The notes beneath the pieces were generated by a model that ran no database searches, had not been told where the DNA came from, and saw only the letters and a list, made by a program, of their open reading frames with translations. 64,000 bases of DNA from Chloroflexota bacterium (GTDB taxonomy: Bacteria; Chloroflexota; Anaerolineae; 4572-78; J111): assembly GCA_016860845.1 (NCBI GenBank), contig BOKF01000004.1, forward strand, positions 293,789 to 357,788. The letters are read 5' to 3'. Below are positions 1 through 64,000 of the stretch, one piece after another. Every line of letters starts with the position of its first letter. Position 1 is the first letter of the stretch. A program made the translations under genes and the position numbers.

Positions 1-210
1 GGTAAGGTCCAATACAAAGTGATCCTGAAACTGAGTAGAGCATCTCTGGCCTGATCTATCGGGGCGGAAGTAACCCAACAGTTTGTAGGAGCGACTTGAG
101 CCATCGGCTCCTCAGAGCAGTCGCTTAACCGGCTAAAGCGAAGTCATCACGCCTAGCTGGAGAGCTATCTATGCCCTTAGTCTCCCAGGGCAAACGCGAG
201 GTTTATCCGT
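1..210. other. Upstream non-coding region
   Basis: No reading frame with coding character is visible. Positions about 91-126 can form a compound hairpin: an outer AGCGAC/GTCGCT pairing around an inner GAGCC/GGCTC pairing. It lies in the probable leader of the DUF2085 gene that follows. I cannot assign it to a known RNA family. Confidence 0.3.
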
Positions 211-963
211 ATGAGTCTTTCTAATCTCAACACCAAAACAGCGCCGGCTTCTCCTACGGCGCAGCCCGGCCCGGCGTGGGCCGCCCGAATTAATAACGGC
301 TTTGCTCAGCACTGGCTGCTAACATTTAATACCGCCTGGGGCATTTTTGTGACCCTACCCTGGTTGGCTCCCCTTTTGATGGCGATGGGATGGACCTGGC
401 CCGGCCGAGCGATCTACTTTATCTACAGCTTCTTTTGCCACCAGTTGCCGGAGCGATCCTGGTTTTTATTTGGCCCAGTCTTCAGCTACACCCCCGCCCA
501 AATTGCCCAGGCTTGGGGTCTGACCTTGCCTGAAATCAGTAACGAGTTAATTCGTCGCCAATTTGCCGGCACGCCCGAATTGGGTTGGAAGATTGCTTGG
601 TCGGATCGGATGGTGGCGCTATTTACCAGCATTTTTCTGTTTGGGCTGCTCTACGCCCTCTTGCGGCAGCGAGGCATCCGCCAGCAAGGGATTTCAGCCT
701 GGCTTTTACTCCTCTTCATTCTGCCCCTGGCGGTTGACGGCACAACGCACCTCATTAATGATGTCCTACGGTTGGACTTTCGAGATGCCAATCAGTGGGC
801 GGTAATGCTCACGGGGGGTATTTTTCCGGCGAATTTCTACACAGGCGACATGTTGGGTTCGCTGAATTCTATCTTGCGGATCGTCAGCGGCGTCCTCTTT
901 GGCTTTGGGATTGTCGGCTTTTTGTGGCCGCTAATGGATCGAGAATTTTCACCCCGCGGATAG
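211..963 (+). CDS. DUF2085 family membrane protein
   Basis: This 250-residue protein is an integral membrane protein of the DUF2085 type. The recognisable part is the motif FFCHQLPERS near residue 75, preceded by a hydrophobic segment and followed later by DGTTHL near residue 175. About five membrane segments can be seen (roughly residues 35-60, 67-85, 133-150, 160-180 and 221-241). The conserved Cys-His-Gln and Asp-Gly-Thr-x-His residues suggest a metal or redox role, but the family has no settled function that I know of. The ATG at 211 follows about 200 bases without genes. It stands alone on this strand, so operon context does not help. Confidence 0.8.
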   Translation: MSLSNLNTKTAPASPTAQPGPAWAARINNGFAQHWLLTFNTAWGIFVTLPWLAPLLMAMGWTWPGRAIYFIYSFFCHQLPERSWFLFGPVFSYTPAQIAQAWGLTLPEISNELIRRQFAGTPELGWKIAWSDRMVALFTSIFLFGLLYALLRQRGIRQQGISAWLLLLFILPLAVDGTTHLINDVLRLDFRDANQWAVMLTGGIFPANFYTGDMLGSLNSILRIVSGVLFGFGIVGFLWPLMDREFSPRG

Positions 964-1051
964 ACTCGCTCGAGTGATTTATCTGGCTATTCTGAGTTTG
1001 CTGGCACTAACCCGTTTGGCTCTCTGGAATTGGGTTAATCCAAAGGGACAG

Positions 1052-1891
1052 TTAACTTCCTGAGCCAACCAGTTCCTCCACCCGGTGGGCCCGGAAGAGC
1101 CAGTCACCTCGCCAGGCGATGAACTCTTCCAATCGTCTTAACAGAACCGCATCATTTGTTAAGCGGTAAAAGGTCAGATCGCCCGCGCATTGGCGCTGAA
1201 CTAGCGCCAATCCTTCCAGGTTTTCCAGGGCCCCGGTGACTTCAAGCTCATCATACCCCACCTGGCTGGCCCAGTCGGCGGCAGTCATCGCTGTCCGGCG
1301 TTTCGTCCACAACTGCACCAGCAGTTCCCGCTCCACCGCCGCCTTGAGCAACTTAATGGCTAACGCCGCCACGTCGAGCGGTAAGTCCCCCAGTAAATCT
1401 TCGCCGGGTACTTCTTGCTGAGCTATGAGGCGTAACCCTTCATCCAATTGCCTCTGGGGCGGGGGCCCGGAAAAGCATGCGACCAGGGTCAAGGCTCCCT
1501 GCTTGAAAAAGTAGATGACCGGACCAGCGGGCAGCTTAAGCTGGTGCAGTCCGGCGGTCTGGGTGGCACCCTGGAATGAAGCGAGAATGGGGTCCAACAC
1601 CGCCTCTTCCAGCCGGAAGTTGCCCTGGTGATGCAGGGGCAGCCCTCGCTCATCATAAATCGTTAGCGATAATAGTTCGGAGGGGCGGTGGAGGCGGAGA
1701 ATAATGAAAATAGCTCCCAGCAGAAGCAGGGCATACCAGGAGTGGCCGAGAAAGGTGATGAAGCCAGCGAGGGTCAAGGGGTGGGTCTCCAGGTACCAGA
1801 ACAGCGAGTCCAGCAACCAGCCGGTGAGAGCTAGAATAGCAATGGCCGTCCAGGTATTCACCTGGCTGAGATAGGTTCTGATGCGCTTCAT
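1052..1891 (-). CDS. Membrane-anchored protein with C-terminal winged-helix-like region
   Basis: I do not recognise a named family. The 279-residue protein starts with two membrane segments (about residues 14-32 and 41-66), followed by a soluble part. Residues about 70-165 look like a small alpha/beta domain. The last 100 residues are helical and charged, with spacing that resembles a winged-helix domain (AADWASQVGYDELEVTGALE, then a beta-like region ending in YRLTNDAVLLRRL). This could be a membrane-bound sensor or regulator. The ATG at 1891 is followed directly by the basic residues expected before a first membrane helix. It runs opposite to the DUF2085 gene, and the two converge. Confidence 0.6.
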   Translation of the reverse strand: MKRIRTYLSQVNTWTAIAILALTGWLLDSLFWYLETHPLTLAGFITFLGHSWYALLLLGAIFIILRLHRPSELLSLTIYDERGLPLHHQGNFRLEEAVLDPILASFQGATQTAGLHQLKLPAGPVIYFFKQGALTLVACFSGPPPQRQLDEGLRLIAQQEVPGEDLLGDLPLDVAALAIKLLKAAVERELLVQLWTKRRTAMTAADWASQVGYDELEVTGALENLEGLALVQRQCAGDLTFYRLTNDAVLLRRLEEFIAWRGDWLFRAHRVEELVGSGS

Positions 1892-1993
1892 TTTGTCCCT
1901 CTCATCTTTAATTCAGCAGTTCCAAAATTGCATCTGGACTAGTTTTCAATACAATCTTACAGGCTGTCAGATAGAACACATCTAAATTTTACT

Positions 1994-2886
1994 AACCTTT
2001 GGTGCTAGTTTATAAGCTAAACTCAGCAATGGACATGGGGACAAAACCAGTCTCGTCCGGTTCAAACCCGTGCCATTGTACCAGAATATTGAATAAGGCC
2101 ATCAAGTAGCCCAAGCGGCTCTTGAAATATTCCCAATTCTTGTGGCCCATGCGTTTGCTCTGGCAGATGTAGGTCAACATGGATAACACCGTTTCGACCA
2201 CCATCCGTACATTCCACTCGCCACGTTGACAGAGCCGCAAGTTAGCCGGGTGCCAATCGACTTTACGAAAGCCGGCATCAGCGAAAATGACCATAATTTC
2301 ATTGAACTGCTCGACCAACGGCTGAAAGGCCGTGCCATCATGGACATTGGCTGTATCACAATCCCAGGCGACCACCAGTCCGAGGTGGTTCAGGACAAAA
2401 CACAGCTTCCCGCCGACGATCCAACGGGTATTGGACTTGCCCTTTTTGCCAATTTGGGTGGGGCTACGGTCCTCCCGCCGAGGATGGATCAGTTCAACCC
2501 CATAGCTGTCAATCACGCCCAACACAGAGGGGTCAGCCATAAACAGCTCCACCCAGTGACGGTGGCTATTGAACAGCCGAAACAGACGGCTCCGATCAGG
2601 CAGATGGGGGAACAAATTGCGATAATCCCGATTAAGCCAGCGCCAAAAGGCGCGTTGGCCCCGTCCTTTCAAGGCAAACAGCAAGGCCAGGGTTACGACC
2701 TCGCTCGGATACAGACGAGCTTGACTATGTTTGTTAATGACGCCGAGGTGGTCATCTACTCGGCAGAACAGTTCTGTGATAAAATCAACGGTAGTCATGA
2801 GATGGCTCTCCTTCTCTTAATGTTTTGGCGAACTTAAGAGTAGTTTAGACCATCTCATGGCTTTTTTTCAACTAGCACCAAAGGTT
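1994..2886 (-). mobile_element. IS982-like insertion sequence
   Basis: An 893-bp element is bounded by perfect 17-bp inverted repeats: AACCTTTGGTGCTAGTT at 1994-2010 and its complement at 2870-2886. A 3-bp ACT lies directly outside each end (1991-1993 and 2887-2889) and may be the target duplication. The single gene inside fills almost the whole element, and its stop codon begins on the last base of the left repeat. The intact ends and frame suggest a recent insertion. Confidence 0.85.
2010..2798 (-). CDS. IS982-like transposase
   Basis: This 262-residue DDE-type transposase is the only gene of the surrounding insertion sequence. The N-terminal 90 residues start with ITELFCRVDD, as in IS982-family transposases. 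The catalytic acidic residues are probably the Asp in VIDSYGVEL (near residue 97), the Asp in IFADAGF (near residue 174) and the Glu in VVETVLSML (near residue 202). The length is slightly short of the usual IS982 transposase (about 290-300), so the family name is probable rather than certain. The reading frame is intact and the element could be active. A 203-codon frame on the opposite strand is only a shadow. Confidence 0.8.
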   Translation of the reverse strand: MTTVDFITELFCRVDDHLGVINKHSQARLYPSEVVTLALLFALKGRGQRAFWRWLNRDYRNLFPHLPDRSRLFRLFNSHRHWVELFMADPSVLGVIDSYGVELIHPRREDRSPTQIGKKGKSNTRWIVGGKLCFVLNHLGLVVAWDCDTANVHDGTAFQPLVEQFNEIMVIFADAGFRKVDWHPANLRLCQRGEWNVRMVVETVLSMLTYICQSKRMGHKNWEYFKSRLGYLMALFNILVQWHGFEPDETGFVPMSIAEFSL

Positions 2887-2908
2887 ACTAGCATAAGGGG
2901 GTAACTCA

Positions 2909-3166
2909 ATGAAACAATTGTTTGTGGTATTGATGTTAGTAATGGTGGTGTCGCTCAGCACAGCTACAGCTGCTTGGGCCGACCACGGTAAGCCGCCTAT
3001 TAGGGGATGCCCAAAATCTTTTGACTTGCACGATATCCATCATCACAATGACGATCACGAGCATCGGCATATTGGCTCAGACGCCGATCGTAACGGGGAT
3101 GGATGGCTCTGTGTCAAAGATCTTGGCGATAAACATCTCCATATTGATAATAACAAACCGAAATAG
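2909..3166 (+). CDS. Small secreted His/Asp-rich protein, possible metal binder
   Basis: The 85-residue product begins with a clear signal peptide (residues 1-25, ending near ATAAWA). The mature part is very rich in His and Asp (HDIHHHNDDHEHRH) and then has a calcium-loop-like stretch, DADRNGDGWLCVK. The last part recalls the short excalibur-type Asp/Gly/Cys motif. A role in binding copper or calcium outside the membrane is an inference from composition and from the copper genes nearby. A ribosome site (GGGGG, 2897-2901) precedes the ATG. A strong terminator follows the gene. Confidence 0.6.
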   Translation: MKQLFVVLMLVMVVSLSTATAAWADHGKPPIRGCPKSFDLHDIHHHNDDHEHRHIGSDADRNGDGWLCVKDLGDKHLHIDNNKPK

Positions 3167-3197
3167 TCGTAAGAACTGTACTCTAAAATAAGCCAGA

Positions 3198-3237
3198 GGG
3201 GCCAGCCGTACGATTGCGGCTGGCCCCCTGTTTTTTT
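3198..3237 (+). terminator. Rho-independent terminator
   Basis: An 11-bp perfect stem (GGGGCCAGCCG at 3198-3208 and its complement at 3217-3227) with an 8-base loop is followed by CTG and seven T residues. It ends the small His-rich protein gene and separates it from the convergent DUF2933 gene. Confidence 0.9.
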
Positions 3238-3266
3238 ACCACGCTCCATTCGGCCCTAAGACCCAC

Positions 3267-3503
3267 TTATGTGCCCGGCTTCTCCTTGGTCAAATGGGAT
3301 GTTGCCTCTGGTGAGGCTGCCCCACCATGCTCGTGACCGCCCATGAAGAACATCATCCCGAAATGAAGCAACGGGCAGAGCAAGGCCACTCCGACCAGCA
3401 CGACACTGTTGGCCGGGATGCCAAAAATAAAAATGGCGCTCAGCGCAGCTACCGGGATGAGGCAGCACAGAAGCATGAGCCATAAGTGACGAGTGTGTTT
3501 CAT
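3267..3503 (-). CDS. DUF2933-like small membrane protein
   Basis: This 78-residue protein has two hydrophobic segments. The first contains LCCLIPVAALSAIFIFGI and the second LVGVALLCPLLHFGMMFFM, the pattern of DUF2933 proteins. A His/Gly-rich tail (GGHEHGG) follows. These proteins are commonly found with copper-resistance genes, but their biochemical role is not established. The start at 3503 is supported by a GAGAGG ribosome site 8 bases upstream. The paired Cys and the Met/His tail would suit copper contact at the membrane. Confidence 0.7.
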   Translation of the reverse strand: MKHTRHLWLMLLCCLIPVAALSAIFIFGIPANSVVLVGVALLCPLLHFGMMFFMGGHEHGGAASPEATSHLTKEKPGT

Positions 3504-3648
3504 TTGATAAACCTCTCAAACAAAGTGGATTTTGAAGGACTTACTCTTTGAACTTGTGCTAAGCATAACGAACTTGATGAGAGTTTACCAGCGCCAGTCG
3601 GCCTGTAGAGATACAGGCAATATGGCCTGTTCTGACTTAAGAGGTGGC

Positions 3649-3900
3649 TCAAACGTCGAGTTCGCGGCGCATTTCTTCGTATTCCGCCTTGGTGATCTCA
3701 CCCCGAGCATAGCGCTCTTTGAGGATACTCAGAGCGCTATCTGGCCGGGACGAGTCGTTTGAACCCGATGGCCGGACACTCGAACCAGAAATGGCCCGAA
3801 TAACAAAGACTGCCAGCAATATGAGACCGCCCCAAAAGGCGATCATCATCAAGCTACCAAAGATCATCCAGCCCCAGCCAAATTCGTGTCCCCACCACAT
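3649..3900 (-). CDS. SHOCT domain membrane protein
   Basis: This 83-residue protein has one membrane segment (about residues 10-37) and a short Ser-rich linker. The C-terminus carries a typical SHOCT motif, LSILKERYARGEITKAEYEEMRREL. SHOCT is a short helical module found at protein ends; its role is thought to be oligomerisation or nucleic-acid contact, but it is not firmly known. A good AAGGAG site lies upstream of the ATG at 3900. It sits between the DUF2933 and DUF305 genes on the same strand and is probably part of the same copper-related group. Confidence 0.75.
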   Translation of the reverse strand: MWWGHEFGWGWMIFGSLMMIAFWGGLILLAVFVIRAISGSSVRPSGSNDSSRPDSALSILKERYARGEITKAEYEEMRRELDV

Positions 3901-4154
3901 TGATCTTTCTCCTTATTTCAGGACTGCAGTTGCTTTTTCAATCGCTTCTTCGTAGGGAACGTTTAAAGTTGTTCGAAAGCCGTAATGGGCGGTCCCTGTT
4001 TTTCTTCCGGTAACAACTTTGTAGCAAACCATCTTGAGTACCTACAACTTAAGAGTACGAACACCTACACTTTGGATGCAGATGTCCGCACTCCTCAAAA
4101 TTTATTTTTTAAGGCTCAAAACAGATGAGTGGGAAAATGTTAATGTGATGCAGG

Positions 4155-4982
4155 TTACGGCGTTGGGGTGACCAGTGATTCGGCGCTCTGTTCTGCCAAC
4201 TCCTGGCGAATGCGCTCCATTTCACTAATCTCCTGTTGCTGCTCCTCGATAATATTTCGCGCCATATCTTTGATCTCCTGGTGCGTGGCTTGCTGCTCGG
4301 CCATCGTCGCCGCTTCAATGGCCATCTGGTGGTGCTGCGTCATCGCCTCAATAAACGTCGCGTCAATCGGTTTGGGGGCATTGCGCACCCGCTCGATATC
4401 CGTTGTCATATCCATCGTCATCATATCTCCTTCATGCCCCATCCCCGCCATACCGGGCAGCATCGGCATTTGGGTCATGGGCGGTGTCTCGCTGCTGCCG
4501 TACCATTCCTGCCGCCACTGGCGCAATTGATCAATTTCGGCCTGCTGGGATTGGATCATAGACTCGGCCATCTGCTTGAGTTCCGGATTCTCTCCCTGCT
4601 GCTGCTCCACCCGAGCCATCTCAATGGCGCTTTGATGGTGCGGCACCATCATATCAATGAACATCTGATCAAATTCCCCGCCCGCCATCTGGCCATCCCC
4701 CATCATCTCACCCGAGTCGGTCTCTGAGGTAGCCGGAGCGTTGCCCGGTTCACTCTCATTCGTTGTTGGTTCTGTTGTCGGCATGGCCACCACCGTCGCT
4801 TCCATTGGGGGGGCATTGCTTTCCGGCGTTTCGCCAGAGGTCTCCACGGGAATCGAATTAGCTGCACCCGGGGCTTGCGATGTATCACCCGATTGGCTGG
4901 CCGCCGCACAAGCAGCTAAGATCAAGACTGTTAAAGCCATCATCATTACAAGCATCAGTTGATTTCGCTTTGAATGTTTCAT
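4155..4982 (-). CDS. Lipoprotein with two DUF305 domains
   Basis: The 275-residue product has a lipoprotein signal with the lipobox LAAC at Cys25. A Ser/Thr/Pro-rich linker runs to about residue 100. Two DUF305 repeats follow: one beginning FDQMFIDMMVPHHQSAIEMA (about 104-155) and one beginning DATFIEAMTQHHQMAIEAA (about 200-260). Both keep the MxxHHQxAIxxA helix with its His-His pair, and the spacer between them is rich in Met (PMLPGMAGMGHEGDMMTMDM). DUF305 is a four-helix ferritin-like family often found with copper or metal genes. Duplication plus the Met-rich spacer supports extracellular copper binding (inference). Confidence 0.85.
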   Translation of the reverse strand: MKHSKRNQLMLVMMMALTVLILAACAAASQSGDTSQAPGAANSIPVETSGETPESNAPPMEATVVAMPTTEPTTNESEPGNAPATSETDSGEMMGDGQMAGGEFDQMFIDMMVPHHQSAIEMARVEQQQGENPELKQMAESMIQSQQAEIDQLRQWRQEWYGSSETPPMTQMPMLPGMAGMGHEGDMMTMDMTTDIERVRNAPKPIDATFIEAMTQHHQMAIEAATMAEQQATHQEIKDMARNIIEEQQQEISEMERIRQELAEQSAESLVTPTP

Positions 4983-5344
4983 TTTTTTCTAGCTCCTACT
5001 TCCTTTTTTTGCCTTTCGACTTTTTTAATATCTTACTTCAAAAAACACAAACTTTTTGCTCACCTTCCTTCTGAATTTTCACAAGATTATTCTTACCTAG
5101 AGTAAGATAACCTTCATAGTAACAGCCCCTCTCGCCTATACTCACACGGGTGATTCGGGCACAGCAAGAGGGCTAACTTTCTGCTCATTCTTTTCACCGA
5201 CTGGGTTACTTCTCTTTAAAATAAACCGACTATCTACCGTCACATGGCGTGTCCCTCCCCCGCTAAATAGCCTGGATAGGACACGCCATTCGACGCTGTC
5301 ACTGAAAGCCAAATCCGGTTAGACTACAGTTAAAGGTGAACGCT
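4983..5344. other. Intergenic region with long hairpin
   Basis: There is no supported gene in these 360 bases, which separate divergent genes and should hold both promoters. An 11-bp perfect inverted repeat (ATGGCGTGTCC at 5244-5254, complement at 5279-5289) with a 24-base loop lies 55 bases before the next start. It has no T-run, so it is not a simple terminator. It could be an operator or a leader structure. Confidence 0.4.
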
Positions 5345-5719
5345 ATGAATCATACAATTCTGCTTAACACTGACAGCGAAACCGCCGCCCAAACCGTCAC
5401 GGCTATTCTCGCCCGCCAGGGCCACCGCGTCCTGCGCAGCTTCGATCTCCGTTCGGCGCTGGTCGCCCATCCTGAGAGGGTCTGCCCCTGCCACGGAACC
5501 AGCCCCTGTAATTGCCAGTTCGTTGTGCTGCTGGTTTATGGCAGGGCAGCCCGGCCGGTGGTGGTCATCGCTCACGGCCACGATCAGGAGACCAGCTTAC
5601 AGCTTGTCCCCGACCCCCAGGAGAGACCCGATCCCGATCTGGCTGGAGAGGTGATGGCAGCGATCGTGGAGGCGGCATTGAGCGCGGACGTTGCAAGCGA
5701 GAATCAGCAACCTAACTGA
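5345..5719 (+). CDS. Small receiver-like protein with Cys cluster, unknown function
   Basis: The 124-residue protein starts like a response-regulator receiver domain (ILLNTDSETAAQTVTAILAR, then a beta strand). It then has a Cys/His cluster, CPCHGTSPCNC, near residues 47-57, followed by FVVLLVYG and a short alpha/beta tail. No phospho-acceptor Asp with the usual surroundings is obvious, so it is not a classical receiver. The four Cys and one His could bind a metal or form a zinc knuckle. The ATG at 5345 is preferred to an upstream GTG at 5336 because AAAGG lies at the right distance. A distantly similar receiver-like protein is encoded at 7689. Confidence 0.5.
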   Translation: MNHTILLNTDSETAAQTVTAILARQGHRVLRSFDLRSALVAHPERVCPCHGTSPCNCQFVVLLVYGRAARPVVVIAHGHDQETSLQLVPDPQERPDPDLAGEVMAAIVEAALSADVASENQQPN

Positions 5720-5840
5720 CTTGATGCGCGGTATACACACCGCCGAAGACCAGCATCTGCCAGATGAGGCACAAGAGGGAAAAATTCGTAGACCTCTATC
5801 CAACCCGGTATACTTAATTGACGAAAGGAGGTGACATCCG

Positions 5841-6014
5841 ATGGCCAAAGACCCTGTTTGTGGGATGGAAGTAGATGAGAAGACTGCCGCTGGCAAATCC
5901 GAGTACCAGGGGCAAACCTACTACTTCTGCTCAATCGGCTGCAAGAAAGCATTCGACAAAGAGCCGCAGAAGTACGTGGGCAAGGCACAGGCCCATAGCA
6001 GTCAGCACCACTAG
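5841..6014 (+). CDS. YHS domain protein
   Basis: A 57-residue gene too short for many gene callers. It begins MAKDPVCGMEVDE and contains the YHS pattern: DPVCGM near the start, then YQGQTYYFCSIGCKKAFDKEP. The Cys pairs (Cys7, Cys31, Cys35) are the typical metal ligands. YHS modules occur at the ends of copper ATPases and as free proteins in copper operons. The start is strongly supported by AAAGGAGG 9 bases upstream. A second, longer YHS protein lies at 30886. It probably traffics copper in the cytoplasm (inference from family and context). Confidence 0.85.
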   Translation: MAKDPVCGMEVDEKTAAGKSEYQGQTYYFCSIGCKKAFDKEPQKYVGKAQAHSSQHH

Positions 6015-6030
6015 GCCGTTCGCTTGCTGG

Positions 6031-6057
6031 GGGCGGTTGGCTTTGGCTCAACCGCCC
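6031..6057 (+). terminator. Hairpin after YHS gene
   Basis: A 9-bp perfect stem, GGGCGGTTG at 6031-6039 with its complement at 6049-6057, follows the YHS stop codon by 17 bases. Only a short pyrimidine-rich tail follows, so it is a weaker terminator than the one at 6100. Confidence 0.5.
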
Positions 6058-6099
6058 TTCCATCACTTTAAATGACCATTATCTCCGGCTTTCCTAACC

Positions 6100-6125
6100 A
6101 GCCCACTCGCAAAGGTGGGCTTTTT
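6100..6125 (+). terminator. Rho-independent terminator
   Basis: AGCCCAC at 6100-6106 pairs with GTGGGCT at 6115-6121, followed directly by a run of T. It is the second hairpin after the YHS gene. The rest of the interval to 6402 has no coding character and should contain the promoter of the beta-propeller lipoprotein gene. Confidence 0.7.
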
Positions 6126-6402
6126 GATTCTGATGTGCCCAACTGGATAGGCAATTTTGCCTGCTTTCAGCCAGGCAGATTTGCGCTATCAAAGCCTGGT
6201 TCAGTTCTCTATACTATAGAGGAACTCCCGGGACGTTGGAGGACACGCGTTCCCCTAACTTCCATAAATTCGCACCAATTCTGATCATTCGGGTGACATA
6301 AAGAAAGGAGAATGACCCCTACAAAAGTTGAGATTTCCTTCAGTTATCAAATAGCTACAAAATTTGTCGATTGTATTGCGTTGAGCAAGGAGAATAGTCA
6401 CG

Positions 6403-7512
6403 ATGCAACATCTTAAAGTTTTTTCAGTTGGCCTGGCCCTGGCAATCGTCATTGGGGTAGGGCTGCTTATCTCAGCCTGTAACGGGAATACCTCTGCCGG
6501 TTCTGCAGCGACTGCGTCTGAAGTAAAGCCCCTTCGAGGCACCGTCTGGGTGGCCGACGAATACGGCAACAGCATTACTGTTATCGATGCCACGACCAAC
6601 AAGGTCATTACGACGCTCACCGGGATCGAAGGCCCGCACAACCTGCAAGTAGCGCCTGATGGCAAGAGTGTCTGGGCAGTCAGCGGGCACGAGTCGCTGG
6701 CAGTAATGATTGATGCGGCCACATACGCCTTGCACGGCACGATTCCCACCGGAATGGAGCCGGCCCATATCATTCTGACCCCGGACGGTCAGACCGCTTA
6801 TGTGACCAACGCCGACGATAGTACAGTTACAGCGATTAACACGGCAACGATGGAAGCAATCGCCACCATCCCGGTTGGCGAGTACCCGCACGGTCTGCGC
6901 CCCAGCCCCGATGGAAAATGGCTGTATGTCGCCAATGCCAAGGGCACGACGCTGAGTGTGATTGACACCGCTACCAACACGAAAGTGGCCGACGTCGAAG
7001 TAGGCCAGAAGCCTGTCCAGGTCGGCTTCTCTCCTGATGGCAAGTTCGTCTATTTTTCACTTAATGGAGAGAACGCCGTTGGCAAGGTAGATGTAGCAAC
7101 CCGCCAACTGGTGGGCAAAGTAGACGTGGGTGTCGGGCCGGTTCAGGTCTTCGTCACGCCAGATAATAAATATCTGTTAGCCGCCAACCAGGGCACTAAA
7201 GATAAGCCCAGCACCACCGTTTCGATCATTGACACAGCGACCTTCGCCGTTGTTGGCACGGTGGAAACGGGGCAGGGTGCTCACGGGGTCGTGATTGAGC
7301 CATCCAGCCGTTACGCCTACATTACGAATATCTATGGGAATGACGTGGCGGTGCTTGACATTGCCGACCAGAAAGTCGTAGCGACGATTTCATCGGGCGC
7401 CGGGCCGAATGGGATTACGTTCTCGCCGCTCGCACCGGCTCAGGCGACGGCCTCAGAAATCCCCCTCCCCATCGAGCACGTCGAAATGGAAGATCATATG
7501 CCGGGCATGTAG
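6403..7512 (+). CDS. YVTN-type beta-propeller lipoprotein
   Basis: The 369-residue product has a lipoprotein signal (lipobox ISAC, Cys26). The body is a seven-bladed type of propeller with repeated units such as VWVADEYGNSITVIDATTNK, AYVTNADDSTVTAIN and YITNIYGNDVAVLDIADQK, spaced about 42 residues apart. This is the YVTN/YncE family of surface-exposed or periplasmic proteins, which bind ligands or cell-wall partners; no enzymatic activity is implied. The C-terminus is Met/His-rich (EHVEMEDHMPGM), which may be a copper site. The start has no strong ribosome site close by except AAGGAG about 12 bases upstream. Confidence 0.85.
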   Translation: MQHLKVFSVGLALAIVIGVGLLISACNGNTSAGSAATASEVKPLRGTVWVADEYGNSITVIDATTNKVITTLTGIEGPHNLQVAPDGKSVWAVSGHESLAVMIDAATYALHGTIPTGMEPAHIILTPDGQTAYVTNADDSTVTAINTATMEAIATIPVGEYPHGLRPSPDGKWLYVANAKGTTLSVIDTATNTKVADVEVGQKPVQVGFSPDGKFVYFSLNGENAVGKVDVATRQLVGKVDVGVGPVQVFVTPDNKYLLAANQGTKDKPSTTVSIIDTATFAVVGTVETGQGAHGVVIEPSSRYAYITNIYGNDVAVLDIADQKVVATISSGAGPNGITFSPLAPAQATASEIPLPIEHVEMEDHMPGM

Positions 7513-7688
7513 CTCCGAGCTGGACTGTGTAGGGGTCAGGACCACCAATTCGGTCTGTTCCCCAACCAGTGGATGGTGAATAGATACAAACTCGTTTCTA
7601 TAGCGATGCGCCCATGAGGAAATCCTAAAATGCTGGGCAAGGTGCACCATATAAAGGGCGACCAGCCTATCAAATCACGGAGGTAAAT

Positions 7689-8141
7689 ATGCTGGTCTTG
7701 AAAGAATTGAACCAAACAGAGGCTAGAGATACTACCTACCCTTCTTCAATCTTGATGGTTGGGGGCAGCGGTATCCCAGCCCTTAAACTCAAGCGATGGC
7801 TGGAATGTAACGGCTGCCGTGTTTGCCAGGCCGATCCCTGTTCTGCTGGCCCGACGGCAGCCCAGCAGTCCTATTTTGATCTCGTTGTTTTTAACTTGGA
7901 AGGCGCCGCTGGGGATGAGGTTGAGGTATGCCAAAAACTAACAACCGATCCCGAATTGGCCCACCTCCCTGTGGTTGTGTTAGTACCCCCTGGCTGTCCT
8001 TTAAAAGCTGTCGGCGGATTAAAGAGGGAAAATGTCTTCTGCCTGGCCCGAATCGACGCAGGTGGGGGAACTATCTGCGCCGAGACCCTGTTACTGCAAA
8101 TTATTCAATGTACCCGTTATATGATTGACCGGTATACATAG
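7689..8141 (+). CDS. Degenerate response-regulator receiver-like protein
   Basis: This 150-residue protein has the order of secondary structure of a receiver domain. SSILMVGGSGIPALKLKRWL forms the first strand and helix, FDLVVFNLEG is the strand where the phospho-Asp would sit (here Asn instead), and LPVVVLVPP is a later strand. It has six Cys residues, unlike normal receivers. The missing acceptor Asp suggests that it works without phosphorylation or in another way, perhaps as a metal- or thiol-responsive switch (inference). A GGAGG site 6 bases upstream supports the ATG. It is followed closely by two sortase genes on the same strand. Confidence 0.5.
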   Translation: MLVLKELNQTEARDTTYPSSILMVGGSGIPALKLKRWLECNGCRVCQADPCSAGPTAAQQSYFDLVVFNLEGAAGDEVEVCQKLTTDPELAHLPVVVLVPPGCPLKAVGGLKRENVFCLARIDAGGGTICAETLLLQIIQCTRYMIDRYT

Positions 8142-8164
8142 GTGCAAACTAAAACTCCTCGCTT

Positions 8165-9052
8165 ATGGATCGAAATCGGCCCCCCAACTTCTTTGAACCG
8201 GTGCAGTTACACCCTCTTCCTTCACTCCCAGCGAAAATGCACTCTGTGGCCAGTCTGACGCTTATCGTCGGCGGCCTAATCCTGCTGGCCTGGGGCGGTT
8301 GGCTCTTTTACCGGTACCAGTTCGAGGCCAGTGTCCCTCGCCACGTCCGGGTTGTAGATGTGGCTGAGGCCGAACCGGTGGAGATCGCTACCTCTCAGCT
8401 TCGTTCCACTCGGGCTGAGTCTACCGTGCTCTCAGTCGCCACGCCCACACCACACCCCACTTTTGCGCCAACCCCGAAGCCACCGCCATCCACGCCAGAG
8501 ACGGTAGCTCCTTCCCTGGCTGATAATCCCCTGCCGGTAGTTGAGGCAGAAACGCCGCTTCAAGCCACAGCCACGCCTGGGGAAGTCAATCCCGCTGTTT
8601 CAACCCCGACCCGCATTGTGGCTAACAGCATCAACCTGGACGCGAAAGTGGTTAAAGTCGGCTGGAAGCAGGTGATTGAAAACGGCGTCCCGACCAATGT
8701 GTGGGAAGTGGCGAATTACGCCGCCGGTTGGCACAAAAACTCCAAGCTGCCTGGTCAGGGCGGCAACATTGTCTTATCCGGTCACAACAATATCAAAGGC
8801 GAAGTTTTTCGTTACCTGGTTGATTTGAAACCGGGCGATGGCATTACCTTATTCGTGGGTGAGAAGCTATACGAGTATACAACTACCGATATCTTTATCC
8901 TCAAAGACAAGGGCGAGCCGGAGGCGGTCCGCCGCGAGAACGCCAAGTGGATTGGCTCCTTCAACGACGAGCGGTTGACTTTAGTGACGTGCTGGCCTTA
9001 CATCAACAACACGCACCGGCTGATCGTCATTGCCCGGCCGTTACCCAAATAG
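8165..9052 (+). CDS. Sortase with Pro/Thr-rich stalk
   Basis: The 295-residue protein is a membrane-anchored sortase. One membrane segment is visible (about residues 30-50), then a Pro/Thr-rich stalk (about 95-155) and the sortase barrel to the end. The catalytic triad is visible: His207 in LSGHNN, Cys276 in TLVTCWP and Arg285 in NNTHRL. Sortases cut a sorting signal on secreted proteins and join it to a surface acceptor. Chloroflexota proteins of this type resemble classes D to F, and their targets are mostly unknown. The start follows the previous gene by 23 bases, so both may be cotranscribed. No sorting-signal substrate was recognised in the window. Confidence 0.85.
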   Translation: MDRNRPPNFFEPVQLHPLPSLPAKMHSVASLTLIVGGLILLAWGGWLFYRYQFEASVPRHVRVVDVAEAEPVEIATSQLRSTRAESTVLSVATPTPHPTFAPTPKPPPSTPETVAPSLADNPLPVVEAETPLQATATPGEVNPAVSTPTRIVANSINLDAKVVKVGWKQVIENGVPTNVWEVANYAAGWHKNSKLPGQGGNIVLSGHNNIKGEVFRYLVDLKPGDGITLFVGEKLYEYTTTDIFILKDKGEPEAVRRENAKWIGSFNDERLTLVTCWPYINNTHRLIVIARPLPK

Positions 9053-9076
9053 CAACGTGCGTTGAGGAGGCACACC

Positions 9077-10060
9077 TTGTTGAAACGGTCGGATAAGCAG
9101 CTATTGATCGAGCAGGTGGCGCTGATCTTCACCAGTTTTGTCTGGACAATCGTCGTGCTGGTTGCCATTTCCTTTTACTGGGCTTATCAGGATGTTCAGG
9201 CTCGTTGGGACGATGTATTAAATGCGCCGCCGGAGGCGCTGGCTCAAGCCGCACCAGCGACGGCTACGCCCACCCCAACAGCGACTGTCTGGAGCCCGCC
9301 GCCTACCTTGACCCCCTCGCCGACGAAGCCGCCCACCCCTACGGCTACCTGGGTTATCCCTCCGCCACAAATTCTGCCCGAAACCTTCGGTCCCGGTGAA
9401 CCAACGCCGGTAGTCATCGCCGTCGAACCGGGAGATCAAAGCGGGGCTTCCATCCCAGAGCCTACTCCTTTACCCACGCCCACCGTGACTCAGCCGCCGC
9501 CACCTACTGAATTACCCATTGTGCCCTCGGTCCAGCCGGCAGCGCCCCCACCGTCCACCGCGACTCCCACCCCTCTACTGCCTACTCCCCTGCCTCTCCC
9601 CCAACCGCAGGACACCGTACCCACCCGGTTAGTGATTGAGTCGGTGGGGATCGACTCCCCCGTGATCCCGGTGGGGTGGCAGGTGGTTGAACAGAACGGC
9701 CGGCAGTACAGTATTTGGGAGGTAGCCGACTACGCCGTGGGCTGGCACAAAACATCCGCCCGGCTCGGCCAGCCGGGCAATACGGTGATGGCCGGTCATA
9801 ATAACGTCAAGGGCGAAGTATTTCGTGACCTGGTGAATGTCGAGCTAGGCGATAAAGTTGTTGTTTATGCAGGCGAGCGGCAGTTTGAATATGTCGTTGA
9901 CTTCAAAACCATCGTCAAAGAAAAAGGGGAACCGCTGGAGGTACGCCAGCGCAACGCTCAATGGATCGCGCGCACTACCGACGAGCGATTGACCTTGGTG
10001 ACTTGCTGGCCTTACACCAACAATACCCATCGGGTTATTGTCGTGGCCCGGCCGCATTAG
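9077..10060 (+). CDS. Second sortase with Pro/Thr-rich stalk
   Basis: This is a paralogue of the preceding sortase, starting 24 bases after it. It has a membrane segment (about residues 11-35), a long Pro/Thr-rich stalk (about 55-185) and a sortase barrel. With the TTG at 9077 as start, the catalytic residues are His241 (AGHNN), Cys310 (TLVTCWP) and Arg319 (NNTHRV). The TTG at 9077 is chosen because GAGGAGG at 9064-9070 is a ribosome site; a start at 9062 would place that site inside the gene. The two barrels are closely similar, but the stalks are not, so a tandem duplication with stalk divergence is likely. Confidence 0.85.
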   Translation: MLKRSDKQLLIEQVALIFTSFVWTIVVLVAISFYWAYQDVQARWDDVLNAPPEALAQAAPATATPTPTATVWSPPPTLTPSPTKPPTPTATWVIPPPQILPETFGPGEPTPVVIAVEPGDQSGASIPEPTPLPTPTVTQPPPPTELPIVPSVQPAAPPPSTATPTPLLPTPLPLPQPQDTVPTRLVIESVGIDSPVIPVGWQVVEQNGRQYSIWEVADYAVGWHKTSARLGQPGNTVMAGHNNVKGEVFRDLVNVELGDKVVVYAGERQFEYVVDFKTIVKEKGEPLEVRQRNAQWIARTTDERLTLVTCWPYTNNTHRVIVVARPH

Positions 10061-10095
10061 CTATCCTGTCTTGATGCATTTAGTCTTAAAGATAG

Positions 10096-10887
10096 ATGGG
10101 GGTTTTAGCAATGGGAGAAATTATCACTCAATACTACGCCTGGCTGAGCAGCCTGGCGGGGTGGCTCACCTTCCCTCTCAGCAAGCTGGCCGACTCGCTT
10201 GACATCCCCCTGGCGTCGGCGTTATTGTTTGGCCTGATCGGCGCGACGGCGCCCTGCCAATTGAGCGGCAGCGTGGCCACCCTGGCCTTTCTATCGCGTG
10301 ACCTGGCTGACTCTCGGCGGCTCTGGTGGCAAGCGCTGGCCTTTGTGGCGGGCAAAGTCACGGTCTACTTACTGGTCGGTGGGATGATCGTTTTGCTCGG
10401 CTGGCAGCTCGATCAACTTAGCCCAACTGCGATCCCGGTGATTGTCTTCGCCCGGCGAGCGATGGGTCCGCTGCTGATTGGAGTCGGCCTGGTGATGGTG
10501 GGCCTGCTCCAGGCTCGTGTATCCCTTGGTAGCCGAGTCTCAACCTGGCTGCAAGCCAAAGTGGGCAAGTCGCAGGGCGCTCTCCCGGCCTACCTGCTGG
10601 GCGTGGCGCTCTCTTTCACTTTTTGTCCGACGTTGTTCTGGTTGTTTTTCGGCTTGACCCTGCCGCTGGCCATCGCTTCGCCGGGTGGTGTGCTCTTGCC
10701 CGGCGTCTTTGCTGTTGGCACAGCTTTGCCCGTGCTGGGCCTGGCCGGGCTGCTTGCCTCCAGCACAGGGAACGTGGGACAGTTTGTAAAGCGCTTCAAG
10801 GCAGCCGATGTTTGGCTGCGGCGCGCAGTTGGGCTGGTGTTTGTGCTCGTCGGGATCAACGAAATCCTACTCTATTGGTTTATCTAA
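10096..10887 (+). CDS. CcdA/DsbD-like thiol-disulfide membrane protein
   Basis: This 263-residue integral membrane protein has about six to seven membrane segments. Two Cys motifs lie in helices as in CcdA/DsbD proteins: ATAPCQLSG near residue 55 and FTFCPTLFW near residue 178. Such proteins carry electrons from cytoplasmic thioredoxin across the membrane to extracytoplasmic thiol partners. A natural client here would be the thioredoxin-like lipoprotein at 12304, with the DUF411 protein as another possibility (inference). An ATG at 10111 (after GGGGGT) is an alternative start and would shorten the protein by five residues. Confidence 0.75.
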   Translation: MGVLAMGEIITQYYAWLSSLAGWLTFPLSKLADSLDIPLASALLFGLIGATAPCQLSGSVATLAFLSRDLADSRRLWWQALAFVAGKVTVYLLVGGMIVLLGWQLDQLSPTAIPVIVFARRAMGPLLIGVGLVMVGLLQARVSLGSRVSTWLQAKVGKSQGALPAYLLGVALSFTFCPTLFWLFFGLTLPLAIASPGGVLLPGVFAVGTALPVLGLAGLLASSTGNVGQFVKRFKAADVWLRRAVGLVFVLVGINEILLYWFI

Positions 10888-11202
10888 TAAGCAGAGATGT
10901 CAACCTAGGGTCAATCACAACATTACGACTGATCCTTGTTTTTTATGGGCAAAGGTTAACCCAGGTGGGTTAAAGTGAAGATTTGATAAAAATAATCCTT
11001 TTATTAGTCTGAATTCCCCTAGATAGGTATAGATAACCTGCTAAAAGAATGGTAAGCTGGAGTGGACCGCGTATCTTACAGGGCGTCAGAGAATATTATT
11101 ATTTAGGCAATGATTTACCCTAACGGAAAGAGCTGACAGAGACATCTCCTCTTTCCTCTAACTTTTGAAATTAACGATGGAAAATTAACTCAGGAGGTAA
11201 AA
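10888..11202. other. Intergenic region, no gene seen
   Basis: About 315 bases of lower GC between the CcdA-like gene and the copper-storage gene. No coding frame of worth is visible. It should contain the promoter of the copper-storage protein gene. A clear CAGGAGG ribosome site lies at its end. Confidence 0.3.
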
Positions 11203-11619
11203 ATGCACCATATCCAACAAATGTTACAAACTCATCCTCGCCAGAGTCAAGTGGATGGGCAAGCCTTAATGAATTGTATTCAGGAGTGTTTTGACTGCGC
11301 TCAAAGCTGTACGGCTTGCGCCGATGCTTGTCTCGGCGAGCAGAATCTCGAAATGCTTATTCGTTGTATTCGACTGAACCTGGACTGCGCTGATGTTTGC
11401 AGCGCCACCGGGCGTTTACTCTCGCGCCAAACTGAACCTGACTGGACCCTGCTACGCAGCCAGCTTCAAGTCTGCGCTCTGGCCTGTCAGGTGTGTGGCG
11501 CTGAGTGCGAGCGGCATGCTCAACATCACGAGCACTGTCGCGTCTGCGCTGAATCTTGCCGCCGCTGTGAAGCAGCGTGCAACCAGTTGCTGAACGCAAT
11601 CCCCCAAGGCTCAATGTAG
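11203..11619 (+). CDS. Four-helix-bundle copper-binding protein (Csp/DUF326-like)
   Basis: The 138-residue protein carries the repeated CxxC and CxxxC patterns of copper storage proteins. Visible units are CIQECFDCAQSCTACADAC (about 24-42), CIRLNLDCADVC, CALACQVCGAEC and CRVCAESCRRCEAAC. The Cys residues line the inside of a four-helix bundle and bind many Cu(I) ions. There is no signal peptide, so a cytoplasmic form is likely. CAGGAGG lies 7 bases before the ATG. It stands between the CcdA-like protein and the multicopper oxidase group, consistent with copper buffering in the cell. Confidence 0.9.
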   Translation: MHHIQQMLQTHPRQSQVDGQALMNCIQECFDCAQSCTACADACLGEQNLEMLIRCIRLNLDCADVCSATGRLLSRQTEPDWTLLRSQLQVCALACQVCGAECERHAQHHEHCRVCAESCRRCEAACNQLLNAIPQGSM

Positions 11620-11879
11620 TCGCTGGGGATGTAGCAGGGACAGTTACTGTCCTCAGATACGTTGCTGTAAACCACCGTTTATCAGCCTTAAGCCCATGAT
11701 TGTATTCTTAACGCTTAGCCACTATTACCCTATGAGTTGAACTACACTCTGGCTATTTCATTAACGGACTGGCTGCGTCTCAGCCGTCTTGTGCAAATCG
11801 TGGTCTTCTAACTTTCAAAGCCGGGTGAGTGTCGTCTCGCCCGGCTTTAAGTTAAGATTTGACAGATCAATGGCATTTC
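11620..11879. other. Intergenic region, no gene seen
   Basis: About 260 bases without coding character. A short imperfect inverted repeat around GCCGGGTGAG/CTCGCCCGGC (11820-11849) could act as a terminator for the copper-storage gene, since it is followed by TTTAAG. Confidence 0.35.
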
Positions 11880-12286
11880 TTACAATTCGTAGGATGTATA
11901 GTGGTGAAGGAGATCCTCATCCACTCGCCGCTGCCGGGCAGTATGAAAACCGGGTGGCTCTATGCGGCTACGCCGAGCGGCGCTTACCTGAGTAGGATTG
12001 ATTCTGAGGCTGGCGCTCGATGGGCAGTTTGCCTATCAACCCCTTTGTTCACTCCGTGGCCGTAGATACGGTCAACCCAAAACGAGTTTATGCGGCCGGT
12101 CCGGCGGGCCTGTTTCGCTCGGACGACGCCGGACAGACCTGGCAAGCGGCTGATGAAGGGCTAACGGGTGAGCCGCTGGCTGTTGTGCTTGATCCGGCTG
12201 CATCGCAAACAGTGTTTACTGTTTTAACCGACGATTCGGTTTGGCGGTCTCAAGATGGCGGGACCACCTGGCAACCGGCCGAATAA
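11880..12286 (+). pseudogene. Remnant of BNR/sortilin-like repeat protein
   Basis: Two frames together encode the C-terminal part of a BNR-repeat protein. The first reads MKTGWLYAATPSGAYLS up to about 12030. The second, from about 12020, reads VNPKRVYAAGPAGLFRSDDA and ends WRSQDGGTTWQPAE before a stop. The Asp-box motifs (RSDDAGQTW, RSQDGGTTW) are clear. There is no plausible start or signal peptide, and a shift of frame is needed near 12015-12035. The gene therefore looks truncated at the 5' side and frameshifted. Related proteins often sit in metal-response islands. Confidence 0.6.
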
Positions 12287-12303
12287 TTGCGTGGGATATA
12301 AAA

Positions 12304-13140
12304 ATGCGGCTAACATTTAAGGAAGTACACCCGCTGACTATCTTGATTTTACTCGAGCTGATTGTGCTTGGGTTAGCCGGTTGTGATGGTAGCACCCCTA
12401 CGCTGGGGCAACCGGGCCAGCCCACACTGGTCTTCATTTATACCGATACCTGACCCCCTTGAGCGAGGATGACGCCCATCGTGGATGGGCTGGAGACTCA
12501 ATATGCCGGTCAAGTTGCCTTCCAACGGATCAATGCTAACGAAGGCGGTGGGCCGGCAATTATGCGCGCCTATCAGGTACAAGGCCACCCCACTATTTTG
12601 ATCGTTGACCGGCAAGGCCGGGAGGTGAAACGGTTCATTGGACCCCAATCGTCGGAACAGATCGCCGAGGGTTTACAGCAAGTTCTGTCTCATGTCCCTG
12701 GCGAGCAGGGAGCAGGTACTCCTGCTACCGTAATTCCCCCTCTGCCAACCCTTGATGCGTCTGAGGTGATCCAGGGACGGCAAATTTATTTGGAACAGTG
12801 CGCCGTCTGTCACGGTCATCAGGCCGAAGGTCAGCCCCAGTGGAAGCAGCCCGACGCCCAGGGCAACATGCCTGCCCCGCCGCACGACGACACCGGTCAC
12901 ACCTGGCACCATGCCGATGGGCTGCTCTATGAAATAATCCGTAATGGTTTTCGCGATCCGCTCAAGCCGCCCGAAAGTCCGCTGACTATGTCTGCTTTTG
13001 GCGACAAGTTGAACGATACGGAAACCCGGGCAGCAATTACCTACTTCAAAAGCCTCTGGTCGGAGCAGAACCGACTGTTTCAATGGCAGGTAACCCAACA
13101 GCAGCCCTTTCCAACCATCACACCGGTAAAAGGGGAGTAA
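12304..13140 (+). CDS. Candidate selenoprotein: thioredoxin-like (UPPU) cytochrome c lipoprotein
   Basis: Reading through two in-frame TGA codons (12451-12453 and 12460-12462) gives one 278-residue protein. It has a lipoprotein signal (lipobox LAGC, Cys27) and a thioredoxin-like domain (about 40-140), starting LVFIYTDT and then Sec50-Pro-Pro-Sec53. The cis-Pro region of a thioredoxin follows (VQGHPTILIVDRQG). A c-type cytochrome domain (about 150-260) has heme motif CAVCH at 166-170 and a Met ligand candidate in LTMSAFGD. Both TGA codons fall exactly at the cysteines of CPPC. The frame is unbroken on both sides and the protein is complete. A SECIS-like hairpin follows. It would act outside the membrane as a thiol/selenol redox protein coupled to heme, perhaps reduced through the CcdA-like protein upstream. 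A read error at both sites or a dead gene is the alternative. Confidence 0.8.
12474..12490 (+). promoter_or_regulatory. SECIS-like hairpin after the UPPU TGA codons
   Basis: GCCCATC (12474-12480) pairs perfectly with GATGGGC (12484-12490) around a GTG loop. The loop begins 19 bases after the second TGA and 28 bases after the first. Bacterial SECIS elements lie in the coding sequence just downstream of TGA, with an apical loop about 16-37 bases away and a G among its first two bases, as here. One hairpin could serve both codons. The fold was drawn by eye, not computed. Confidence 0.6.
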
Positions 13141-13500
13141 ACAACAAAACAGCGGGTCATGGACGATAAATGAGCAAAATCAGCAAAGAATGTCACCAGA
13201 CACCTTGGATATTGCCGGGAGATTGATTGACTTGCTCTCACTCAAATCTTTACCGAGTCTTTACCCAATCTTCATTAAAACTTTAAATAAGCCTATTATG
13301 GTCTTGATATATTCCGTCCCCCGGATGCTGCAACACCTGGGCGCTACCCTGGCAGACCCTGACTGTGACCCGTGGCCGATCTGTGGCGAAGAGTTCAATC
13401 CTGTGACTATTACTACAGCCTGGATCTACAAAGTTACCGAGGTTAAGGCTCATCTACCCAGTGAAAGGTCATCTTATAAACTCCAAGAGGAATACCTTAT
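13141..13500. other. Intergenic region, no supported gene
   Basis: These 360 bases contain a 104-codon frame (13190-13504) without family resemblance, ribosome site or coding-like composition, so I treat the stretch as non-coding. AT-rich DNA around 13270-13310, including TATTATGGTCTTGATATATT, is a possible promoter for the multicopper oxidase gene. Confidence 0.35.
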
Positions 13501-14592
13501 ATGAAAACTGTTTTGACGATGTTGGTATTATTCGCCATGCTGGTAATCTCAGCCTGTGCGAATGACCCGTCCACTTCGGGGTCGGCCAGCGTTGAGGCCA
13601 CCCCAACCCCTACCCCGGCCAGAATGATGCCCGCCAACGGCGGCATGGAACATTCAATGGACTCGAGCGGTGCGGGAATGGCTCACATGATGGAGCCAAT
13701 CAGCGCCGAGGGTGTTCAACCGGCCACCCAGGATCAGGGTGGACAACCCCTTGAATTTCGGCTTGAAGACGGGATCAAAGTTTTCGAAATTACCACAAAA
13801 CCGGTGCAATGGAAAATCTTGGATGATGTGACTGTGACGGCCTGGACCTATAATGGCACCGTTCCCGGCCCGCTGATCCGGGTCACCGAGGGAGACAAGG
13901 TTCGTATTCTGGTTAAGAACCAACTGTCCGACCCGACTACTATTCATTGGCATGGGATCGAAGTGCCCAATGCGATGGACGGCGTGCCTGATATGACCCA
14001 GGATCCCATCCAACCCGGCCAAACTTTCACTTATGAGTTCACCGCCAAACCGGCTGGTACGTTTATGTATCATTCCCACTTTGAGGGTGATGTGCAGGTT
14101 GGGGTGGGTTTGTATGCCCCCTTTATTATCGAGCCACAGGAAGAGGCCGCCCTTAAGCCTGATGTGGATGTGCCCCTAATGCTGTCGGAGTGGCGGGTGG
14201 TTGATGGCGAGACCTTTGCGGCCATGCCGATGGGGGGAATGGAACCGAACTTCTTTACCGTCAATGGAAAAGCCTTTCCCGCGACGGAGACCCTCAACGT
14301 CAAAAAAGGCCAGCGGGTACGACTACGCTTTATCAATATCGGGCAATTTGTGCATCCCATGCACCTGCACGGCGTTCCCTTCAAAATTGTGGCGACCGAT
14401 GGTCATCCCGTACCGGAGGCCGCCCAATTAACCAAAGACACGGTTGCAGTGGCGCCAGGTGAACGCTACGATGTGGAATTTATCGCCACCGAACCCGGTC
14501 AATGGATGGTTCATTGCCACATCTTACATCACACCACAAACGATAATGTCGAACCTGGCGGATTGATGTTTGTCGTCAATGTCAGTGCCTAA
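13501..14592 (+). CDS. Multicopper oxidase lipoprotein
   Basis: The 363-residue protein has a lipobox (ISAC, Cys19), a short Met/His-rich region (MMPANGGMEHSMDSS) and two cupredoxin domains. The copper-binding motifs are visible: HWHG near residue 150, YHSHFEGD near 190, HPMHLHG near 285 and HCHILHHT near 340. It is shorter than three-domain oxidases and resembles two-domain or compact multicopper oxidases. The expected role is oxidation of Cu(I) to less toxic Cu(II) outside the membrane. A GAGGAAT site precedes the ATG. The YtkA-like gene follows by 27 bases and is probably cotranscribed. A related oxidase lies at 35224. Confidence 0.88.
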   Translation: MKTVLTMLVLFAMLVISACANDPSTSGSASVEATPTPTPARMMPANGGMEHSMDSSGAGMAHMMEPISAEGVQPATQDQGGQPLEFRLEDGIKVFEITTKPVQWKILDDVTVTAWTYNGTVPGPLIRVTEGDKVRILVKNQLSDPTTIHWHGIEVPNAMDGVPDMTQDPIQPGQTFTYEFTAKPAGTFMYHSHFEGDVQVGVGLYAPFIIEPQEEAALKPDVDVPLMLSEWRVVDGETFAAMPMGGMEPNFFTVNGKAFPATETLNVKKGQRVRLRFINIGQFVHPMHLHGVPFKIVATDGHPVPEAAQLTKDTVAVAPGERYDVEFIATEPGQWMVHCHILHHTTNDNVEPGGLMFVVNVSA

Positions 14593-14619
14593 GCAAAATT
14601 TTGACCGAGGAGAAGAAAG

Positions 14620-15033
14620 ATGCGTTCAAAATGTAGATCCTATTGCTTTTTACTGCTGATGACTCTACTCGCCAGCTTGACCCTCGTTCTGGCTGCCTGC
14701 GGCAGTGCGAGCGCTCCACCGTCACCCCCGGCTACCGCCGAGGCCCAGATTTCGTTAACAACGAACCCAGATCCTCCTCAAAGCGGCGACGTCGAATTGG
14801 TTGTGCAAGTCAACGATGCCCAGGGCCAGCCGATTCCTGATGCGGATGTGTATATTTTTGCCGATCACACTGAGATGAAGGGGATGACTATGAATGGCAA
14901 AGCTTCGGCTCAGGGAGGGGGGCGTTACGCTACCACCGCGGGTTTCGCTCACGGCGGTCAGTGGAAAGTGACGGTTCAAGTTAAGAAAACGCCGCTGGAT
15001 GTAGTCCAGGAGTTTAATCTGGAGTTGAAATGA
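14620..15033 (+). CDS. YtkA-like/FixH-like lipoprotein
   Basis: The 137-residue product has a lipoprotein signal (LAAC, Cys27), a Pro/Ala-rich linker and one Ig-like beta domain of the YtkA type. The domain shows ISLTTNPDPPQSGDVELVVQV, a Met-containing loop (HTEMKGMTMNGK) and GRYATTAGFAHGGQWKVTVQV. Such domains occur with copper proteins, and the Met/His loop could bind Cu(I). GAGGAGAAG lies 6 bases upstream of the ATG. It follows the multicopper oxidase directly and converges with the AAA+ ATPase gene on the other strand. Confidence 0.8.
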   Translation: MRSKCRSYCFLLLMTLLASLTLVLAACGSASAPPSPPATAEAQISLTTNPDPPQSGDVELVVQVNDAQGQPIPDADVYIFADHTEMKGMTMNGKASAQGGGRYATTAGFAHGGQWKVTVQVKKTPLDVVQEFNLELK

Positions 15034-15077
15034 GCCAACGTGAGGTTTGCCTGCCACCACCCAGTCTGCCTCGGCCT

Positions 15078-16925
15078 TTATGCTAATTGCTCTTCCAGGG
15101 ATTTGGTAATCTCCAGGGCAGCAGTGACATGCTCCGGTTGAACCGGCGACTGCCCCTGGGCAACGGCCAGATCACCGGCCGCACGCACTAACCCACCCAG
15201 CTCGCGTAGACGCAGGCTGAGATGACCCGGTTTACCGGCCCGGTTGGCGGCTTGAGCAATGATTGTATCCACCGCAGCCCGAGAAAAGGGAGGAATTTTG
15301 CCGTCTTTGTGGACCTCTTGAGCTACAAATTGGGCCAAACTGGCTCGATTCTGGGGGGTGTCGGGCATAAGACTGGCAGTGACAATTTCGTAGCCATAGC
15401 CTCGTATACGGGAGCGCAGGGCCGGATGCATCTTTTGCACGTCCTCCATATTCCCAGCCAGCACCAGGACAAAATCACACGGAACCGGCACTGTCCGGAC
15501 CATACTGCCACTACTACCCGGCGAACGCCCGGTAATCGGCAACTGCTTTTCCTGGATGGCAGTCAACAACTGTTGCTGGCTCTCCATACTCAAGGTACTG
15601 ACTTCGTCAATAAAGAGGACACCTCCATGGGCCAGGTGGATTGCCCCCGGCTCGACCAATTTATGGGGCGGCGCTTCCCTGCCTCCACTCTGGAAGGGAT
15701 CGTGGCGGACATCGCCCAACAACGCCCCGGCGTGAAAGCCGGTCGCATCTATAAACGGAGCGCCCTGCTCAGGAGGGTGATGAATGAGTAGTTTGGGGGT
15801 TATCCACTGCCCCACTGGGATCAGTCGAGGCCGGAGCCATAACAATCCCAACAAAATGAGGGCAAAGATAGCTGGAAAAACCAATCCCCCTTGAGTGTAG
15901 CTGAAAGCAGCGCCGGCAGTCCCCAGGCCAATAAAGAGCAGCCACCACATAAATCTAACGGTAGTTTGAGCCTGGCGCCTGGCTTGACGAATCTGCTCAA
16001 TGTGGGCGGGACCTGTCCCGGCCGGGAGGCGTTGAATCAAGGGGCTAATGGGCTGCTGAGGGTTGGGTAAAGCCAGCACATCCTCTAAAGCTTCAGCCGG
16101 TAACATTTGGGCCATGGCCGAGGCTAACATGCTTTTGCCGGTCCCGGCTTCCCCAATCATCAGGACAAAACGCCGTTGTTTGGCCGCCAGACGAATAATC
16201 TCCACCGCCTTCTCCTGACCCACGACTTGTGAGAGCAAATTGGATGGAAGCGGAATATCGGCGGTGGTGGTCCAGATTTGAGGCAAATCAGCCTGCTTAG
16301 TGACCTGCCGGGCTGTTTGAGCTGAAACGCCATTGGCGCGGACAGCGTGGTATTGCAGATAAGTATTTTCAGCCGTAGCCCAAACATTTTGCAGCTCTTG
16401 AGCCGCTTCGGGATGGCTTTTTTTCATCTCTACGGCCAAGAGATGGCTGCCAATCGTTCGAAACGGGCCAGAGGGCGGCTGGCTGGCCGCAGTTGTAAGC
16501 AGGCGCGACATCATTGGCAACCGGTCAGGCTCGGTGCGCGATAAAACGATTGCGCTATGTAAGATTACTTCTTTCAATTTTACGGCTGCCTCTTCACTGG
16601 AGAGGACAGCTTCATAATCCTCAAGCAACTGGGGCTGGCGGTCTAAGAGCATAGCCAGACCAAAGGCCGCGCCTTCACGAACATAACGTTCTGCATCCTG
16701 GGCCAGTTGGCAAAGCAAAGACCAGGCTTGTTCTGGGGGCAAAACTTCGGCAGCTTTTTGGGCCGCCACCCAACGCGCTTGCCAGGCTTCGTGTTGAGCC
16801 AAACCGGGTAGGTCAGCCGGGTTTTGGACCAGTTGAGCACGTAAGAGCGGCAGCAAGGCCAGGTCTACCCGCGGATTATGGGCCCGCTGGACCAAGTGTA
16901 GGACGAAGCGCTGCCATGGGTTCAT
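15078..16925 (-). CDS. LonB-like membrane AAA+ ATPase lacking protease domain
   Basis: The 615-residue protein has an N-terminal helical-repeat region (about 1-200, HEAT-like) and then an AAA+ domain. The Walker A is GEAGTGKS (near residue 260) and the Walker B GGVLFIDE (near 440). Between them lie two membrane segments (about 325-370), the same layout as archaeal LonB, and the sequence [17 protein letters not shown] near the end also matches LonB. The protein stops there, so the Lon Ser-Lys protease domain is absent. It is therefore an ATPase without protease, possibly a MoxR-like remodelling factor. Its ATG overlaps the stop of the preceding gene by 4 bases, so it belongs to the cobalamin-riboswitch operon. 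Confidence 0.8.
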
Positions 16926-18034
16926 AGCGTGGAACGTTGAGCGTTTAGAGGTGAAGGTTCCCTTCCACTTTTGCTCCGATTAAACGAGAAACGCAGCCCG
17001 ACGAGAATGCCCCCAAAGGCAATCAATACCAGGTAGAGGGTCGTTTTGATTTTGACCAGCAGAGGCGGATCAATAGGCTGGACAGCTATGACTTTGGTCA
17101 GGTCTACCTTCCCGGTGGCGCTGTTCGCTTGGAGTTGGACTTCATGTTTGGCCCCATCGAAGAATTGGAAGTCGAGTTGGGTCTGGCCGGAGGGCGCGTA
17201 CAGATTGGCGGCAAAGACCTGTTTTTTATCTTCGACGTGCCAAAATTTGACTGCAAAGGAGGTATTGGGAACCGGCGCACCGCGGCTGTAGGTAGCCGCA
17301 AAGTTGAGATGACTGAGCGTACCGACCTCACCCATGCCAGGGTTCATCGTATAGGTTAAGGTCAAGTCCTTGTTAGTGGCGCTCTCGGTGAAGGGTTCGG
17401 CGCTAATGGCATCGTGCTCACCATGTTGAGCCTGAACCGTTGAAGGCGGACTACTCAAGAGGCCAATCCCCAGCGCTATCAAAACTACGCTCATAGCAGC
17501 CATCCGCTGCGCCCTCGCTCCATTGCCGATAACGACACCGGCGACTATGCCCAAGGCCAGCAACCCCGCTACCAGAATAATCAGGTTGATAACCTCGTTG
17601 ACGTTCTCACTCAAGTCAAGGTTGAGTGTATTGTGAAAAGAAGGCGCGGCCGCATCTCGCCCAGCCTCCACCTGGAAATTGTACTTGCCGCGAATAGGAT
17701 AAATGTAGTCAAACTCAAAACGGCCAGTGGGCAACGTACCCTCGTAACGTAGTAAAGTCGTATTTTCGACCACTGGAAAGTCGGTGGAGAGAATAGGGTT
17801 ACTGGCGGGGGCATCGAGGCGCAGTTTGAGAAAAGCATTCGGCACAGCCTGCCCGGTAGCATCAACAATAGTCAGGCTAGTGTGGACCAAAGTTTTATCA
17901 GGTCCAATGGTTCCAGGTAGGCTGTCGGCGGGGGCTGCCTCCAAAATGACCGATAGGTTGCTCTGCGCTTGTGCCGAAGTCCCCCCAAACAAGACCATCA
18001 ACAAAACAAGGCTGGCTATTCTTTTAACTAGCAT
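16922..18034 (-). CDS. Membrane protein with two Ig-like (YtkA/FixH-like) domains
   Basis: The family is not recognised with certainty. The 370-residue protein has a signal peptide (1-23). A first beta-rich extracellular domain (about 24-140) begins [21 protein letters not shown]. Two adjacent membrane helices follow (about 147-168 and 176-195). A second beta-rich domain (about 200-320) contains [12 protein letters not shown] and [13 protein letters not shown], and a final membrane helix lies at about 330-352. The His/Met-rich start of the second domain may bind a metal. It begins 10 bases after the CbtB-like gene and overlaps the ATPase gene, so the three are one operon. A role in cobalt or other metal uptake with CbtB is an inference from context. 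Confidence 0.65.
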
Positions 18035-18044
18035 GATCGTCTCC

Positions 18045-18233
18045 TCAGTGGCAGGGAATTACATACAGGCTATGCCGCAGCTCGTGAAACGAGTCGTGTA
18101 GTGGGGGATAGCTGGTAAAAAGCATAGCCCAAACCACCACCGCTACCACTGCCAGAACGACAGTTATCTGGACAAAGGTATTTAAGGTGATGCCAAAAGT
18201 TTGCGTGCTGTACTCATTTAAGGTTTTATACAT
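18045..18233 (-). CDS. cbtB: CbtB-like small metal-transport protein
   Basis: The 62-residue protein has one membrane helix (about 22-42) and a C-terminus HDSFHELRHSLYVIPCH. This fits CbtB, the small partner of the CbtA cobalt transporter, whose end is a His/Cys metal site. It is the first gene after a cobalamin riboswitch and terminator, the usual control of cobalt-uptake genes. No cbtA gene is present here; instead the next two genes encode a membrane protein with Ig-like domains and an AAA+ ATPase. The start has TAGGAG upstream. The identification rests on the C-terminal motif and the riboswitch. Confidence 0.8.
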   Translation of the reverse strand: MYKTLNEYSTQTFGITLNTFVQITVVLAVVAVVVWAMLFTSYPPLHDSFHELRHSLYVIPCH

Positions 18234-18255
18234 GCTTCAACTCCTATCCAATGGT

Positions 18256-18296
18256 TTAAAAAGCAAAACCCGACCTGGTATAATATAAGGTCGGGT
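18256..18296 (-). terminator. Terminator of the cobalamin riboswitch leader
   Basis: On the minus strand ACCCGACCT pairs with AGGTCGGGT (arms at 18288-18296 and 18268-18276), followed by TTTTGCTTTTT. It lies between the aptamer and the cbtB-like start. It is the probable expression platform: bound cobalamin would stop transcription here. Confidence 0.8.
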
Positions 18297-18420
18297 CAAC
18301 TAAAAATGTGTGATAGCTAGATGAGCGGATGACGGGTAATGATGAGGCATACTCTTACTCCCTTCCACGAGGTTGTATAGAGCCAACAGAGGCGGGCGAC
18401 CTGGCTTAGTCAGATGGAGA

Positions 18421-18487
18421 GTAGCTAGTAGTCAGCAGTCAGTAGTCAGAAAGTTCGTTATCTGACTACCGGCTACTGATTACTAAT
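18421..18487. repeat. Palindromic repeat inside the riboswitch leader
   Basis: Short tandem units of the type AGTAGTCAGCAGTCAGTAGTCAG face their complement (CTGACTACCGGCTACTGATTA), giving a long imperfect hairpin. The unit type differs from the repeats of the defence locus. It lies between aptamer and terminator. Confidence 0.6.
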
Positions 18488-18489
18488 TA

Positions 18490-18645
18490 TCTAACCTTTA
18501 CAGTTACGGGATAGCGCCGGACTTACACCGGCTTCGCCGTTACCGCCCGTGCCATCCGGGGCAACGGGCGCCTCTATTGAATCTCTTCGATTCATAGCCG
18601 CATTATATTACGTTAGTAGTGAAAAGCAAATCACCTTTAAGTGAG
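18490..18645 (-). ncRNA. Cobalamin riboswitch
   Basis: The minus strand contains a typical B12 box at 18500-18532, reading GCCGGTGTAAGTCCGG and then CGCTATCCCGTAACTGT. Just upstream are the GC-rich stem CGCCCGT/ACGGGCG and the GAA before GCCGG that are usual in cobalamin riboswitches. It lies in the leader of the cbtB-like operon, followed by a terminator at 18256-18296. The outer limits are estimated, since no folding was computed. The DUF411 gene ends 43 bases before this element on the same strand. Confidence 0.85.
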
Positions 18646-18687
18646 AAATAAGGTCCGGTCAAAAATCAAGTCGCGGGTTTCCGGCTG

Positions 18688-19173
18688 CTACTTGGGGTAA
18701 CTGGCAAAAACTTCCGTTTTGCCCGATTTATCAAACGCAATCACTTCAAAAGGTTCGGGGACAGCTCCTGCCACCTCCATTCCCGGCGAGCCGGCAGGCA
18801 TACCCGCGACAGCCAACCCAACAATGTCAGGCCGTTCGGCTAACAGCCGCCGAATTTCAGCCACCGGCACATGTCCTTCCACTACATAGCCATCAACGAT
18901 GGTCGTATGGCAAGACTGGAGTTCAACCGGGATCTGATAACGCGCTTTTACCGCCGACAGGTCGTTGGTGTCTTCCGCCTTGACAGTAAAGCCGTTTTCC
19001 TGGATATACTCACTCCAGTCGCCACAGCAGCCTCAGGTGGGAGACTTGTAAACAGTGATCTCCGGCGATACGCTTTCTGGTTGGGCCACAGTTGAGGTAG
19101 AAGCAGTCGAGCTACATGCCACCAGCAGCAGTGCCATCAACAGCCCTATCGTTAAAAAAAGTGATCTCCCCAT
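18688..19173 (-). CDS. Candidate selenoprotein: DUF411 metal-binding lipoprotein (UGCC)
   Basis: Reading from the ATG at 19173 through an in-frame TGA (19035-19033) gives a complete 161-residue DUF411 protein. It has a lipobox LVAC (Cys20) and a domain beginning ITVYKSPT, then Sec47-Gly-Cys-Cys-Gly-Asp-Trp. In ordinary DUF411 proteins this motif is CGCC, so the TGA replaces the first Cys exactly. The rest is typical: an NDLSAVKARYQIP region, SCHT, VVEGHVPVAEIRRLL, and a GMPAGSPGMEV loop. DUF411 proteins accompany copper-resistance genes and are thought to bind copper outside the membrane. Without read-through, only a 64-residue C-terminal fragment would be called. A SECIS-like hairpin follows the TGA. 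Confidence 0.82.
19000..19018 (-). promoter_or_regulatory. SECIS-like hairpin after the DUF411 TGA
   Basis: On the minus strand CTGGA (19018-19014) pairs with TCCAG (19004-19000) around a 9-base loop that begins with G. The loop starts 20 bases after the TGA, inside the range seen for bacterial SECIS elements. The stem is short (5 bp), so a computed fold is needed. Confidence 0.5.
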
Positions 19174-19241
19174 AAATAATACTCTCCTTTCTCTTTTCGG
19201 GAATTATACCCCAGAGAGATGCTTCTGCAATCAGATTTAGG

Positions 19242-20444
19242 TCATTCACTTGTCTTCACATGCTGATCGAAGAAAGCAACCGAGCGGTCCAGGGCCACAC
19301 TGAGATTTTGGCTGAGGTTATGATCGTCGCCTTCATAGATATAAAACTCCACGCTCCGGCCTGCTGCCGCCAGTTGATCGGCTAACGTCTCGGAAAAGGC
19401 AAGCGGCACATGCGTATCAGCCGTGCCATGGTGGAGTTGGACCGGACTGATCGTGGCAACATACGCATTGGGTGAGAGCGCATCCCAGAAAGCGGTATCA
19501 TCCGCTGTCGCCCCATATTCGTTAAGTAGCCCATTATGCCAGGCCTGGGCAGCCGGATGGGTGGACGGGGTCCAATGGTTGATGATGTCAGCGTATGGCC
19601 CGACCACACCGGCCCAGATCACCCCGGCTTTAATGTCAGGTACGGTGACCATTGCCCGCAAGGTCAGCCCACCCCCCAAAGAGTGGCCCCACATCCCCAG
19701 CCGCTGCGGGTCTACCAGCGAGTATTGTTTGAGGGAACCCAGGGCATTTAGAACATCAATCACATATTCGGTGGCCCCATACCCGGCTGCGGGCGCTCCT
19801 TCCGAGTCGCCATGGCCGCGATAATCGGGCATCAGCACCACATAACCGGACCGGGCAAAAGCATCTACGTAGGCTGCATAGCGTTCGCCGGTCCGATATT
19901 GGGCCGGGGGGATGTAGCCGTGATTGAAGATCAGGCCCGGCCAGCCGCTCTCCGGGGGAGGCTCAGTGGGGACGGTGAGCAAGGCGTATATCTTGAGCCC
20001 CTCCGATTGGTAGGAGGCCAGATAGCGGTTGTACGTCGCGCCAGGAGTGAGGGTGGCTTCAATGACCAGGTCGCTGCCGGGGTATTCCTGCTGGCGCATC
20101 ACCTCGATAGAGTGGGGATGGAGAGGGGTTGGGGTAACGGTGCTGGTTGGGGTGGATGTAGCCGTAGCGGTGGGAGTCGCGGTAAGAGGTTGGAGGGTAG
20201 CTGAAGGAGTAGCTGTGGAAGCAACCAGGGCAGTGGGAGTTGTAGTAAGAGGTTGGGGGGTAGCTGAGAGAGTTGCTGTGAGTAAGGGGGTAAAGATAGC
20301 AAGGATAGGGGTCATCGTTGGGGTTTGAGGCCGTTGGGCCGCTTCAGTGGGAGGCGAGGGTAGCCCCTGGCAGGCCGGAGTAATAATCACCAGCAGTAAG
20401 ATAAGAATAGTTTGCTGAATTTTGGGCATATTGATCAACACCAT
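19242..20444 (-). CDS. Alpha/beta-hydrolase lipoprotein (prolyl oligopeptidase/dienelactone-hydrolase type)
   Basis: The 400-residue protein has a lipoprotein signal (lipobox ITPAC near residue 25) and a Thr/Pro/Ala-rich linker to about residue 110. The alpha/beta hydrolase domain begins near residue 125. The nucleophile elbow is GHSLGGG near residue 255, the catalytic Asp is probably in GTADTHVP near 340, and the His is in EGDDHNLS near 375. The oxyanion region FNHGYIPP is also visible. The substrate, ester or peptide, cannot be told. The Met at 20429 is an alternative start. It lies back to back with the LuxR-type regulator gene. Confidence 0.82.
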   Translation of the reverse strand: MVLINMPKIQQTILILLLVIITPACQGLPSPPTEAAQRPQTPTMTPILAIFTPLLTATLSATPQPLTTTPTALVASTATPSATLQPLTATPTATATSTPTSTVTPTPLHPHSIEVMRQQEYPGSDLVIEATLTPGATYNRYLASYQSEGLKIYALLTVPTEPPPESGWPGLIFNHGYIPPAQYRTGERYAAYVDAFARSGYVVLMPDYRGHGDSEGAPAAGYGATEYVIDVLNALGSLKQYSLVDPQRLGMWGHSLGGGLTLRAMVTVPDIKAGVIWAGVVGPYADIINHWTPSTHPAAQAWHNGLLNEYGATADDTAFWDALSPNAYVATISPVQLHHGTADTHVPLAFSETLADQLAAAGRSVEFYIYEGDDHNLSQNLSVALDRSVAFFDQHVKTSE

Positions 20445-20654
20445 TCGTACTTTTGGCTAACGGTTACTCGCTCCTTTTTAAGAGGGAGCCGCTATTTTAC
20501 TCGACTCCTCCTCATCTGGCTATTCAATCCGTAATGAGGAGGCCCTCATTTCGTATTTTTCTGAACCAACAGCAACCACTATAATAATTAGTCTCTTCGA
20601 CAGAAGAATATCATTAAGGGTTTCAAATTTCTGGAATCTGGAGGAAGGCTGACG

Positions 20655-22991
20655 ATGTTCCACAGTGATATGCTAATGTTACCACTCCACAACCTGCCGT
20701 TACTGCCAACGCCTCTCATTGGGCGAGCCGAGGAGCTGGCAATTGCCCGGCAGCAACTCCTCTCCGGCGCGGTACGCCTGCTGACTCTGACCGGTCCCGG
20801 CGGCGTTGGCAAGACCCGCCTGGCTCTGGCTGTGGCCGCTGACCTGCGCGAAGCCTTTGCCCACGGGGTCTGGTTCGTTGACTTGGCCCCGGTTAGTGAC
20901 CCCGATTTGGTACTGGCAGCCATCGCCCAGGCGCTTGGTGTCCATGAAGCCGGCAGCCGGCCCTTCATTGAGACCCTCAAAAGCTACCTGCATAAGCGAC
21001 AGCTGCTCCTCATCCTCGATAATTTTGAACAGGTTCTTCCGGCGGCCTCAAGCCTGGCCGAACTGCTAACGAGTTGCCCGGATTTAATCCTCCTGGTTAC
21101 AAGCCGCGAACGGCTGCGGCTGCGTTGGGAGTGGACGATGATCGTCCCCCCGCTGGCCTTGCCCGACCTGGGCCGTTCTCTCGACCCGGATACCCTGGCC
21201 CAAATACCGGCCATTGCCCTGTTTTTGCAGCGGGCGCAGGCTAGCCGGGCAGACTTCCGACTGACACGAGATAATGTTCCGGCTGTGGCTGCCATTTGCA
21301 CCCACCTGGATGGGCTGCCCCTGGCTATCGAACTGGCTGCCGCCCGGGTCAATGTTCTGGCGCCATCTGAGATTTTAGCCCGGCTGGAACGCGGGCTGAC
21401 TCTGCTGCGCCAAAAAGCGCCCGATTTGCCAGGCCGGCATCAAACCTTGCAGGCAGCCATTAGTTGGAGTTATGACCTATTACCAGCGGATGAGCAGACT
21501 TTGTTTCGAGAACTGAGTGTCTTTGTGGGCGGCTGGACTTTACCGGCAGCCGAGGCGGTTGTCGGGAATTTTGAAGGCGATATACTGGACGGACTGAGTG
21601 CTCTGGCCGAGAAAAGTCTGATCCAGGTGGGATCTCATTCTGATCAGGGACCGAGATTCACGGTGCTGGAAACCATCCGGGAGTATGCTTTGGCCCAATT
21701 GGCTGCCGGCGATGAATGGGAAGTCACCCGGCAGCGGCACGCCGCCTATTACCTCGAATTAGCCGAGCAAACTGTTACCGAGGCGATGGGCGCGCGCCAG
21801 CAGGAATGGTTCGATACCCTGGACCGAGAACACGACAACTTACGGGCAGTGCTGCGCTGGGCGAGCGAGGGCGGAGATGCGCGGCTGGGGCTACGGATTA
21901 CCTCTTCCTTATGGGGGTTCTGGTGGCTGCGCGGTCACGTCAGCGAGGGCCGCCGCTGGCTGGAAATCACCCTAGCTCAGAATCAGGCTGCCCCTGATGA
22001 CTTGCGGCTGTTTGACCTGGAAGGATTAGGGACGCTGACAGGCTGGCAGGGCGAGTATGAGCAGGGCACAACTCTTCTAGATGAAGCACTGCGTCTAGCT
22101 CATTCAAATGGCGATCAGAACAGTATTGCCCGGGTATTGGGCCGGCTGGGCTGGATTGCATGGGTCAACGGGCGGTCTGAACGGGCGGCCGAGCTGGTGG
22201 AAGCACTCAAAAAATGCCGGGGGACAGCGGATGCCTGGACCCTGGCCTATGCTTTTCTAAGCGTGGGCAGCCTCCTCTATGAGGTTGGGCAGGCCGAAGC
22301 GGCTCAGGCGACATTGGACGAAGCAGTAGGTTTCTTTCAAAATGTGACTGAGCGGCACGGCCTGGCCTTTGCCCTGACCAAGTTAGCCCTGTTGCGGAAA
22401 AATCAAGGCGGCCCAGAACTCGCCAGGAAGCTGGCTCAACAAGGGCTGGAGTTTGCTCGCTCGTTACAAGATGCCCACATCATTGCCTACTGCGCCGACG
22501 ATGTCGCCCTGCTGCTTGGGGAGCAGGAACAGCCGGAACGGTTGGCCCGGCTGCTGGGTGGGGTAGATAGCCTCCGCGAGATTCTGAGTTTACTGCGGGC
22601 GCCACAGGAACGAGTTGCCCATCAAGAACTGGTCGCAGCCTTGCGGAGCCGGCTGGGTGAAACGCGGTTCGCCGCCGCCTGGGCAGAAGGGCGTGACCTG
22701 CCGGCGGATCGAGTGGCCGAGGAAGGATTGGCCCTCCTGGCGCAAGAAGTTCCGCTCCCCACAGAGCCAACCCGTACCCCCAACGTATCTGCGTCCCCCA
22801 ATCCCCTAAGCGAGCGAGAGCGCGAGGTACTGCGGCTGGTGGCCGAAGGTCTATCCAACCAACAGATTGGCGATAGACTATTCATCACCGAGCGCACTGC
22901 TCGTTTCCACGTTACCTCAATCTTCAACAAGCTTGGGGCAGACAACCGCGCTCAGGCGGTCGCTCTGGCCACTCAGCGCGGATTCCTATAA
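20655..22991 (+). CDS. LuxR-type regulator with NB-ARC ATPase domain
   Basis: The 778-residue protein is a large STAND-type transcription regulator. An NB-ARC ATPase domain starts near residue 20, with Walker [12 protein letters not shown] (about 48-58) and Walker [10 protein letters not shown] (near 118). The motifs LLVTSRERL and [12 protein letters not shown] follow. TPR-like helical repeats occupy about 380-690. The C-terminus is a LuxR/GerE helix-turn-helix ([20 protein letters not shown], about 715-778). It probably oligomerises on ligand binding and activates transcription. GGAGGAAGG precedes the ATG. Nothing in the sequence shows its targets; it sits within the copper/redox island. Confidence 0.88.
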
Positions 22992-23414
22992 GTTACTGAA
23001 ACCCCTCTACTCCCCTATAAAATTATTCCTGGTATTCGCGTGCCTTGTTATTTCCAAACAAAGCACGTTCTTTTTATTTCCAGAAGTGAAACCAGGTGTT
23101 TTGGATGAAGGGCAGCCCTTGCCAGTCAAGGGATATTAGTCGTTGATTGTCTCACTTTTTGTAACGGTCAAACTGTTAGCGCGTAGGTCGGATTCAATCT
23201 TCTCCCGCAATCAATTTGCTTGTCGCACTTTTTGTAACGCCCATTGTCTTACTCAGCGTTACCAAATTCAGGTCAAGGTATGGTTTTATGGGATCAAAGT
23301 TGAAAACGGGGGAGGTAAATCTCATAAAACGCAATGACGTTTCTTTCGATAGTTTGCGGACGATGGAGTAAAGGTTCCCTGGTTATATTCTCATCTATTT
23401 ATTAGGAGGTAGAC
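22992..23414. other. Intergenic region with 14-bp direct repeat
   Basis: No gene is supported in these 420 bases. CACTTTTTGTAACG occurs twice, at 23153-23166 and 23226-23239, in the same orientation and 73 bases apart. These could be operator sites or remnants of mobile-element ends. A candidate promoter, with TATATT near 23380-23390, precedes the next gene. Confidence 0.4.
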
Positions 23415-24167
23415 ATGAAAAGAATTGACGAGTCCATGATGGATGCACGTATGGGGACGGAGGCGATCATGACTCGCATCGGAGCAGTGTTGCTGCCCCT
23501 TGGGGTCATTCTGTTCGTGGTTGCAACAGCCATATTTCATCCTCACCGGGAAGATCCGATGGATAATCCGGCTGTCTTTATGGAGTACGCCCAAAACAAC
23601 AGCTGGGTTGCAATCCACTTCGCTCAGTGGGTCGCTGCTTTACTGTTAATTGGTGGTTTGGTCTCTCTTTACTACTCCCTTACGACAAAGCCAGGAGTGG
23701 CTACAGACGTGTCCCGCTTTGGTCTCGCGGCGGCGGTGGTGACAGCGACTGCCTTCACGATGCTCCAAGCCGTTGACGGCGTGGCGCTCAAGTGGGCGGT
23801 GGATACCTGGGCAGATGCTCCCGCCGAGCAACAGGTCGCCACCTTCGCAGCTGCCCAAGCCGTGAGATGGACCGAGTATGCGCTGCAGAGCTACTCGAAC
23901 ATCCTGCTGGGACTCACCCTGATGCTTTATGCGCTGGCGATGGCGTTGGGCGCCAGCTACCCCGGCTGGCTCGGATGGTTAGCGGCGGGTTCGGGAGTCG
24001 CCTGGATCGTCCACGGTGTGATGGTACCCTATGTGGGCTTCTTCGACTCGATCCCCCGGCTGGTGGCCATTGTTCTCCTGGCGGTCTGGGCGTTCATCAT
24101 AGCCGTTTTGATGTGGCGCAACAGTAGTCGTGGATACACCGTTCGCCTGGAAGCAGCTCCCCAGTAA
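23415..24167 (+). CDS. Six-helix membrane protein, DUF4386-like
   Basis: The 250-residue protein has about six membrane segments, with conserved charged or aromatic residues between them (FHPHREDPMDNP near residue 38, VDGVALKWAVD near 122). The pattern resembles DUF4386 proteins, which have no known function. AGGAGG lies 6 bases before the ATG. The upstream sequence GGACGATGG...TATATTC partly resembles the promoter modules of the copB-like and peroxiredoxin genes, so it may belong to the same regulon (weak evidence). Confidence 0.6.
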   Translation: MKRIDESMMDARMGTEAIMTRIGAVLLPLGVILFVVATAIFHPHREDPMDNPAVFMEYAQNNSWVAIHFAQWVAALLLIGGLVSLYYSLTTKPGVATDVSRFGLAAAVVTATAFTMLQAVDGVALKWAVDTWADAPAEQQVATFAAAQAVRWTEYALQSYSNILLGLTLMLYALAMALGASYPGWLGWLAAGSGVAWIVHGVMVPYVGFFDSIPRLVAIVLLAVWAFIIAVLMWRNSSRGYTVRLEAAPQ

Positions 24168-24378
24168 CGCTGCCAGCCGGCCCACCCGAACAGTTTCTCC
24201 ATCTCTGGGGCCGGGGCGGGACAAGCTCGGTTTGGCAGTCGCTCCACACACAGATATTTTGGACACATTGTTTGTTAGGTACCCTTTTAATCTTCAGTGT
24301 TGCGGGTATTCTGGCCTGGTTATTTTTCAACCAATAAATTGCCAGGTTCATAAAATAAGTTTTATTAAGGAGAAAGAA

Positions 24379-25419
24379 ATGTCCGGTCAAAAAGTTCGTG
24401 TCGCTATCAACGGCTACGGGGTTATTGGCAAGCGCATTGCCGACGCAGTGGCGGCCCAAGATGATATGGAACTGATCGGTGTAGCCGATGTGGTCAGTGA
24501 TTGGCGCATCAAGGTGGCTGTGGAGAAAGGTTATTCCGTTTTCGCTGCCGCTCCGGAGGCAGCAGACTCAATGAAAGCCGTCGGTATCCCTCTAGCTGGC
24601 GGTCTCACTGATCTACTTGGCCAGATTGATGTGATGGCCGATGCTACGCCAAAAAAGGTCGCTCCGGCTAACCTGGAGAAGTACCGCGCCGCTGGCGTTA
24701 AATCTGTCTTTCAAGGCGGCGAAAAGCACAGCTTGACCGGCCACTCCTTCGTGGCCCAGGCTAACTATGATACCGCAGTGGGGCGCGATACGACCCGGGT
24801 TGTCTCTTGCAACACGACCAGCATCGTCCGCACCCTCGGCGCGCTCAAGCAGGCTGGATTGCTCAAAAAAGCCCGCGGGGTGCTGGTGCGCCGGGCCACC
24901 GATCCCTGGGAATCCGATCATGCCGGCGTAATGAACACCGTCGTCCCGGAAAAAGTCATCCCCTCCCATCAAGGCCCCGATGCTCAGACGGTCATCCCCG
25001 ATTTAGATGTTGTCACCATCGCCGTTGTAGCCGCGCACACGACCAGCCACTTGCACGCCTGGAGCGTGGAGTTGACCCGGCCTGCCAGTAAAGATGAAGT
25101 ATTGGCGGCTTTCCGTGAAGTTCCGCGTATTGCCTTTCTAAGCCTGGCTGATGGCATGGTTGCGCTCAACAGTACACTGGAGTTGATGGTCGATCTGGGC
25201 CGGCCGCGCGGCGACATGTGGGAAGTAGGCCTGTGGGCCGACGGCTTAACTGTAAGCGGAACTGAACTTTTCTATAACTACCAGGTCTATAACCAGGCCA
25301 TTGTCGTCCCGGAGACGATTGATGCCATTCGCGCCCTGACTGGGATTGAAAGAAATGGGGCAGCATCCATCGCCAAGACTGACCGGGCGTTGGGTCTGGT
25401 CCGCGAGTTCGTGATTTGA
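24379..25419 (+). CDS. gap: Type II glyceraldehyde-3-phosphate dehydrogenase
   Basis: The 346-residue protein is a type II (archaeal-type) GAPDH, which oxidises glyceraldehyde 3-phosphate with NAD(P) and phosphate. The N-terminal Rossmann motif is VAINGYGVIGKRIADAV. The catalytic Cys is in SCNTTSI near residue 140, and a typical DLDVVTIAVVAAHTTSHLH region follows. The ATG at 24379 is chosen because AAGGAG lies just upstream and the frame before it has no coding character. A glycolytic enzyme is unexpected in a copper island. Ordinary GAPDH is a known copper target, so a copper-tolerant spare enzyme is possible (inference). A remnant resembling its C-terminus lies at 29929. Confidence 0.88.
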   Translation: MSGQKVRVAINGYGVIGKRIADAVAAQDDMELIGVADVVSDWRIKVAVEKGYSVFAAAPEAADSMKAVGIPLAGGLTDLLGQIDVMADATPKKVAPANLEKYRAAGVKSVFQGGEKHSLTGHSFVAQANYDTAVGRDTTRVVSCNTTSIVRTLGALKQAGLLKKARGVLVRRATDPWESDHAGVMNTVVPEKVIPSHQGPDAQTVIPDLDVVTIAVVAAHTTSHLHAWSVELTRPASKDEVLAAFREVPRIAFLSLADGMVALNSTLELMVDLGRPRGDMWEVGLWADGLTVSGTELFYNYQVYNQAIVVPETIDAIRALTGIERNGAASIAKTDRALGLVREFVI

Positions 25420-25462
25420 TCGTAGCAGCAGTGGCAATGAAGTAGTGGTTGTTTTCCATGTG

Positions 25463-25560
25463 TACCACCTGTCGAAAACGACAGGACGTAGCAATCCTGG
25501 TAACCCTGTCGCATTGGACGGGGACAGAGTGACATTAATCCGATATATTCAGACCAAGTT
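25463..25560 (+). promoter_or_regulatory. Promoter/operator module upstream of the copB-like gene
   Basis: CCTGTCG-AAAA-CGACAGG is followed by CTGTCGCATTGGACGGGG and, 28 bases after the start of GGACG, by TATATTC. The same three parts recur before the peroxiredoxin gene (27850-27955) with the same GGACG-to-TATATT spacing. A shared regulator binding TGTCG/CGACA repeats is likely. Confidence 0.5.
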
Positions 25561-25593
25561 ATAAAATTTCTTATCCTGGTTAAGGGGGACACA

Positions 25594-27738
25594 ATGACAA
25601 CGCATCAAGGACAGTTACACGATCACAGAGATCACATGGGGCATCATGGGTCTCATGGAGACCACGCCCCGACTCAAGCCCACGCCCAGGCCGACCGCAG
25701 CGCCGACCATCAGGCACACAAGGGCCCTTCGGTCTCTGCCCACGCCGGGCACGAGGGCCACGACAAACACGCCGGTCACAGTGAGGCAATGTTCCGCGAC
25801 CGCTTCTGGCTCACCCTGATCTTGACCATCCCGGTCCTCATTTACAGCGAGATGATCCAGCATTTGCTCGGCTTTCACCCGCCGGCCTTCTCCGGCTCCA
25901 CCTGGATCGCACCCCTCCTTTCGAGCTTCATCTTCTGGTGGGGTGGCTGGCCTTTTCTGAAAGGAGCGGTGGCTGAACTGAGCAATCGCCGGCCGGGGAT
26001 GATGACCCTGGTCGCCCTGGCGATTACCACCGCTTACGCCTACAGCCTGGCCATTGATTTGGGACTGGTAGTTGGGATGTCGTTCTACTGGGAAATGGCC
26101 ACCCTGGTCGTCATTATGCTCCTGGGCCACTGGCTGGAAATGCGGGCGGTGGGCAGCGCCCAGAGCGCCTTGAATGAACTGGCCAAGCTCCTGCCTGATA
26201 CAGCGGAACGAATCGTGGCGGACCGTATCGAGCAGGTGCCAGTCAGCGCCCTCACGCTGAATGATCTGGTACTTGTCCGGCCAGGGGCGCAGGTTCCGGC
26301 CGACGGGCAGGTGGAAGAAGGCGAAAGCCAGGTCAACGAGAGCATGATCACCGGCGAGTCCCGCCCGGTCCACAAGCAGCCGGGCAGCGAGGTGATCGCC
26401 GGGACGGTCAACAGCAGCGGCTCGTTGCGGGTGCGGATCACCCGCACCGGCGAGCAAACGATGCTGGCCGGGATTATGCGCCTGGTGGCCGAGGCCCAGA
26501 GCAGCCGCAGCCGGGCCCAAGATTTGGCCGACCGGGCCGCCTACTGGCTGACCTTTGTGGCGCTCGGGGTGGCGGTGGTGACCTTAATCGGTTGGGTTCT
26601 GGCGCGAGGGTTTGACACCTACACCTTGGAACGGGTGGTGACAGTGCTGGTGGTCGCCTGTCCGCACGCTCTGGGGCTGGCTATTCCCCTGGTTATCGCC
26701 ATCTCCACTACGCTTTCGGCCCGCAACGGCATCCTGGTCCGCGACCGGCTGGCGTTGGAACAGGCCCGCCGCCTGAATGTAGTGGTCTTTGATAAAACCG
26801 GCACGCTGACCAAGGGTGAGCAGGGCTTGGTCGCGGTCGCTACGGCTGAGGGAATGGGCGAGGCCCAGGCCCTGGCCCTGGTCGCCGCCGTGGAAAGGGA
26901 CAGCGAGCATATCATTGCCCGCGCCCTGGTTGAAGCGGCTCAAGAGCGAGGCGTCCAAGTCCCGGCGGCCACTGGCTTCCAGGCGTTGCCGGGGCGCGGC
27001 GTCCAGGCTGCGGTGAACGGACGAACCTTGCAGGTCGGCGGGCCGCGCCTGCTGGAACAAGCTGGCGTGAGCCTGCCGGAGACGTTGGCGCACCAGGCCC
27101 AGCAGTGGGGCGAGCGCGGGCAAACGGTAGTCTATCTGCTGGAGGGAAGCCAGGTGTTGGCCGCCTTTGCCCTGGCCGATGTCATCCGCCCCGAAAGCCG
27201 CGAGGCAGTAGCCGCGCTCAAGCAGCAGGGCATTGGAGTAGCGATGCTGACCGGCGACTCCGAGGCCGTGGCCCGTTGGGTGGCCGGCGAGCTGGGCATT
27301 GAAACGACCTTTGCCCAGGTGCTGCCGGAGCACAAGGCCGAGAAGGTCAAAGCCTTGCAGCAGCGCGGCCAAAAGGTGGCCATGGTTGGCGATGGGGTGA
27401 ACGACGCCCCGGCCCTGGCCCAGGCCGATGTGGGGATTGCCATTGGCGCGGGCACGGACGTGGCCCGGGCGTCGGCAGGGATTGTGCTGGTGCGCAACGA
27501 TCCACGCGACATCGGACGGATCATCCAATTGAGCCGGGCCAGTTATCGCAAAATGGTTGAGAACCTGGGCTGGGCGGTAGGCTACAATGCTATTGCCCTG
27601 CCGCTGGCGGCAGGCGTGCTGGCCGGGCTGGGGTTCGTGCTCCCGGCCTGGGTCGGAGCGGTGCTGATGTCGCTGAGCACAATCATCGTGGCTATCAATG
27701 CTCAAACCTTACGGCGGTTGGATTTACGATTAAAGTAA
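25594..27738 (+). CDS. copB: CopB-type copper/silver P-type ATPase
   Basis: The 714-residue P1B-type ATPase has a very His-rich N-terminus (residues 1-65, with HDHRDHMGHHGSHGDH and similar runs) in place of CxxC domains. It has about eight membrane helices. The membrane metal motif is CPH in VACPHALGLAIPL, typical of the CopB (P1B-3) branch that exports copper or silver. DKTGTLTKG contains the phosphorylated Asp, TGES is the actuator motif, and [10 protein letters not shown] is the hinge motif. It pumps metal out of the cytoplasm using ATP. The start has AAGGGGG upstream. Long antisense frames here are due to high GC. Confidence 0.93.
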   Translation: MTTHQGQLHDHRDHMGHHGSHGDHAPTQAHAQADRSADHQAHKGPSVSAHAGHEGHDKHAGHSEAMFRDRFWLTLILTIPVLIYSEMIQHLLGFHPPAFSGSTWIAPLLSSFIFWWGGWPFLKGAVAELSNRRPGMMTLVALAITTAYAYSLAIDLGLVVGMSFYWEMATLVVIMLLGHWLEMRAVGSAQSALNELAKLLPDTAERIVADRIEQVPVSALTLNDLVLVRPGAQVPADGQVEEGESQVNESMITGESRPVHKQPGSEVIAGTVNSSGSLRVRITRTGEQTMLAGIMRLVAEAQSSRSRAQDLADRAAYWLTFVALGVAVVTLIGWVLARGFDTYTLERVVTVLVVACPHALGLAIPLVIAISTTLSARNGILVRDRLALEQARRLNVVVFDKTGTLTKGEQGLVAVATAEGMGEAQALALVAAVERDSEHIIARALVEAAQERGVQVPAATGFQALPGRGVQAAVNGRTLQVGGPRLLEQAGVSLPETLAHQAQQWGERGQTVVYLLEGSQVLAAFALADVIRPESREAVAALKQQGIGVAMLTGDSEAVARWVAGELGIETTFAQVLPEHKAEKVKALQQRGQKVAMVGDGVNDAPALAQADVGIAIGAGTDVARASAGIVLVRNDPRDIGRIIQLSRASYRKMVENLGWAVGYNAIALPLAAGVLAGLGFVLPAWVGAVLMSLSTIIVAINAQTLRRLDLRLK

Positions 27739-27784
27739 AATGGCCACGGATTGGTCTGTTTTAATTAGGCTAACGATGATAACC

Positions 27785-27820
27785 AATGGGGCGTCGATCT
27801 GAACCTCTACGCCCCATTTT
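27785..27820 (+). terminator. Rho-independent terminator after copB
   Basis: AATGGGGCGT (27785-27794) pairs with ACGCCCCATT (27809-27818), followed by TT. It lies 46 bases after the copB stop codon. Confidence 0.75.
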
Positions 27821-27850
27821 AAGTTCGTCGCTACAAGTCCTCTCATGAAT

Positions 27851-27887
27851 AAGACCTGTCGTTTCCGACAGGTCTTATTCTTTTTAT
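27851..27887 (+). terminator. Hairpin with T-run, also a TGTCG/CGACA palindrome
   Basis: AAGACCTGTCG (27851-27861) and CGACAGGTCTT (27866-27876) form an 11-bp stem with loop TTTC, followed by ATTCTTTTT. It works as a terminator by structure. Its core CCTGTCG-N4-CGACAGG is the same as the palindrome before copB, so it may also be an operator. Confidence 0.7.
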
Positions 27888-27955
27888 CCTCCAAAGCAAG
27901 ACTGTCGCTTTGGACGGGGGCAAAAGCTGGTAAATGGGTTATATTCAATTCAAAT
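27888..27955 (+). promoter_or_regulatory. Promoter module upstream of peroxiredoxin
   Basis: ACTGTCGCTTTGGACGGGGG is followed, 28 bases from the start of GGACG, by TATATTC. It matches the module before copB in order and spacing. TATATT is a candidate -10 element; no classic -35 lies 17 bases upstream, so an activator or alternative sigma factor may be needed. Confidence 0.45.
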
Positions 27956-27998
27956 TACGAAATGGTTCACCGTTTTCAAATTCTTGAAAGGAGGTCTT

Positions 27999-28547
27999 AT
28001 GAGCAGATACCCACTCGAAGAATCCTCGCCACTGGCTGTCGGTACTCTGGCTCCGGACTTTCGGCTTCCGCGCACCCCGGACCAGACTGTGGCTTTGAGT
28101 AGTTTTCACGGCCAACCGGTCATCCTGGCCTTCTACGTGGCCGACTGGCATCCAGTTTGTACGGACCAACTGGCGCTCTACCAAGAATTTCTGCCCGAAT
28201 TTCAGCGTTTCAACGCGGTGCTGCTGGGCATCTCGGTGGATAGCGCCTGGTGTCATCTGGCCTTTGCCCGCGATTACAAGTTGACCTTCCCGCTTCTGGC
28301 AGACGCCGAGCCAAAAGGGGCAATGGCCCAGGCCTACGGGGTTTATCGGCCCCAGCACGGCGCGAGCGAACGGGCGATTTTTGTGATAGACGCCACCGGC
28401 ATCATCCGCTGGAGCTACCTGGCGCCAATGGGTATCAACCCCGGTGTTGACGGCATCTTAACTGCCCTCGAAAAACTAGCCGCAACGGAAACTAAGGAGG
28501 ACTTGAAAAATGTGCAGATAATACAAGCTAATAGATTCAGCAGGTAA
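27999..28547 (+). CDS. Peroxiredoxin (AhpC/TSA family)
   Basis: The 182-residue protein is a thioredoxin-fold peroxidase. The N-terminus LAPDFRLPRTPDQTVALS is typical. The active site FYVADWHPVCTDQ has the peroxidatic Cys near residue 49, and the conserved Arg is in GASERAIFVID. A further Cys in SAWCHLAF could be the resolving residue. It reduces peroxides using a thiol donor. GAAAGGAGG supports the ATG at 27999. The promoter module shared with copB suggests induction together with copper export, which makes sense because copper generates peroxide stress. The MFS gene follows after a hairpin. Confidence 0.87.
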   Translation: MSRYPLEESSPLAVGTLAPDFRLPRTPDQTVALSSFHGQPVILAFYVADWHPVCTDQLALYQEFLPEFQRFNAVLLGISVDSAWCHLAFARDYKLTFPLLADAEPKGAMAQAYGVYRPQHGASERAIFVIDATGIIRWSYLAPMGINPGVDGILTALEKLAATETKEDLKNVQIIQANRFSR

Positions 28548-28564
28548 GACAACAGAAAAATACA

Positions 28565-28595
28565 GGGGTGGGTCAGCCAGATGCTGATCCACCCC
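28565..28595. promoter_or_regulatory. Long inverted repeat between peroxiredoxin and MFS genes
   Basis: GGGGTGGGTCAGC and GCTGATCCACCCC form a 13-base stem with one mismatch around CAGAT. It has no T-run and lies 22 bases before the MFS start, so it could be an operator or an RNA processing or attenuation structure. Confidence 0.45.
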
Positions 28596-28616
28596 GATAC
28601 CAATAGGAGGATCATC

Positions 28617-29930
28617 ATGAGCCTAATGAGTAAAGCAATCAAAATTTCAAACCAACCAACCGTACTGACGGGTAGCAGCCTAGTCGCCTTTCTGGCCGTA
28701 GTTCATCTGGCTAGTGACGCGGTGACCAATATCTTCTCGGCTCTCTTGCCGACTCTCCAGCATCACTTTGGCTTAACCGAAACCGGCCTGGCGATGCTTG
28801 TGGCCACCCTGGCCTTCAGCGCCGCGATGACGCAACCCTTGTTTGGCGCGCTGGCCGACCACGTTGGCCACCGTCAAGTGGGCGCATTGGGGGTTATCCT
28901 GAATGCAGGACTGTTAAGTCTGATCGGGATTGTACCCACTGTCTATCTCCTCTTTGGCCTGCTGCTGATCGGCGGTCTCGGTTCTGCCGCCCTGCACCCG
29001 GCCATTGCCAGTATTGCCCGGACGGCCGGTGGGAAGAAAGGTGAACTTGCAGTCAGCCTCTTTAGTGCCGGAGGAACGATTGGCGTTGCTTTGGGGCCGG
29101 TCATTGTCCTTTTGATCATCTCGAACCTGGGACCGAGCTTTACCCCCTGGCTCATGCTTCCTGCCATCCTTGTGGGTGGGTTAATGTTTTTCATCGTGCC
29201 ACCTCAGGAAATTGCCTCTCCGAGACTTCGGTCCCGCGTGTTGAACAAACAACTCTTGGCCGGACCCGTGGGCCTGCTGTCTCTAACCGGCATTTTGAGC
29301 AGCATTGCCTTTGTAACGTTTACCAGCGCCATACCCTTATGGCTGGTACAAGTCCATGGTTTAGCTCACGACGATTCGCTCATCGGTTGGACCTTAGCCG
29401 CCTTCTCCCTGTCGGCGGCTTTGGGTGGAATTATGGCCGGGATACTTAGCCATCGTCTCAGTCATCGCCTGCTCATTACGAGTTCCACTTTACTGGCCCT
29501 GCTACCACTTCTAGCGATCTTTTACTTTGAGCCGGGTACGCTGCTCTTTTTCCTGATGGTGATGTTGGCCGGCGGCCTGCAAAATGCTAGCCTACCCCTG
29601 ATGATTGTTAGCGCCCAGGACCTGGCGCCTCGCTCTCAGGCTGCGGCTTCGGGCATGCTGATGGGTTTCAGCACCGGGGTGGCCGGCGTGCTTTATATAG
29701 GGGTTGGCCACTTGCAGGAGCTGGTTGGCCTAACTCAAGCAATGAGCTTGAGTTACCTGGCCTTGATCCCAGCAGCCCTGTTGGCCTTCTATATCTTGAC
29801 CAAATATCGTCCCACGGTTAACCGAGCTAAACAGACCCCCGTCACAATCACATCATGTTTTTGCTTACCCAGCCTAGGCGTAAATATTAGCACTTGCCCC
29901 CTGTCGAGCGGAGCGGCACGGCAAGGCTGA
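28617..29930 (+). CDS. MFS transporter (Fsr/fosmidomycin-resistance-like)
   Basis: The 437-residue protein is a major facilitator superfamily transporter with about 12 membrane segments. The segment beginning LVAFLAVVHLASDAVTNIFS and the loop GALADHVGHRQVG (the MFS motif A region) are clear. The pattern resembles Fsr-type efflux proteins. The start at 28617 follows AGGAGG directly, better than an upstream Met at 28581. The last 30 residues (from about TPVTITSCFC) look unlike a normal MFS end, and the gene stops next to a GAPDH-like remnant, so the C-terminus may have been altered by recombination. The substrate is unknown. Confidence 0.8.
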   Translation: MSLMSKAIKISNQPTVLTGSSLVAFLAVVHLASDAVTNIFSALLPTLQHHFGLTETGLAMLVATLAFSAAMTQPLFGALADHVGHRQVGALGVILNAGLLSLIGIVPTVYLLFGLLLIGGLGSAALHPAIASIARTAGGKKGELAVSLFSAGGTIGVALGPVIVLLIISNLGPSFTPWLMLPAILVGGLMFFIVPPQEIASPRLRSRVLNKQLLAGPVGLLSLTGILSSIAFVTFTSAIPLWLVQVHGLAHDDSLIGWTLAAFSLSAALGGIMAGILSHRLSHRLLITSSTLLALLPLLAIFYFEPGTLLFFLMVMLAGGLQNASLPLMIVSAQDLAPRSQAAASGMLMGFSTGVAGVLYIGVGHLQELVGLTQAMSLSYLALIPAALLAFYILTKYRPTVNRAKQTPVTITSCFCLPSLGVNISTCPLSSGAARQG

Positions 29931-30000
29931 AACTACGCCAGAGGTTGAGAAAAACGGGGCAACATTCACGGCCAAAACTGACCGAGCTGTGAGCTCTGTC
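29929..30000 (+). pseudogene. Remnant of a GAPDH C-terminus
   Basis: The frame beginning at 29929 reads ETTPEVEKNGATFTAKTDRA. This parallels the end of the type II GAPDH (ERNGAASIAKTDRALGLV). Only about 25 residues can be matched, with gaps. It is probably what is left of a second gap gene copy or a recombination scar at the end of the MFS gene. Confidence 0.4.
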
Positions 30001-30236
30001 CTCGAATGGTGGCCTTCACTCGAGTTTTCTGGCAAGAGATCATCTCCATTGGGTTAATGCGTTCTTGACGAAGGTTGAATTCCAAGTAGAATCTCTCAAC
30101 ACCCCCTCCCAGGGGGGAGGGGTATTGATTTACTGCTCGCGTGGATGAGGCAGAGATAAAATAGTCAGGGTCGCGTCACACTCTTGTAGGAACGAATGAA
30201 AATGACCGAAGATTACACTAAGGAAAGAATTACTCG
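30001..30236. other. Intergenic region with GC-rich palindrome
   Basis: No gene is seen. Around 30099-30125 a C-run/G-run palindrome (CCCCTCCC...GGGGAGGGG) can form a hairpin, without a T-run. The rest should hold the promoter of the flavin reductase gene. Confidence 0.35.
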
Positions 30237-30806
30237 ATGTCCAAACTTACCATCGAACCTAACACCACCTTTTACCCAGTAGCCGTAGCGCTGATTACGA
30301 CCGGTGGGGATACACCGAATGTGATGACCTGTAATCGCCTCGCCTCCGTCTCGGCCGAGCCGCCGCGTCTGGCGATCTCGGTTCGCCCGGCTCGCTACTC
30401 CCATCACCTCATTAAAACAACCGGCGAGTTTGTCGTCAATCTCCCCACCCCTGAGCAAACAACCTTGACCGATTATCTAGGGGTAGTGAGCGGTCGCAAA
30501 GAGAACAAGATTGAAATTGCCGGACTACACCTTGCACCCGCGCTGAAGATCAGTACACCGCTGTTGGCAGACTGCCCGGTCAATATTGAATGTATCGTCG
30601 AAAAAGAGATAGAACTGGATTCACACACGATGTTCATTGGCCTGGTACAGGTGGTGCATGTCGAAGAGGCGCTGCTGGATGCGAATGCCGAAGTGGATTT
30701 CGTCCGGGCAGGTGGGCTGACCTACGCCAGTGGCGTGGTGCGCGAGCGGCCCACCTACTCTTTCCGGGTAGACGATTTACGCCGCGCGGTTCAGAAAAGG
30801 GGGTGA
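30237..30806 (+). CDS. Flavin reductase family protein
   Basis: The 189-residue protein fits the flavin reductase-like domain (FMN-binding split barrel). It begins with YPVAVALITTGGDTPNVMTC, followed by SVSAEPPRLAISVRP and HHLIKTTGEFVVNLP, the usual FMN-binding signature. Such proteins bind FMN and pass electrons from NAD(P)H or act as general flavoproteins. A link to copper is not established; it may help metal or stress-related reductions. The start has AAGGAA upstream. The YHS gene follows in the same direction after about 80 bases. Confidence 0.85.
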   Translation: MSKLTIEPNTTFYPVAVALITTGGDTPNVMTCNRLASVSAEPPRLAISVRPARYSHHLIKTTGEFVVNLPTPEQTTLTDYLGVVSGRKENKIEIAGLHLAPALKISTPLLADCPVNIECIVEKEIELDSHTMFIGLVQVVHVEEALLDANAEVDFVRAGGLTYASGVVRERPTYSFRVDDLRRAVQKRG

Positions 30807-30885
30807 TAGCATTAGGAATAAGCCTTTGTTCTTGCTCAAGAAAAAAAGTTGGCAACATTTAAGTCTAATTTAGGGGGAATATAAA

Positions 30886-31077
30886 ATGCACGAACATCAG
30901 CAACAAAGCACGCTCAAAAGCAACGAGCATATTGATCCGGTCTGTGGAATGACGGTGGTGGAAAGCCCCACCGCGATCACAACAGAATACAAAGGCAAAA
31001 CCTATTATTTCTGCGCGCCGGGCTGCAAGGCAGCATTTGAGAAGGATCCCGAAAAGTATCTGCAGCCAACTTCGTAA
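30886..31077 (+). CDS. YHS domain protein, His-rich N-terminus
   Basis: The 63-residue protein has a short His/Gln-rich start (MHEHQQQ) and then a YHS domain: DPVCGMTVVE, TEYKGKTYYFCAPGCKAAF and EKDPEKYL. The Cys residues are those expected to bind a metal. GGGGGAA precedes the ATG. It is first in a group with CsoR-like, CopZ-like and CopA genes, so copper binding or delivery is likely. It resembles the 57-residue protein at 5841 in its core but has a different N-terminus. Confidence 0.87.
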   Translation: MHEHQQQSTLKSNEHIDPVCGMTVVESPTAITTEYKGKTYYFCAPGCKAAFEKDPEKYLQPTS

Positions 31078-31163
31078 ACTTATGCTCAGCGCCAAAAAGC
31101 CCGGTAGCCTGGTAAGCACGTTAGGTATGTATCTAATCCAGGATAAACCGAAGGAGAGAGTTT

Positions 31164-31442
31164 ATGGAAGCAAAAAAGAAAACCGATCTTTTACGCCGGG
31201 TGAAGATTACCAGCGGTCATCTTAAGGGCGTGGAAAAAATGATCGAAGAGGACGCCTACTGCATCAAAATTATCGAACAGATCCAGGCTATCCAGGCTGC
31301 GCTTAACAAGATCAGTACTCTGATCCTGGATGATCACTTGCATCACTGTGTGACAACTGCGGTGCGTGGCGAAGACCGAGCCGAGCGCGAGCGGGTGCTG
31401 TCCGAAATCGCCAATGTATTTGAGGCTGCATCCAAAATTTAG
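31164..31442 (+). CDS. csoR: CsoR-like copper-sensing repressor
   Basis: The 92-residue protein is an all-helical CsoR/FrmR (DUF156) family regulator. The helix RRVKITSGHLKGVEKMIEED and the metal ligands Cys (DAYCIKI), His and Cys (HLHHCVTTA) fit the Cys-His-Cys copper-sensing type rather than the formaldehyde sensor. Such proteins bind operator DNA as tetramers and let go when Cu(I) binds. GGAGAG lies upstream of the ATG. Its place directly before the copZ- and copA-like genes supports control of copper export. The operator was not identified. Confidence 0.88.
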   Translation: MEAKKKTDLLRRVKITSGHLKGVEKMIEEDAYCIKIIEQIQAIQAALNKISTLILDDHLHHCVTTAVRGEDRAERERVLSEIANVFEAASKI

Positions 31443-31479
31443 CGATTTACGCTTTTCATTGAAACAAGGAGATGATCTT

Positions 31480-31689
31480 ATGACGACTCTGACCGTGAAA
31501 GCAACCAATATTTCCTGCGGCCACTGCGTTCGCACGATTCAGAACGAAGTGGGTGAACTGCCGGGCGTGCAGCGGGTGGAGGCCAAGGAGGATACCAAGT
31601 TAGTCACCATTTCCTTCGAGTCCCCGGCAACACAGGAGCAAATTGAGAAATTGATGGTGGAGATCGGGTATCCGGTTGAAGCCACCTGA
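31480..31689 (+). CDS. copZ: CopZ-like heavy-metal-associated chaperone
   Basis: The 69-residue HMA protein contains the metal site ISCGHCVRTIQNEV, a CxxC motif near residues 12-15. The rest of the ferredoxin-like fold is present (GVQRVEAKEDTKLVTISFE, then IEKLMVEIGYPV). It delivers Cu(I) to the copper ATPase encoded next. The ATG at 31480 is chosen because AAGGAG lies 9 bases upstream; longer frames upstream overlap csoR and have no coding character. The spacing to copA is 49 bases. Confidence 0.9.
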   Translation: MTTLTVKATNISCGHCVRTIQNEVGELPGVQRVEAKEDTKLVTISFESPATQEQIEKLMVEIGYPVEAT

Positions 31690-31738
31690 AATAATGAGGG
31701 AGGCACACCCCTCGTCAATTGTGCCGGAGTAGAACAAC

Positions 31739-34207
31739 ATGAATGCGAAACAAGTGACTTTACCCATTACCGGCATGACCTGCGCCAACTGTGCGGCGAC
31801 CATCGAGCGTGGGCTGAAGAAACTGCCTTCTGCCCAGAACGCTGCTGTCAACCTGGCCTCCGAGCGGGCCTCGTTGGCGTTTGATCCTGACCAATTGACG
31901 CTGGATCAAGTCATCGCCCGCATCGAAAAATCCGGCTATGGCGTGGCCATGGCCGAAGTCACCCTGCCTATTCGCCGCCTAAGCGACAACAGCGACGCTC
32001 AACGCCTGGAGAAGACCCTGCGCCAACTGGATGGCGTGGTTGAGGCCAGTGTAAACTACGCTGCCGAAAAAGCCATCGTCAAATATATCCCTACTGTAGT
32101 CAGCCAGGGTGACCTGCGCCGGGCTATTGGCGCGGCCGGCTTTGAGACTGTCATCGTCGAGGGCAATGCTGAAGACGCCGAGCGCCTGGCTCGCGAGAAG
32201 GAGATCAACCATCAGAAGCATTTACTGGTTGTCGGTCTTATCTTCACCGTGCCGCTGTTCCTGCTGGCAATGGCCCGTGACTTTGGCCTGCTCAACTCGT
32301 TTTTTGGTGGAATGATGCCCGGGATGATCATGGCCGGACACGGTGTGGTCGCGCCCTGGTTCAACTGGCTCTTGTTTGCCCTGGCCACGCCGGTACAGTT
32401 TTATGTCGGCTGGCAATACTACATCGGCAGCTACAAGTCGCTGCGCAACGGTTCGGCCAATATGGATGTCCTTATCGCAATGGGCACGACGGTAGCGTAT
32501 CTCTACAGCGTCGTCGTGCTCCTGGCTACGACCGTGTTCAATAGCAATGTGATGGGCGACCACGTCTACTTTGAGACGGCGGCCGTTATCATCGTTCTGA
32601 TCGTCCTGGGCAAATTTCTCGAAGCGCGAGCCAAAGGCCAAACTTCCGAAGCCATTAAGAAGCTGATGGGCCTGCGGGCCAAAACCGCCCGCGTTATCCG
32701 CGACGGCGCAGAGGCCGATGTGCCGATTGACGACGTGCGTGTGGGTGATCTCGTTCTGGTTCGCCCCGGCGAAAAAATCCCAGTAGATGGTGTGATCGTT
32801 GAGGGTAAGTCCACGGTGGACGAATCAATGCTGACCGGTGAGTCCATGCCGGTCGAAAAGTCATCCGGGGCAGCGGTTATTGGGGCCACTATCAACAAAC
32901 AAGGCTTACTCAAATTTGAAGCGACCAAAGTGGGCAAAGAAACGGTCCTGGCGCAAATTATCAAGTTGGTCGAAGAAGCGCAAGGCAGCAAAGCGCCGAT
33001 CCAGAAGTTGGCCGACTATGTCTCGTCCATCTTCGTGCCAGCCGTGATTGTCATTGCCTTGCTCACCTTTCTCGGCTGGTACTTCCTCGGCGGCGCGGGC
33101 TTCACCTATGCCCTCATCAACATGGTGGCGGTGCTGGTCATCGCCTGCCCCTGCGCCTTGGGGTTGGCCACACCGACAGCCATTATGGTAGGGACCGGCA
33201 AAGGCGCCGAACGCGGCCTGCTGTTCAAATCGTCCGAGGCGCTGGAGCGGGCCGGCAAAATCGGGACGGTGGTCTTGGATAAGACCGGCACTATCACCCG
33301 TGGTCTCCCAACCGTGACCGATATCGTCCTGAACGGCAGAGGACTGGCTGAAACTGAAGTCCTGCGGCTGGCCGCGTCTGCCGAAAAAGGTAGTGAGCAT
33401 CCGCTGGCCGAAGCCATCGTCGCCGCCGCCACCGAACGCGGTCTGAAGTTCGGGGATTTGGCCGGTTTTCAAGCTATCTCCGGGCAAGGCATTGCCGCCC
33501 AGGTCGACGGTCGCGAGGTGCTTGTCGGCAATCCGCGGCTGATGGAAGCACGAGGACTGGCTCTTAACGGTCTTGAAAAGGAAGTTTCTCGCCTGCAGTC
33601 GGAAGCCAAAACGGCGATGATCGCCGCGGTGAACGGCGAAGTCACCGGGGTGATCGCTGTCGCCGATACCATCAAAGATGGCTCGGTTGAGGCCATTGCC
33701 GAACTCCACCGGATGGGACTGGAAGTGATTATGCTCACCGGCGACAATCAGAAAACAGCCGAGGCGATTGGCCAAGCGGCTGGCGTAGATCGAGTGATTG
33801 CAGAAGTGCTGCCGGGCGACAAGGCTGCCGTCGTCAAGAAGTTACAGGACGAGGGTAAGGTTGTGGCTATGGTCGGTGATGGCGTAAACGATGCGCCGGC
33901 GTTGGCCCAGGCCGATGTCGGCATCGCCATCGGCACCGGCACAGACGTGGCTATGGCTGCTGCGCCGGTGACCCTCATGAGTGGTGATTTGCGCGGCGTG
34001 CCCCGGGCTATCGCCCTATCGCGTCGCACGATGCAAACCATCAAACAAAACCTGTTCTGGGCCTTCTTCTACAACGTTATCCTCATCCCGGTGGCAGCGC
34101 TGGGTTGGCTGGTGCCTATCCTGGCAGCTGCGGCCATGGCCTTCAGTTCCATCTTCGTGGTAACGAACAGCCTGCGGCTGCGCGGCTATAAGCTTGACTC
34201 CGCCTAG
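31739..34207 (+). CDS. copA: CopA-type Cu(I) P-type ATPase
   Basis: The 822-residue P1B-1 ATPase exports Cu(I). The first HMA domain has GMTCANCAA near residue 15. The second (about 78-140) has the fold but no CxxC: the motif is replaced by [10 protein letters not shown], so only one domain can bind metal in the usual way. The membrane motif CPC lies in [13 protein letters not shown], the phosphorylated Asp in DKTGTITRG, and TGES and [10 protein letters not shown] are present. It is preceded by csoR- and copZ-like genes in the same direction, so one copper-induced operon is likely. A second ATPase of the CPH type lies at 25594. Confidence 0.95.
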
Positions 34208-34406
34208 TCTTGAGCCGCTGGTAAAGCGCGAGGACAGGCAAGGCGAAACTCAGGCCACGCTGGTTCAACCTTAATTCTGGACCAGCGTGGCTGTGTGCCT
34301 GGGTTGAGTTGGTCAACCCACCCTGCGGCCATAACCTTCCTAACCCCATCTACCCCCAGGATTCTGACACAACTCAATTTGCCTTTTTTAATGAAAGGAG
34401 AGAACA
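34208..34406. other. Intergenic region with inverted repeat
   Basis: GCCACGCTGGT and ACCAGCGTGGC (about 34254-34264 and 34282-34292) form an 11-bp stem. There is no T-run, so it is not a classic terminator. It may act as an operator or stabilise the copA transcript end. Confidence 0.45.
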
Positions 34407-35210
34407 ATGTCGAATCTTACCCTCTTTGGATACGGCCCTTTGCCGTGGATTGATGTTATCCTGTTGGGTTGGTTTGCGCTCACAGCTCTGTCAGTGGCTT
34501 ATGTAGCCTGGGATGCGATCACCAATAACCCGGAGATGACGGTGATGAAGTGGGGCTGGGTACTGGTGACGTTATATTTAGGGCCAATTAGTCTCTTTCT
34601 ATACATCATGTCGTGCAAGGAACCCTATCCTGGCACGCATGAGGAGTTCATCAAGCCACTGTGGAAGCAGGGCTTAGGCTCGGCGATTCACTGCGTTGCC
34701 GGCGACGCTACGGGGGTGATCGTCGCCGCCATTATTACCAGTCTACTAGGGCTACCAATGTGGCTGGATATGACCATCGAGTATATTGCCGGTTTTGCTT
34801 TTGGCCTGTTCATCTTCCAGTCACTCTTTATGAAAGATATGATGGGTGGCTCCTATCTCAAGGCTGTGCAGCACTCGCTGATGCCCGAATGGGTTTCGAT
34901 GAACTTCATGATGGCGGGCATGTTCCCGATGATGGTACGGCTGATGATGGGCCGTGATATGCGGGCGATGGAACCAATGGAACTAGTCTTCTGGGGCGCG
35001 ATGTCCGCTGCGATTGGCTTCGGCTTGTTGACGTGTTACCCGGTCAACATCTGGCTGGTGGACAAGGGACTAAAGCATGGCATGGGCACTGTCCGGGCGC
35101 TGGGCAAAGGTGGGCACAGTCTGGAAGCCGAACGCATGCGGCTGGCTGGCCTGACCACACCCCAATCGGCCGATGCCCATGCAGCTCACACGATGGCCGG
35201 GACGCACTAG
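34407..35210 (+). CDS. DUF4396 membrane protein
   Basis: The 267-residue protein has about five to six membrane segments and the conserved DUF4396 signatures: YIMSCKEPYPGTHEEF near residue 72, HCVAGDATGVIVAA near 95 and a Met-rich stretch, NFMMAGMFPMMVRLMMGRDM, near 180. The Cys, His and many Met residues in or near the membrane suggest copper handling, but the family function is not known. AAAGGAG supports the start. The multicopper oxidase gene follows after 13 bases, so the two are almost certainly cotranscribed. Confidence 0.85.
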   Translation: MSNLTLFGYGPLPWIDVILLGWFALTALSVAYVAWDAITNNPEMTVMKWGWVLVTLYLGPISLFLYIMSCKEPYPGTHEEFIKPLWKQGLGSAIHCVAGDATGVIVAAIITSLLGLPMWLDMTIEYIAGFAFGLFIFQSLFMKDMMGGSYLKAVQHSLMPEWVSMNFMMAGMFPMMVRLMMGRDMRAMEPMELVFWGAMSAAIGFGLLTCYPVNIWLVDKGLKHGMGTVRALGKGGHSLEAERMRLAGLTTPQSADAHAAHTMAGTH

Positions 35211-35223
35211 AGAGGAGGGAACA

Positions 35224-36480
35224 ATGATGTCAAACCACGATCACAGCCAACATCTGCCTAGTGGTGACAGCCAGCATCCGCCTGCCAGCGAATCCGCCAT
35301 GTCCGATGGACGAGACGGGATGGACCACACCGGGGTGGATCACGGAGGTAGGCGGCCAGGCATGCGCTTGGCCGAGCGGCCCACGCCCACCCAGCTTGCC
35401 GCTATCAACTTCCTCTCCGTGCTGGCGCTGGCGGCTGGCCTCATCTATTCAGCCTTGTTTACCAACCTAACCTTGAGCGCCCGCGATGTAGGCGGCGTGA
35501 TCATGCCCCCCGGCATGATTATGACTTACGACACGCCCGGCCAATCTATGGTGGATATGGCGGCGGTGGATCCACGCGAGGTTAGTTACACCGCCCCTGT
35601 TGACGCCCAGGGCGACCAGCCACTTGAGCCGCGCCTTGAGAATGGCATCAAGGTCTTCGACTTGGATGTGTCGGTCATTCAGTGGAACATTCTGCCCTAC
35701 GAGCAGGTGATGGCTTATGCCTTCAACCGCCAGGTGCCGGGGCCGCGCCTCCGGGTGACCGAAGGGGATCGGGTGCGTATCAACGTCACCAACAACCTGC
35801 CGGAAGAAACCAGTGTTCACTGGCACGGGCTGATCCTGCCCAACGTGATGGACGGCCCGGCCGAGATTACCCAGCCTCCCATTGAGCCGAGACAGAGCTA
35901 CACCTATGAGTTCACGACACAGCAGGCGGGCACCTTCTTCTATCACACGCATCGAGAGCCGGACCGGCAGCAGGCGCTGGGGATGTACGGCGCACTGATT
36001 ATTGACCCGAAAGATTCACCAACTGTACCCGCGTACGACATAGAATACACCATTCAGCTCCAGGAGTGGCTGGAGAAGGAGGGTTATACCTACCCGGCAA
36101 TGCTGATGGAGGGAGCCTTACCGAACTTCTTTACCATCAATGGTAAGGCCTATCCGTCTACAGACACTATCCAGATGAAGGTGGGCCAGAAGGTGTTGCT
36201 GCGCTTCATCGGTTCCAACAACAACTTTGTGCATCCTATGCACGTGCATGGTGGGCCGTTCAGGATTGTAGCGACCGACGGCAATCCCGTGCCTGAGACG
36301 GCGCAAATTAACAAGGACACGGTCAACGTCGGGCCAGGCGAGCGCTATGACGTGATCTGGGAAGCGCGCGAGCCGGGGAAATGGCTGATCCACTGCCACA
36401 TTCCACACCACACTACCAACAATAATGTCGAGGAGCAAGGGGCTGGTGGCTTGACAATGTTGATCAACGTCCTGCCTTAG
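35224..36480 (+). CDS. Membrane-anchored multicopper oxidase
   Basis: The 418-residue protein starts with a His/Ser-rich cytoplasmic part. An N-terminal membrane anchor follows (about 60-82, FLSVLALAAGLIYSALF), then two cupredoxin domains. The copper motifs are HWHG, YHTHREPD, HPMHVHG and HCHIPHHT. It is related to the oxidase at 13501 (shared sequences such as VNVGPGERYDV and TDGNPVPE) but is anchored by a helix instead of a lipid. Expected activity is oxidation of Cu(I) outside the membrane. AGAGGAGGG supports the ATG at 35224. It is the last gene of the copper island before the mobile region. Confidence 0.88.
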   Translation: MMSNHDHSQHLPSGDSQHPPASESAMSDGRDGMDHTGVDHGGRRPGMRLAERPTPTQLAAINFLSVLALAAGLIYSALFTNLTLSARDVGGVIMPPGMIMTYDTPGQSMVDMAAVDPREVSYTAPVDAQGDQPLEPRLENGIKVFDLDVSVIQWNILPYEQVMAYAFNRQVPGPRLRVTEGDRVRINVTNNLPEETSVHWHGLILPNVMDGPAEITQPPIEPRQSYTYEFTTQQAGTFFYHTHREPDRQQALGMYGALIIDPKDSPTVPAYDIEYTIQLQEWLEKEGYTYPAMLMEGALPNFFTINGKAYPSTDTIQMKVGQKVLLRFIGSNNNFVHPMHVHGGPFRIVATDGNPVPETAQINKDTVNVGPGERYDVIWEAREPGKWLIHCHIPHHTTNNNVEEQGAGGLTMLINVLP

Positions 36481-36537
36481 GCCAGTTACCTACTGTTGTC
36501 TTGCATAAAGTCGTACTCTGAAAGTCATTGCAAAAAG

Positions 36538-36915
36538 TCATACCCCCGACGGTACAAGGTCAGGGTAGCACATTAACAAAGGTAAGGCGAGTTGATAGGT
36601 AGGCAACTCGGCTAAAGCAGCGGGCAGGCCGGTCAGGTCTTGGGTCGGCAACCCTTGAATAATCTTCCCATTCAGCAAACAACCAACGGGGCCAGGCGAT
36701 TTTCACACTGATCCAACACCAGTTAGGTTCCAAAACATCAGCCAAAATCAACTGGCATACCAGCGGGTCATCCTGCACGGTCGCACGTAAATCTGGCCGA
36801 AGAGATTGAACGTACCGTTCGCCCGCACTTTCACCAAATCGCCGAAATGGGGCACTTCCTGGAAGCGTAGCTTGCACCCGGCGGTAAAGCCAACAGGCTG
36901 GCCCGCAATATCAGG
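36538..36915 (-). pseudogene. Frameshifted remnant, HAS-barrel-like protein
   Basis: Several frames must be joined to read one protein: LRFQEVPHFGDLVKVRA with FNLFGQIYV, then VQDDPLVCQLILADVLEPN, then VLDQCENRLAPLVV, then LNGKIIQGLPTQDLTGLPAA to a stop at 36540-36538. This order is like small HAS-barrel-type proteins that accompany HerA/FtsK-like ATPases. At least three frame changes are needed, so the gene is dead or the sequence is damaged here. The identification is tentative. Confidence 0.4.
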
Positions 36916-36923
36916 CGATAAAG

Positions 36924-37124
36924 TTATTTCTCATGGGCTTTGCAATGCCGTTGACGCCGGTTCTCACCTTTCTGTTCCTGTTTTTCCACAGCGATCGTCT
37001 GAGCCAGTATTCGAGCCAGGATTGGGCCAATGCCCTGCCAGGCTTCATCGCGGGTATTGAATTTCGGTTTAACCGCTTGCACAACGATTATTCTGGGACA
37101 CTCCCTCTTTTTTCCTTTTGCCAT
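36924..37124 (-). CDS. Small basic protein of the transfer region
   Basis: A 66-residue, strongly basic protein (MAKGKKRECPRIIVVQAVKP at the start, QKGENRRQRHCKAHEK at the end). No family is recognised. GAGGAG lies 10 bases before the ATG at 37124, which supports a real gene. It is last in a minus-strand series with the FtsK-like gene. Basic proteins of this size on mobile elements often bind DNA, but that is only a guess. Confidence 0.45.
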   Translation of the reverse strand: MAKGKKRECPRIIVVQAVKPKFNTRDEAWQGIGPILARILAQTIAVEKQEQKGENRRQRHCKAHEK

Positions 37125-37145
37125 GTTTGCCAGTCTCCTCAAAGT

Positions 37146-37544
37146 TTAATCAATAGAATCCGTCTCATTGTCTAACCCAACTATCCTGAAACCGCCTTCA
37201 TCAGCCGGCGGTGAAATAAGTGGTGGTAGAGCAGGGTAGCCGGTTGGTGAGGGTAATTGGCCCTGCTCGGTCTTGGCTGTCCTTAAGATTTCCCTAATAA
37301 GCTCTACTGTGGCTCTCACTTTGGCTGCTTCGTGCTGGGCTGTGGCAGACGCATTTCGCGCCGATGCTTCCAAGCCTTCGGTAATTAAGTACTGCGCCCA
37401 TCGCGCTCCCATAGCAAAGGAAAGGGAGATGAGTGCAGTCAGGGCAATGGCCGATAGCCCGATCGCCAGGACAGTCCCACCAACGTAGAACAGCCCGGCG
37501 ATGACACTGATAAGCAACAAAACGAGAATGATAGTTTGCTTCAT
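37146..37544 (-). CDS. Small membrane protein of the transfer region
   Basis: The 132-residue protein has two membrane segments at the N-terminus (about 4-22 and 24-46). A helical, Ala/Arg-rich part follows (about 55-95, ARNASATAQHEAAKVRATVE), then a Pro-rich tail. The start at 37544 follows GAGGTCTCAACA, a good ribosome site, and is preferred over the ATG at 37571. It lies between the FtsK-like gene and the small basic gene, in the same direction. It could be a membrane partner of the translocase. Confidence 0.55.
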   Translation of the reverse strand: MKQTIILVLLLISVIAGLFYVGGTVLAIGLSAIALTALISLSFAMGARWAQYLITEGLEASARNASATAQHEAAKVRATVELIREILRTAKTEQGQLPSPTGYPALPPLISPPADEGGFRIVGLDNETDSID

Positions 37545-37623
37545 TGTTGAGACCTCTATTGGGCATTCCATTCCGGCAAATTAGACCTACTTCGCTGCCG
37601 GAAAACCGCAAATTCAGGCGCTT

Positions 37624-38925
37624 TTAGTCGGAATGGAATGGAATATATTCGACACCATGTTCTTTGGCCCACGTTCTAATGCGTTCGGCGAAATTCTTGA
37701 TACGAGTGGCCTTGCTGCCGCCAACGCCCAATTCCTTTTGCAGCCGGTTGATTCCCATTGGCTCAAACAAGGCCAGGGCCACTTGCTCAGGCTCTACCGG
37801 GTCGGGGTCGCGACTGGGTTTTGAACCCAGGATCACTTCTTGCAAATCGGGTAATTCAAGCAGCGTTACCTCGGCGCGAGGCAAAGGGTCAACGTGATGA
37901 GCCTCCAGTTTGGCCACCGTTAGCCTGGATAACCCGTTAATATCCCGCAGCAGGAAATCGCCATACCCTTGCAAAGTTTCAGCCCCACTATCGGGAATTC
38001 CAAGCGCATTAGCGGCAGCATCAGCGGCGTCAACTTTGCCGCACAAACGAGTCGTGACATTGCGTTTGAGGTCGGGAGAGCCGAGCATTTGAATTTGCGG
38101 GTATTGGGTCACCAGAATTAAATGCAATCCGAATTCACCTCCGGTTGAAGTTACGCGGGCCAGGTAATCAATAGACGCTTTGCTATCATCAACCAACGCC
38201 TTTAGCTCATCTACCATCACAAACAGGCGGGGTGTCGTTTGGCGTCGTTCCGCTCGCCGCGTAACCTCCTGGGCCAGCCAGCAGAGGACTCGTTCTGCCT
38301 CTGTTAAATCGGTGATAACGGGATGAGCCAGGTGAGCCACCCGAGTGAAATCGTTCCACTTGTAGCCGCGCTTAGCCACATCCACAATTAACACCTTGGA
38401 GTCAGTCGGAGAAGTGTTATGAACGATATTCCAGACGGTGAGCCGGGCTGTGTTTGTCTTACCGCTGCGCGTTGCGCCGGTGATCAGAACATGAGCGGTG
38501 GTCGGGTCGGTAAAGTTAATCCGCTTGGGGTCGTCCTGGAGGCCGAGGCCAAGGGTGGCAACCGGGCCACGTCGAATGTAGTGCCGAAGTTCCAGTTGTT
38601 CAATCGTTACCTGCTGCCAAAACTTCGGCGGCTTGGGTATCTCGATAATGACCCCTTGACCATCCCAGCCAATCCGGACTTTATGCTTGTCGCTTAAACC
38701 CGCCCACATCGTTAGTTCTCGCTGTAACTGAAGAATTGGCTTTAAGTAATGCGGATTGACACCCGCTAGCCGCAGGAGCAACACCCGGGCAGCATTGTAC
38801 CCAACCGGCCGGTAATGGCTGTGTGGCACGATTTTCAACTCTTGGGCCAAGCCGTGCATAACGCGATGGCTGGCGGTGTAACAAAACGTTTTTAGTTCGC
38901 CCATGTTGGCGCCATTCCATACCAC
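37624..38925 (-). CDS. FtsK/SpoIIIE-like DNA translocase
   Basis: The 433-residue protein is an ATPase of the FtsK/HerA group. Walker A is ITGATRSGKTNTARL near residue 150, Walker B is LFVMVDELKAL near 235, and HLILVTQYPQ follows as in FtsK-type motors. The last 60 residues contain a helix-turn-helix-like part (RLQKELGVGGSKATRIKNFA). On actinobacterial and similar integrative elements, such a protein alone drives conjugative transfer of double-stranded DNA, and the DUF2637 protein upstream fits this. The start may be 38925 or 38904. The protein overlaps the end of the preceding small membrane gene. Confidence 0.85.
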   Translation of the reverse strand: MVWNGANMGELKTFCYTASHRVMHGLAQELKIVPHSHYRPVGYNAARVLLLRLAGVNPHYLKPILQLQRELTMWAGLSDKHKVRIGWDGQGVIIEIPKPPKFWQQVTIEQLELRHYIRRGPVATLGLGLQDDPKRINFTDPTTAHVLITGATRSGKTNTARLTVWNIVHNTSPTDSKVLIVDVAKRGYKWNDFTRVAHLAHPVITDLTEAERVLCWLAQEVTRRAERRQTTPRLFVMVDELKALVDDSKASIDYLARVTSTGGEFGLHLILVTQYPQIQMLGSPDLKRNVTTRLCGKVDAADAAANALGIPDSGAETLQGYGDFLLRDINGLSRLTVAKLEAHHVDPLPRAEVTLLELPDLQEVILGSKPSRDPDPVEPEQVALALFEPMGINRLQKELGVGGSKATRIKNFAERIRTWAKEHGVEYIPFHSD

Positions 38926-39209
38926 AGAGATTTACTGATAATCTCGAAGATGTTCCAGAATACCAGTGAGGCCATTCCGAATGCTCCCATCAATTCGACA
39001 ACAGCAGCGGTAATATCACCTATCTTCAGCAGCCACCTGGTGGGGGTCTGACTCAACGTCCAGCAACGGAAGAGTAACCCCGTTAGCGTCAACAGTGGAA
39101 TGGCAAAAAGACAGGATTCCTGATTCCGCTGAACCTGAATATTGATTGCTAAAAACACTGCTACCCTTGTAGCACTCAGCATCGTGGTACTGCGTTTGTG
39201 TAGTCTCAT
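38892..39209 (-). CDS. Small membrane protein of the transfer region
   Basis: The 105-residue protein has two probable membrane segments (about 35-53 and 68-92). No family is recognised. Its ATG overlaps the stop of the DUF2637 gene by 4 bases, and its end overlaps the FtsK-like start, which indicates translational coupling in one operon. By analogy with other FtsK/SpdB elements it may be a spread or pore component (inference). Confidence 0.5.
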   Translation of the reverse strand: MRLHKRSTTMLSATRVAVFLAINIQVQRNQESCLFAIPLLTLTGLLFRCWTLSQTPTRWLLKIGDITAAVVELMGAFGMASLVFWNIFEIISKSLWYGMAPTWAN

Positions 39210-40138
39210 CCTGCCACACCCTTGCCATCAAGCAGCGCTTCCAGTTGCGGGCCTCCTTGCAGGATAAGCGGAACCACTTCCTTCTTCACTTCCAACCCGG
39301 TTCGCGCTGACCTTTCAACCCACCTGCCAATTTCCGCACCGGAAATGGTCGAAATGTCATGACCGTTCCGATGCATTTCTATTAAAATTGTCGCCGCTTT
39401 ACGCTTGGTATCCTCTCCTGTTTCCACCATCCATTGCTTCTTCTTCCGAAGTTCGGCCAGTTCGACTTGGAGAGCTTCCTTCCTGGTTGCAAGTTCGGCC
39501 AGAGACTGTTCCAACTTATGTTTCCGTGCCTTCAGCTCGGCTTCCAGCCGTTCTTGTTCGGCGACGATGGAGGCGGTTACCTTTTCCTGTTCCGCTGCCA
39601 GTCGTTCAAGTTCTGTTTGGCGCTCTTGCCGCTCCCGTTCAGTTTCCTGCCGCATCGCCTCCACTTCCGTTTTTAAATCGGCAATGGATTTGAGGAAATT
39701 AGCGCGTTTGAGTTCGGCTCTAATCATCGCCATCAACAACTCGAATGCCAGCACCAGGCTGACCGGAGCTAATGCTTTCACGGCCCCAGCGATGACCACT
39801 CCAGGAATACCTAAACTGCTCACGTCGAGGATATTCCCGACAGTAGCCAGCCCTGCGTAAGTGGTGGTGAGCATCCAGGGATACAGTGTAGGCTCGTCTC
39901 TTAAGTTGGCTCTCAACACGGCCAGGGAGAAAACAACCATTGCAAAATCGAGGAGGAGAGGCCATAGCCAAGTCAATCCAGGATCAATGCCGTGGATGAT
40001 GGCGAGGTGTTTCAGCGAGGTGTAAGAAAGGGTAAAGGCCCCAATAGCTAACAAAGCTACCAGAACGGCGGCCAGGGTAGAAATTAATTTAACGGTATCT
40101 GTTCTCCCATGAGTGACAACAGTCTTTGCGATCGCCAC
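39206..40138 (-). CDS. DUF2637 (SpdB-like) membrane protein with coiled coil
   Basis: The 310-residue protein has four membrane segments (about 20-40, 53-73, 85-105, 117-140). The sequence HGIDPGLTWLWPLLLDFAMV is typical of DUF2637/SpdB proteins. A long coiled coil follows (about 150-235, rich in Glu, Arg and Gln), then a short helical end. SpdB-like proteins take part in plasmid spread in actinobacteria; here it probably works with the FtsK-like motor. It starts with GTG at 40138, supported by AAGGAGG. A terminator-like hairpin lies just before the start, so expression may be attenuated. Confidence 0.8.
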   Translation of the reverse strand: MAIAKTVVTHGRTDTVKLISTLAAVLVALLAIGAFTLSYTSLKHLAIIHGIDPGLTWLWPLLLDFAMVVFSLAVLRANLRDEPTLYPWMLTTTYAGLATVGNILDVSSLGIPGVVIAGAVKALAPVSLVLAFELLMAMIRAELKRANFLKSIADLKTEVEAMRQETERERQERQTELERLAAEQEKVTASIVAEQERLEAELKARKHKLEQSLAELATRKEALQVELAELRKKKQWMVETGEDTKRKAATILIEMHRNGHDISTISGAEIGRWVERSARTGLEVKKEVVPLILQGGPQLEALLDGKGVAG

Positions 40139-40153
40139 GCTAACCTCCTTGTC

Positions 40154-40201
40154 AGAAAAAAAACAACCGGCCTGCTCATCATCGCCAGCAGGCCGGTTGT
40201 T
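40154..40201 (-). terminator. Terminator-like hairpin directly upstream of the DUF2637 gene
   Basis: A perfect 15-bp stem, AACAACCGGCCTGCT at 40162-40176 with its complement at 40187-40201, is followed on the minus strand by eight T residues. The GTG start of the next gene is only about 16 bases beyond it. A promoter does not fit between them, so transcripts must read through. This suggests attenuation of the transfer operon. Confidence 0.75.
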
Positions 40202-40445
40202 GCATCTTCAATAAACTCCCGTAAAGACCGAAACCCGAGGGATACAAATAAAGTATCCTCGCTTCTGGCTTTACAGGTTGCAGAATTTTGCAGGTTTGCG
40301 CTAATCCATCGCTGTGTGTATAGTTATGGATTAGCTTATCGCTTGGCCCGTACCTGGCGATGAGTCAGGGCTGTGTCGGTGCTACCAACACCGGCATAGC
40401 CCGCTTTGCACTTAATTATTCACTTTTGTCCTCAAACGAGAGGCT
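40202..40445. other. Intergenic region, no gene seen
   Basis: This stretch lies between the RHH gene and the hairpin before the DUF2637 gene. No coding frame is supported. It is the most likely place for a promoter of the transfer operon. Confidence 0.3.
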
Positions 40446-40631
40446 TTAGTTATCCTGTTCCTCTTTTTCCTCACGCTCGGTTAAGTTTATTTCAACTTTT
40501 CCCTCTAGCCACAAATCCAGGAGATAACGGACAATTTCAGAAATGGGCTGACCGAGTTCAGCGGCTCTGACCCGGACTGCCCGGTGTTTTTCCTCGGTTA
40601 ATCTAACCATTAATTTACGTTCCCGCGGCAT
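40446..40631 (-). CDS. Ribbon-helix-helix-like plasmid protein
   Basis: The 61-residue protein has the ribbon-helix-helix order: KLMVRLTEEKHRAVRVRAAE (strand, then helix) and LGQPISEIVRYLLDLWLEG (second helix). A very acidic tail follows (TEREEKEEQDN). Such proteins bind DNA as dimers and often control plasmid copy number, partition or transfer. It is the first gene of the minus-strand transfer group. A similar small RHH-like protein is found at 56229. Confidence 0.7.
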   Translation of the reverse strand: MPRERKLMVRLTEEKHRAVRVRAAELGQPISEIVRYLLDLWLEGKVEINLTEREEKEEQDN

Positions 40632-40966
40632 CTAGTTGGCCTCGTACAGTGGCGATACTATTTGTATAACACGTTGCCTAGTTATCACGTAGTACGCCCA
40701 ATTATATAAGAGATAGCTGGGTTTGTCAAGAGGTGAATCGGGTAAAGTGATTGTCATTCGGACTTAGATATGCTAAAATTAACGTAATGTAAAAGACCCC
40801 GGCCGTGGGGAGGCAATCGGGGTCTTTCCATACGTGCTTTTCGACCAGGTATCTGGCCTGGCTTTTATTTTGCTTCGCTCAAAATATTAGCATCGAGCCG
40901 CCGCTTGGTCAAACCAGGTGGCGTTTTTTCTAATCCGCTTATCAACCAGCGTGGATGACCTAGATT
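40632..40966. other. Intergenic region with hairpin
   Basis: No gene is visible in this divergent region. AAAGACCCCG (40792-40801) pairs with CGGGGTCTTT (40818-40827) with a 16-base loop. This hairpin resembles a bidirectional terminator or an element boundary. The stretch separates the transfer genes from the defence genes. Confidence 0.5.
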
Positions 40967-43900
40967 GTGACCCAACCTTCACCTGACTTTCCTCCTGTCG
41001 GCGCTATTCTCAGCGGCCCCCACTGGCCCGACCGGGTCCGGGTGGTTCGCGTTGAACCCCACGGAGCCAGCCGGGTGCTCATCGAGGCTGTCACCCTTGA
41101 CGGCCAGGATCGACATTTCACGAGTCTTCAAACAAACCGACCTGGCCGGCCTGGTGGTCGAAACCCAAGCCAACCAAACTACCCTCAGTGGCGATCCAAC
41201 CGGCTTTCGCCTGGCTGCCGAAGCTACTCGTATTCGCTTGGCTTACACCTTCGATCCCCAATTTGCCGTGAGTTTGGCCCGGATTGATCCTCTCCCCCAC
41301 CAATTGGAAGCGGTCTATTATCATATGCTTCGCCAGCCTCGTCTGCGTTTTTTGCTGGCCGACGACCCCGGCGCGGGCAAGACGATTATGATCGGCCTGC
41401 TCTTGAAGGAACTCAAGCTCCGTGGGGTCGTCACCCGTACCCTGATTGTGGCCCCGGCCAACCTGGTCCCGCAGTGGCAGCGGGAAATGACCGAAAAGTT
41501 TGACGAAACGTTTGACGTGGTGGACCGGGCGACCCTGGCGACGCGTGGCAGCCGGGCCTGGGAAATCAGTGACCAGTGTGTGACCTCGCTGGATTTTGCC
41601 TGGCGACCCGAGGCCCTGGAAAGCCTGGCCCGCGCCCGGCGGTGGGACCTAGTCGTGTTTGACGAGGCCCACAAGCTGGCTGCCTATCGCCGGGGCAGCA
41701 AGTTGGCCCGCACCCGGCGCTACCGCCTGGGCGAAGTGCTGACCGACCGCACCGAGCACATGGTCCTGGCCACGGCCACCCCCCACAAAGGCGACCCGGA
41801 AAATTTCCGGCTGCTGCTGCAACTGCTCGACCCCGACCTGTTTGCAAACACTGAGATACTGGCTCGGGCCGTGCAGCGCCAGGAGAACCCCATCTTCTTG
41901 CGGCGGTTGAAGGAAGATATGGTGGATTTCGACGGCAAAGCGCTCTTCCCGCCCCGTTATGTTACCACCCTGGGGGTGGAACTGACCGAGCCGGAACAGC
42001 AGTTATACGAGGCTGTCACCGAGTACGTGGCCGACAACTTCAACCAGGCCCTGACCGAGGACAATCGTAACGTCACCTTTGCCCTGATCATTTTACAGCG
42101 CCGCCTGGCTTCCAGTGTCCGGGCCATTCGTCGCTCCCTGGAACAACGGCGCGACCGGCTGGCGGCCTTGCGGGATGAAGTGCTGGCTAATCCTCGTCTG
42201 CTCGAAGCAGCTCAGCGAGGCGAGGAGTTTTCCGAGGAGACCCTAGAAGATGCACCCGAAGCGGAACGGTGGGAGGCTGAGAAGCGCGCCCTGCGCTACA
42301 CCCTGGCCCGCAATTTAGAGGACCTGGAGGCGGAGATCGCTATCCTGTCTACCCTGGCTGCCCAAGCCCTGGCCGTGGAAATGGCTGGCCCGGAACGAAA
42401 GCTGAACGAGTTGCGGCAAGTGATGACTGACCGCAACTTGTTCCAATCCGGGGAGAAGCTGCTCATCTTCACCGAGTCGAAGGACACTCTCGATTACCTG
42501 GTCGAGCATCTGGCCGCCTGGAACCTTAGTGTGACCTGGATTGACGGGGCCCTGTCGCCGCCGGAACGCTACCAGGCCGAGCGAGCCTTTTACGACGACA
42601 AGCAGGTGATGGTAGCCACCGAGGCCGCCGGCGAGGGCATCAACTTGCAATTTTGCCACCTGATGCTCAACTACGATTTACCCTGGAACCCAACCCGGTT
42701 GGAGCAGCGCATGGGCCGCATCCACCGCTACGGCCAGCGGTACGAGGTTTACATCTACAACCTGGTTGCCACCACGACCCGCGAGGGCATGGTTTTGCAC
42801 GCCCTGCTTAATAAGTTGGAGCGAATGCGGGAAGGGCTGGGGCGCGACCGGGTCTTTGATGTGGTGGATCAACTATTGGAAGGGGAGTCGTTGGAGTACC
42901 TGATCCGCGAGGCCATGGCCCGGCGGCTGACCTTTGACCAGGTACGCGAGCGGGTCTTGGCTCGCCTGGATCAAAACCAGGAGCAGCGGTTGCAAGAGGC
43001 GACCCTGGCCGGGTTGGCCACCCGTTACCTGGACCTGGCCCGCTTGCGAGCCGACCAGCAGCGGGCAGCCGAGGCCCGCCTGGTCCCGGCCTATATCCGG
43101 GCTTTTTTCAGCCAGGCGCTCAACGTGCTGGCCCCAGGCCGGCTGGAACGGCGCGACGATGGCTTTTGGCGGCTGCCTTACGTGCCTGCCGCTTTGCGCG
43201 AGGTACCGGAGGAGCTAAGACGGCGCTACGGCCAGCCGGCTGAAAGTTATCCCGCCCTCACCTTTGACCAGGCCGATCTGAAAAATCACAGCCACCCTTC
43301 GGCAGGCTCAGGGCGCAGCTTGACTTACATTGGGCCGGGCCAGCCCCTTTTTGAGGCCGTGCTGCACCATATTCTGGATCGTTTTGGCCCGGACCTAGCT
43401 CGTGGCGCGATCTTGCGCGATCCGGCCGGGCAGGTCGAGGGACTGTGCTGGCTGCTGGTCGGCCAGGTTGAAGATGGCCTGGGCCGCCTGGTGGGGCAGC
43501 GGCTCTTTACCGTGTTTCAGCCGTTGGAGGAGAAATTCACCACCAAGACGCCATACCCAAAGGGCACGATGAGAACGCCAAGAAAAGATAAAATTAATAA
43601 AAACTTTGCGCCCTTCGCGTCTTTGCGGTTCCAATTCATCGAAGTCTCCCCGGCCCGGCTGCTGGATTTTGAACCGCCAATTGAATTAACCGCAAAGGCA
43701 CAAAGTTCGCCAAGAGAAAATAATTTAAAAGAAAACTTTGCGTTCTTGACGTCTTCGCGGTTCAACCTTAGCCAACTCTCGCCAGAGCCGGTAATCGAGT
43801 GGAGCCTCGATCACATCCTCGACCCCTACCTGGACGCGTTGCAAACCCGGCGGCAGGCGGAGACCCACGTCATTCGAGATTATCTGCGCCGCTCTTTTGA

Positions 43901-44570
43901 TGTCTTGATTGCCCGGTCACAGGGCAAATTGATGGAGTACGAGCAAAAAGCAGCGCGGGGAACTGATATGAGCCTCAGCCTGCAAGAGGAGCGGCGGCAC
44001 CTGGACGATCTGCGCCGGCGGCAGACTACTCGGTTGGCCGAAGTAGAACGGGCCGCCGTGTTATCCCTGGGCGCGCCGCAGATCATCGGCGTGGCCGCCA
44101 TCGTGCCGGGAGGCGAAGAAGTCGAGCCATCGCCTCCCCGCCTCATCGCCTCATCGTCTCCTCCGATGCGGCGCAGTGATGAAGTTGAAAGCGCGGCCAT
44201 GGAGTTTGTCATCGCTTACGAGCAGCAGCGGGGTTGGACGATCGAAGATGTTCATACCGAGGGGCGAGGCTACGATTTGCTCAGTCACGGACCCAACGGT
44301 GAGGTACGTTACATCGAGGTTAAGGGCCGGGCTGCCACCGGTGCGGTAGAATTGTCGGCCAACGAGTGGCTGAAAGCCGAGCAGTTGGGAGCAGATTACT
44401 GGCTGTATGTGGTCACCGAGGCGATACAGTCACCCTCCCTTCACCTTGTCCAAGACCCGGCTCATCGCCTGTCGGAGCAGGAGGTCATCCCCCAGGTACG
44501 CTACCGGGTAGCTCAAGAAGGCTGGCATCGGGTGGCCGAGTTGCCGGCTGAATATAAAGTGAACCGCTAA
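40967..44570 (+). CDS. SNF2-type helicase with C-terminal DUF3883 (DrmD-like), apparent N-terminal frameshift
   Basis: The main frame (from 41052) encodes an SNF2/DEAD-type helicase with Walker A DDPGAGKTIMIG, DEAH box VVFDEAHKL and motif VI RMGRIHRYGQ. The last 120 residues are a DUF3883 domain with a nuclease-like pattern (GYDLL...RYIEVKGR). The true N-terminus seems to start at the GTG at 40967 (VGAILSGPHWPDRVRVVRVE, then EAVTLDGQDR) in another frame. It joins the main frame near 41105-41120 at ISRVFKQTDLAGL, so one base appears gained or two lost. The domain order resembles the DISARM helicase DrmD. Two palindromic repeats are inserted in frame near 43540-43765. The stop codon lies in a third repeat. 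It is probably a defence gene acting with the methyltransferase and DUF499 ATPase downstream. Confidence 0.8.
43537..43632. repeat. Palindromic repeat, copy 1, inside helicase coding sequence
   Basis: This copy has ACCAAGACGCC at one side and CTTTGCGCCCTTCGCGTCTT...GCGGTT at the other. It is read in frame and adds Lys/Thr/Phe-rich residues (TPRKDKINKNFAPFASLRFQ). Flanking helicase sequence continues normally. Confidence 0.75.
43688..43766. repeat. Palindromic repeat, copy 2, inside helicase coding sequence
   Basis: AACCGCAAAGGCACAAAG faces CTTTGCGTTCTTGACG and GCGGTT. It is again read in frame (TAKAQSSPRENNLKENFAFL), in the same region of the helicase between two conserved parts. Confidence 0.75.
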
Positions 44571-44650
44571 GACGCAAAGGACGCGAAATTTTTAAGTTCT
44601 TTTTTCTTCACCCTATTTTCCTTGGCGCTCTTCGCGCCTTGGCGGTTAAT
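44561..44650. repeat. Palindromic repeat, copy 3, at the helicase stop codon
   Basis: GAACCGCTAAGACGCAAAGG faces CGCTCTTCGCGCCTTGGCGG. The TAA that ends the helicase is part of the repeat. Confidence 0.8.
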
Positions 44651-44667
44651 GTGGAGGAGTAGACAAA

Positions 44668-45255
44668 ATGCCTGTCACTTACACCAATCGTAAAGGCTTG
44701 ACCTACTATTTGTGCCGGGGGCTGACCAAAACCGGCAAGCCCCGCTATTACTTTGCCCGCGAAATCAAGGATGAACCGCTGGAAGAGATGCCGCCCGGCT
44801 ACACGATTAGCGAAAGCGTCAACGGCATCGTCTCCCTGGTGAAGGACCGGCCGGCGTTGATCCGGCCGGAGGAGATGGCCATCGTCGAGGCAGCGGTGAA
44901 ACGGCATCCCAAAGGGCGCAATTATCGAGTCAGCGCCAAGCACAACCGAATTGAAGTTTATGAACGGGTGGGGCCGGATGCTGAAACCTTGGTGGCGACT
45001 TTGTCACGCGAAGGCCTGCTTGATCCAGGACTGGTGGGCCGGCTTCAGGCTGAAGAGGAACGTTACGGGCAGTTCACAGCGGTACTGCGGTTTCTCTTAG
45101 CCGACGCCGAAAAACGCACTTTTGGGGTACAGCGGATGTGTTACCTGGGCAGCGTGGACGACTGGATTGATCCGAGTGTCGGGGGACCGCTGGAGCGGTT
45201 GGCCCGCGAGCTAATCCCCAAATTAGGTACTGACCGGTTTTTTGATTTATACTGA
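44668..45255 (+). CDS. Conserved protein of the defence locus, unknown function
   Basis: The 195-residue protein begins TYTNRKGLTYYLCRGLTKTG. It continues with a basic RPEEMAIVEAAVKRHPKGRN region and ends with a helical part (VQRMCYLGSVDDWIDPSVGG). No family is recognised with certainty. It stands between the helicase and the HU-like gene, in the same direction, with palindromic repeats on both sides. GTGGAGGAG lies upstream of the ATG. It may be an accessory subunit of the helicase/methyltransferase system. Confidence 0.65.
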   Translation: MPVTYTNRKGLTYYLCRGLTKTGKPRYYFAREIKDEPLEEMPPGYTISESVNGIVSLVKDRPALIRPEEMAIVEAAVKRHPKGRNYRVSAKHNRIEVYERVGPDAETLVATLSREGLLDPGLVGRLQAEEERYGQFTAVLRFLLADAEKRTFGVQRMCYLGSVDDWIDPSVGGPLERLARELIPKLGTDRFFDLY

Positions 45256-45287
45256 TAACTCAAGTTGCTACTTATGAGCAGATGAAA

Positions 45288-45368
45288 CAGATTTCACCGC
45301 TAAGTCGCAAAGTTCGCCAAGATTTTTAGAAAATTCTTCGTGTTCTTTGCGTCTTTGCGGTTCAAATA
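45288..45368. repeat. Palindromic repeat, copy 4
   Basis: TTTCACCGCTAAGTCGCAAAG faces TTCTTTGCGTCTTTGCGGTT across an A/T-rich centre. It lies between the 195-residue protein gene and the HU-like gene. Confidence 0.8.
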
Positions 45369-45435
45369 GGGTTTTCTGCCTAAAGGCGGCAACTTGGGTT
45401 ACTGATAGTTAATCTTCGGTGGAAGGGGAGTGATA

Positions 45436-45699
45436 ATGGCTTCCAGGATTCAGAAGAAAGAAATTGTTAGCCGCATTGCCAGGCGGATGGTTACGGATGA
45501 AACAAGCGCCGAAGCGTTTCTCGACGCGACGATTGAGGTTTTGTACGAAGCCTTTAAAGCGGGCGAAAGCGTGACTCTGCCCGGTTTGGGCGGCTTTTAC
45601 GTCAGGCCGGAGCCAGATAGCTGGGTCTTCAAGTTCAATCCCGGCCAAAAATTACGAGCCTTGTTTGGCTGGTCGTCCAGCTATACCGGGGAATTGTAA
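45436..45699 (+). CDS. HU/IHF-like DNA-binding protein
   Basis: The 87-residue protein has the HU fold order: IQKKEIVSRIARRM (first helix), a second helix near 24-45, and beta strands with GESVTLPGLGGFYVRP, the region matching the HU/IHF signature. The arm is shorter than in HU and the end is unusual. The ATG at 45436 has GGAAGGGGAG upstream. Histone-like proteins are unusual companions of defence genes; it might shape DNA for the helicase or methyltransferase. Confidence 0.75.
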   Translation: MASRIQKKEIVSRIARRMVTDETSAEAFLDATIEVLYEAFKAGESVTLPGLGGFYVRPEPDSWVFKFNPGQKLRALFGWSSSYTGEL

Positions 45700-45700
45700 A

Positions 45701-45785
45701 ATTAACCGCGAAGGCGCGAAGTTTTTTAAGTTTTTCTTTTTTCTTATCCTATTTTTCTTGGCGACCTTCGCGTCTTGACGGTTTA
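45701..45785. repeat. Palindromic repeat, copy 5
   Basis: AACCGCGAAGGCGCGAAG faces ACCTTCGCGTCTTGACGGTT. It directly follows the HU-like stop codon. Confidence 0.8.
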
Positions 45786-45788
45786 TTA

Positions 45789-45877
45789 TTCACCGCGAAG
45801 GCGCGAAGGGCGCAAAGTTTCTTTTTCTTCTTTTTTACCCTATACCTTTTTGGCGACCTTCGCATCTTGACGGTTCA
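45789..45877. repeat. Palindromic repeat, copy 6
   Basis: TTCACCGCGAAGGCGCGAAG faces ACCTTCGCATCTTGACGGTT. It lies in tandem with copy 5, directly before the methyltransferase start. Confidence 0.8.
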
Positions 45878-45899
45878 ATTCCTTTAGGAGCGATAAATT

Positions 45900-48716
45900 T
45901 TGACCCAACCCAAACGCCTCATCGAAATCTCCCTGCCCCTGGCCAAAATCAGCGAGCAATCGGCCCGCGAAAAATCCATCCGTCACGGTCACATCTCGAC
46001 CCTGCATATCTGGTGGGCCAGGCGACCGCTGGCCGCCATGCGCGCTGCCATCTTTGCCGCCCTCGTCCCCGCCCCTACCGATGAGACCGAACGCAAGCGG
46101 CTGGAAAGCCTGATCGAAACCATTGTGGATTGGGACCAGGTGAAAGACGGCAACAGCGAGGCCGTCGAAGAAGCCCGCCGCCTGATCCAACAAGCATTTC
46201 CCGGCGGCCCGCCTCGCCTGCTCGATCCTTTTATGGGTGGTGGCGCGACCGGCCTGGAAGCTTTGCGCCTGGGCTGCGAAACCCACGCCGTGGAGTTGAA
46301 TCCGGTAGCGCATTTGATTGAGTTGTGTACCTTGGTTTATCCTCAGAAGTACGGCAGGGGAGCCTCCCCGACCGCAGACCACCGACCGCAGACCGCCATA
46401 AGTCAGTTTGGCGGTCATAAACAAATGGCCTTACCCGGTCACGAACAGCCGGAACAATTAGAACTTTTCGGCGGTCAGCCGTCAGTCGTCGGTGGTCGTT
46501 CTTTGGCTGCCGACGTGCGCCGCTGGGGCGAGTGGGTGCTGGAGCGGGCCAAAGCCGAAATCGGCCACCTATACGCCAACCCCGCCGGCAGTGAGACGAT
46601 TGTTGGTTATCTCTGGGCACGAACCGTGACCTGTCCCAACCCGGCCTGCCGGGCCGAGATGCCTATGGTCCGCCAGTGGTGGTTGGCTCAAACCGGCACC
46701 CGCAAGTTGACCCTCAAGCCGGTGGTAGACCGGGCGGCCAAACAGGTTAATTTTGAAGTGGTCAATCTGGCCGGATCACCTGGTCATGAGGATGAGTTTG
46801 ACCCCAATGAAGGCACAACCCGACAGGGCGCAGCCACCTGCCTGGTCTGCAATCAGTCGGTGGATGGAGATTTTTTGCAACAGGCCGGGATGGACGGAAA
46901 AATAGGCCAGCGGCTTATGGCTGTGATTTACGAACAGCCCAACGCGGGCAAAGGATATCGCCCGGCGGCGACAGCAGATGAGGCTCTTTTTAAGGAAGCG
47001 GTTGAGCGCCTCCAACAATTGCAGGCAGAAAATGAAGGGTTGGTCCCTGATGAACCAATTGATCCTCGTCGTCCTTCAGCCGCCGCACGTGGACTCTCCG
47101 CTGTAACTCGTTATGGGATGCGTACATTCGGAAATTTATTCAATCCACGCCAGCTAACAGCTCTGTTGACCTTTAGTTTCCAGATCCGTGCTGCTTATGA
47201 TGCTATGTTAGCTGAGAAGATGCCTCCTGATCGAGCCAAAACTGTAGCCACATATCTCGCCCTGACTCTAAATCGAAATGCTGACTATAACTCGTCCCTC
47301 TGTCCTTGGGCAAACAATGGAGAGTACGCTGGACACACTTTTACCCGGCAAGCTTTGTCAATGATTTGGGATTATGCAGAGTTAAACCCTTTTAGTGGAG
47401 CCACTGGCGATTGGTCAGGAGCATTAGCATGGATTACCCTCGTTGTTGAACATGTGGCTCAAGTATCAAATTGGCCTGCTACGGCACATCAAGGTACAGC
47501 TACCCGACTTTCTTACCCTGAAAATTATTTTGATGCAATTATTACTGACCCTCCTTATTACGATGCTATTCCATATTCAGACCTATCTGACTTTTTTTAT
47601 GTCTGGCTAAAACGTAGTATCGGGTTCCTCTATCCAGAGCTTTTCCGTACTCCTCTCTCCCCCAAATCCGCCGAAATAATTCAACACACAGCTCGTCATG
47701 ATGGTGATGAAAGTTTAGCCAGAAATTTTTATGAGCGGGAAATGACTCGCGCTTTTGCCGAGGCTCGTCGTGTCCTTCGACCCAACGGTACTTTTGTGGT
47801 TGTCTTTGCACACAAATCTACTGCTGCCTGGGAAACATTGCTCAACAGTCTGCTAGAAGCCGATCTGGTTGTGACTGCTTCCTGGCCACTACACACTGAG
47901 ATGAGTAATCGGGCACGGGCGCGTGATACCGCATCATTAGCTTCCTCTATTTTCATCGTCTGCCGTGTACGCGCCAGCGAAACCGAGGGTTACTTTGACG
48001 ATGTGCGCCAGGAATTAGCTGCTGTCATCCGTGAGCGGCTCGATTTCTTCTGGCAGCAGAACATTCGCGGCGCGGATTTCTTCATCAGCGCTATCGGTCC
48101 GGCGGTCTCCGTTTTTGGCCGTTACCGCAAAGTCTACCGGCTGGACGGCAGCGAGGTCGGCGTGCGGGAGCTACTGGATTTGGTGCAGTCGTCGGTGGCG
48201 GAATATGCCCTGGACCGCATCCTTAATGGTGGGGCAGCGCGAGTCGGTGGCGTAGACGCAGCTACCCGCTACTACATCCTCCATCGCTGGGCTTACGGCA
48301 GCGAAGCCGTTCCTTTTGATGATGGCATGCGCCTGGCTATGGCCCTGGGCGCAGATGTGTCAGCCCTGATGGAGCGGCGCGGACTGCTAAAGCAGAGCGG
48401 CGAGTCGGTTAGTCTGCTGGGGCCAAAAGAGCGGGGCAAGTCGGAGGAGTTGGGTCTGCCCGATAAAAGCGGCCGCTCGGCGGCGGTAGTGGATGTACTG
48501 CACCGGGCCGCCAGTCTGTGGGAAAAAGGCGACCGGGATAGCCTGGCTCGCTTCCTGGCCGAAGCCGCTCGTGGTCGAGAGGACCAGGTGCGGCTGGTGG
48601 CTCAAACCATCATCAATATCTTGCCCGACGACGATGCCGAGCGGCGTTTGTTGGAAGGTTTCCTGGCCGGTCGGGATACGCTGCCGGATGTGCCGAGGCA
48701 GGAGCGGCTATTATAG
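45900..48716 (+). CDS. DUF1156 DNA methyltransferase
   Basis: The 938-residue protein begins with a DUF1156 domain (RLIEISLPLAKISEQSAREK, HISTLHIWWARRPLAA). The methyltransferase motifs follow: LLDPFMGGGATGLEALRLGC (SAM binding, near residue 105) and FDAIITDPPYYDAI (catalytic DPPY, near 545), with a Cys-rich insert between them (TCPNPACRAEM, CLVCN). DPPY fits an N6-adenine or N4-cytosine methylase. Proteins of this type recur in defence islands with DUF499 ATPases and helicases. A palindromic insert around 46360-46500 is read in frame. The TTG start at 45900 is supported by AGGAGCG. Confidence 0.88.
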   Translation: MTQPKRLIEISLPLAKISEQSAREKSIRHGHISTLHIWWARRPLAAMRAAIFAALVPAPTDETERKRLESLIETIVDWDQVKDGNSEAVEEARRLIQQAFPGGPPRLLDPFMGGGATGLEALRLGCETHAVELNPVAHLIELCTLVYPQKYGRGASPTADHRPQTAISQFGGHKQMALPGHEQPEQLELFGGQPSVVGGRSLAADVRRWGEWVLERAKAEIGHLYANPAGSETIVGYLWARTVTCPNPACRAEMPMVRQWWLAQTGTRKLTLKPVVDRAAKQVNFEVVNLAGSPGHEDEFDPNEGTTRQGAATCLVCNQSVDGDFLQQAGMDGKIGQRLMAVIYEQPNAGKGYRPAATADEALFKEAVERLQQLQAENEGLVPDEPIDPRRPSAAARGLSAVTRYGMRTFGNLFNPRQLTALLTFSFQIRAAYDAMLAEKMPPDRAKTVATYLALTLNRNADYNSSLCPWANNGEYAGHTFTRQALSMIWDYAELNPFSGATGDWSGALAWITLVVEHVAQVSNWPATAHQGTATRLSYPENYFDAIITDPPYYDAIPYSDLSDFFYVWLKRSIGFLYPELFRTPLSPKSAEIIQHTARHDGDESLARNFYEREMTRAFAEARRVLRPNGTFVVVFAHKSTAAWETLLNSLLEADLVVTASWPLHTEMSNRARARDTASLASSIFIVCRVRASETEGYFDDVRQELAAVIRERLDFFWQQNIRGADFFISAIGPAVSVFGRYRKVYRLDGSEVGVRELLDLVQSSVAEYALDRILNGGAARVGGVDAATRYYILHRWAYGSEAVPFDDGMRLAMALGADVSALMERRGLLKQSGESVSLLGPKERGKSEELGLPDKSGRSAAVVDVLHRAASLWEKGDRDSLARFLAEAARGREDQVRLVAQTIINILPDDDAERRLLEGFLAGRDTLPDVPRQERLL
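46358..46500. repeat. Palindromic insert in methyltransferase coding sequence
   Basis: ACCGCAGACCACCGACCGCA at the left side faces CGGTCAGCCGTCAGTCGTCG at the right side as an imperfect inverted repeat about 85 bases apart. It is read in frame and differs from the other repeat family. Confidence 0.5.
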
Positions 48717-48804
48717 AACCGCCAAGGCGCAAAGGACGCCAAGAGAAATAAGGGTAAGAAAAAAGAAGGAAACTTAGCGTTCTTCGCGCCTTCGCGGTGA
48801 ATAA
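48714..48804. repeat. Palindromic repeat, copy 7
   Basis: AACCGCCAAGGCGCAAAGGA faces TTCTTCGCGCCTTCGCGGTG. It begins at the stop codon of the methyltransferase. Confidence 0.8.
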
Positions 48805-48920
48805 TAAACCGCCAAGGCGCAAAGGACGCCAAGAGAAATAAGGTTAAGAAAAAGAAGAACCTTTGCGCTCTTTGCGTCTTTGCGGTGAAAACTTCGCGCC
48901 TTCGCGGTGAAACTTCGCGG
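48805..48920. repeat. Palindromic repeat, copy 8, with extra half units
   Basis: A near-exact second copy (AACCGCCAAGGCGCAAAGGA, then CTCTTTGCGTCTTTGCGGTG) stands in tandem with copy 7. Two extra partial arms (CTTCGCGCCTTCGCGGTGAA and CTTCGCGGTGAA) follow. The GTG start of the next gene may fall in the last of these. Confidence 0.75.
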
Positions 48921-49321
48921 TGAATGGGAGTCAGATAGTGGATATAGAAGAAGTTGCCAGAAATATCGTGGACAGCGCGATCAAGGTGCATCGTGCCCTT
49001 GGCCCCGGTTTGCTAGAGTCGGCCTATCAACATTGTCTGATTTATGAGTTGCGCAAACGCAGCTTTGAAGTTAAACACGAACTGGTTTTGCCGGTGGTGT
49101 ATGATGGGCAGCAGCTTGACGCCGGCTACCGGCTGGATATGCTGGTTGAGGATTGTATCATCATCGAAAACAAAGCCGTTGACCAGCTTTTGCCCATCCA
49201 CGAAGCCCAATTGTTGACCTACTTGAAACTGCGGAATTGCCAGCTTGGGTTTTTGCTGAATTGGAACGTGGTGCTGATGAAAAATGGAATCAAGCGTATG
49301 GTGAATAACTTGAACCGCTGA
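48920..49321 (+). CDS. GxxExxY protein
   Basis: The 133-residue protein has the signature GPGLLESAYQHCL near residue 29. A nuclease-like pattern of the PD-(D/E)xK type follows: GYRLDMLVED and CIIIENKAVD, giving Asp...Glu-x-Lys. GxxExxY proteins are widespread small proteins of unknown function, probably related to nucleases. The start may be the GTG at 48920 or at 48938. It is placed between the methyltransferase and the DUF499 ATPase and may be a casual guest, since its flanks are repeats on both sides. Confidence 0.8.
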   Translation: MNGSQIVDIEEVARNIVDSAIKVHRALGPGLLESAYQHCLIYELRKRSFEVKHELVLPVVYDGQQLDAGYRLDMLVEDCIIIENKAVDQLLPIHEAQLLTYLKLRNCQLGFLLNWNVVLMKNGIKRMVNNLNR

Positions 49322-49426
49322 AAACGGAACCGCCAAGACGCCAAGGACGCGAAGAAAAAATAGGGAAAAGAAAAAAGAAAAACTAAAAAAACTTTGCGTC
49401 CTTTGTGCCTTCGCGGTGAAAATAAG
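49313..49426. repeat. Palindromic repeat, copy 9
   Basis: AACCGCCAAGACGCCAAGGA faces ACTTTGCGTCCTTTGTGCCT and CGCGGTG, with a long A-rich centre. The stop of the GxxExxY gene (CGCTGA) lies in its left edge. Confidence 0.8.
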
Positions 49427-49437
49427 GAGCGAGCCGA

Positions 49438-52400
49438 ATGAACTACTCCCAAACCCTGACCAGAGCACAGACCTTGCTGCAACAGAAACACCACGCCCAG
49501 GCCGTGCAGACGGCAGCCAGCGTCCTGGAGCATCTCTTGGAAGCCCTTTATAACGAATTGTTGGGCCAGTCGCCGCCGGCGCGACAAAAGCAGTTGGTCG
49601 AAACGATTGAGCAGGTTGGCGGGGGGCAGCCCTTGAACAAGCTCACCCTGGGCCGATTGGTCAACGTCTATCGCGCCAGCAAAGCTTACGAAGATTTAGC
49701 CAGGATGCTGGGTAAGAAGTTGGTTTTCCTTAATGTCAGTGCTCTGGAACCGCTGGTAGACATTCGTAACCGCGCCGTCCACGAAGGTCAAGACCCCGAT
49801 CCGGCCGAAGCCGCTTACATTGTCAACCAGGTTGAGTTAATCCTTCGCGAAGTTGGGCGCTTGCCCCAGGCCGCCCTTGCTGCGCCAACTCTGCCGCAGT
49901 TTTTATCCCCCTGGTGGCACGAGGCCATCCCCCACCGTGACATCCGAGAAGGCCGGCTCAATCTGCGTGATTTTGCCGTGGACCTGGCCCAGGTCGTGGC
50001 AGGCCGGGCTGTGCCGGAGTACAAAGACGCCCACACGTTCTTTCGCCGCACCTTCCTGACTCGCGGCTTGCGGGCCACCCTCAAAGGGGCCATGCGCCGC
50101 CTGGCCGGCCACGACGACGGCGTGGCCATCACCCAGATGGCCACCGTTTTTGGCGGCGGCAAAACTCACACCCTGCTGGCCCTGTATCACATGGTCGCGC
50201 ATGGCCGCGATGCCGAAGTCGTTACCCTGCAGCCGGTGCAGGAACTATTAACCGAGGCCGGCCTGGCTGCTGTGCCAACCGCCCGGATCGCCGCCGTAGA
50301 TTGCGCCCAGATCAGCCCAGGCCAGCCAACCACCACTCCAGATGGCCTGACCCTGCACACCCTCTGGGGCGAGATCGCCTATCGCCTGGGCGGCGCCGAC
50401 TTCTACCAGCTCGTCTGCCAGAGCGACGAGGCCCGCGTCGCTCCCGGCAGCGAAATCCTGGACCGTCTTTTTGAAATGGCCGGTCCCAGCCTGATTCTGC
50501 TGGACGAAACCCTGTCCTACATCACCAAGGCCAGCGCCATCCCGGTAGGCCGGGGTTATCTGTCCGATCAGGCCCAGGAATTTCTGCTGGAACTAACGCG
50601 GGCCGTCAGCGCGAGCGACACCGTGGCCCTGGTGCTAACGATGACCTCCAGTGAGCCGGAGCAAATCGGCGAAGCGGCTATCCGCGCTGCCCGCGAGATT
50701 GACACCGCCACTCGCATCCTGCGCCGCACCCGCCAGGTTGAGGTCAGCGCCGAGCGAGAGGAGTTGTACGAAATTCTCAAGCGCCGCCTGTTCGACACCG
50801 AGCCGGCCCAGATCGAGGCCCAGGCCCGCATCGTGGCCCAAGCTTATTGGGACTATTACCGCGCCCACCCCAACGATTTTCCCCAGGAGGCGCAGGCCCC
50901 GGAATATCGCGAGTTGATGGTCCGGGCCTATCCCTTTCACCCGGCCCTGATCGAAATCCTGCGCGACCGCTGGGGCAGCATCAGCGGTTTTCAGCGCACC
51001 CGCGGCGTGCTGCGGCTGCTGGCCCTGGTCATCGGCGACCTGTACCGCCAGCAGCGACCAACCCCGCTGATCCAGCCGGCCCACGTCAACCTCGACAACG
51101 GCGAGATCCGGGCCGAACTGCTGGAATACGTGGACAACCGGGGCGGTTACGAGTCGGCCCTTTTCTCCGACATCGGCGGTACCGACGAGTCCAAAGCGCC
51201 CTACCTGGATCGGATCACCGGCGGCGATTACGCCCGCCATCGGATCGCTACCAGCCTGGCCACGGCCATTTTTATGTACTCCCACAGCGGCGCTACTCAG
51301 CGGGCCGCCTCGGCCGAGCGCCCTCAACTCTGGCTGGCTACCTTGCAGCCGGGTATCGTCCCGGCCCTGGCCGCCGACGCCTTGGACAAGCTCCGCGCCC
51401 GCCTGTGGTTTTTGATCATTCACGAGGGTACCTATCGCTTTGACAGCCAGCCCAACCTGAACCAAATCCTGGTCACCCGGATGGACGCCATTCGCCAGGA
51501 ACCGGAGGTCATTCAGGCTCGTTTGCGTACAACGACTGAGGAAATTGTCGGCGAGCGCATCTTTCCCGGCCTGGTCATCTGGCCTGAGGAGCCGGGGCAG
51601 GTCACCAACCGGCGACAATTGACCCTGGTCGTGCTTAGCCCGGCCCATACCTGGAGCCAAAACGAGGCGACCCAACAGCGGGTACGGACGTTTATCGAGC
51701 AAATGCTCAACAGCGCCGGTAACACCTTCCGCCAATTCAAAAACAGCCTGGTCTTCCTCCTGGCGACCGGCGAAGGAGTACGGGTGATGGAAGAGACAGC
51801 CGTGCGGCTGCTGGCTTTAGAAGCCATTGATCGTCAATACCGGGGCAGCGGTTTATCCGGGGAGCAAATGGAGGAGTTGCGGACCCAACTGGATCGGGCG
51901 CGCAAGGGATTGCCCGGCGCAGTTTGGGGCGCTTACACGGTGACTATCGCCCCTTCCGGCCAAGTAAAGGATGAAGGCGGAACGCTTCGCGTGAAGGCGG
52001 AAGAAGAATTTCATCCTTCATCCCTCATCCTTCATCCTTCCCTCTGGGTGCGGCAGGAGCACGGCTTTCCCGGCTACCGGCCTGGCGAGCACACCCTGGC
52101 TGGACGGGTCCGTAAACGGCTCCTGGATGACGAACGGCTGTTGGAGCGGCTGGACCCCCGCCTCATCAGCGAAGGTAAAGGCGAGCAGTGGCAGCTCTGG
52201 CCGGCCGAGGACGAGAAAATCAATGTCGCCACGTTGTGGGATTATTTCTGCCGCTTCCCCTATCTGCCGATGCTGACCGGTCCAGAAGCCTTGCAGCAGA
52301 CCATTACCTGGGGCGTACAACGCGGCTTGTTCGCCTACGCCTTGGGCGATGGCACAACCTTTGATACCCTCTACTTCCGCGAATCCTTACCAACCGGTGG

Positions 52401-52806
52401 TTTTGCCGTTGTCGAAGGCGCCTGGTTATTACGCCCAGCCCTGGCCGAGCGGCTGCTGAAAACGGAAGAACCCCAACCCGAACCACAGCCCTCACCCCAG
52501 CCTCAGCCACCGACGCCGCCTCAACCTCAAGTGCAAGCTGAACCTCGCCCACAGCCCTCACCCCAACCTCCACCCCGGCCGCAGCCTCACACTTACCAGC
52601 AGGTGACCATCACCACGCCGGTAGATTGGCGGCAATGGTACGACTTTTACCAGGCGATCATCAAACCCCTGGTCGAAGCCGGGGCTGAGGTCAAGCTCAA
52701 CTTGAGCATCGAAGCCAGCGGCGATATAGAGGCCAATCTGGTTGATTTAAGTGTGAAAGAGAGTGTGGTTCAGTTCAATCCTCGAGGGAAAGTAGAGACG
52801 GAGTAG
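49438..52806 (+). CDS. DUF499 ATPase with N-terminal HEPN-like domain
   Basis: The 1122-residue protein starts with a helical HEPN-like domain (about 1-140) with the RNase-type motif Arg110-x4-His115 (IRNRAVHEG). The DUF499 ATPase follows: Walker A is FGGGKTHTLLALYH near residue 240, and Walker B LILLDETLSYI near 355. The region after about 1010 is a Pro/Gln-rich linker, then a small domain. A short palindromic insert lies near residues 840-870. DUF499 proteins occur in defence islands beside DUF1156 methylases. The HEPN motif suggests RNA cleavage on infection (inference). GGAGCGAG precedes the ATG. Confidence 0.88.
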   Translation: MNYSQTLTRAQTLLQQKHHAQAVQTAASVLEHLLEALYNELLGQSPPARQKQLVETIEQVGGGQPLNKLTLGRLVNVYRASKAYEDLARMLGKKLVFLNVSALEPLVDIRNRAVHEGQDPDPAEAAYIVNQVELILREVGRLPQAALAAPTLPQFLSPWWHEAIPHRDIREGRLNLRDFAVDLAQVVAGRAVPEYKDAHTFFRRTFLTRGLRATLKGAMRRLAGHDDGVAITQMATVFGGGKTHTLLALYHMVAHGRDAEVVTLQPVQELLTEAGLAAVPTARIAAVDCAQISPGQPTTTPDGLTLHTLWGEIAYRLGGADFYQLVCQSDEARVAPGSEILDRLFEMAGPSLILLDETLSYITKASAIPVGRGYLSDQAQEFLLELTRAVSASDTVALVLTMTSSEPEQIGEAAIRAAREIDTATRILRRTRQVEVSAEREELYEILKRRLFDTEPAQIEAQARIVAQAYWDYYRAHPNDFPQEAQAPEYRELMVRAYPFHPALIEILRDRWGSISGFQRTRGVLRLLALVIGDLYRQQRPTPLIQPAHVNLDNGEIRAELLEYVDNRGGYESALFSDIGGTDESKAPYLDRITGGDYARHRIATSLATAIFMYSHSGATQRAASAERPQLWLATLQPGIVPALAADALDKLRARLWFLIIHEGTYRFDSQPNLNQILVTRMDAIRQEPEVIQARLRTTTEEIVGERIFPGLVIWPEEPGQVTNRRQLTLVVLSPAHTWSQNEATQQRVRTFIEQMLNSAGNTFRQFKNSLVFLLATGEGVRVMEETAVRLLALEAIDRQYRGSGLSGEQMEELRTQLDRARKGLPGAVWGAYTVTIAPSGQVKDEGGTLRVKAEEEFHPSSLILHPSLWVRQEHGFPGYRPGEHTLAGRVRKRLLDDERLLERLDPRLISEGKGEQWQLWPAEDEKINVATLWDYFCRFPYLPMLTGPEALQQTITWGVQRGLFAYALGDGTTFDTLYFRESLPTGGFAVVEGAWLLRPALAERLLKTEEPQPEPQPSPQPQPPTPPQPQVQAEPRPQPSPQPPPRPQPHTYQQVTITTPVDWRQWYDFYQAIIKPLVEAGAEVKLNLSIEASGDIEANLVDLSVKESVVQFNPRGKVETE
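51957..52045. repeat. Palindromic insert in DUF499 coding sequence
   Basis: AAGGATGAAGGCGG at the left faces TCATCCTTCATCCCTCATCC at the right, making a hairpin that is read in frame (KDEGGTLRVKAEEEFHPSS). It belongs to another repeat type than the nine copies upstream. Confidence 0.55.
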
Positions 52807-53014
52807 TTGTCCTTCTCGTAAGCAAGAGCGGTGAGAAAGTAAAACAGCTTCAGCCCCTTTGTGGCGATTTTTCGACCCCTTGTTGCCCTACCTCGTCAGT
52901 GGATGTAAGATATCCCCATCGCTCTAGGGTGTCTTGACGATGAAACGGCTGTGGTCAGGGCGCTTCATTCAATACTTTGGGCACAGTGGCCTGCGTTCAG
53001 GATTTATCACAAAG
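52807..53014. other. Intergenic region between convergent genes
   Basis: About 210 bases separate the DUF499 and STAND genes, which converge here. No gene or clear terminator is seen. Confidence 0.3.
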
Positions 53015-55396
53015 TTAACGCTCAGAAGACCAAGACAACAGGGACTGCACCTGTTGAGAGTCAAGTATACCAATCTGTGCAAAAATGGTCATGGCTTCAG
53101 CACGATATATCCTGCTCTCTTCTAGCCGACTTAACTTATAGGCTAAATAAGCAAGATAACCTAGCCACTGCGCCTCAAGATAGCGGTCGCCGAGGTTCCG
53201 AGAAATTTCCAATGCTTGTTGTAAATATGACTCTGCCGCCTCGGCCTGATCTGTATAGGAATAGGCTACGCCCAAGTTACCCAGGTCAAGGCTGACCGTA
53301 CGCTTATCATCAACCCTTTGTGAAATTTCTAATGCCTGGCGATGCAGCTTAATGGCCTGGTCTACTTCTCCAAGCTTCAGATAGGCCAGCCCCAAATTGC
53401 CCAAGTAAGTATTTTCCTCTAGCAGATTTCCGGTCTTGCGGGCAGAGTTAAGAGCACCTTCAAGATACTCGATTGCTTTTTCGGCTTCTCCTAAATTTCG
53501 GAGGACATAGCCAATTTGTCCGTTGCACCGCTGAATAATTTCTTCACGTCCCATTTTGATGGCTATAGCTAATGCCTGCTGAAAACATTCCAGGGCCAGA
53601 TGAGCTTGATCAAAGTCGTTAAAGACATTGCCAAAATCCATCCAGAGATGAGCCATAATTTCCTGGTTATTTAAATCCTCAGCAATTTTTAGCGCCTGTT
53701 CATAGGCATCAATTGCAGCCTCTAGCTGCCCCTTCCGGGCATGAGTAAAACCAAGAATCCCCAATAACATCGCTTCTTTCGTCCGATCTTGTAAGGCGCG
53801 TACAGCGTACAATCCATCTTCACAAGCTGTAATGCGATCGTTCCAAAGCCCCCGAAAATCAAGATAGGTATCTACTCCCCCTACAAGTTCGATAACCAGA
53901 AGCCATTGTCTCCTTTGCTTGCAAGCCGTGATGAGAGCCAATATATGGCGATAGTCGTAGTCTAAATTAGCCAGTTTCTCCTCGCCATAAAGCGTATCTC
54001 TCATAAGCCTGCTGAATTGTAGAGCTAATTGCTTGATAATCTGTGCTGTCGCCGGGAGATTTTGGCTGAGATAGGTATAGATTAATTTGTGGTGAACCAC
54101 ATACCGTTCAGCTTCATATCGCAGTAAACCATAATTGACCAGTTCCCCACAAGCACGGGTAGCTTCCCAAATCGAAATTTGCAGTCCGGCGGCAGCAGTT
54201 TCAAGGCTGAACGGCGCCATCGCCAAAGCGCCTATGATTATCAACATCTGCTGACTACGTTCGCTTAGCTGGGCAATGCTGTGTCGCAGCAGCACGGGTA
54301 TACTCTCCGCACCTCTCGTACCATGATCTAACGCCGCTAAAGGCGTGTAAGACAGCCATTTTAGATATTTAGCCACATCTAAATTGGTTGCCGCCATGTA
54401 ACGTCCTGCCAATTGGACGGCAAGTGGCAGTCCATCCACTAATTCACAAATTTCTTGAGCGTGTGCTTCACTCGTTGCCGTAAGATCCTTCAAAGATTGT
54501 AGCAGCTCCACTGCTTCAGGGATAGGTAAAGTGCCAAGATCCATTCGAAAATGAACATTGTCCATGCGCTGGCGTGTGGTCAAGAGGACCCCACAGCCTG
54601 AGGCTAAACTTAGCAATTTAGACAAATCCTCTGCCATCTCAGCCCCGTCAAACACAAGCAAAATTTTCATCCTGGCCAGGACCCGAATGACAGCGTTAGC
54701 TGGGTTCGGTCCTGGGATTTCACCTAAGGACAATACAATGTGTTCCAGGGCTGCATCAATCTCCGGGCGGTTGTAGAAATTATAAAAAATTATGCCATGA
54801 GGAAATTTCTTCGGTGGCAGGTCGCCTTCGGTCAATTGCCAGATAGCCTCCCCGGCCAGCGCGCTTTTCCCAATGCCGCCGGGACCGCAGAGGGCGACAA
54901 TTCGGCCTGGCGCGAGGGCATCAAACAACTGTTTAAGCTCCCGACTCCGACCCACAAAAAAAGCAGGCCGAGTCGGACGCTGCAATGGAATTGAGGGAGT
55001 CACAATTTCATTTTTTTGACCCTCGACCCCAGGCACATCAGCGACGGCCTCAAGCTGTTTCAACAGCAGCGGATGCATGTCCTCACGTCCCAAGCCGTTG
55101 GCAGTAAAGGTTTCCTCAGCCCATTTTGCCCCAAGAAATCCTTGAGTCGCCTCTAAACATACATACACATACTTGTTTAAGACGGCTAAAGAAAAAGGAG
55201 TTTTCGGGGGAGAACTGCCCCGCAAGCGCCTAATTGAACTGGCTGCCCAACTGTCTTCCCCCATTGCTTTGGTCAAAGTTAACATTTTCTCCGCGATAAA
55301 GCTATCGGCGGCCAGTTTACCCAAATTTTTAACAAACCGGATAGCTTCAAAGCCGCGTATTATTTGTTGATTGAGCTTATGCGGGTTAAAAGTCAT
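53015..55396 (-). CDS. STAND NTPase (NB-ARC) with TPR repeats
   Basis: The 793-residue protein has an N-terminal region of about 140 residues that I cannot assign (starting MTFNPHKLNQQIIRGFEAIR). An NB-ARC domain follows (VGRSRELKQLFDAL, Walker A CGPGGIGKSALAGEA, Walker B ILLVFDGAEMA, GLPLAVQLAGRYM), then a winged-helix-like part and about seven TPR units (from about 540). No DNA-binding domain is seen, which argues against a simple regulator. STAND NTPases of this build act in defence, and it lies beside a defence locus. The ATG at 55396 is preferred over one at 55627 because the upstream part reads through a likely promoter. Confidence 0.8.
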   Translation of the reverse strand: MTFNPHKLNQQIIRGFEAIRFVKNLGKLAADSFIAEKMLTLTKAMGEDSWAASSIRRLRGSSPPKTPFSLAVLNKYVYVCLEATQGFLGAKWAEETFTANGLGREDMHPLLLKQLEAVADVPGVEGQKNEIVTPSIPLQRPTRPAFFVGRSRELKQLFDALAPGRIVALCGPGGIGKSALAGEAIWQLTEGDLPPKKFPHGIIFYNFYNRPEIDAALEHIVLSLGEIPGPNPANAVIRVLARMKILLVFDGAEMAEDLSKLLSLASGCGVLLTTRQRMDNVHFRMDLGTLPIPEAVELLQSLKDLTATSEAHAQEICELVDGLPLAVQLAGRYMAATNLDVAKYLKWLSYTPLAALDHGTRGAESIPVLLRHSIAQLSERSQQMLIIIGALAMAPFSLETAAAGLQISIWEATRACGELVNYGLLRYEAERYVVHHKLIYTYLSQNLPATAQIIKQLALQFSRLMRDTLYGEEKLANLDYDYRHILALITACKQRRQWLLVIELVGGVDTYLDFRGLWNDRITACEDGLYAVRALQDRTKEAMLLGILGFTHARKGQLEAAIDAYEQALKIAEDLNNQEIMAHLWMDFGNVFNDFDQAHLALECFQQALAIAIKMGREEIIQRCNGQIGYVLRNLGEAEKAIEYLEGALNSARKTGNLLEENTYLGNLGLAYLKLGEVDQAIKLHRQALEISQRVDDKRTVSLDLGNLGVAYSYTDQAEAAESYLQQALEISRNLGDRYLEAQWLGYLAYLAYKLSRLEESRIYRAEAMTIFAQIGILDSQQVQSLLSWSSER

Positions 55397-55419
55397 AACT
55401 TTTCGCCTGGAATTAAGTA

Positions 55420-55475
55420 TACCTGCGCAACGCTGCGCAGAATTACGCAAAAATTTAATCAGGCACTGCGCAACC
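55420..55475 (-). promoter_or_regulatory. Repeated TGCGCA sites before the STAND gene
   Basis: TGCGCA occurs three times (55424-55429, 55434-55439, 55467-55472) just before the gene, with TATACT (minus strand, near 55417-55422) as a possible -10 element. The overlap suggests binding of a repressor. Confidence 0.45.
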
Positions 55476-55840
55476 AATTGTGATAATATCGAATTGATAC
55501 CTAAAAGGAACTTGTCTAAATAGTACCAAATGGACACTAAACCGCAAACCAGCAAAGCGAAGTTAGTTAATGAAATGCGTTTTACGATTTTGTGGGTATT
55601 ACCGCCAAAGTACCGTAAAACAAGCATTTATCAACGATCCCATCTAAAAAGTGAGGACATTGGTGAGAGAAAGCAATTCAAGAATTTTAGCGATAAGGAG
55701 GATCGGATCGAGTAAACATAAAAATGCTTAAAACTGAGCCAATGATGAATCCGGCTCTGACAGTTGGTAAATTCAAGACCCCATCAGTCTACGGTAGGTC
55801 TTTGTCAAATAGCAGGAACATCAAATAATCGAGGTGACTT

Positions 55841-56062
55841 ATGATCACGGAACTTACTGAGGTACAGCGCACCGCACTCGGCGACTGTATTGCCTATCTT
55901 TTGGAACGGTTACGCCACCAAAAAGCTGCTACTGCATCGCAAGGCCCCCGGATGCACAACCCAGCGATGGCTGCCGAGCAATCACAGACTGCTAACCGAG
56001 AGGACTTTACCCCGCTAACTACGCCAGAACAGGTGGAGACTCGTCCAGGAACTATAGCTTGA
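55841..56062 (+). CDS. Small hypothetical protein
   Basis: A 73-residue frame with a good GAGGTG site 4-5 bases before the ATG. The first 30 residues form a possible amphipathic helix (MITELTEVQRTALGDCIAYL), and the rest is Gln/Thr-rich and probably unstructured. No family is recognised. It may be a small plasmid-type protein. Confidence 0.4.
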   Translation: MITELTEVQRTALGDCIAYLLERLRHQKAATASQGPRMHNPAMAAEQSQTANREDFTPLTTPEQVETRPGTIA

Positions 56063-56228
56063 AGGTGAATCCAGCAGTTCCAACAGGAGATAAGACTCTC
56101 CATCCGAATTCGAAGAGTTCAAAAATATCTATGTAACAACACCATCAAAATTTGCCCCTTTTTTAATTACGATGTATACTTTGTATACTATGTCTTCAGA
56201 AAATAAATCTACAAAGAAAGGAGAGCAG

Positions 56229-56384
56229 ATGATAGCGTATACATTCCGATTACCACCTAGTCTGTTGGAACAGGCAAAACAAAGAAGCGGTTTTATTACG
56301 CTGCCAAGATTGCTAAGAATACTTTTGGTGAAATACCTTCGAGGTGAAGTCAAAATTTCTGATGAAGACGCAAAAATTGAGTAA
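56229..56384 (+). CDS. Ribbon-helix-helix-like small protein
   Basis: The 51-residue protein reads MIAYTFRLPPSLLEQAKQRS, then a second helix, FITLPRLLRILLVKYLRGEV, and an acidic tail. This is the order of a ribbon-helix-helix DNA-binding protein, similar in build to the one at 40446. AAAGGAG supports the ATG at 56229, rather than one at 56172. It stands before the recombinase genes and may regulate them. Confidence 0.6.
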   Translation: MIAYTFRLPPSLLEQAKQRSGFITLPRLLRILLVKYLRGEVKISDEDAKIE

Positions 56385-56472
56385 GGGAGGTGAATAAAAC
56401 AATGCCGATGACGCTGCTACGCCACCGGCAATGATCACCCACCACAAAACCCGCTAGGAAAGGATTTATGCA

Positions 56473-58485
56473 ATGGGTACAAATAGTATACCATTATCCG
56501 GCTGCGCCTGCAACCGGCGATTAATCAGCCAATCTTACAACTGTATAGTCATCTCCGTGTTTCGGGCCATGGCGAGAGCCCTGACTACTCCCGGCTCTTG
56601 CACCCTGGCTTTCATAGTTTTCCCCCCGCTGACTCCTCTTCATGACGTTCCATCCCCTCTGGATTGGTCTGGGCCTTGGGTCGTAGGCATGAGCCTGGTC
56701 ATTTTTGCCGCCGCTGTTTTAGTTTCACAACTCGAACCTAGCCCTACGCAGCTATTTAACACCCCCCTGGAAATTGGCCAGGTAGCCACATTCAATCGCA
56801 AAAAAAGGGCAATTATCTACACTCGCGTCAGTTCTGATGAACAGGCCGAAATCGGCACCAGTTTGGCCAATCAGGTTGAAAAATCTTTAGCCTATGCTCA
56901 GGTCAAAGGCTTGGATGTGGTGGCCATTTTCAAAGAGGATTACACCGGCACAACGCTTGATCGCCCCGAACTAAATAAGGTGCGCGCTATGCTCCGCACC
57001 GGGCAAGCGGAGGTCTTAATCGGGTACAAAACGAGCCGGTTAGATCGTAGCGAATGGGGTGTTAACCTGCTGATTTTGCTACAAGAGATAAAGTCTTTAA
57101 ACGCTGAGTTGCATTACAGCCAGAAAGCCTTGCAAGTTGACCTAAATAATCCCGTCGAGGCGCTAATGCAATCTATCGAAGGGTGGCAGTCCGGCGAAGA
57201 CCGCAGTAACATTGTGCGGCAACTTCAGGAGGGCCGCATTAAGCGCGTAAAGGAAGGAGGCGTCATGGTATCTAATAAGCCCCCCTATGGCTACCGCTTG
57301 GCAAAAAAGGGCAATCTCTGTGTATTGGTCACTGATGAGGTTGAGGCCCGAATTATCAGACTTATTTTCTACTGGTACACCGAGGGGGAAAACGGCCAAC
57401 CCCTATCTCTTCGACAAATTGTACATCGTTTGAACGAAATGAAAATACCCACAGCCAGCCACACTGATCACCGTCTGGTAAATCGAAAAAGAGAAGATAT
57501 TTGTTGGCGACCCGGCACAGTACACCAGATTTTGAAAAATGAGACCTATACCGGAACGTGGCATTACAATAAGAAAGCGAAGGTGAACGGAAAACTGGTT
57601 GACCGTGATAAGAGTGAGTGGATTGGTGGGGTAGAAGTTCCGGTGATTATTGATCAGGCAACTTTTGCCATTGCCCAATTTCGGCTGATAGAAAACAAAC
57701 AAAAAGCCGGGCGGGTAGCAAAAAGCCAATATCTCATGAGTAAACGCATGAAATGCCATTGCGGCTACAAAATTTGCGGCATAAAAGACGGTCGCCGTGG
57801 GGGCAAGTTGTATTACGGCTGCCCTGGACGTCGCAGCCCGAAGGCGATGCGGCATACATGCGATTTGCCCTATTTCCCAGCCAGCAAGGTAGATACCCTG
57901 ATATGGCAGTGGATAAGAGGCTTCTTCGAAAATGAGGAGCTTTTAGAACAAGGGATAGCCGACTACCAGGCCCGGCAAGCTGAGGTTATCAAGCCTCTTC
58001 TTGCGGAATTGACGCTTGTTAGCCAGACAATAAATGAATATGAAAAACAACTGGATGAAAATCTACGAGCATTAAAGCTGCTAGGTGATAATCCACCACT
58101 ACGTAGTCTGGCTAATATCCGAGCTGATATAGAGAGAGTCGAGGCGCAACTCGATGGGCTGGAAATGCAACGGCGCAAAATCCAAGCCCAGATGGAAGCC
58201 GCGTTAGTAAGCAAACGTGATATTCATCAGGTCCTTGAACGCTTAAGACAAATAAAGGCGGAACTGGGCGAAGCCCTAAACTTGGCCGATGTTACTTTTG
58301 AAGATCGGCGATTTTTAATTGAGCGGCTCAATGTCGAGGCGACGTTGCTTGTCGAGAATGGGCAAAAGGTCGTACAGGCGCGTTGTTACCTGGGCGAAAA
58401 GGAGTTTAATTGTCATTTACCAGACACGGTAATTGACAATATCAATGCACCGGTAGTGTTAACAGCCCACTTTATCATTAGATGA
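56473..58485 (+). CDS. Large serine recombinase with hydrophobic N-terminal extension
   Basis: The 670-residue protein is a large serine recombinase. The resolvase domain starts near residue 112 with RAIIYTRVSSDEQ, which holds the catalytic Ser. YKTSRLDR follows near 185. A recombinase domain (KPPYGYRLAKK, GTWHYNK), a zinc ribbon (MKCHCGYKICG, YYGCPG) and a C-terminal coiled coil (about 510-610) come next. The first 110 residues are unusual: they carry a predicted membrane helix (WVVGMSLVIFAAAVLVSQL, about 76-94). It would integrate or excise the element. The partner recombinase follows after 115 bases. Confidence 0.85.
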   Translation: MGTNSIPLSGCACNRRLISQSYNCIVISVFRAMARALTTPGSCTLAFIVFPPLTPLHDVPSPLDWSGPWVVGMSLVIFAAAVLVSQLEPSPTQLFNTPLEIGQVATFNRKKRAIIYTRVSSDEQAEIGTSLANQVEKSLAYAQVKGLDVVAIFKEDYTGTTLDRPELNKVRAMLRTGQAEVLIGYKTSRLDRSEWGVNLLILLQEIKSLNAELHYSQKALQVDLNNPVEALMQSIEGWQSGEDRSNIVRQLQEGRIKRVKEGGVMVSNKPPYGYRLAKKGNLCVLVTDEVEARIIRLIFYWYTEGENGQPLSLRQIVHRLNEMKIPTASHTDHRLVNRKREDICWRPGTVHQILKNETYTGTWHYNKKAKVNGKLVDRDKSEWIGGVEVPVIIDQATFAIAQFRLIENKQKAGRVAKSQYLMSKRMKCHCGYKICGIKDGRRGGKLYYGCPGRRSPKAMRHTCDLPYFPASKVDTLIWQWIRGFFENEELLEQGIADYQARQAEVIKPLLAELTLVSQTINEYEKQLDENLRALKLLGDNPPLRSLANIRADIERVEAQLDGLEMQRRKIQAQMEAALVSKRDIHQVLERLRQIKAELGEALNLADVTFEDRRFLIERLNVEATLLVENGQKVVQARCYLGEKEFNCHLPDTVIDNINAPVVLTAHFIIR

Positions 58486-58600
58486 TAATTCAATCTAAGC
58501 GAAAAAGCAAAAGGACTGGCGCATAGGCCAGTTCTGTTTGCATATAAACCCTTGTCTCTAATAGGTAGGAGAATAAATATATTTCATTGGAGCGGAGAAA

Positions 58601-60289
58601 ATGAAAGAAATAATCAACTGGAAATTGGTTAAACGATTGATCCGGGTTTGGCGGTGGCATTTAGGACTGCTTTCGGGTTTTTGTTTAGCCCTTCTCCTTA
58701 TCTTGCCTGTGTCCATTACTGCTAAAGTCTGGCCACCAGATGAAATCTATAAAGCTGCTTGGTTTGCCACAATGCGTCCTTTCACTTCGGGAAAAGGCGA
58801 AGGTGAGGCAGACATTGATCCTCTTCATATAGCCCGCGGCACTATAGTTTGGGTTTATTTACGTCATTCTCCCGGTCGTAACCAAGATATCGCTTCCCAA
58901 AAAGCAGCAGTGGAAAGATTTGCTGAGGAGCAAGGATTGATTATAGGAAGAATATTTTGTGATGAGCGAGCTTCCGGCGGATCAACTAAGAATCGTGAAC
59001 AGTTTAATTTGATGACTCATTTAGCCCGACAAAAACCTCGGCCGGCTGATATGATTATTTTTTGGGATCTTTCACGGTTCGCTCGAGAGATCGATGACTC
59101 GCAATTTTTCCGGTCAGAATTACGCCGAAATGGCTGGAAATTATTCTCAATGATGGATGACATCCCTGACAATCCATTTCGTTACGTTTTTGAAGCCTTG
59201 ATCGATTGGAAAAATCATCAATTCCGCACCGATCTTGGCAAAAATACAAAACGCGGATTGCGTCTTCTGGCTGAACAGGGGTTTGTTCCGGTAGGTCCAG
59301 TGGCGAAAGGATATGCCTCTGAATCCGTCTCCTTCGGGGTCAGAGCTGACGGTACGCCCCGATTCGGACGGAAACCCTTCCCTGACCCCAAGGTGGCTCC
59401 TTTGGCTATCAAAGCCTTTGAATTGAGAGCGCATGGCGCGCCCTATGCCATGATCTCTGAAGCAACTAATCTGTTTGGTCCAGAACCGAGTTCGTGGCGA
59501 ACTTTTTTCCACAACCGGATCTACATTGGCGAGTACGAATATGATGGCAGGATCTATAAGAACATCTATCCAGCCTTGATTTCGACCGAGTTGTTTGATG
59601 CCGTCCAAAAGCAAATGCCAGCGCGGAAGGAAAGCCTGACCAATAAACGGTTCCACCCCCGCCGCAAGGGCAGCAGCTATTACCTGGCCGACAAATCAGT
59701 TTGTGGCTACTGTAATGCCCCGATGGAAGGTAAGAAAATTGATAAAATACGATATTATGTCTGCTCAAGGCGCAATGAGCGCATGGAATTGTGTCCCCAA
59801 GCGCCACTTTTGCCAGCCGATGAACTGGAGGTAAGTATCACGGGTATTTTGCAACAGCATGTACTTTCCACCGAATATTTACAAAGCTTACTCACTTGGA
59901 CCAACGAGCATTTGAATCAAGGGTTGGCCGAACTACAACTGCGGGTCGAGGCCACCCAAAAAGGATTAGCTGATGCCAAGAGCCTGGCCAAAAAGTTTGG
60001 ATACAATTTTGGCAAGCTGCCAGAATACTCGTCTACGGCGGCCCAACTCTTATTGGAACAGGATAAACTGGTCGGGCAATTAGAAAAGGAGTTGGGCGAG
60101 CTTAAAGACAGACTGGCGAAAAGCCGGATAGATGTGACCTTGGAAGAGATGGAAAGCTATGTCAGCAAAACCCAGGCCATGATCAATGGGGGGGAGTTTT
60201 TTGATTTACGCGAGTTATGTGAGCAAACGTTTTCTCGGATTGTCATGACGGGCGAGGAGTGCAGACTTGAACTGCACTTTCCAGCCTAA
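58601..60289 (+). CDS. Second large serine recombinase with N-terminal membrane helix
   Basis: The 562-residue protein starts with a clear membrane helix (LLSGFCLALLLILPVSITA, about 23-42). The resolvase domain begins near residue 85 (VWVYLRHSPGRNQDIASQKA), where Ser in LRHSPGRN would be the catalytic residue. DLSRFAREIDDSQF, the recombinase domain (KNTKRGLRLLAEQGFVP), a zinc ribbon (CGYCNAPM...CSRRNERMELC) and a coiled coil follow. It is shorter and more divergent than the first recombinase. GGAGCGGAG precedes the ATG. The pair probably works together. Confidence 0.83.
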   Translation: MKEIINWKLVKRLIRVWRWHLGLLSGFCLALLLILPVSITAKVWPPDEIYKAAWFATMRPFTSGKGEGEADIDPLHIARGTIVWVYLRHSPGRNQDIASQKAAVERFAEEQGLIIGRIFCDERASGGSTKNREQFNLMTHLARQKPRPADMIIFWDLSRFAREIDDSQFFRSELRRNGWKLFSMMDDIPDNPFRYVFEALIDWKNHQFRTDLGKNTKRGLRLLAEQGFVPVGPVAKGYASESVSFGVRADGTPRFGRKPFPDPKVAPLAIKAFELRAHGAPYAMISEATNLFGPEPSSWRTFFHNRIYIGEYEYDGRIYKNIYPALISTELFDAVQKQMPARKESLTNKRFHPRRKGSSYYLADKSVCGYCNAPMEGKKIDKIRYYVCSRRNERMELCPQAPLLPADELEVSITGILQQHVLSTEYLQSLLTWTNEHLNQGLAELQLRVEATQKGLADAKSLAKKFGYNFGKLPEYSSTAAQLLLEQDKLVGQLEKELGELKDRLAKSRIDVTLEEMESYVSKTQAMINGGEFFDLRELCEQTFSRIVMTGEECRLELHFPA

Positions 60290-60581
60290 AAAATGGTGGC
60301 TGAAATGTCACTTATCAGATCGTGAGACAAAGCTCACGGTCCAATATTAAGAACATCTATCCAGCGTATGTAGCGTTTATAGTTCTTCAATACCCAGAGA
60401 ATGGTCCAGCAGTATGTTCTGAACGCTTATTTTCGTTAAAAAGGGACCTGCTCATACTGCCCCGGCAGCCGCTTCGGCTGATTGAAGCTTTGCATTGTGT
60501 TCAATCATGGCTCGGTTAGACAAACGCTTGTTATGGGGTGGCTAACGGCTTCAATGATCCATCCCCTGACCCATCGGGTTG
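60290..60581. other. Element edge with short repeat of recombinase sequence
   Basis: No gene is seen. The 18-base TAAGAACATCTATCCAGC at 60348-60365 is identical to 59557-59574 inside the recombinase, where it codes for KNIYPA. It may be the trace of a lost recombinase copy or a recombination point. Confidence 0.45.
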
Positions 60582-61711
60582 CTATCTTTTACCCACAAGT
60601 TGAGATTGTTCTTTAACAAGCGACCAAGTGTCGGCCATATCTTGTAACCTTTGCCAACCCCGCCAAATCACAGTGATGCCTGGTTCTCCATCCCGTTTAC
60701 GACCCAGGAAGCAGCCTAACTGAGCGATCCAGCGAAGCGCTTGGTGGACGGTGGTGGGGTGGCTGGCAGGGAAGTAGTCCGCTGGATGCGCATATAGAGG
60801 GCTTGCCAGTCCGTCGCGGTGAGGATCATGGTACAGGGTAAGTCGGGGTCGGTTCGATTGAGGTAAGTCATCCAGTGGAGACGCCAAGCAATCACACTCA
60901 TCAGCGCAATGTAATTGTACAAGCGGTCCGCCTTTTCCAAGCGGTAATCCTCGACGGTACAACCGGATTTGAGGATTTTGTGGTAAAGCTCAATTTGCCA
61001 ACGGCAGGCATACCAACCGACCACGCGGAGGGCCTCCTCAAAATTCTGAACAGAGGTATTGGTCGGCAGTAACCATTCAATCGGCTCCTCGACCTCTGGG
61101 GAGGGTTCTCTTCCCGGACTAAGATGGTGTTGAGCGTAATTGCCGGCAATTTCTTTTGGTTGGGACGCCAGGGTGGTTTGAGGGTGACCGGGCAGAAACG
61201 TACCGACACGATGGCTTGCCGGGCGGGGCGTTGTTGGTTGGGGGTGATGTGGAGGGTGAGTTGGTCTGCTAACGGTTGCTGTTGTACTTTGGTCCACAGC
61301 TGGCCGACTTCTTTTTCCGCCAGCAGCCGGTTAGCCGAAGCGCGGATGACCAGAGGTGCCTGTTTTTCCTCAGCCAGGACAAACATCTCGTAGATGTCTG
61401 CTTCCCGATCACACACTGTTACCACCTCCACTCCCACCGGGGTCAAGGCCACCGTTTGCTCAAAAGCCTCCAGCCAGCGGTAACTCTCCTTTTCTTCGAT
61501 GGGCAGTTGCTGCAACTCCCGCGGGGTATGGGCTGGTTCACCAATGGGTCGGGTAAAAAACTGCTGGGTCAGGGTGCCCAGAAGGTACTCCTGCAGGCGT
61601 CAGCGCCAAGGTCGAATGGAGCCCAAAACCCCGTTGCTGCTTCTTTTTGTTACCAATCTCGCCCAGCCCTTCGGTGTGAGGATGAGGGGTATAGTTGAAA
61701 AAGGTGGTATC

Positions 61712-63384
61712 ACCACTTTTGCACCTTAAAAACTGATACGCCAAACGGACAAAAAGGGTTGCCCCAGGCTGTTGGTGACTGAGTGGTGGCAACACGGCAG
61801 TAACCCAGGCTTGCGACAAGGTAAGCCAGGTTACCCCATCACCAAGGAGGACTTGCAGGCAGGATTAGCGAGCGCAGACTGCCCGTAGCAGCGGTTCCAT
61901 CACCTGATGGAGCGTTTGCCCTTGGGCCAAGCCGGCACTGATAAACAGAGCCAGGCTCCACAGGCTGTGGGCTTGAGCCGCTCGCCGCCAGAAAGGAAGG
62001 CTGCCTTCAAGTTCCAGCTTGAGTTCACCTTGAAGCTTCTGTTGAAGGATGGGATCGTGTTGGGCGGCGCGCAGTAAGCTGTAGACCACAGCGACCAAGG
62101 CCACGTGGCGTTCAATGATCTCGAAATCCCGCAGTTGATACTGATCCAACCCTTCGGCTTTGCCCTCTTCATGATAGACTTCAACGGGCCAGCGATGGCG
62201 GTGGATATGGCTAATGCCCTTAGCCTGCCACTGCAAGCGATTGGCGATGTAAAAGACCGGGTTGTCGCTCAGGTCAGGCCGGTGGTGGTTAATCACCAGC
62301 CGAACCTTGCCAAAATTATGCACCCGATGGGTTTGGCAATAACTGTAGAGCTGTTCAGGTTGCCCCTTAAATTGAAAGGTGATCGGCTTGAAAACAGGCA
62401 CTTGGCCTTGTTCGACGGTAGTGAGGTGTTCCTGTTTGAGCCGCTGGGCGAAGTTATCCAGCCGTTCCCGACCGGTCTTAAGGACCAGTTCGGCCTCATC
62501 GGTTAAAGTGCCGACATAGGCCAGCCCAAGCCGGTCAATGAAATGACAGAAGCCGGGTTGGGTGTACCAGCTATCAAAGGTCACCGGTAACTTCTGGTCA
62601 GGATACCACTCGACCCACTGTTGCAGCAGGCGCTCGGCGATGCGCAACTTACTATCATACAAAGCCGCTACCTCGGGCTTGTTTTGATGCCGCCGCCAGA
62701 CCCCTAACAAGTATTGCCGCCACTTGGTCACTTCACTGCTTTTGAAGGCTTGCTTACTTTCTTTCAGCTTGATCCCGACCCGACCCAGACCTTGCTCAAT
62801 GGCCTCCAGGTCAGCCGGTCGCCATAACTCGAACAACGCCGGGTAATCTGTCTGCTCATCGCTATAGTGCAACGTCACCAGGTTGTGTGCCCAGACATAG
62901 CGGTCCTGCGTGTGATCATACAGCTTGGCGATCTGATCAAAGTGGTGACCGTAATGGGTCAACAGCGTATCGTCTACACTCAGCACCCCTTTCGGCTTCA
63001 GCTTTGTGCCGGGTACCCTGTCGAACATGGCCAACCGGGCTTGGTTGACCTCGCTCAATCCGACCGGACTGACCGTCAACAAGCGGTTCAGTGAACTCTG
63101 GTTGCGGCTCTCGTGGACAAACAGATGGTTGATCCCATCCACCGTCTTGTTTTCCGACACGATCAGCCCACTAATGTAGCGCTTGAATTGAATCAACGCC
63201 TCGACCGAAAACACCTTGGCAAAGTGAGGCGCGTAGTGTTCCACCATTTCCGGAAAGGCTACCAACGGCAACATGGCTCAGTACCTCCAGCTTTTTAGCT
63301 GGATTGTACATCATCATCGCCTCGTTTAGCGTATTCAGTTGTTAACGTACTACTTGTGTCGCTTTATGTCAATGCAAAAGTTGT
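61712..63384 (-). mobile_element. Nested insertion sequence with 9-bp target duplication
   Basis: A 1673-bp element is inserted in the IS4-like transposase gene. Its ends are imperfect inverted repeats: ACCACTTTTGCACCTT at 61712 and, inverted, ACAACTTTTGCATTGA at 63384. GGTGGTATC flanks both ends (61703-61711 and 63385-63393) as a 9-bp target duplication. Removing the element and one copy restores the interrupted reading frame across the site (QDTT-FFNY). Confidence 0.9.
61865..63274 (-). CDS. IS4-superfamily (IS701-like) transposase
   Basis: The 469-residue protein is the single gene of the nested IS and appears intact. The DDE residues are probably the Asp pair in VLSVDDTLLTHYG (near residue 102), the Asp in VTFDSWYTQPGF (near 234) and the Glu in HRWPVEVYHEEGKAEG (near 360). 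The order and spacing resemble IS701-like transposases with DDE_5-type domains. It moves the IS by cut and paste. The ATG at 63274 lies 110 bases inside the right end. Confidence 0.85.
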   Translation of the reverse strand: MLPLVAFPEMVEHYAPHFAKVFSVEALIQFKRYISGLIVSENKTVDGINHLFVHESRNQSSLNRLLTVSPVGLSEVNQARLAMFDRVPGTKLKPKGVLSVDDTLLTHYGHHFDQIAKLYDHTQDRYVWAHNLVTLHYSDEQTDYPALFELWRPADLEAIEQGLGRVGIKLKESKQAFKSSEVTKWRQYLLGVWRRHQNKPEVAALYDSKLRIAERLLQQWVEWYPDQKLPVTFDSWYTQPGFCHFIDRLGLAYVGTLTDEAELVLKTGRERLDNFAQRLKQEHLTTVEQGQVPVFKPITFQFKGQPEQLYSYCQTHRVHNFGKVRLVINHHRPDLSDNPVFYIANRLQWQAKGISHIHRHRWPVEVYHEEGKAEGLDQYQLRDFEIIERHVALVAVVYSLLRAAQHDPILQQKLQGELKLELEGSLPFWRRAAQAHSLWSLALFISAGLAQGQTLHQVMEPLLRAVCAR

Positions 63385-63733
63385 GGTGGTATCTTGCACG
63401 GCTAACACCAGCCGATGCTGCCTCATCCGTTCCACCGTTCGTTGCTGATGCGGCGCACTGATCCCGGCTGGGGTCACTCTCTTGGTGTTACCGAAAAAAC
63501 GATAGGCCGCGTTGATATACGTCGTCGGTTGCTGACTTAACACGACAGCTAATTCTTGACACTGCCGATTCAGTCGGGCATCTTGCAGTTCGACATCGGC
63601 AAATTCAGTGGCTGCCCACTGTTCGTCGAGTTTCATTTCGTGGATGCTCAATGCTTACTGTTCTCCCTACTCTTAAGGCAGGCTATAGTTTAACATATCC
63701 CCTCTCCTTAGGGGAGATATGGGTAATAGATAG

Positions 63734-64000
63734 GTCATTATTAAATCAGACAGATGATACATTTTTATCCTGCTTTGCCGCCTCGATCATCATATCACTT
63801 CATGGCTCCAGCTTCTTCGACTTTTGTCGGATTTTCGGGCCTGATAAGCCTTAAGCTTGAGTCATGAACAATTCTCAAGTATAATGGCCGCATGAGAGCA
63901 AGAGGTTGAAATAAGCTCAATCGTTTGGCTCAGTTACCCAGCCCAGCATGTTCGGTCTCTAGAGCCGGCAAAAAGATGATGACGTGAGCTGGAGGCCGTA
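63734..64000. other. Right edge of window, no gene seen
   Basis: The last 267 bases show no supported gene, repeat or RNA. Confidence 0.3.

Follow-up and report, generated by a model that had tools for sequence, protein, structure and literature searches.

A predicted double-selenocysteine thioredoxin–cytochrome c lipoprotein in Chloroflexota and its probable connection with copper handling

A thioredoxin gene with two in-frame TGA codons

What does a gene encode if its reading frame is broken twice by TGA, at the very two codons where a thioredoxin would have its active-site cysteines? This question is raised by a gene at 12304–13140 of a 64-kb stretch of DNA from a Chloroflexota bacterium (hereafter the window; its features lie on the + strand unless stated otherwise). 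The frame runs from ATG at 12304 to TAA at 13138–13140 (278 codons) and is open except for the two TGAs, which are codon 50 (12451–12453) and codon 53 (12460–12462), so that the active-site codons read TGA-CCC-CCT-TGA. An earlier note on this DNA had placed them at both cysteine positions of a thioredoxin CPPC motif, and that is where they lie. The product is predicted to be a double-selenocysteine (Sec) thioredoxin–cytochrome c lipoprotein of 278 amino acids, with U50 and U53 as active-site positions 1 and 2. A short BNR/Asp-box ORF (12020–12286), perhaps the remnant of a larger gene, is found just upstream.

The note had also described a lipobox, a cis-Pro region and a CAVCH motif around the active site, and all three are present. 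The putative lipobox is LAGC (residues 24–27, 12373–12384), the Cys of which is invariant in an alignment of nine thioredoxin-only relatives (A2). The thioredoxin domain (residues 37–125, 12412–12678) scores 43.7 bits against the Pfam model PF00085 (cut-off 23.5) when both TGAs are written as Cys, has its redox residues two apart, and includes GHP, whose Pro is the cis-Pro of this fold (residues 94–96, 12583–12591; invariant in alignment A1). The class I cytochrome c domain (residues 157–252, 12772–13059) exceeds the cut-offs of both Cytochrom_C, PF00034 (36.4 vs. 21.3 bits) and Cytochrome_CBB3, PF13442 (33.8 vs. 27 bits). It has the heme-binding CxxCH motif as CAVCH (residues 166–170, 12799–12813) and, within TMSAF (residues 228–232), a Met that may be the distal ligand, in a part where the structural model is poor. 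That model (AlphaFold2, 31 aligned rows) has an overall pLDDT of 71.5. Its cytochrome part is poor throughout, and most blocks of the thioredoxin part are at 84–92, with 66 for the block after the motif. The matches listed by Foldseek are thioredoxins, or fusions or complexes with thioredoxin, the best being 1fb0 (E = 7e-8).

More specific family models place the protein less well. It reaches 46.5 bits with the thioredoxin equivalog TIGR01068, below the curated cut-off of 96.8; thioredoxin and ResA/DsbE-type models match weakly (20 bits for the ResA model, cut-off 170). No match to NF041115, a known UxxU family, was found for P0001 or for the L103 and L099 proteins, and in NCBIfam release 20.0 no model exceeded its cut-off with any of these three proteins or with the DUF411 protein of the window (see below). 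A codon-usage scan of the window picked up both TGAs along with chance sites, but not the DUF411 gene.

Both TGA codons are conserved in relatives

Querying a protein database with the complete 278-residue protein yielded 289 matches, 120 of them listed. Among the matches listed, the 31 closest (P0002–P0032, 64%–93% identity, with cytochrome c domains) all start at the Met just after the motif (M-[TK]-P-I-V-[DN]-G-L-E), as gene callers would cut a TGA-bearing frame. An open CxxC frame at the motif was seen only in P0100 (33% identity, a peroxiredoxin fusion) among 24 listed matches that were read. A profile built from nine thioredoxin-only members matched 228 proteins, with 113 new identifiers among the 120 listed. 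Here, 103 of the 113 start with Met and at most three residues before P-[IVL]-[VIL], and four start slightly differently or further down. The other six are full length with W at both positions (P0122, P0123, P0124, P0125, P0138, P0193), as if called with genetic code 4; tryptophan records of this kind hide selenoproteins. Neither these six nor the four have CxxC. Because the profile search scored only the 7996 candidates that shared most words, remote Cys forms may have been missed in it; such forms were recovered by the thioredoxin-profile search of genomic DNA described next. It should be noted that the family is largely hidden in protein databases because gene callers cut its UxxU members behind the motif.

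At the DNA level, we searched the 396 genomes of the class to which the genome of locus L039 (an Anaerolineae bacterium) belongs. The full protein matched 76 of the 396 at E ≤ 1e-20, and every one of the 11 listed matches extending across the motif has at least two TGAs (two also have a TAA or TAG). The thioredoxin profile matched 262 of the 396 at E ≤ 1e-12; its best 40 rows all have two TGAs, and rows with one or none come after these. We then compared 96 relatives that cover both columns and are distinct over 150 nt around the motif. Both positions are TGA in 53 (UxxU), the first only in 20 (UxxC), and neither in 23 (CxxC). This set leaves out duplicates and loci that yielded no row (e.g., L174), and the collection of loci with flanking DNA excludes at least seven further two-TGA rows (G230:C34, G211:C466, G301:C39, G320:C67, G022:C768, G022:C879, and G170:C50). 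The exchange of Cys and Sec that the earlier note had proposed looking for in homologs is thus seen at both sites, and, as is characteristic of bacterial selenoproteins, UGA is found in frame where homologs carry Cys. The residues between the two positions vary (PP, AP, IP, QP, VP, AA, PA, PS, GP, and others). The note's argument that chance stops would hardly fall on both codons gains force from the fact that 53 of the 96 distinct relatives have TGA at precisely these two columns.

Of the relatives found, the closest all either have UxxU or are truncated at the motif's downstream side. Besides the window gene, full-length fusions at the DNA level are L001 (UAPU, 64% identity in the thioredoxin part, a single in-frame TAA downstream) and L066/L096 (UAPU, 48% identity over the whole protein). 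The other relatives that we translated whole are thioredoxin-only, most with a recognizable lipobox (L097 and L105 are cut by contig ends). L001, the closest full-length DNA relative, is on contig QWHO01000225.1 of G001, a genome named bacterium CPR1. Within the 18 genomes of its class, the gene was found in G001 only, and five other matches are CGPC thioredoxins. Given the absence of the gene from the 17 other genomes, the G001 bin may be mixed and this contig wrongly placed in it, its true source being perhaps a Chloroflexota genome. The 43 genomes of the phylum of G021 gave no match at E ≤ 1e-20, a result to which we attach little weight.

Other ORFs with in-frame TGA were encountered along the way. 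Two cytochrome c homologs have one TGA within the match (G252:C207:5855–6235 and G139:C7:99250–99621). Peroxiredoxin-like ORFs with a TGA occur on the + strand of L003 (near 8814, FRUQLC), L004 (near 8729, VTUQLC) and L002 (near 1366, YVUDAC), at <1 kb from a homolog of the cytochrome c studied here in L003 and L004 and at ∼6.6 kb in L002.

A shared SECIS-like hairpin

The earlier note had suggested a SECIS search of 12450–12500, and a SECIS-like hairpin does lie inside this interval: GCCCAUC-GUG-GAUGGGC, at 12474–12490. It lies 12 nt after the second codon and recurs in relatives as CCCATC-GTG-GATGGG or a variant. In the window, its loop starts 18 nt behind the second UGA and 27 nt behind the first, and in UxxC genes the hairpin is the same 27 nt from the sole UGA. 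Published limits for bacterial SECIS elements are a loop of 3–9 nt with G among its first two positions, a stem of 4–16 bp, and a spacing of 16–37 nt (PMC13188914); for folding energy, an MFE at or under −7.5 was required. Counted from either UGA, the window hairpin lies within these limits (triloop GUG, 7 bp, 18 or 27 nt, −11.6 kcal/mol over 22 nt).

The five outer pairs all form in 48 of 53 UxxU genes and 19 of 20 UxxC genes, but in three of 23 CxxC genes (67 of 73 TGA-bearing genes vs. three of 23; Fisher's exact test, 1.5e-12). When the protein was kept and synonymous codons were drawn by the codon usage of the window, the numbers expected were 2.5 of 53, 1.5 of 20 and 0.4 of 23, respectively, and the shuffle maxima were eight for UxxU (2000 shuffles) and seven for UxxC. 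No other in-frame offset up to 117 nt shows this geometry in more than four UxxU genes. Paired positions also change together. Positions 4 and 12 are A-T in 60 genes and G-C in 13, and positions 3 and 13 are C-G in 59, T-A in nine, T-G in three and G-C in two, with at least six changes on the tree (see below) for each pair.

Folding alone is weak evidence for the hairpin. The 22-nt element by itself folds unusually well (z = −3.2), and 55-nt folds from the second UGA contain it in 14 of 15 genes (it is missing in L096). The 50-nt stretch behind the first UGA folds unremarkably (z = −0.98 in the window, −1.13 in L098, −0.58 in L084), and in L098 it folds otherwise. Among CxxC genes, L189 and L206, sisters to the UxxC genes L185 and L177, respectively, have five or four of the pairs and look like recent Sec losses that keep a relic hairpin. 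Most rows of the L193–L203 group also form four or five pairs, with a UxxC neighbor that is only weakly joined, and this pairing may be partly chance.

These observations bear on two other explanations of the TGAs. They could be real stops (regulated termination or low read-through), with translation yielding mainly a lipopeptide of 49 residues or else an independent product that starts at a downstream Met. Most members do have a Met after the motif, at which gene callers begin the protein. However, a product begun at that Met would be without the first thioredoxin strand, the active site and the signal peptide, CxxC relatives have Cys at both places, and the hairpin has the geometry of a SECIS element; we regard genuine termination as improbable. 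A second explanation, that the gene is decayed or that assembly error turned TGC or TGT into TGA twice, could appeal to the additional TAA in L001 and to the BNR-like fragment at 12020–12286, which is perhaps decayed. We give it very little probability, as against it stand the same two codons in 53 distinct sequences, the conserved synonymous sites of the hairpin, and the intact Pfam domains on either side of the motif. From the conservation of the two TGAs across relatives, we reject chance or error as their source.

History of the second selenocysteine

A tree was built from 95 thioredoxin domains over 78 columns, with Sec written as Cys (one row with <60 residues was dropped); with so few columns, its deeper forks are unsure. 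A branch with support 99/93 separates all 52 UxxU rows from the remaining ones, among which UxxC and CxxC are scattered. Position 2 requires a single change on this tree, and position 1 requires eight. Because the UxxU rows group together, the second Sec was probably gained once, in a UxxC lineage, and because that lineage already had the older hairpin, the gain would have needed no new one.

Selenocysteine machinery in related genomes

We searched 36 related genomes for the machinery of Sec insertion, picked non-randomly among those already met. Eighteen have a UxxU gene, as assigned from the listed rows of the thioredoxin-profile search plus G001. With a clear tRNA-Sec defined by a minimum score of 62 bits (gathering score 47) and SelB by a match at E ≤ 1e-60, tRNA-Sec was found in 15 of the 18 carriers, SelB in 13, both in 12, and at least one in 16. 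The exceptions are G212 and G022. Matches just over the gathering score in G126 and G022 (47.3 and 47.5 bits) were excluded because genomes with a clear gene (e.g., G300, G325) show such second matches too. G022 (7.3 Mb) has at least three UxxU genes and neither clear component, and could be an incomplete or mixed assembly, or an exception. Since the other 18 genomes have the machinery about as often (clear tRNA-Sec in 14, SelB in 17), co-occurrence is not diagnostic, and the machinery in carriers is a consistent condition rather than proof. ARAGORN found no tRNA within the 64-kb window.

A second selenoprotein candidate

The window encodes another predicted selenoprotein, a CopG/DUF411 lipoprotein on the − strand (18688–19173, 161 aa), in which TGA (19035–19033) takes the place of the first Cys of the CxCC motif (YKSPT-U-GCC). 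It scores 93.8 bits with the DUF411 model (cut-off 27) and aligns with the CopG structure 6WIS over residues 39–160 (E = 6e-34), from which it differs in the TGA at the first CxCC position. CopG is a thioredoxin-like protein that binds a copper cluster through CxCC (PMC7558416). Of 32 DUF411 loci that were read, 23 have TGA and nine have Cys at the first residue of CxCC, and 22 of 44 DUF411 matches in the 396 genomes have a TGA. A fixed-geometry search for a SECIS element found a common 4-bp stem in at most seven of 20 TGA-bearing genes, so we claim none for this gene. Close by, a cobalamin riboswitch (18374–18590, − strand, 52.9 bits) precedes a small membrane protein (18045–18233) that we take to resemble CbtB.

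The CopG gene also bears on whether UGA might be read as Trp (genetic code 4 or 25), as the six database proteins with W at both places might suggest. Such a code would put a Trp pair into a thioredoxin active site and a Trp into the CxCC of CopG, both implausible, in genomes most of which have tRNA-Sec and SelB. In the window, six of 30 ORFs end in TGA, and Trp is written TGG 245 times, on which ground we reject this reading; as an explanation of the two TGAs, it is scarcely worth entertaining.

Gene neighborhood and proposed role

Neighborhoods were compared for 52 UxxU loci (53 were given, but L266 repeats L101) with ∼5 kb flanks, less on short contigs, and for 20 control loci (ten one-TGA and ten no-TGA rows of the thioredoxin-profile search). 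Near the 52 we found cytochrome c at 25, P1B ATPase at 17, CopZ-like genes at seven and CsoR-like genes at six, counts in which the window and L103 match themselves, having supplied the queries. In 34 of the 52, one or more of these four kinds of gene or CopG is near; the other 18, some of which are on short contigs, have none. At the thresholds used, none of these genes was found at the 20 UxxC or CxxC control loci. Because L074/L265, L084/L264 and L101 had first been found through their cytochrome gene, we give separately the 37 loci picked by the thioredoxin profile (L227–L263), where cytochrome c is near 18 and any linked gene near 21 (Fisher's exact test against zero of 20 controls, 7e-5 and 7e-6, respectively). 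The order csoR-copZ-UxxU-copA is found in L100, L102, L103, L104 and L106, and L254 has the same four genes plus cytochrome c; the CsoR and CopZ names are tentatively assigned from sequence features. In L001, L099 and L101 the UxxU gene has a CopG/DUF411 gene next to it; in the window the distance is 5.5 kb.

The window itself is rich in copper genes. Upstream of the fusion gene are a DsbD_2/CcdA-like membrane protein (10096–10887; PF13386, 59 bits; NCBIfam ArsG, 166 bits, cut-off 200) and a Cys-rich protein like the copper storage protein Csp1 (11203–11619; TIGR04401, 40 bits, cut-off 100; DUF326, 25.7 bits, above its cut-off of 20.4). Downstream lie a multicopper oxidase that is probably a lipoprotein (13501–14592; Pfam Cu-oxidase domains, all NCBIfam matches below cut-off), one of two in the window, a YtkA-like protein that is also a probable lipoprotein (14620–15033, Pfam), and two copper-type P1B ATPases, at 25594–27738 (TIGR01511, 600 bits) and 31739–34207 (Pfam, with two HMA stretches; TIGR01511, 620 bits; cut-off 397 for both). 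The suggestion in the earlier note that the CcdA-like protein at 10096 feeds electrons to the fusion protein is borne out as far as the DsbD_2 match goes, and the protein is a plausible donor, but besides the query window a nearby copy was found only at L098 among the 52 loci. We take it to be the nearest counterpart here of ScsB. Neither the copper context nor the shared hairpin nor the second selenoprotein candidate had figured in the earlier note.

ScsC, whose predicted partner is ScsB, uses an active-site cysteine, is not known to have a heme domain, and is related to the window protein by function only. ResA, which is anchored in the membrane on the outside, reduces heme-site cysteines, and both ResA and TlpA have CxxC and are not known to have a cytochrome domain; the window protein would share their external anchoring but has UxxU and a cytochrome domain. 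ScsC is a protein of thioredoxin fold that works outside the cytoplasm and is linked with copper resistance (PMC5524982), and TlpA, also membrane-anchored outside, reduces the copper-site cysteines of oxidase subunit II (PMC7558416). These two cases show that proteins with this fold do take part, beyond the cytoplasmic membrane, in resisting copper and in reducing copper sites.

We consider it quite likely that both TGAs encode Sec by way of one hairpin and that the product is a diselenol–heme lipoprotein of extracytoplasmic copper handling, which is also the most likely setting for the UxxU family as a whole, judging from its gene neighbors. Both UGAs would be decoded through the single hairpin at 12474–12490, and the lipoprotein would sit on the outer face of the cytoplasmic membrane. 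There, the Sec–Sec pair could cycle between diselenol and diselenide and trade electrons with the protein's own heme c, a putative one-electron outlet, with flow in either direction and with copper or thiols as substrate. More generally, the cytochrome c that is near in about half of the loci and fused in the window would take or give single electrons. The pair might hold copper-exposed sites in the reduced state, or it might receive Cu(I) or electrons at the CopA exporter's exit. A Sec–Sec pair would be expected to resist over-oxidation and to bind Cu(I) tightly.

Alternatively, the protein could be a true double-Sec thioredoxin whose job is general disulfide reduction, or oxidase or cytochrome maturation in the manner of TlpA and ResA, with the copper genes as mere neighbors. 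The weak matches to thioredoxin and ResA/DsbE-type models, the CcdA-like protein in the window and L098, and the activity of TlpA on oxidase copper sites would all suit such a role, as would an adjacent or fused cytochrome c that is commoner than CopA (25 vs. 17 of 52 loci). It is harder to reconcile with csoR, copZ and copA beside L100, L102, L103, L104, L106 and L254, with the adjoining CopG in other loci, and with the wealth of copper genes in the window, and we hold it to be rather unlikely, if far from negligible.

Relation to known selenoproteins and significance

An inventory of May 2026 counts 119 selenoprotein families (PMC13188914). Its Table 1 gives PF00085 and PF13098 only as UxxC, and its UxxU families are a Prx-like thiol:disulfide oxidoreductase (PF00578), the metal-binding NF041115, and an FmdB-like family. 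A double-Sec PF00085 thioredoxin, a selenocysteine CopG (DUF411) and a thioredoxin–cytochrome fusion are all absent from the families it lists. The UxxU passages of PMC9312934 and PMC2398784 name other families, and we found no description of a UxxU thioredoxin–cytochrome c in the open-access literature searched. The window protein shares with the UxxC thioredoxins of PF00085 the fold, Sec at position 1 and a SECIS element behind the UGA (PMC13188914), but differs in having Sec at both positions, a predicted lipid anchor, a fused heme domain and a copper-gene context. With the three known UxxU families it has in common two Sec in a CxxC-type motif, with UGAs 9 nt apart, although none of the three is PF00085 or fused to cytochrome c in Table 1 of the inventory (PMC13188914).

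Double-Sec active sites are rare, and the relatives described here form a large natural series of CxxC, UxxC and UxxU versions of one small thioredoxin in which the hairpin largely tracks the UGA. Such a series allows direct tests of the rules for SECIS elements, of how a second Sec is gained and of what benefit a diselenide brings. As a tentative and somewhat doubtful extension, Anaerolineae may have a selenium-based copper system in which one hairpin serves two UGAs, the second added once, and the diselenol–heme lipoprotein, acting together with a Sec-containing CopG, oxidizes or reduces copper at the exit of CopA. Taken at the level of predicted proteins, the finding suggests that selenium is tied to bacterial copper handling through two separate proteins.
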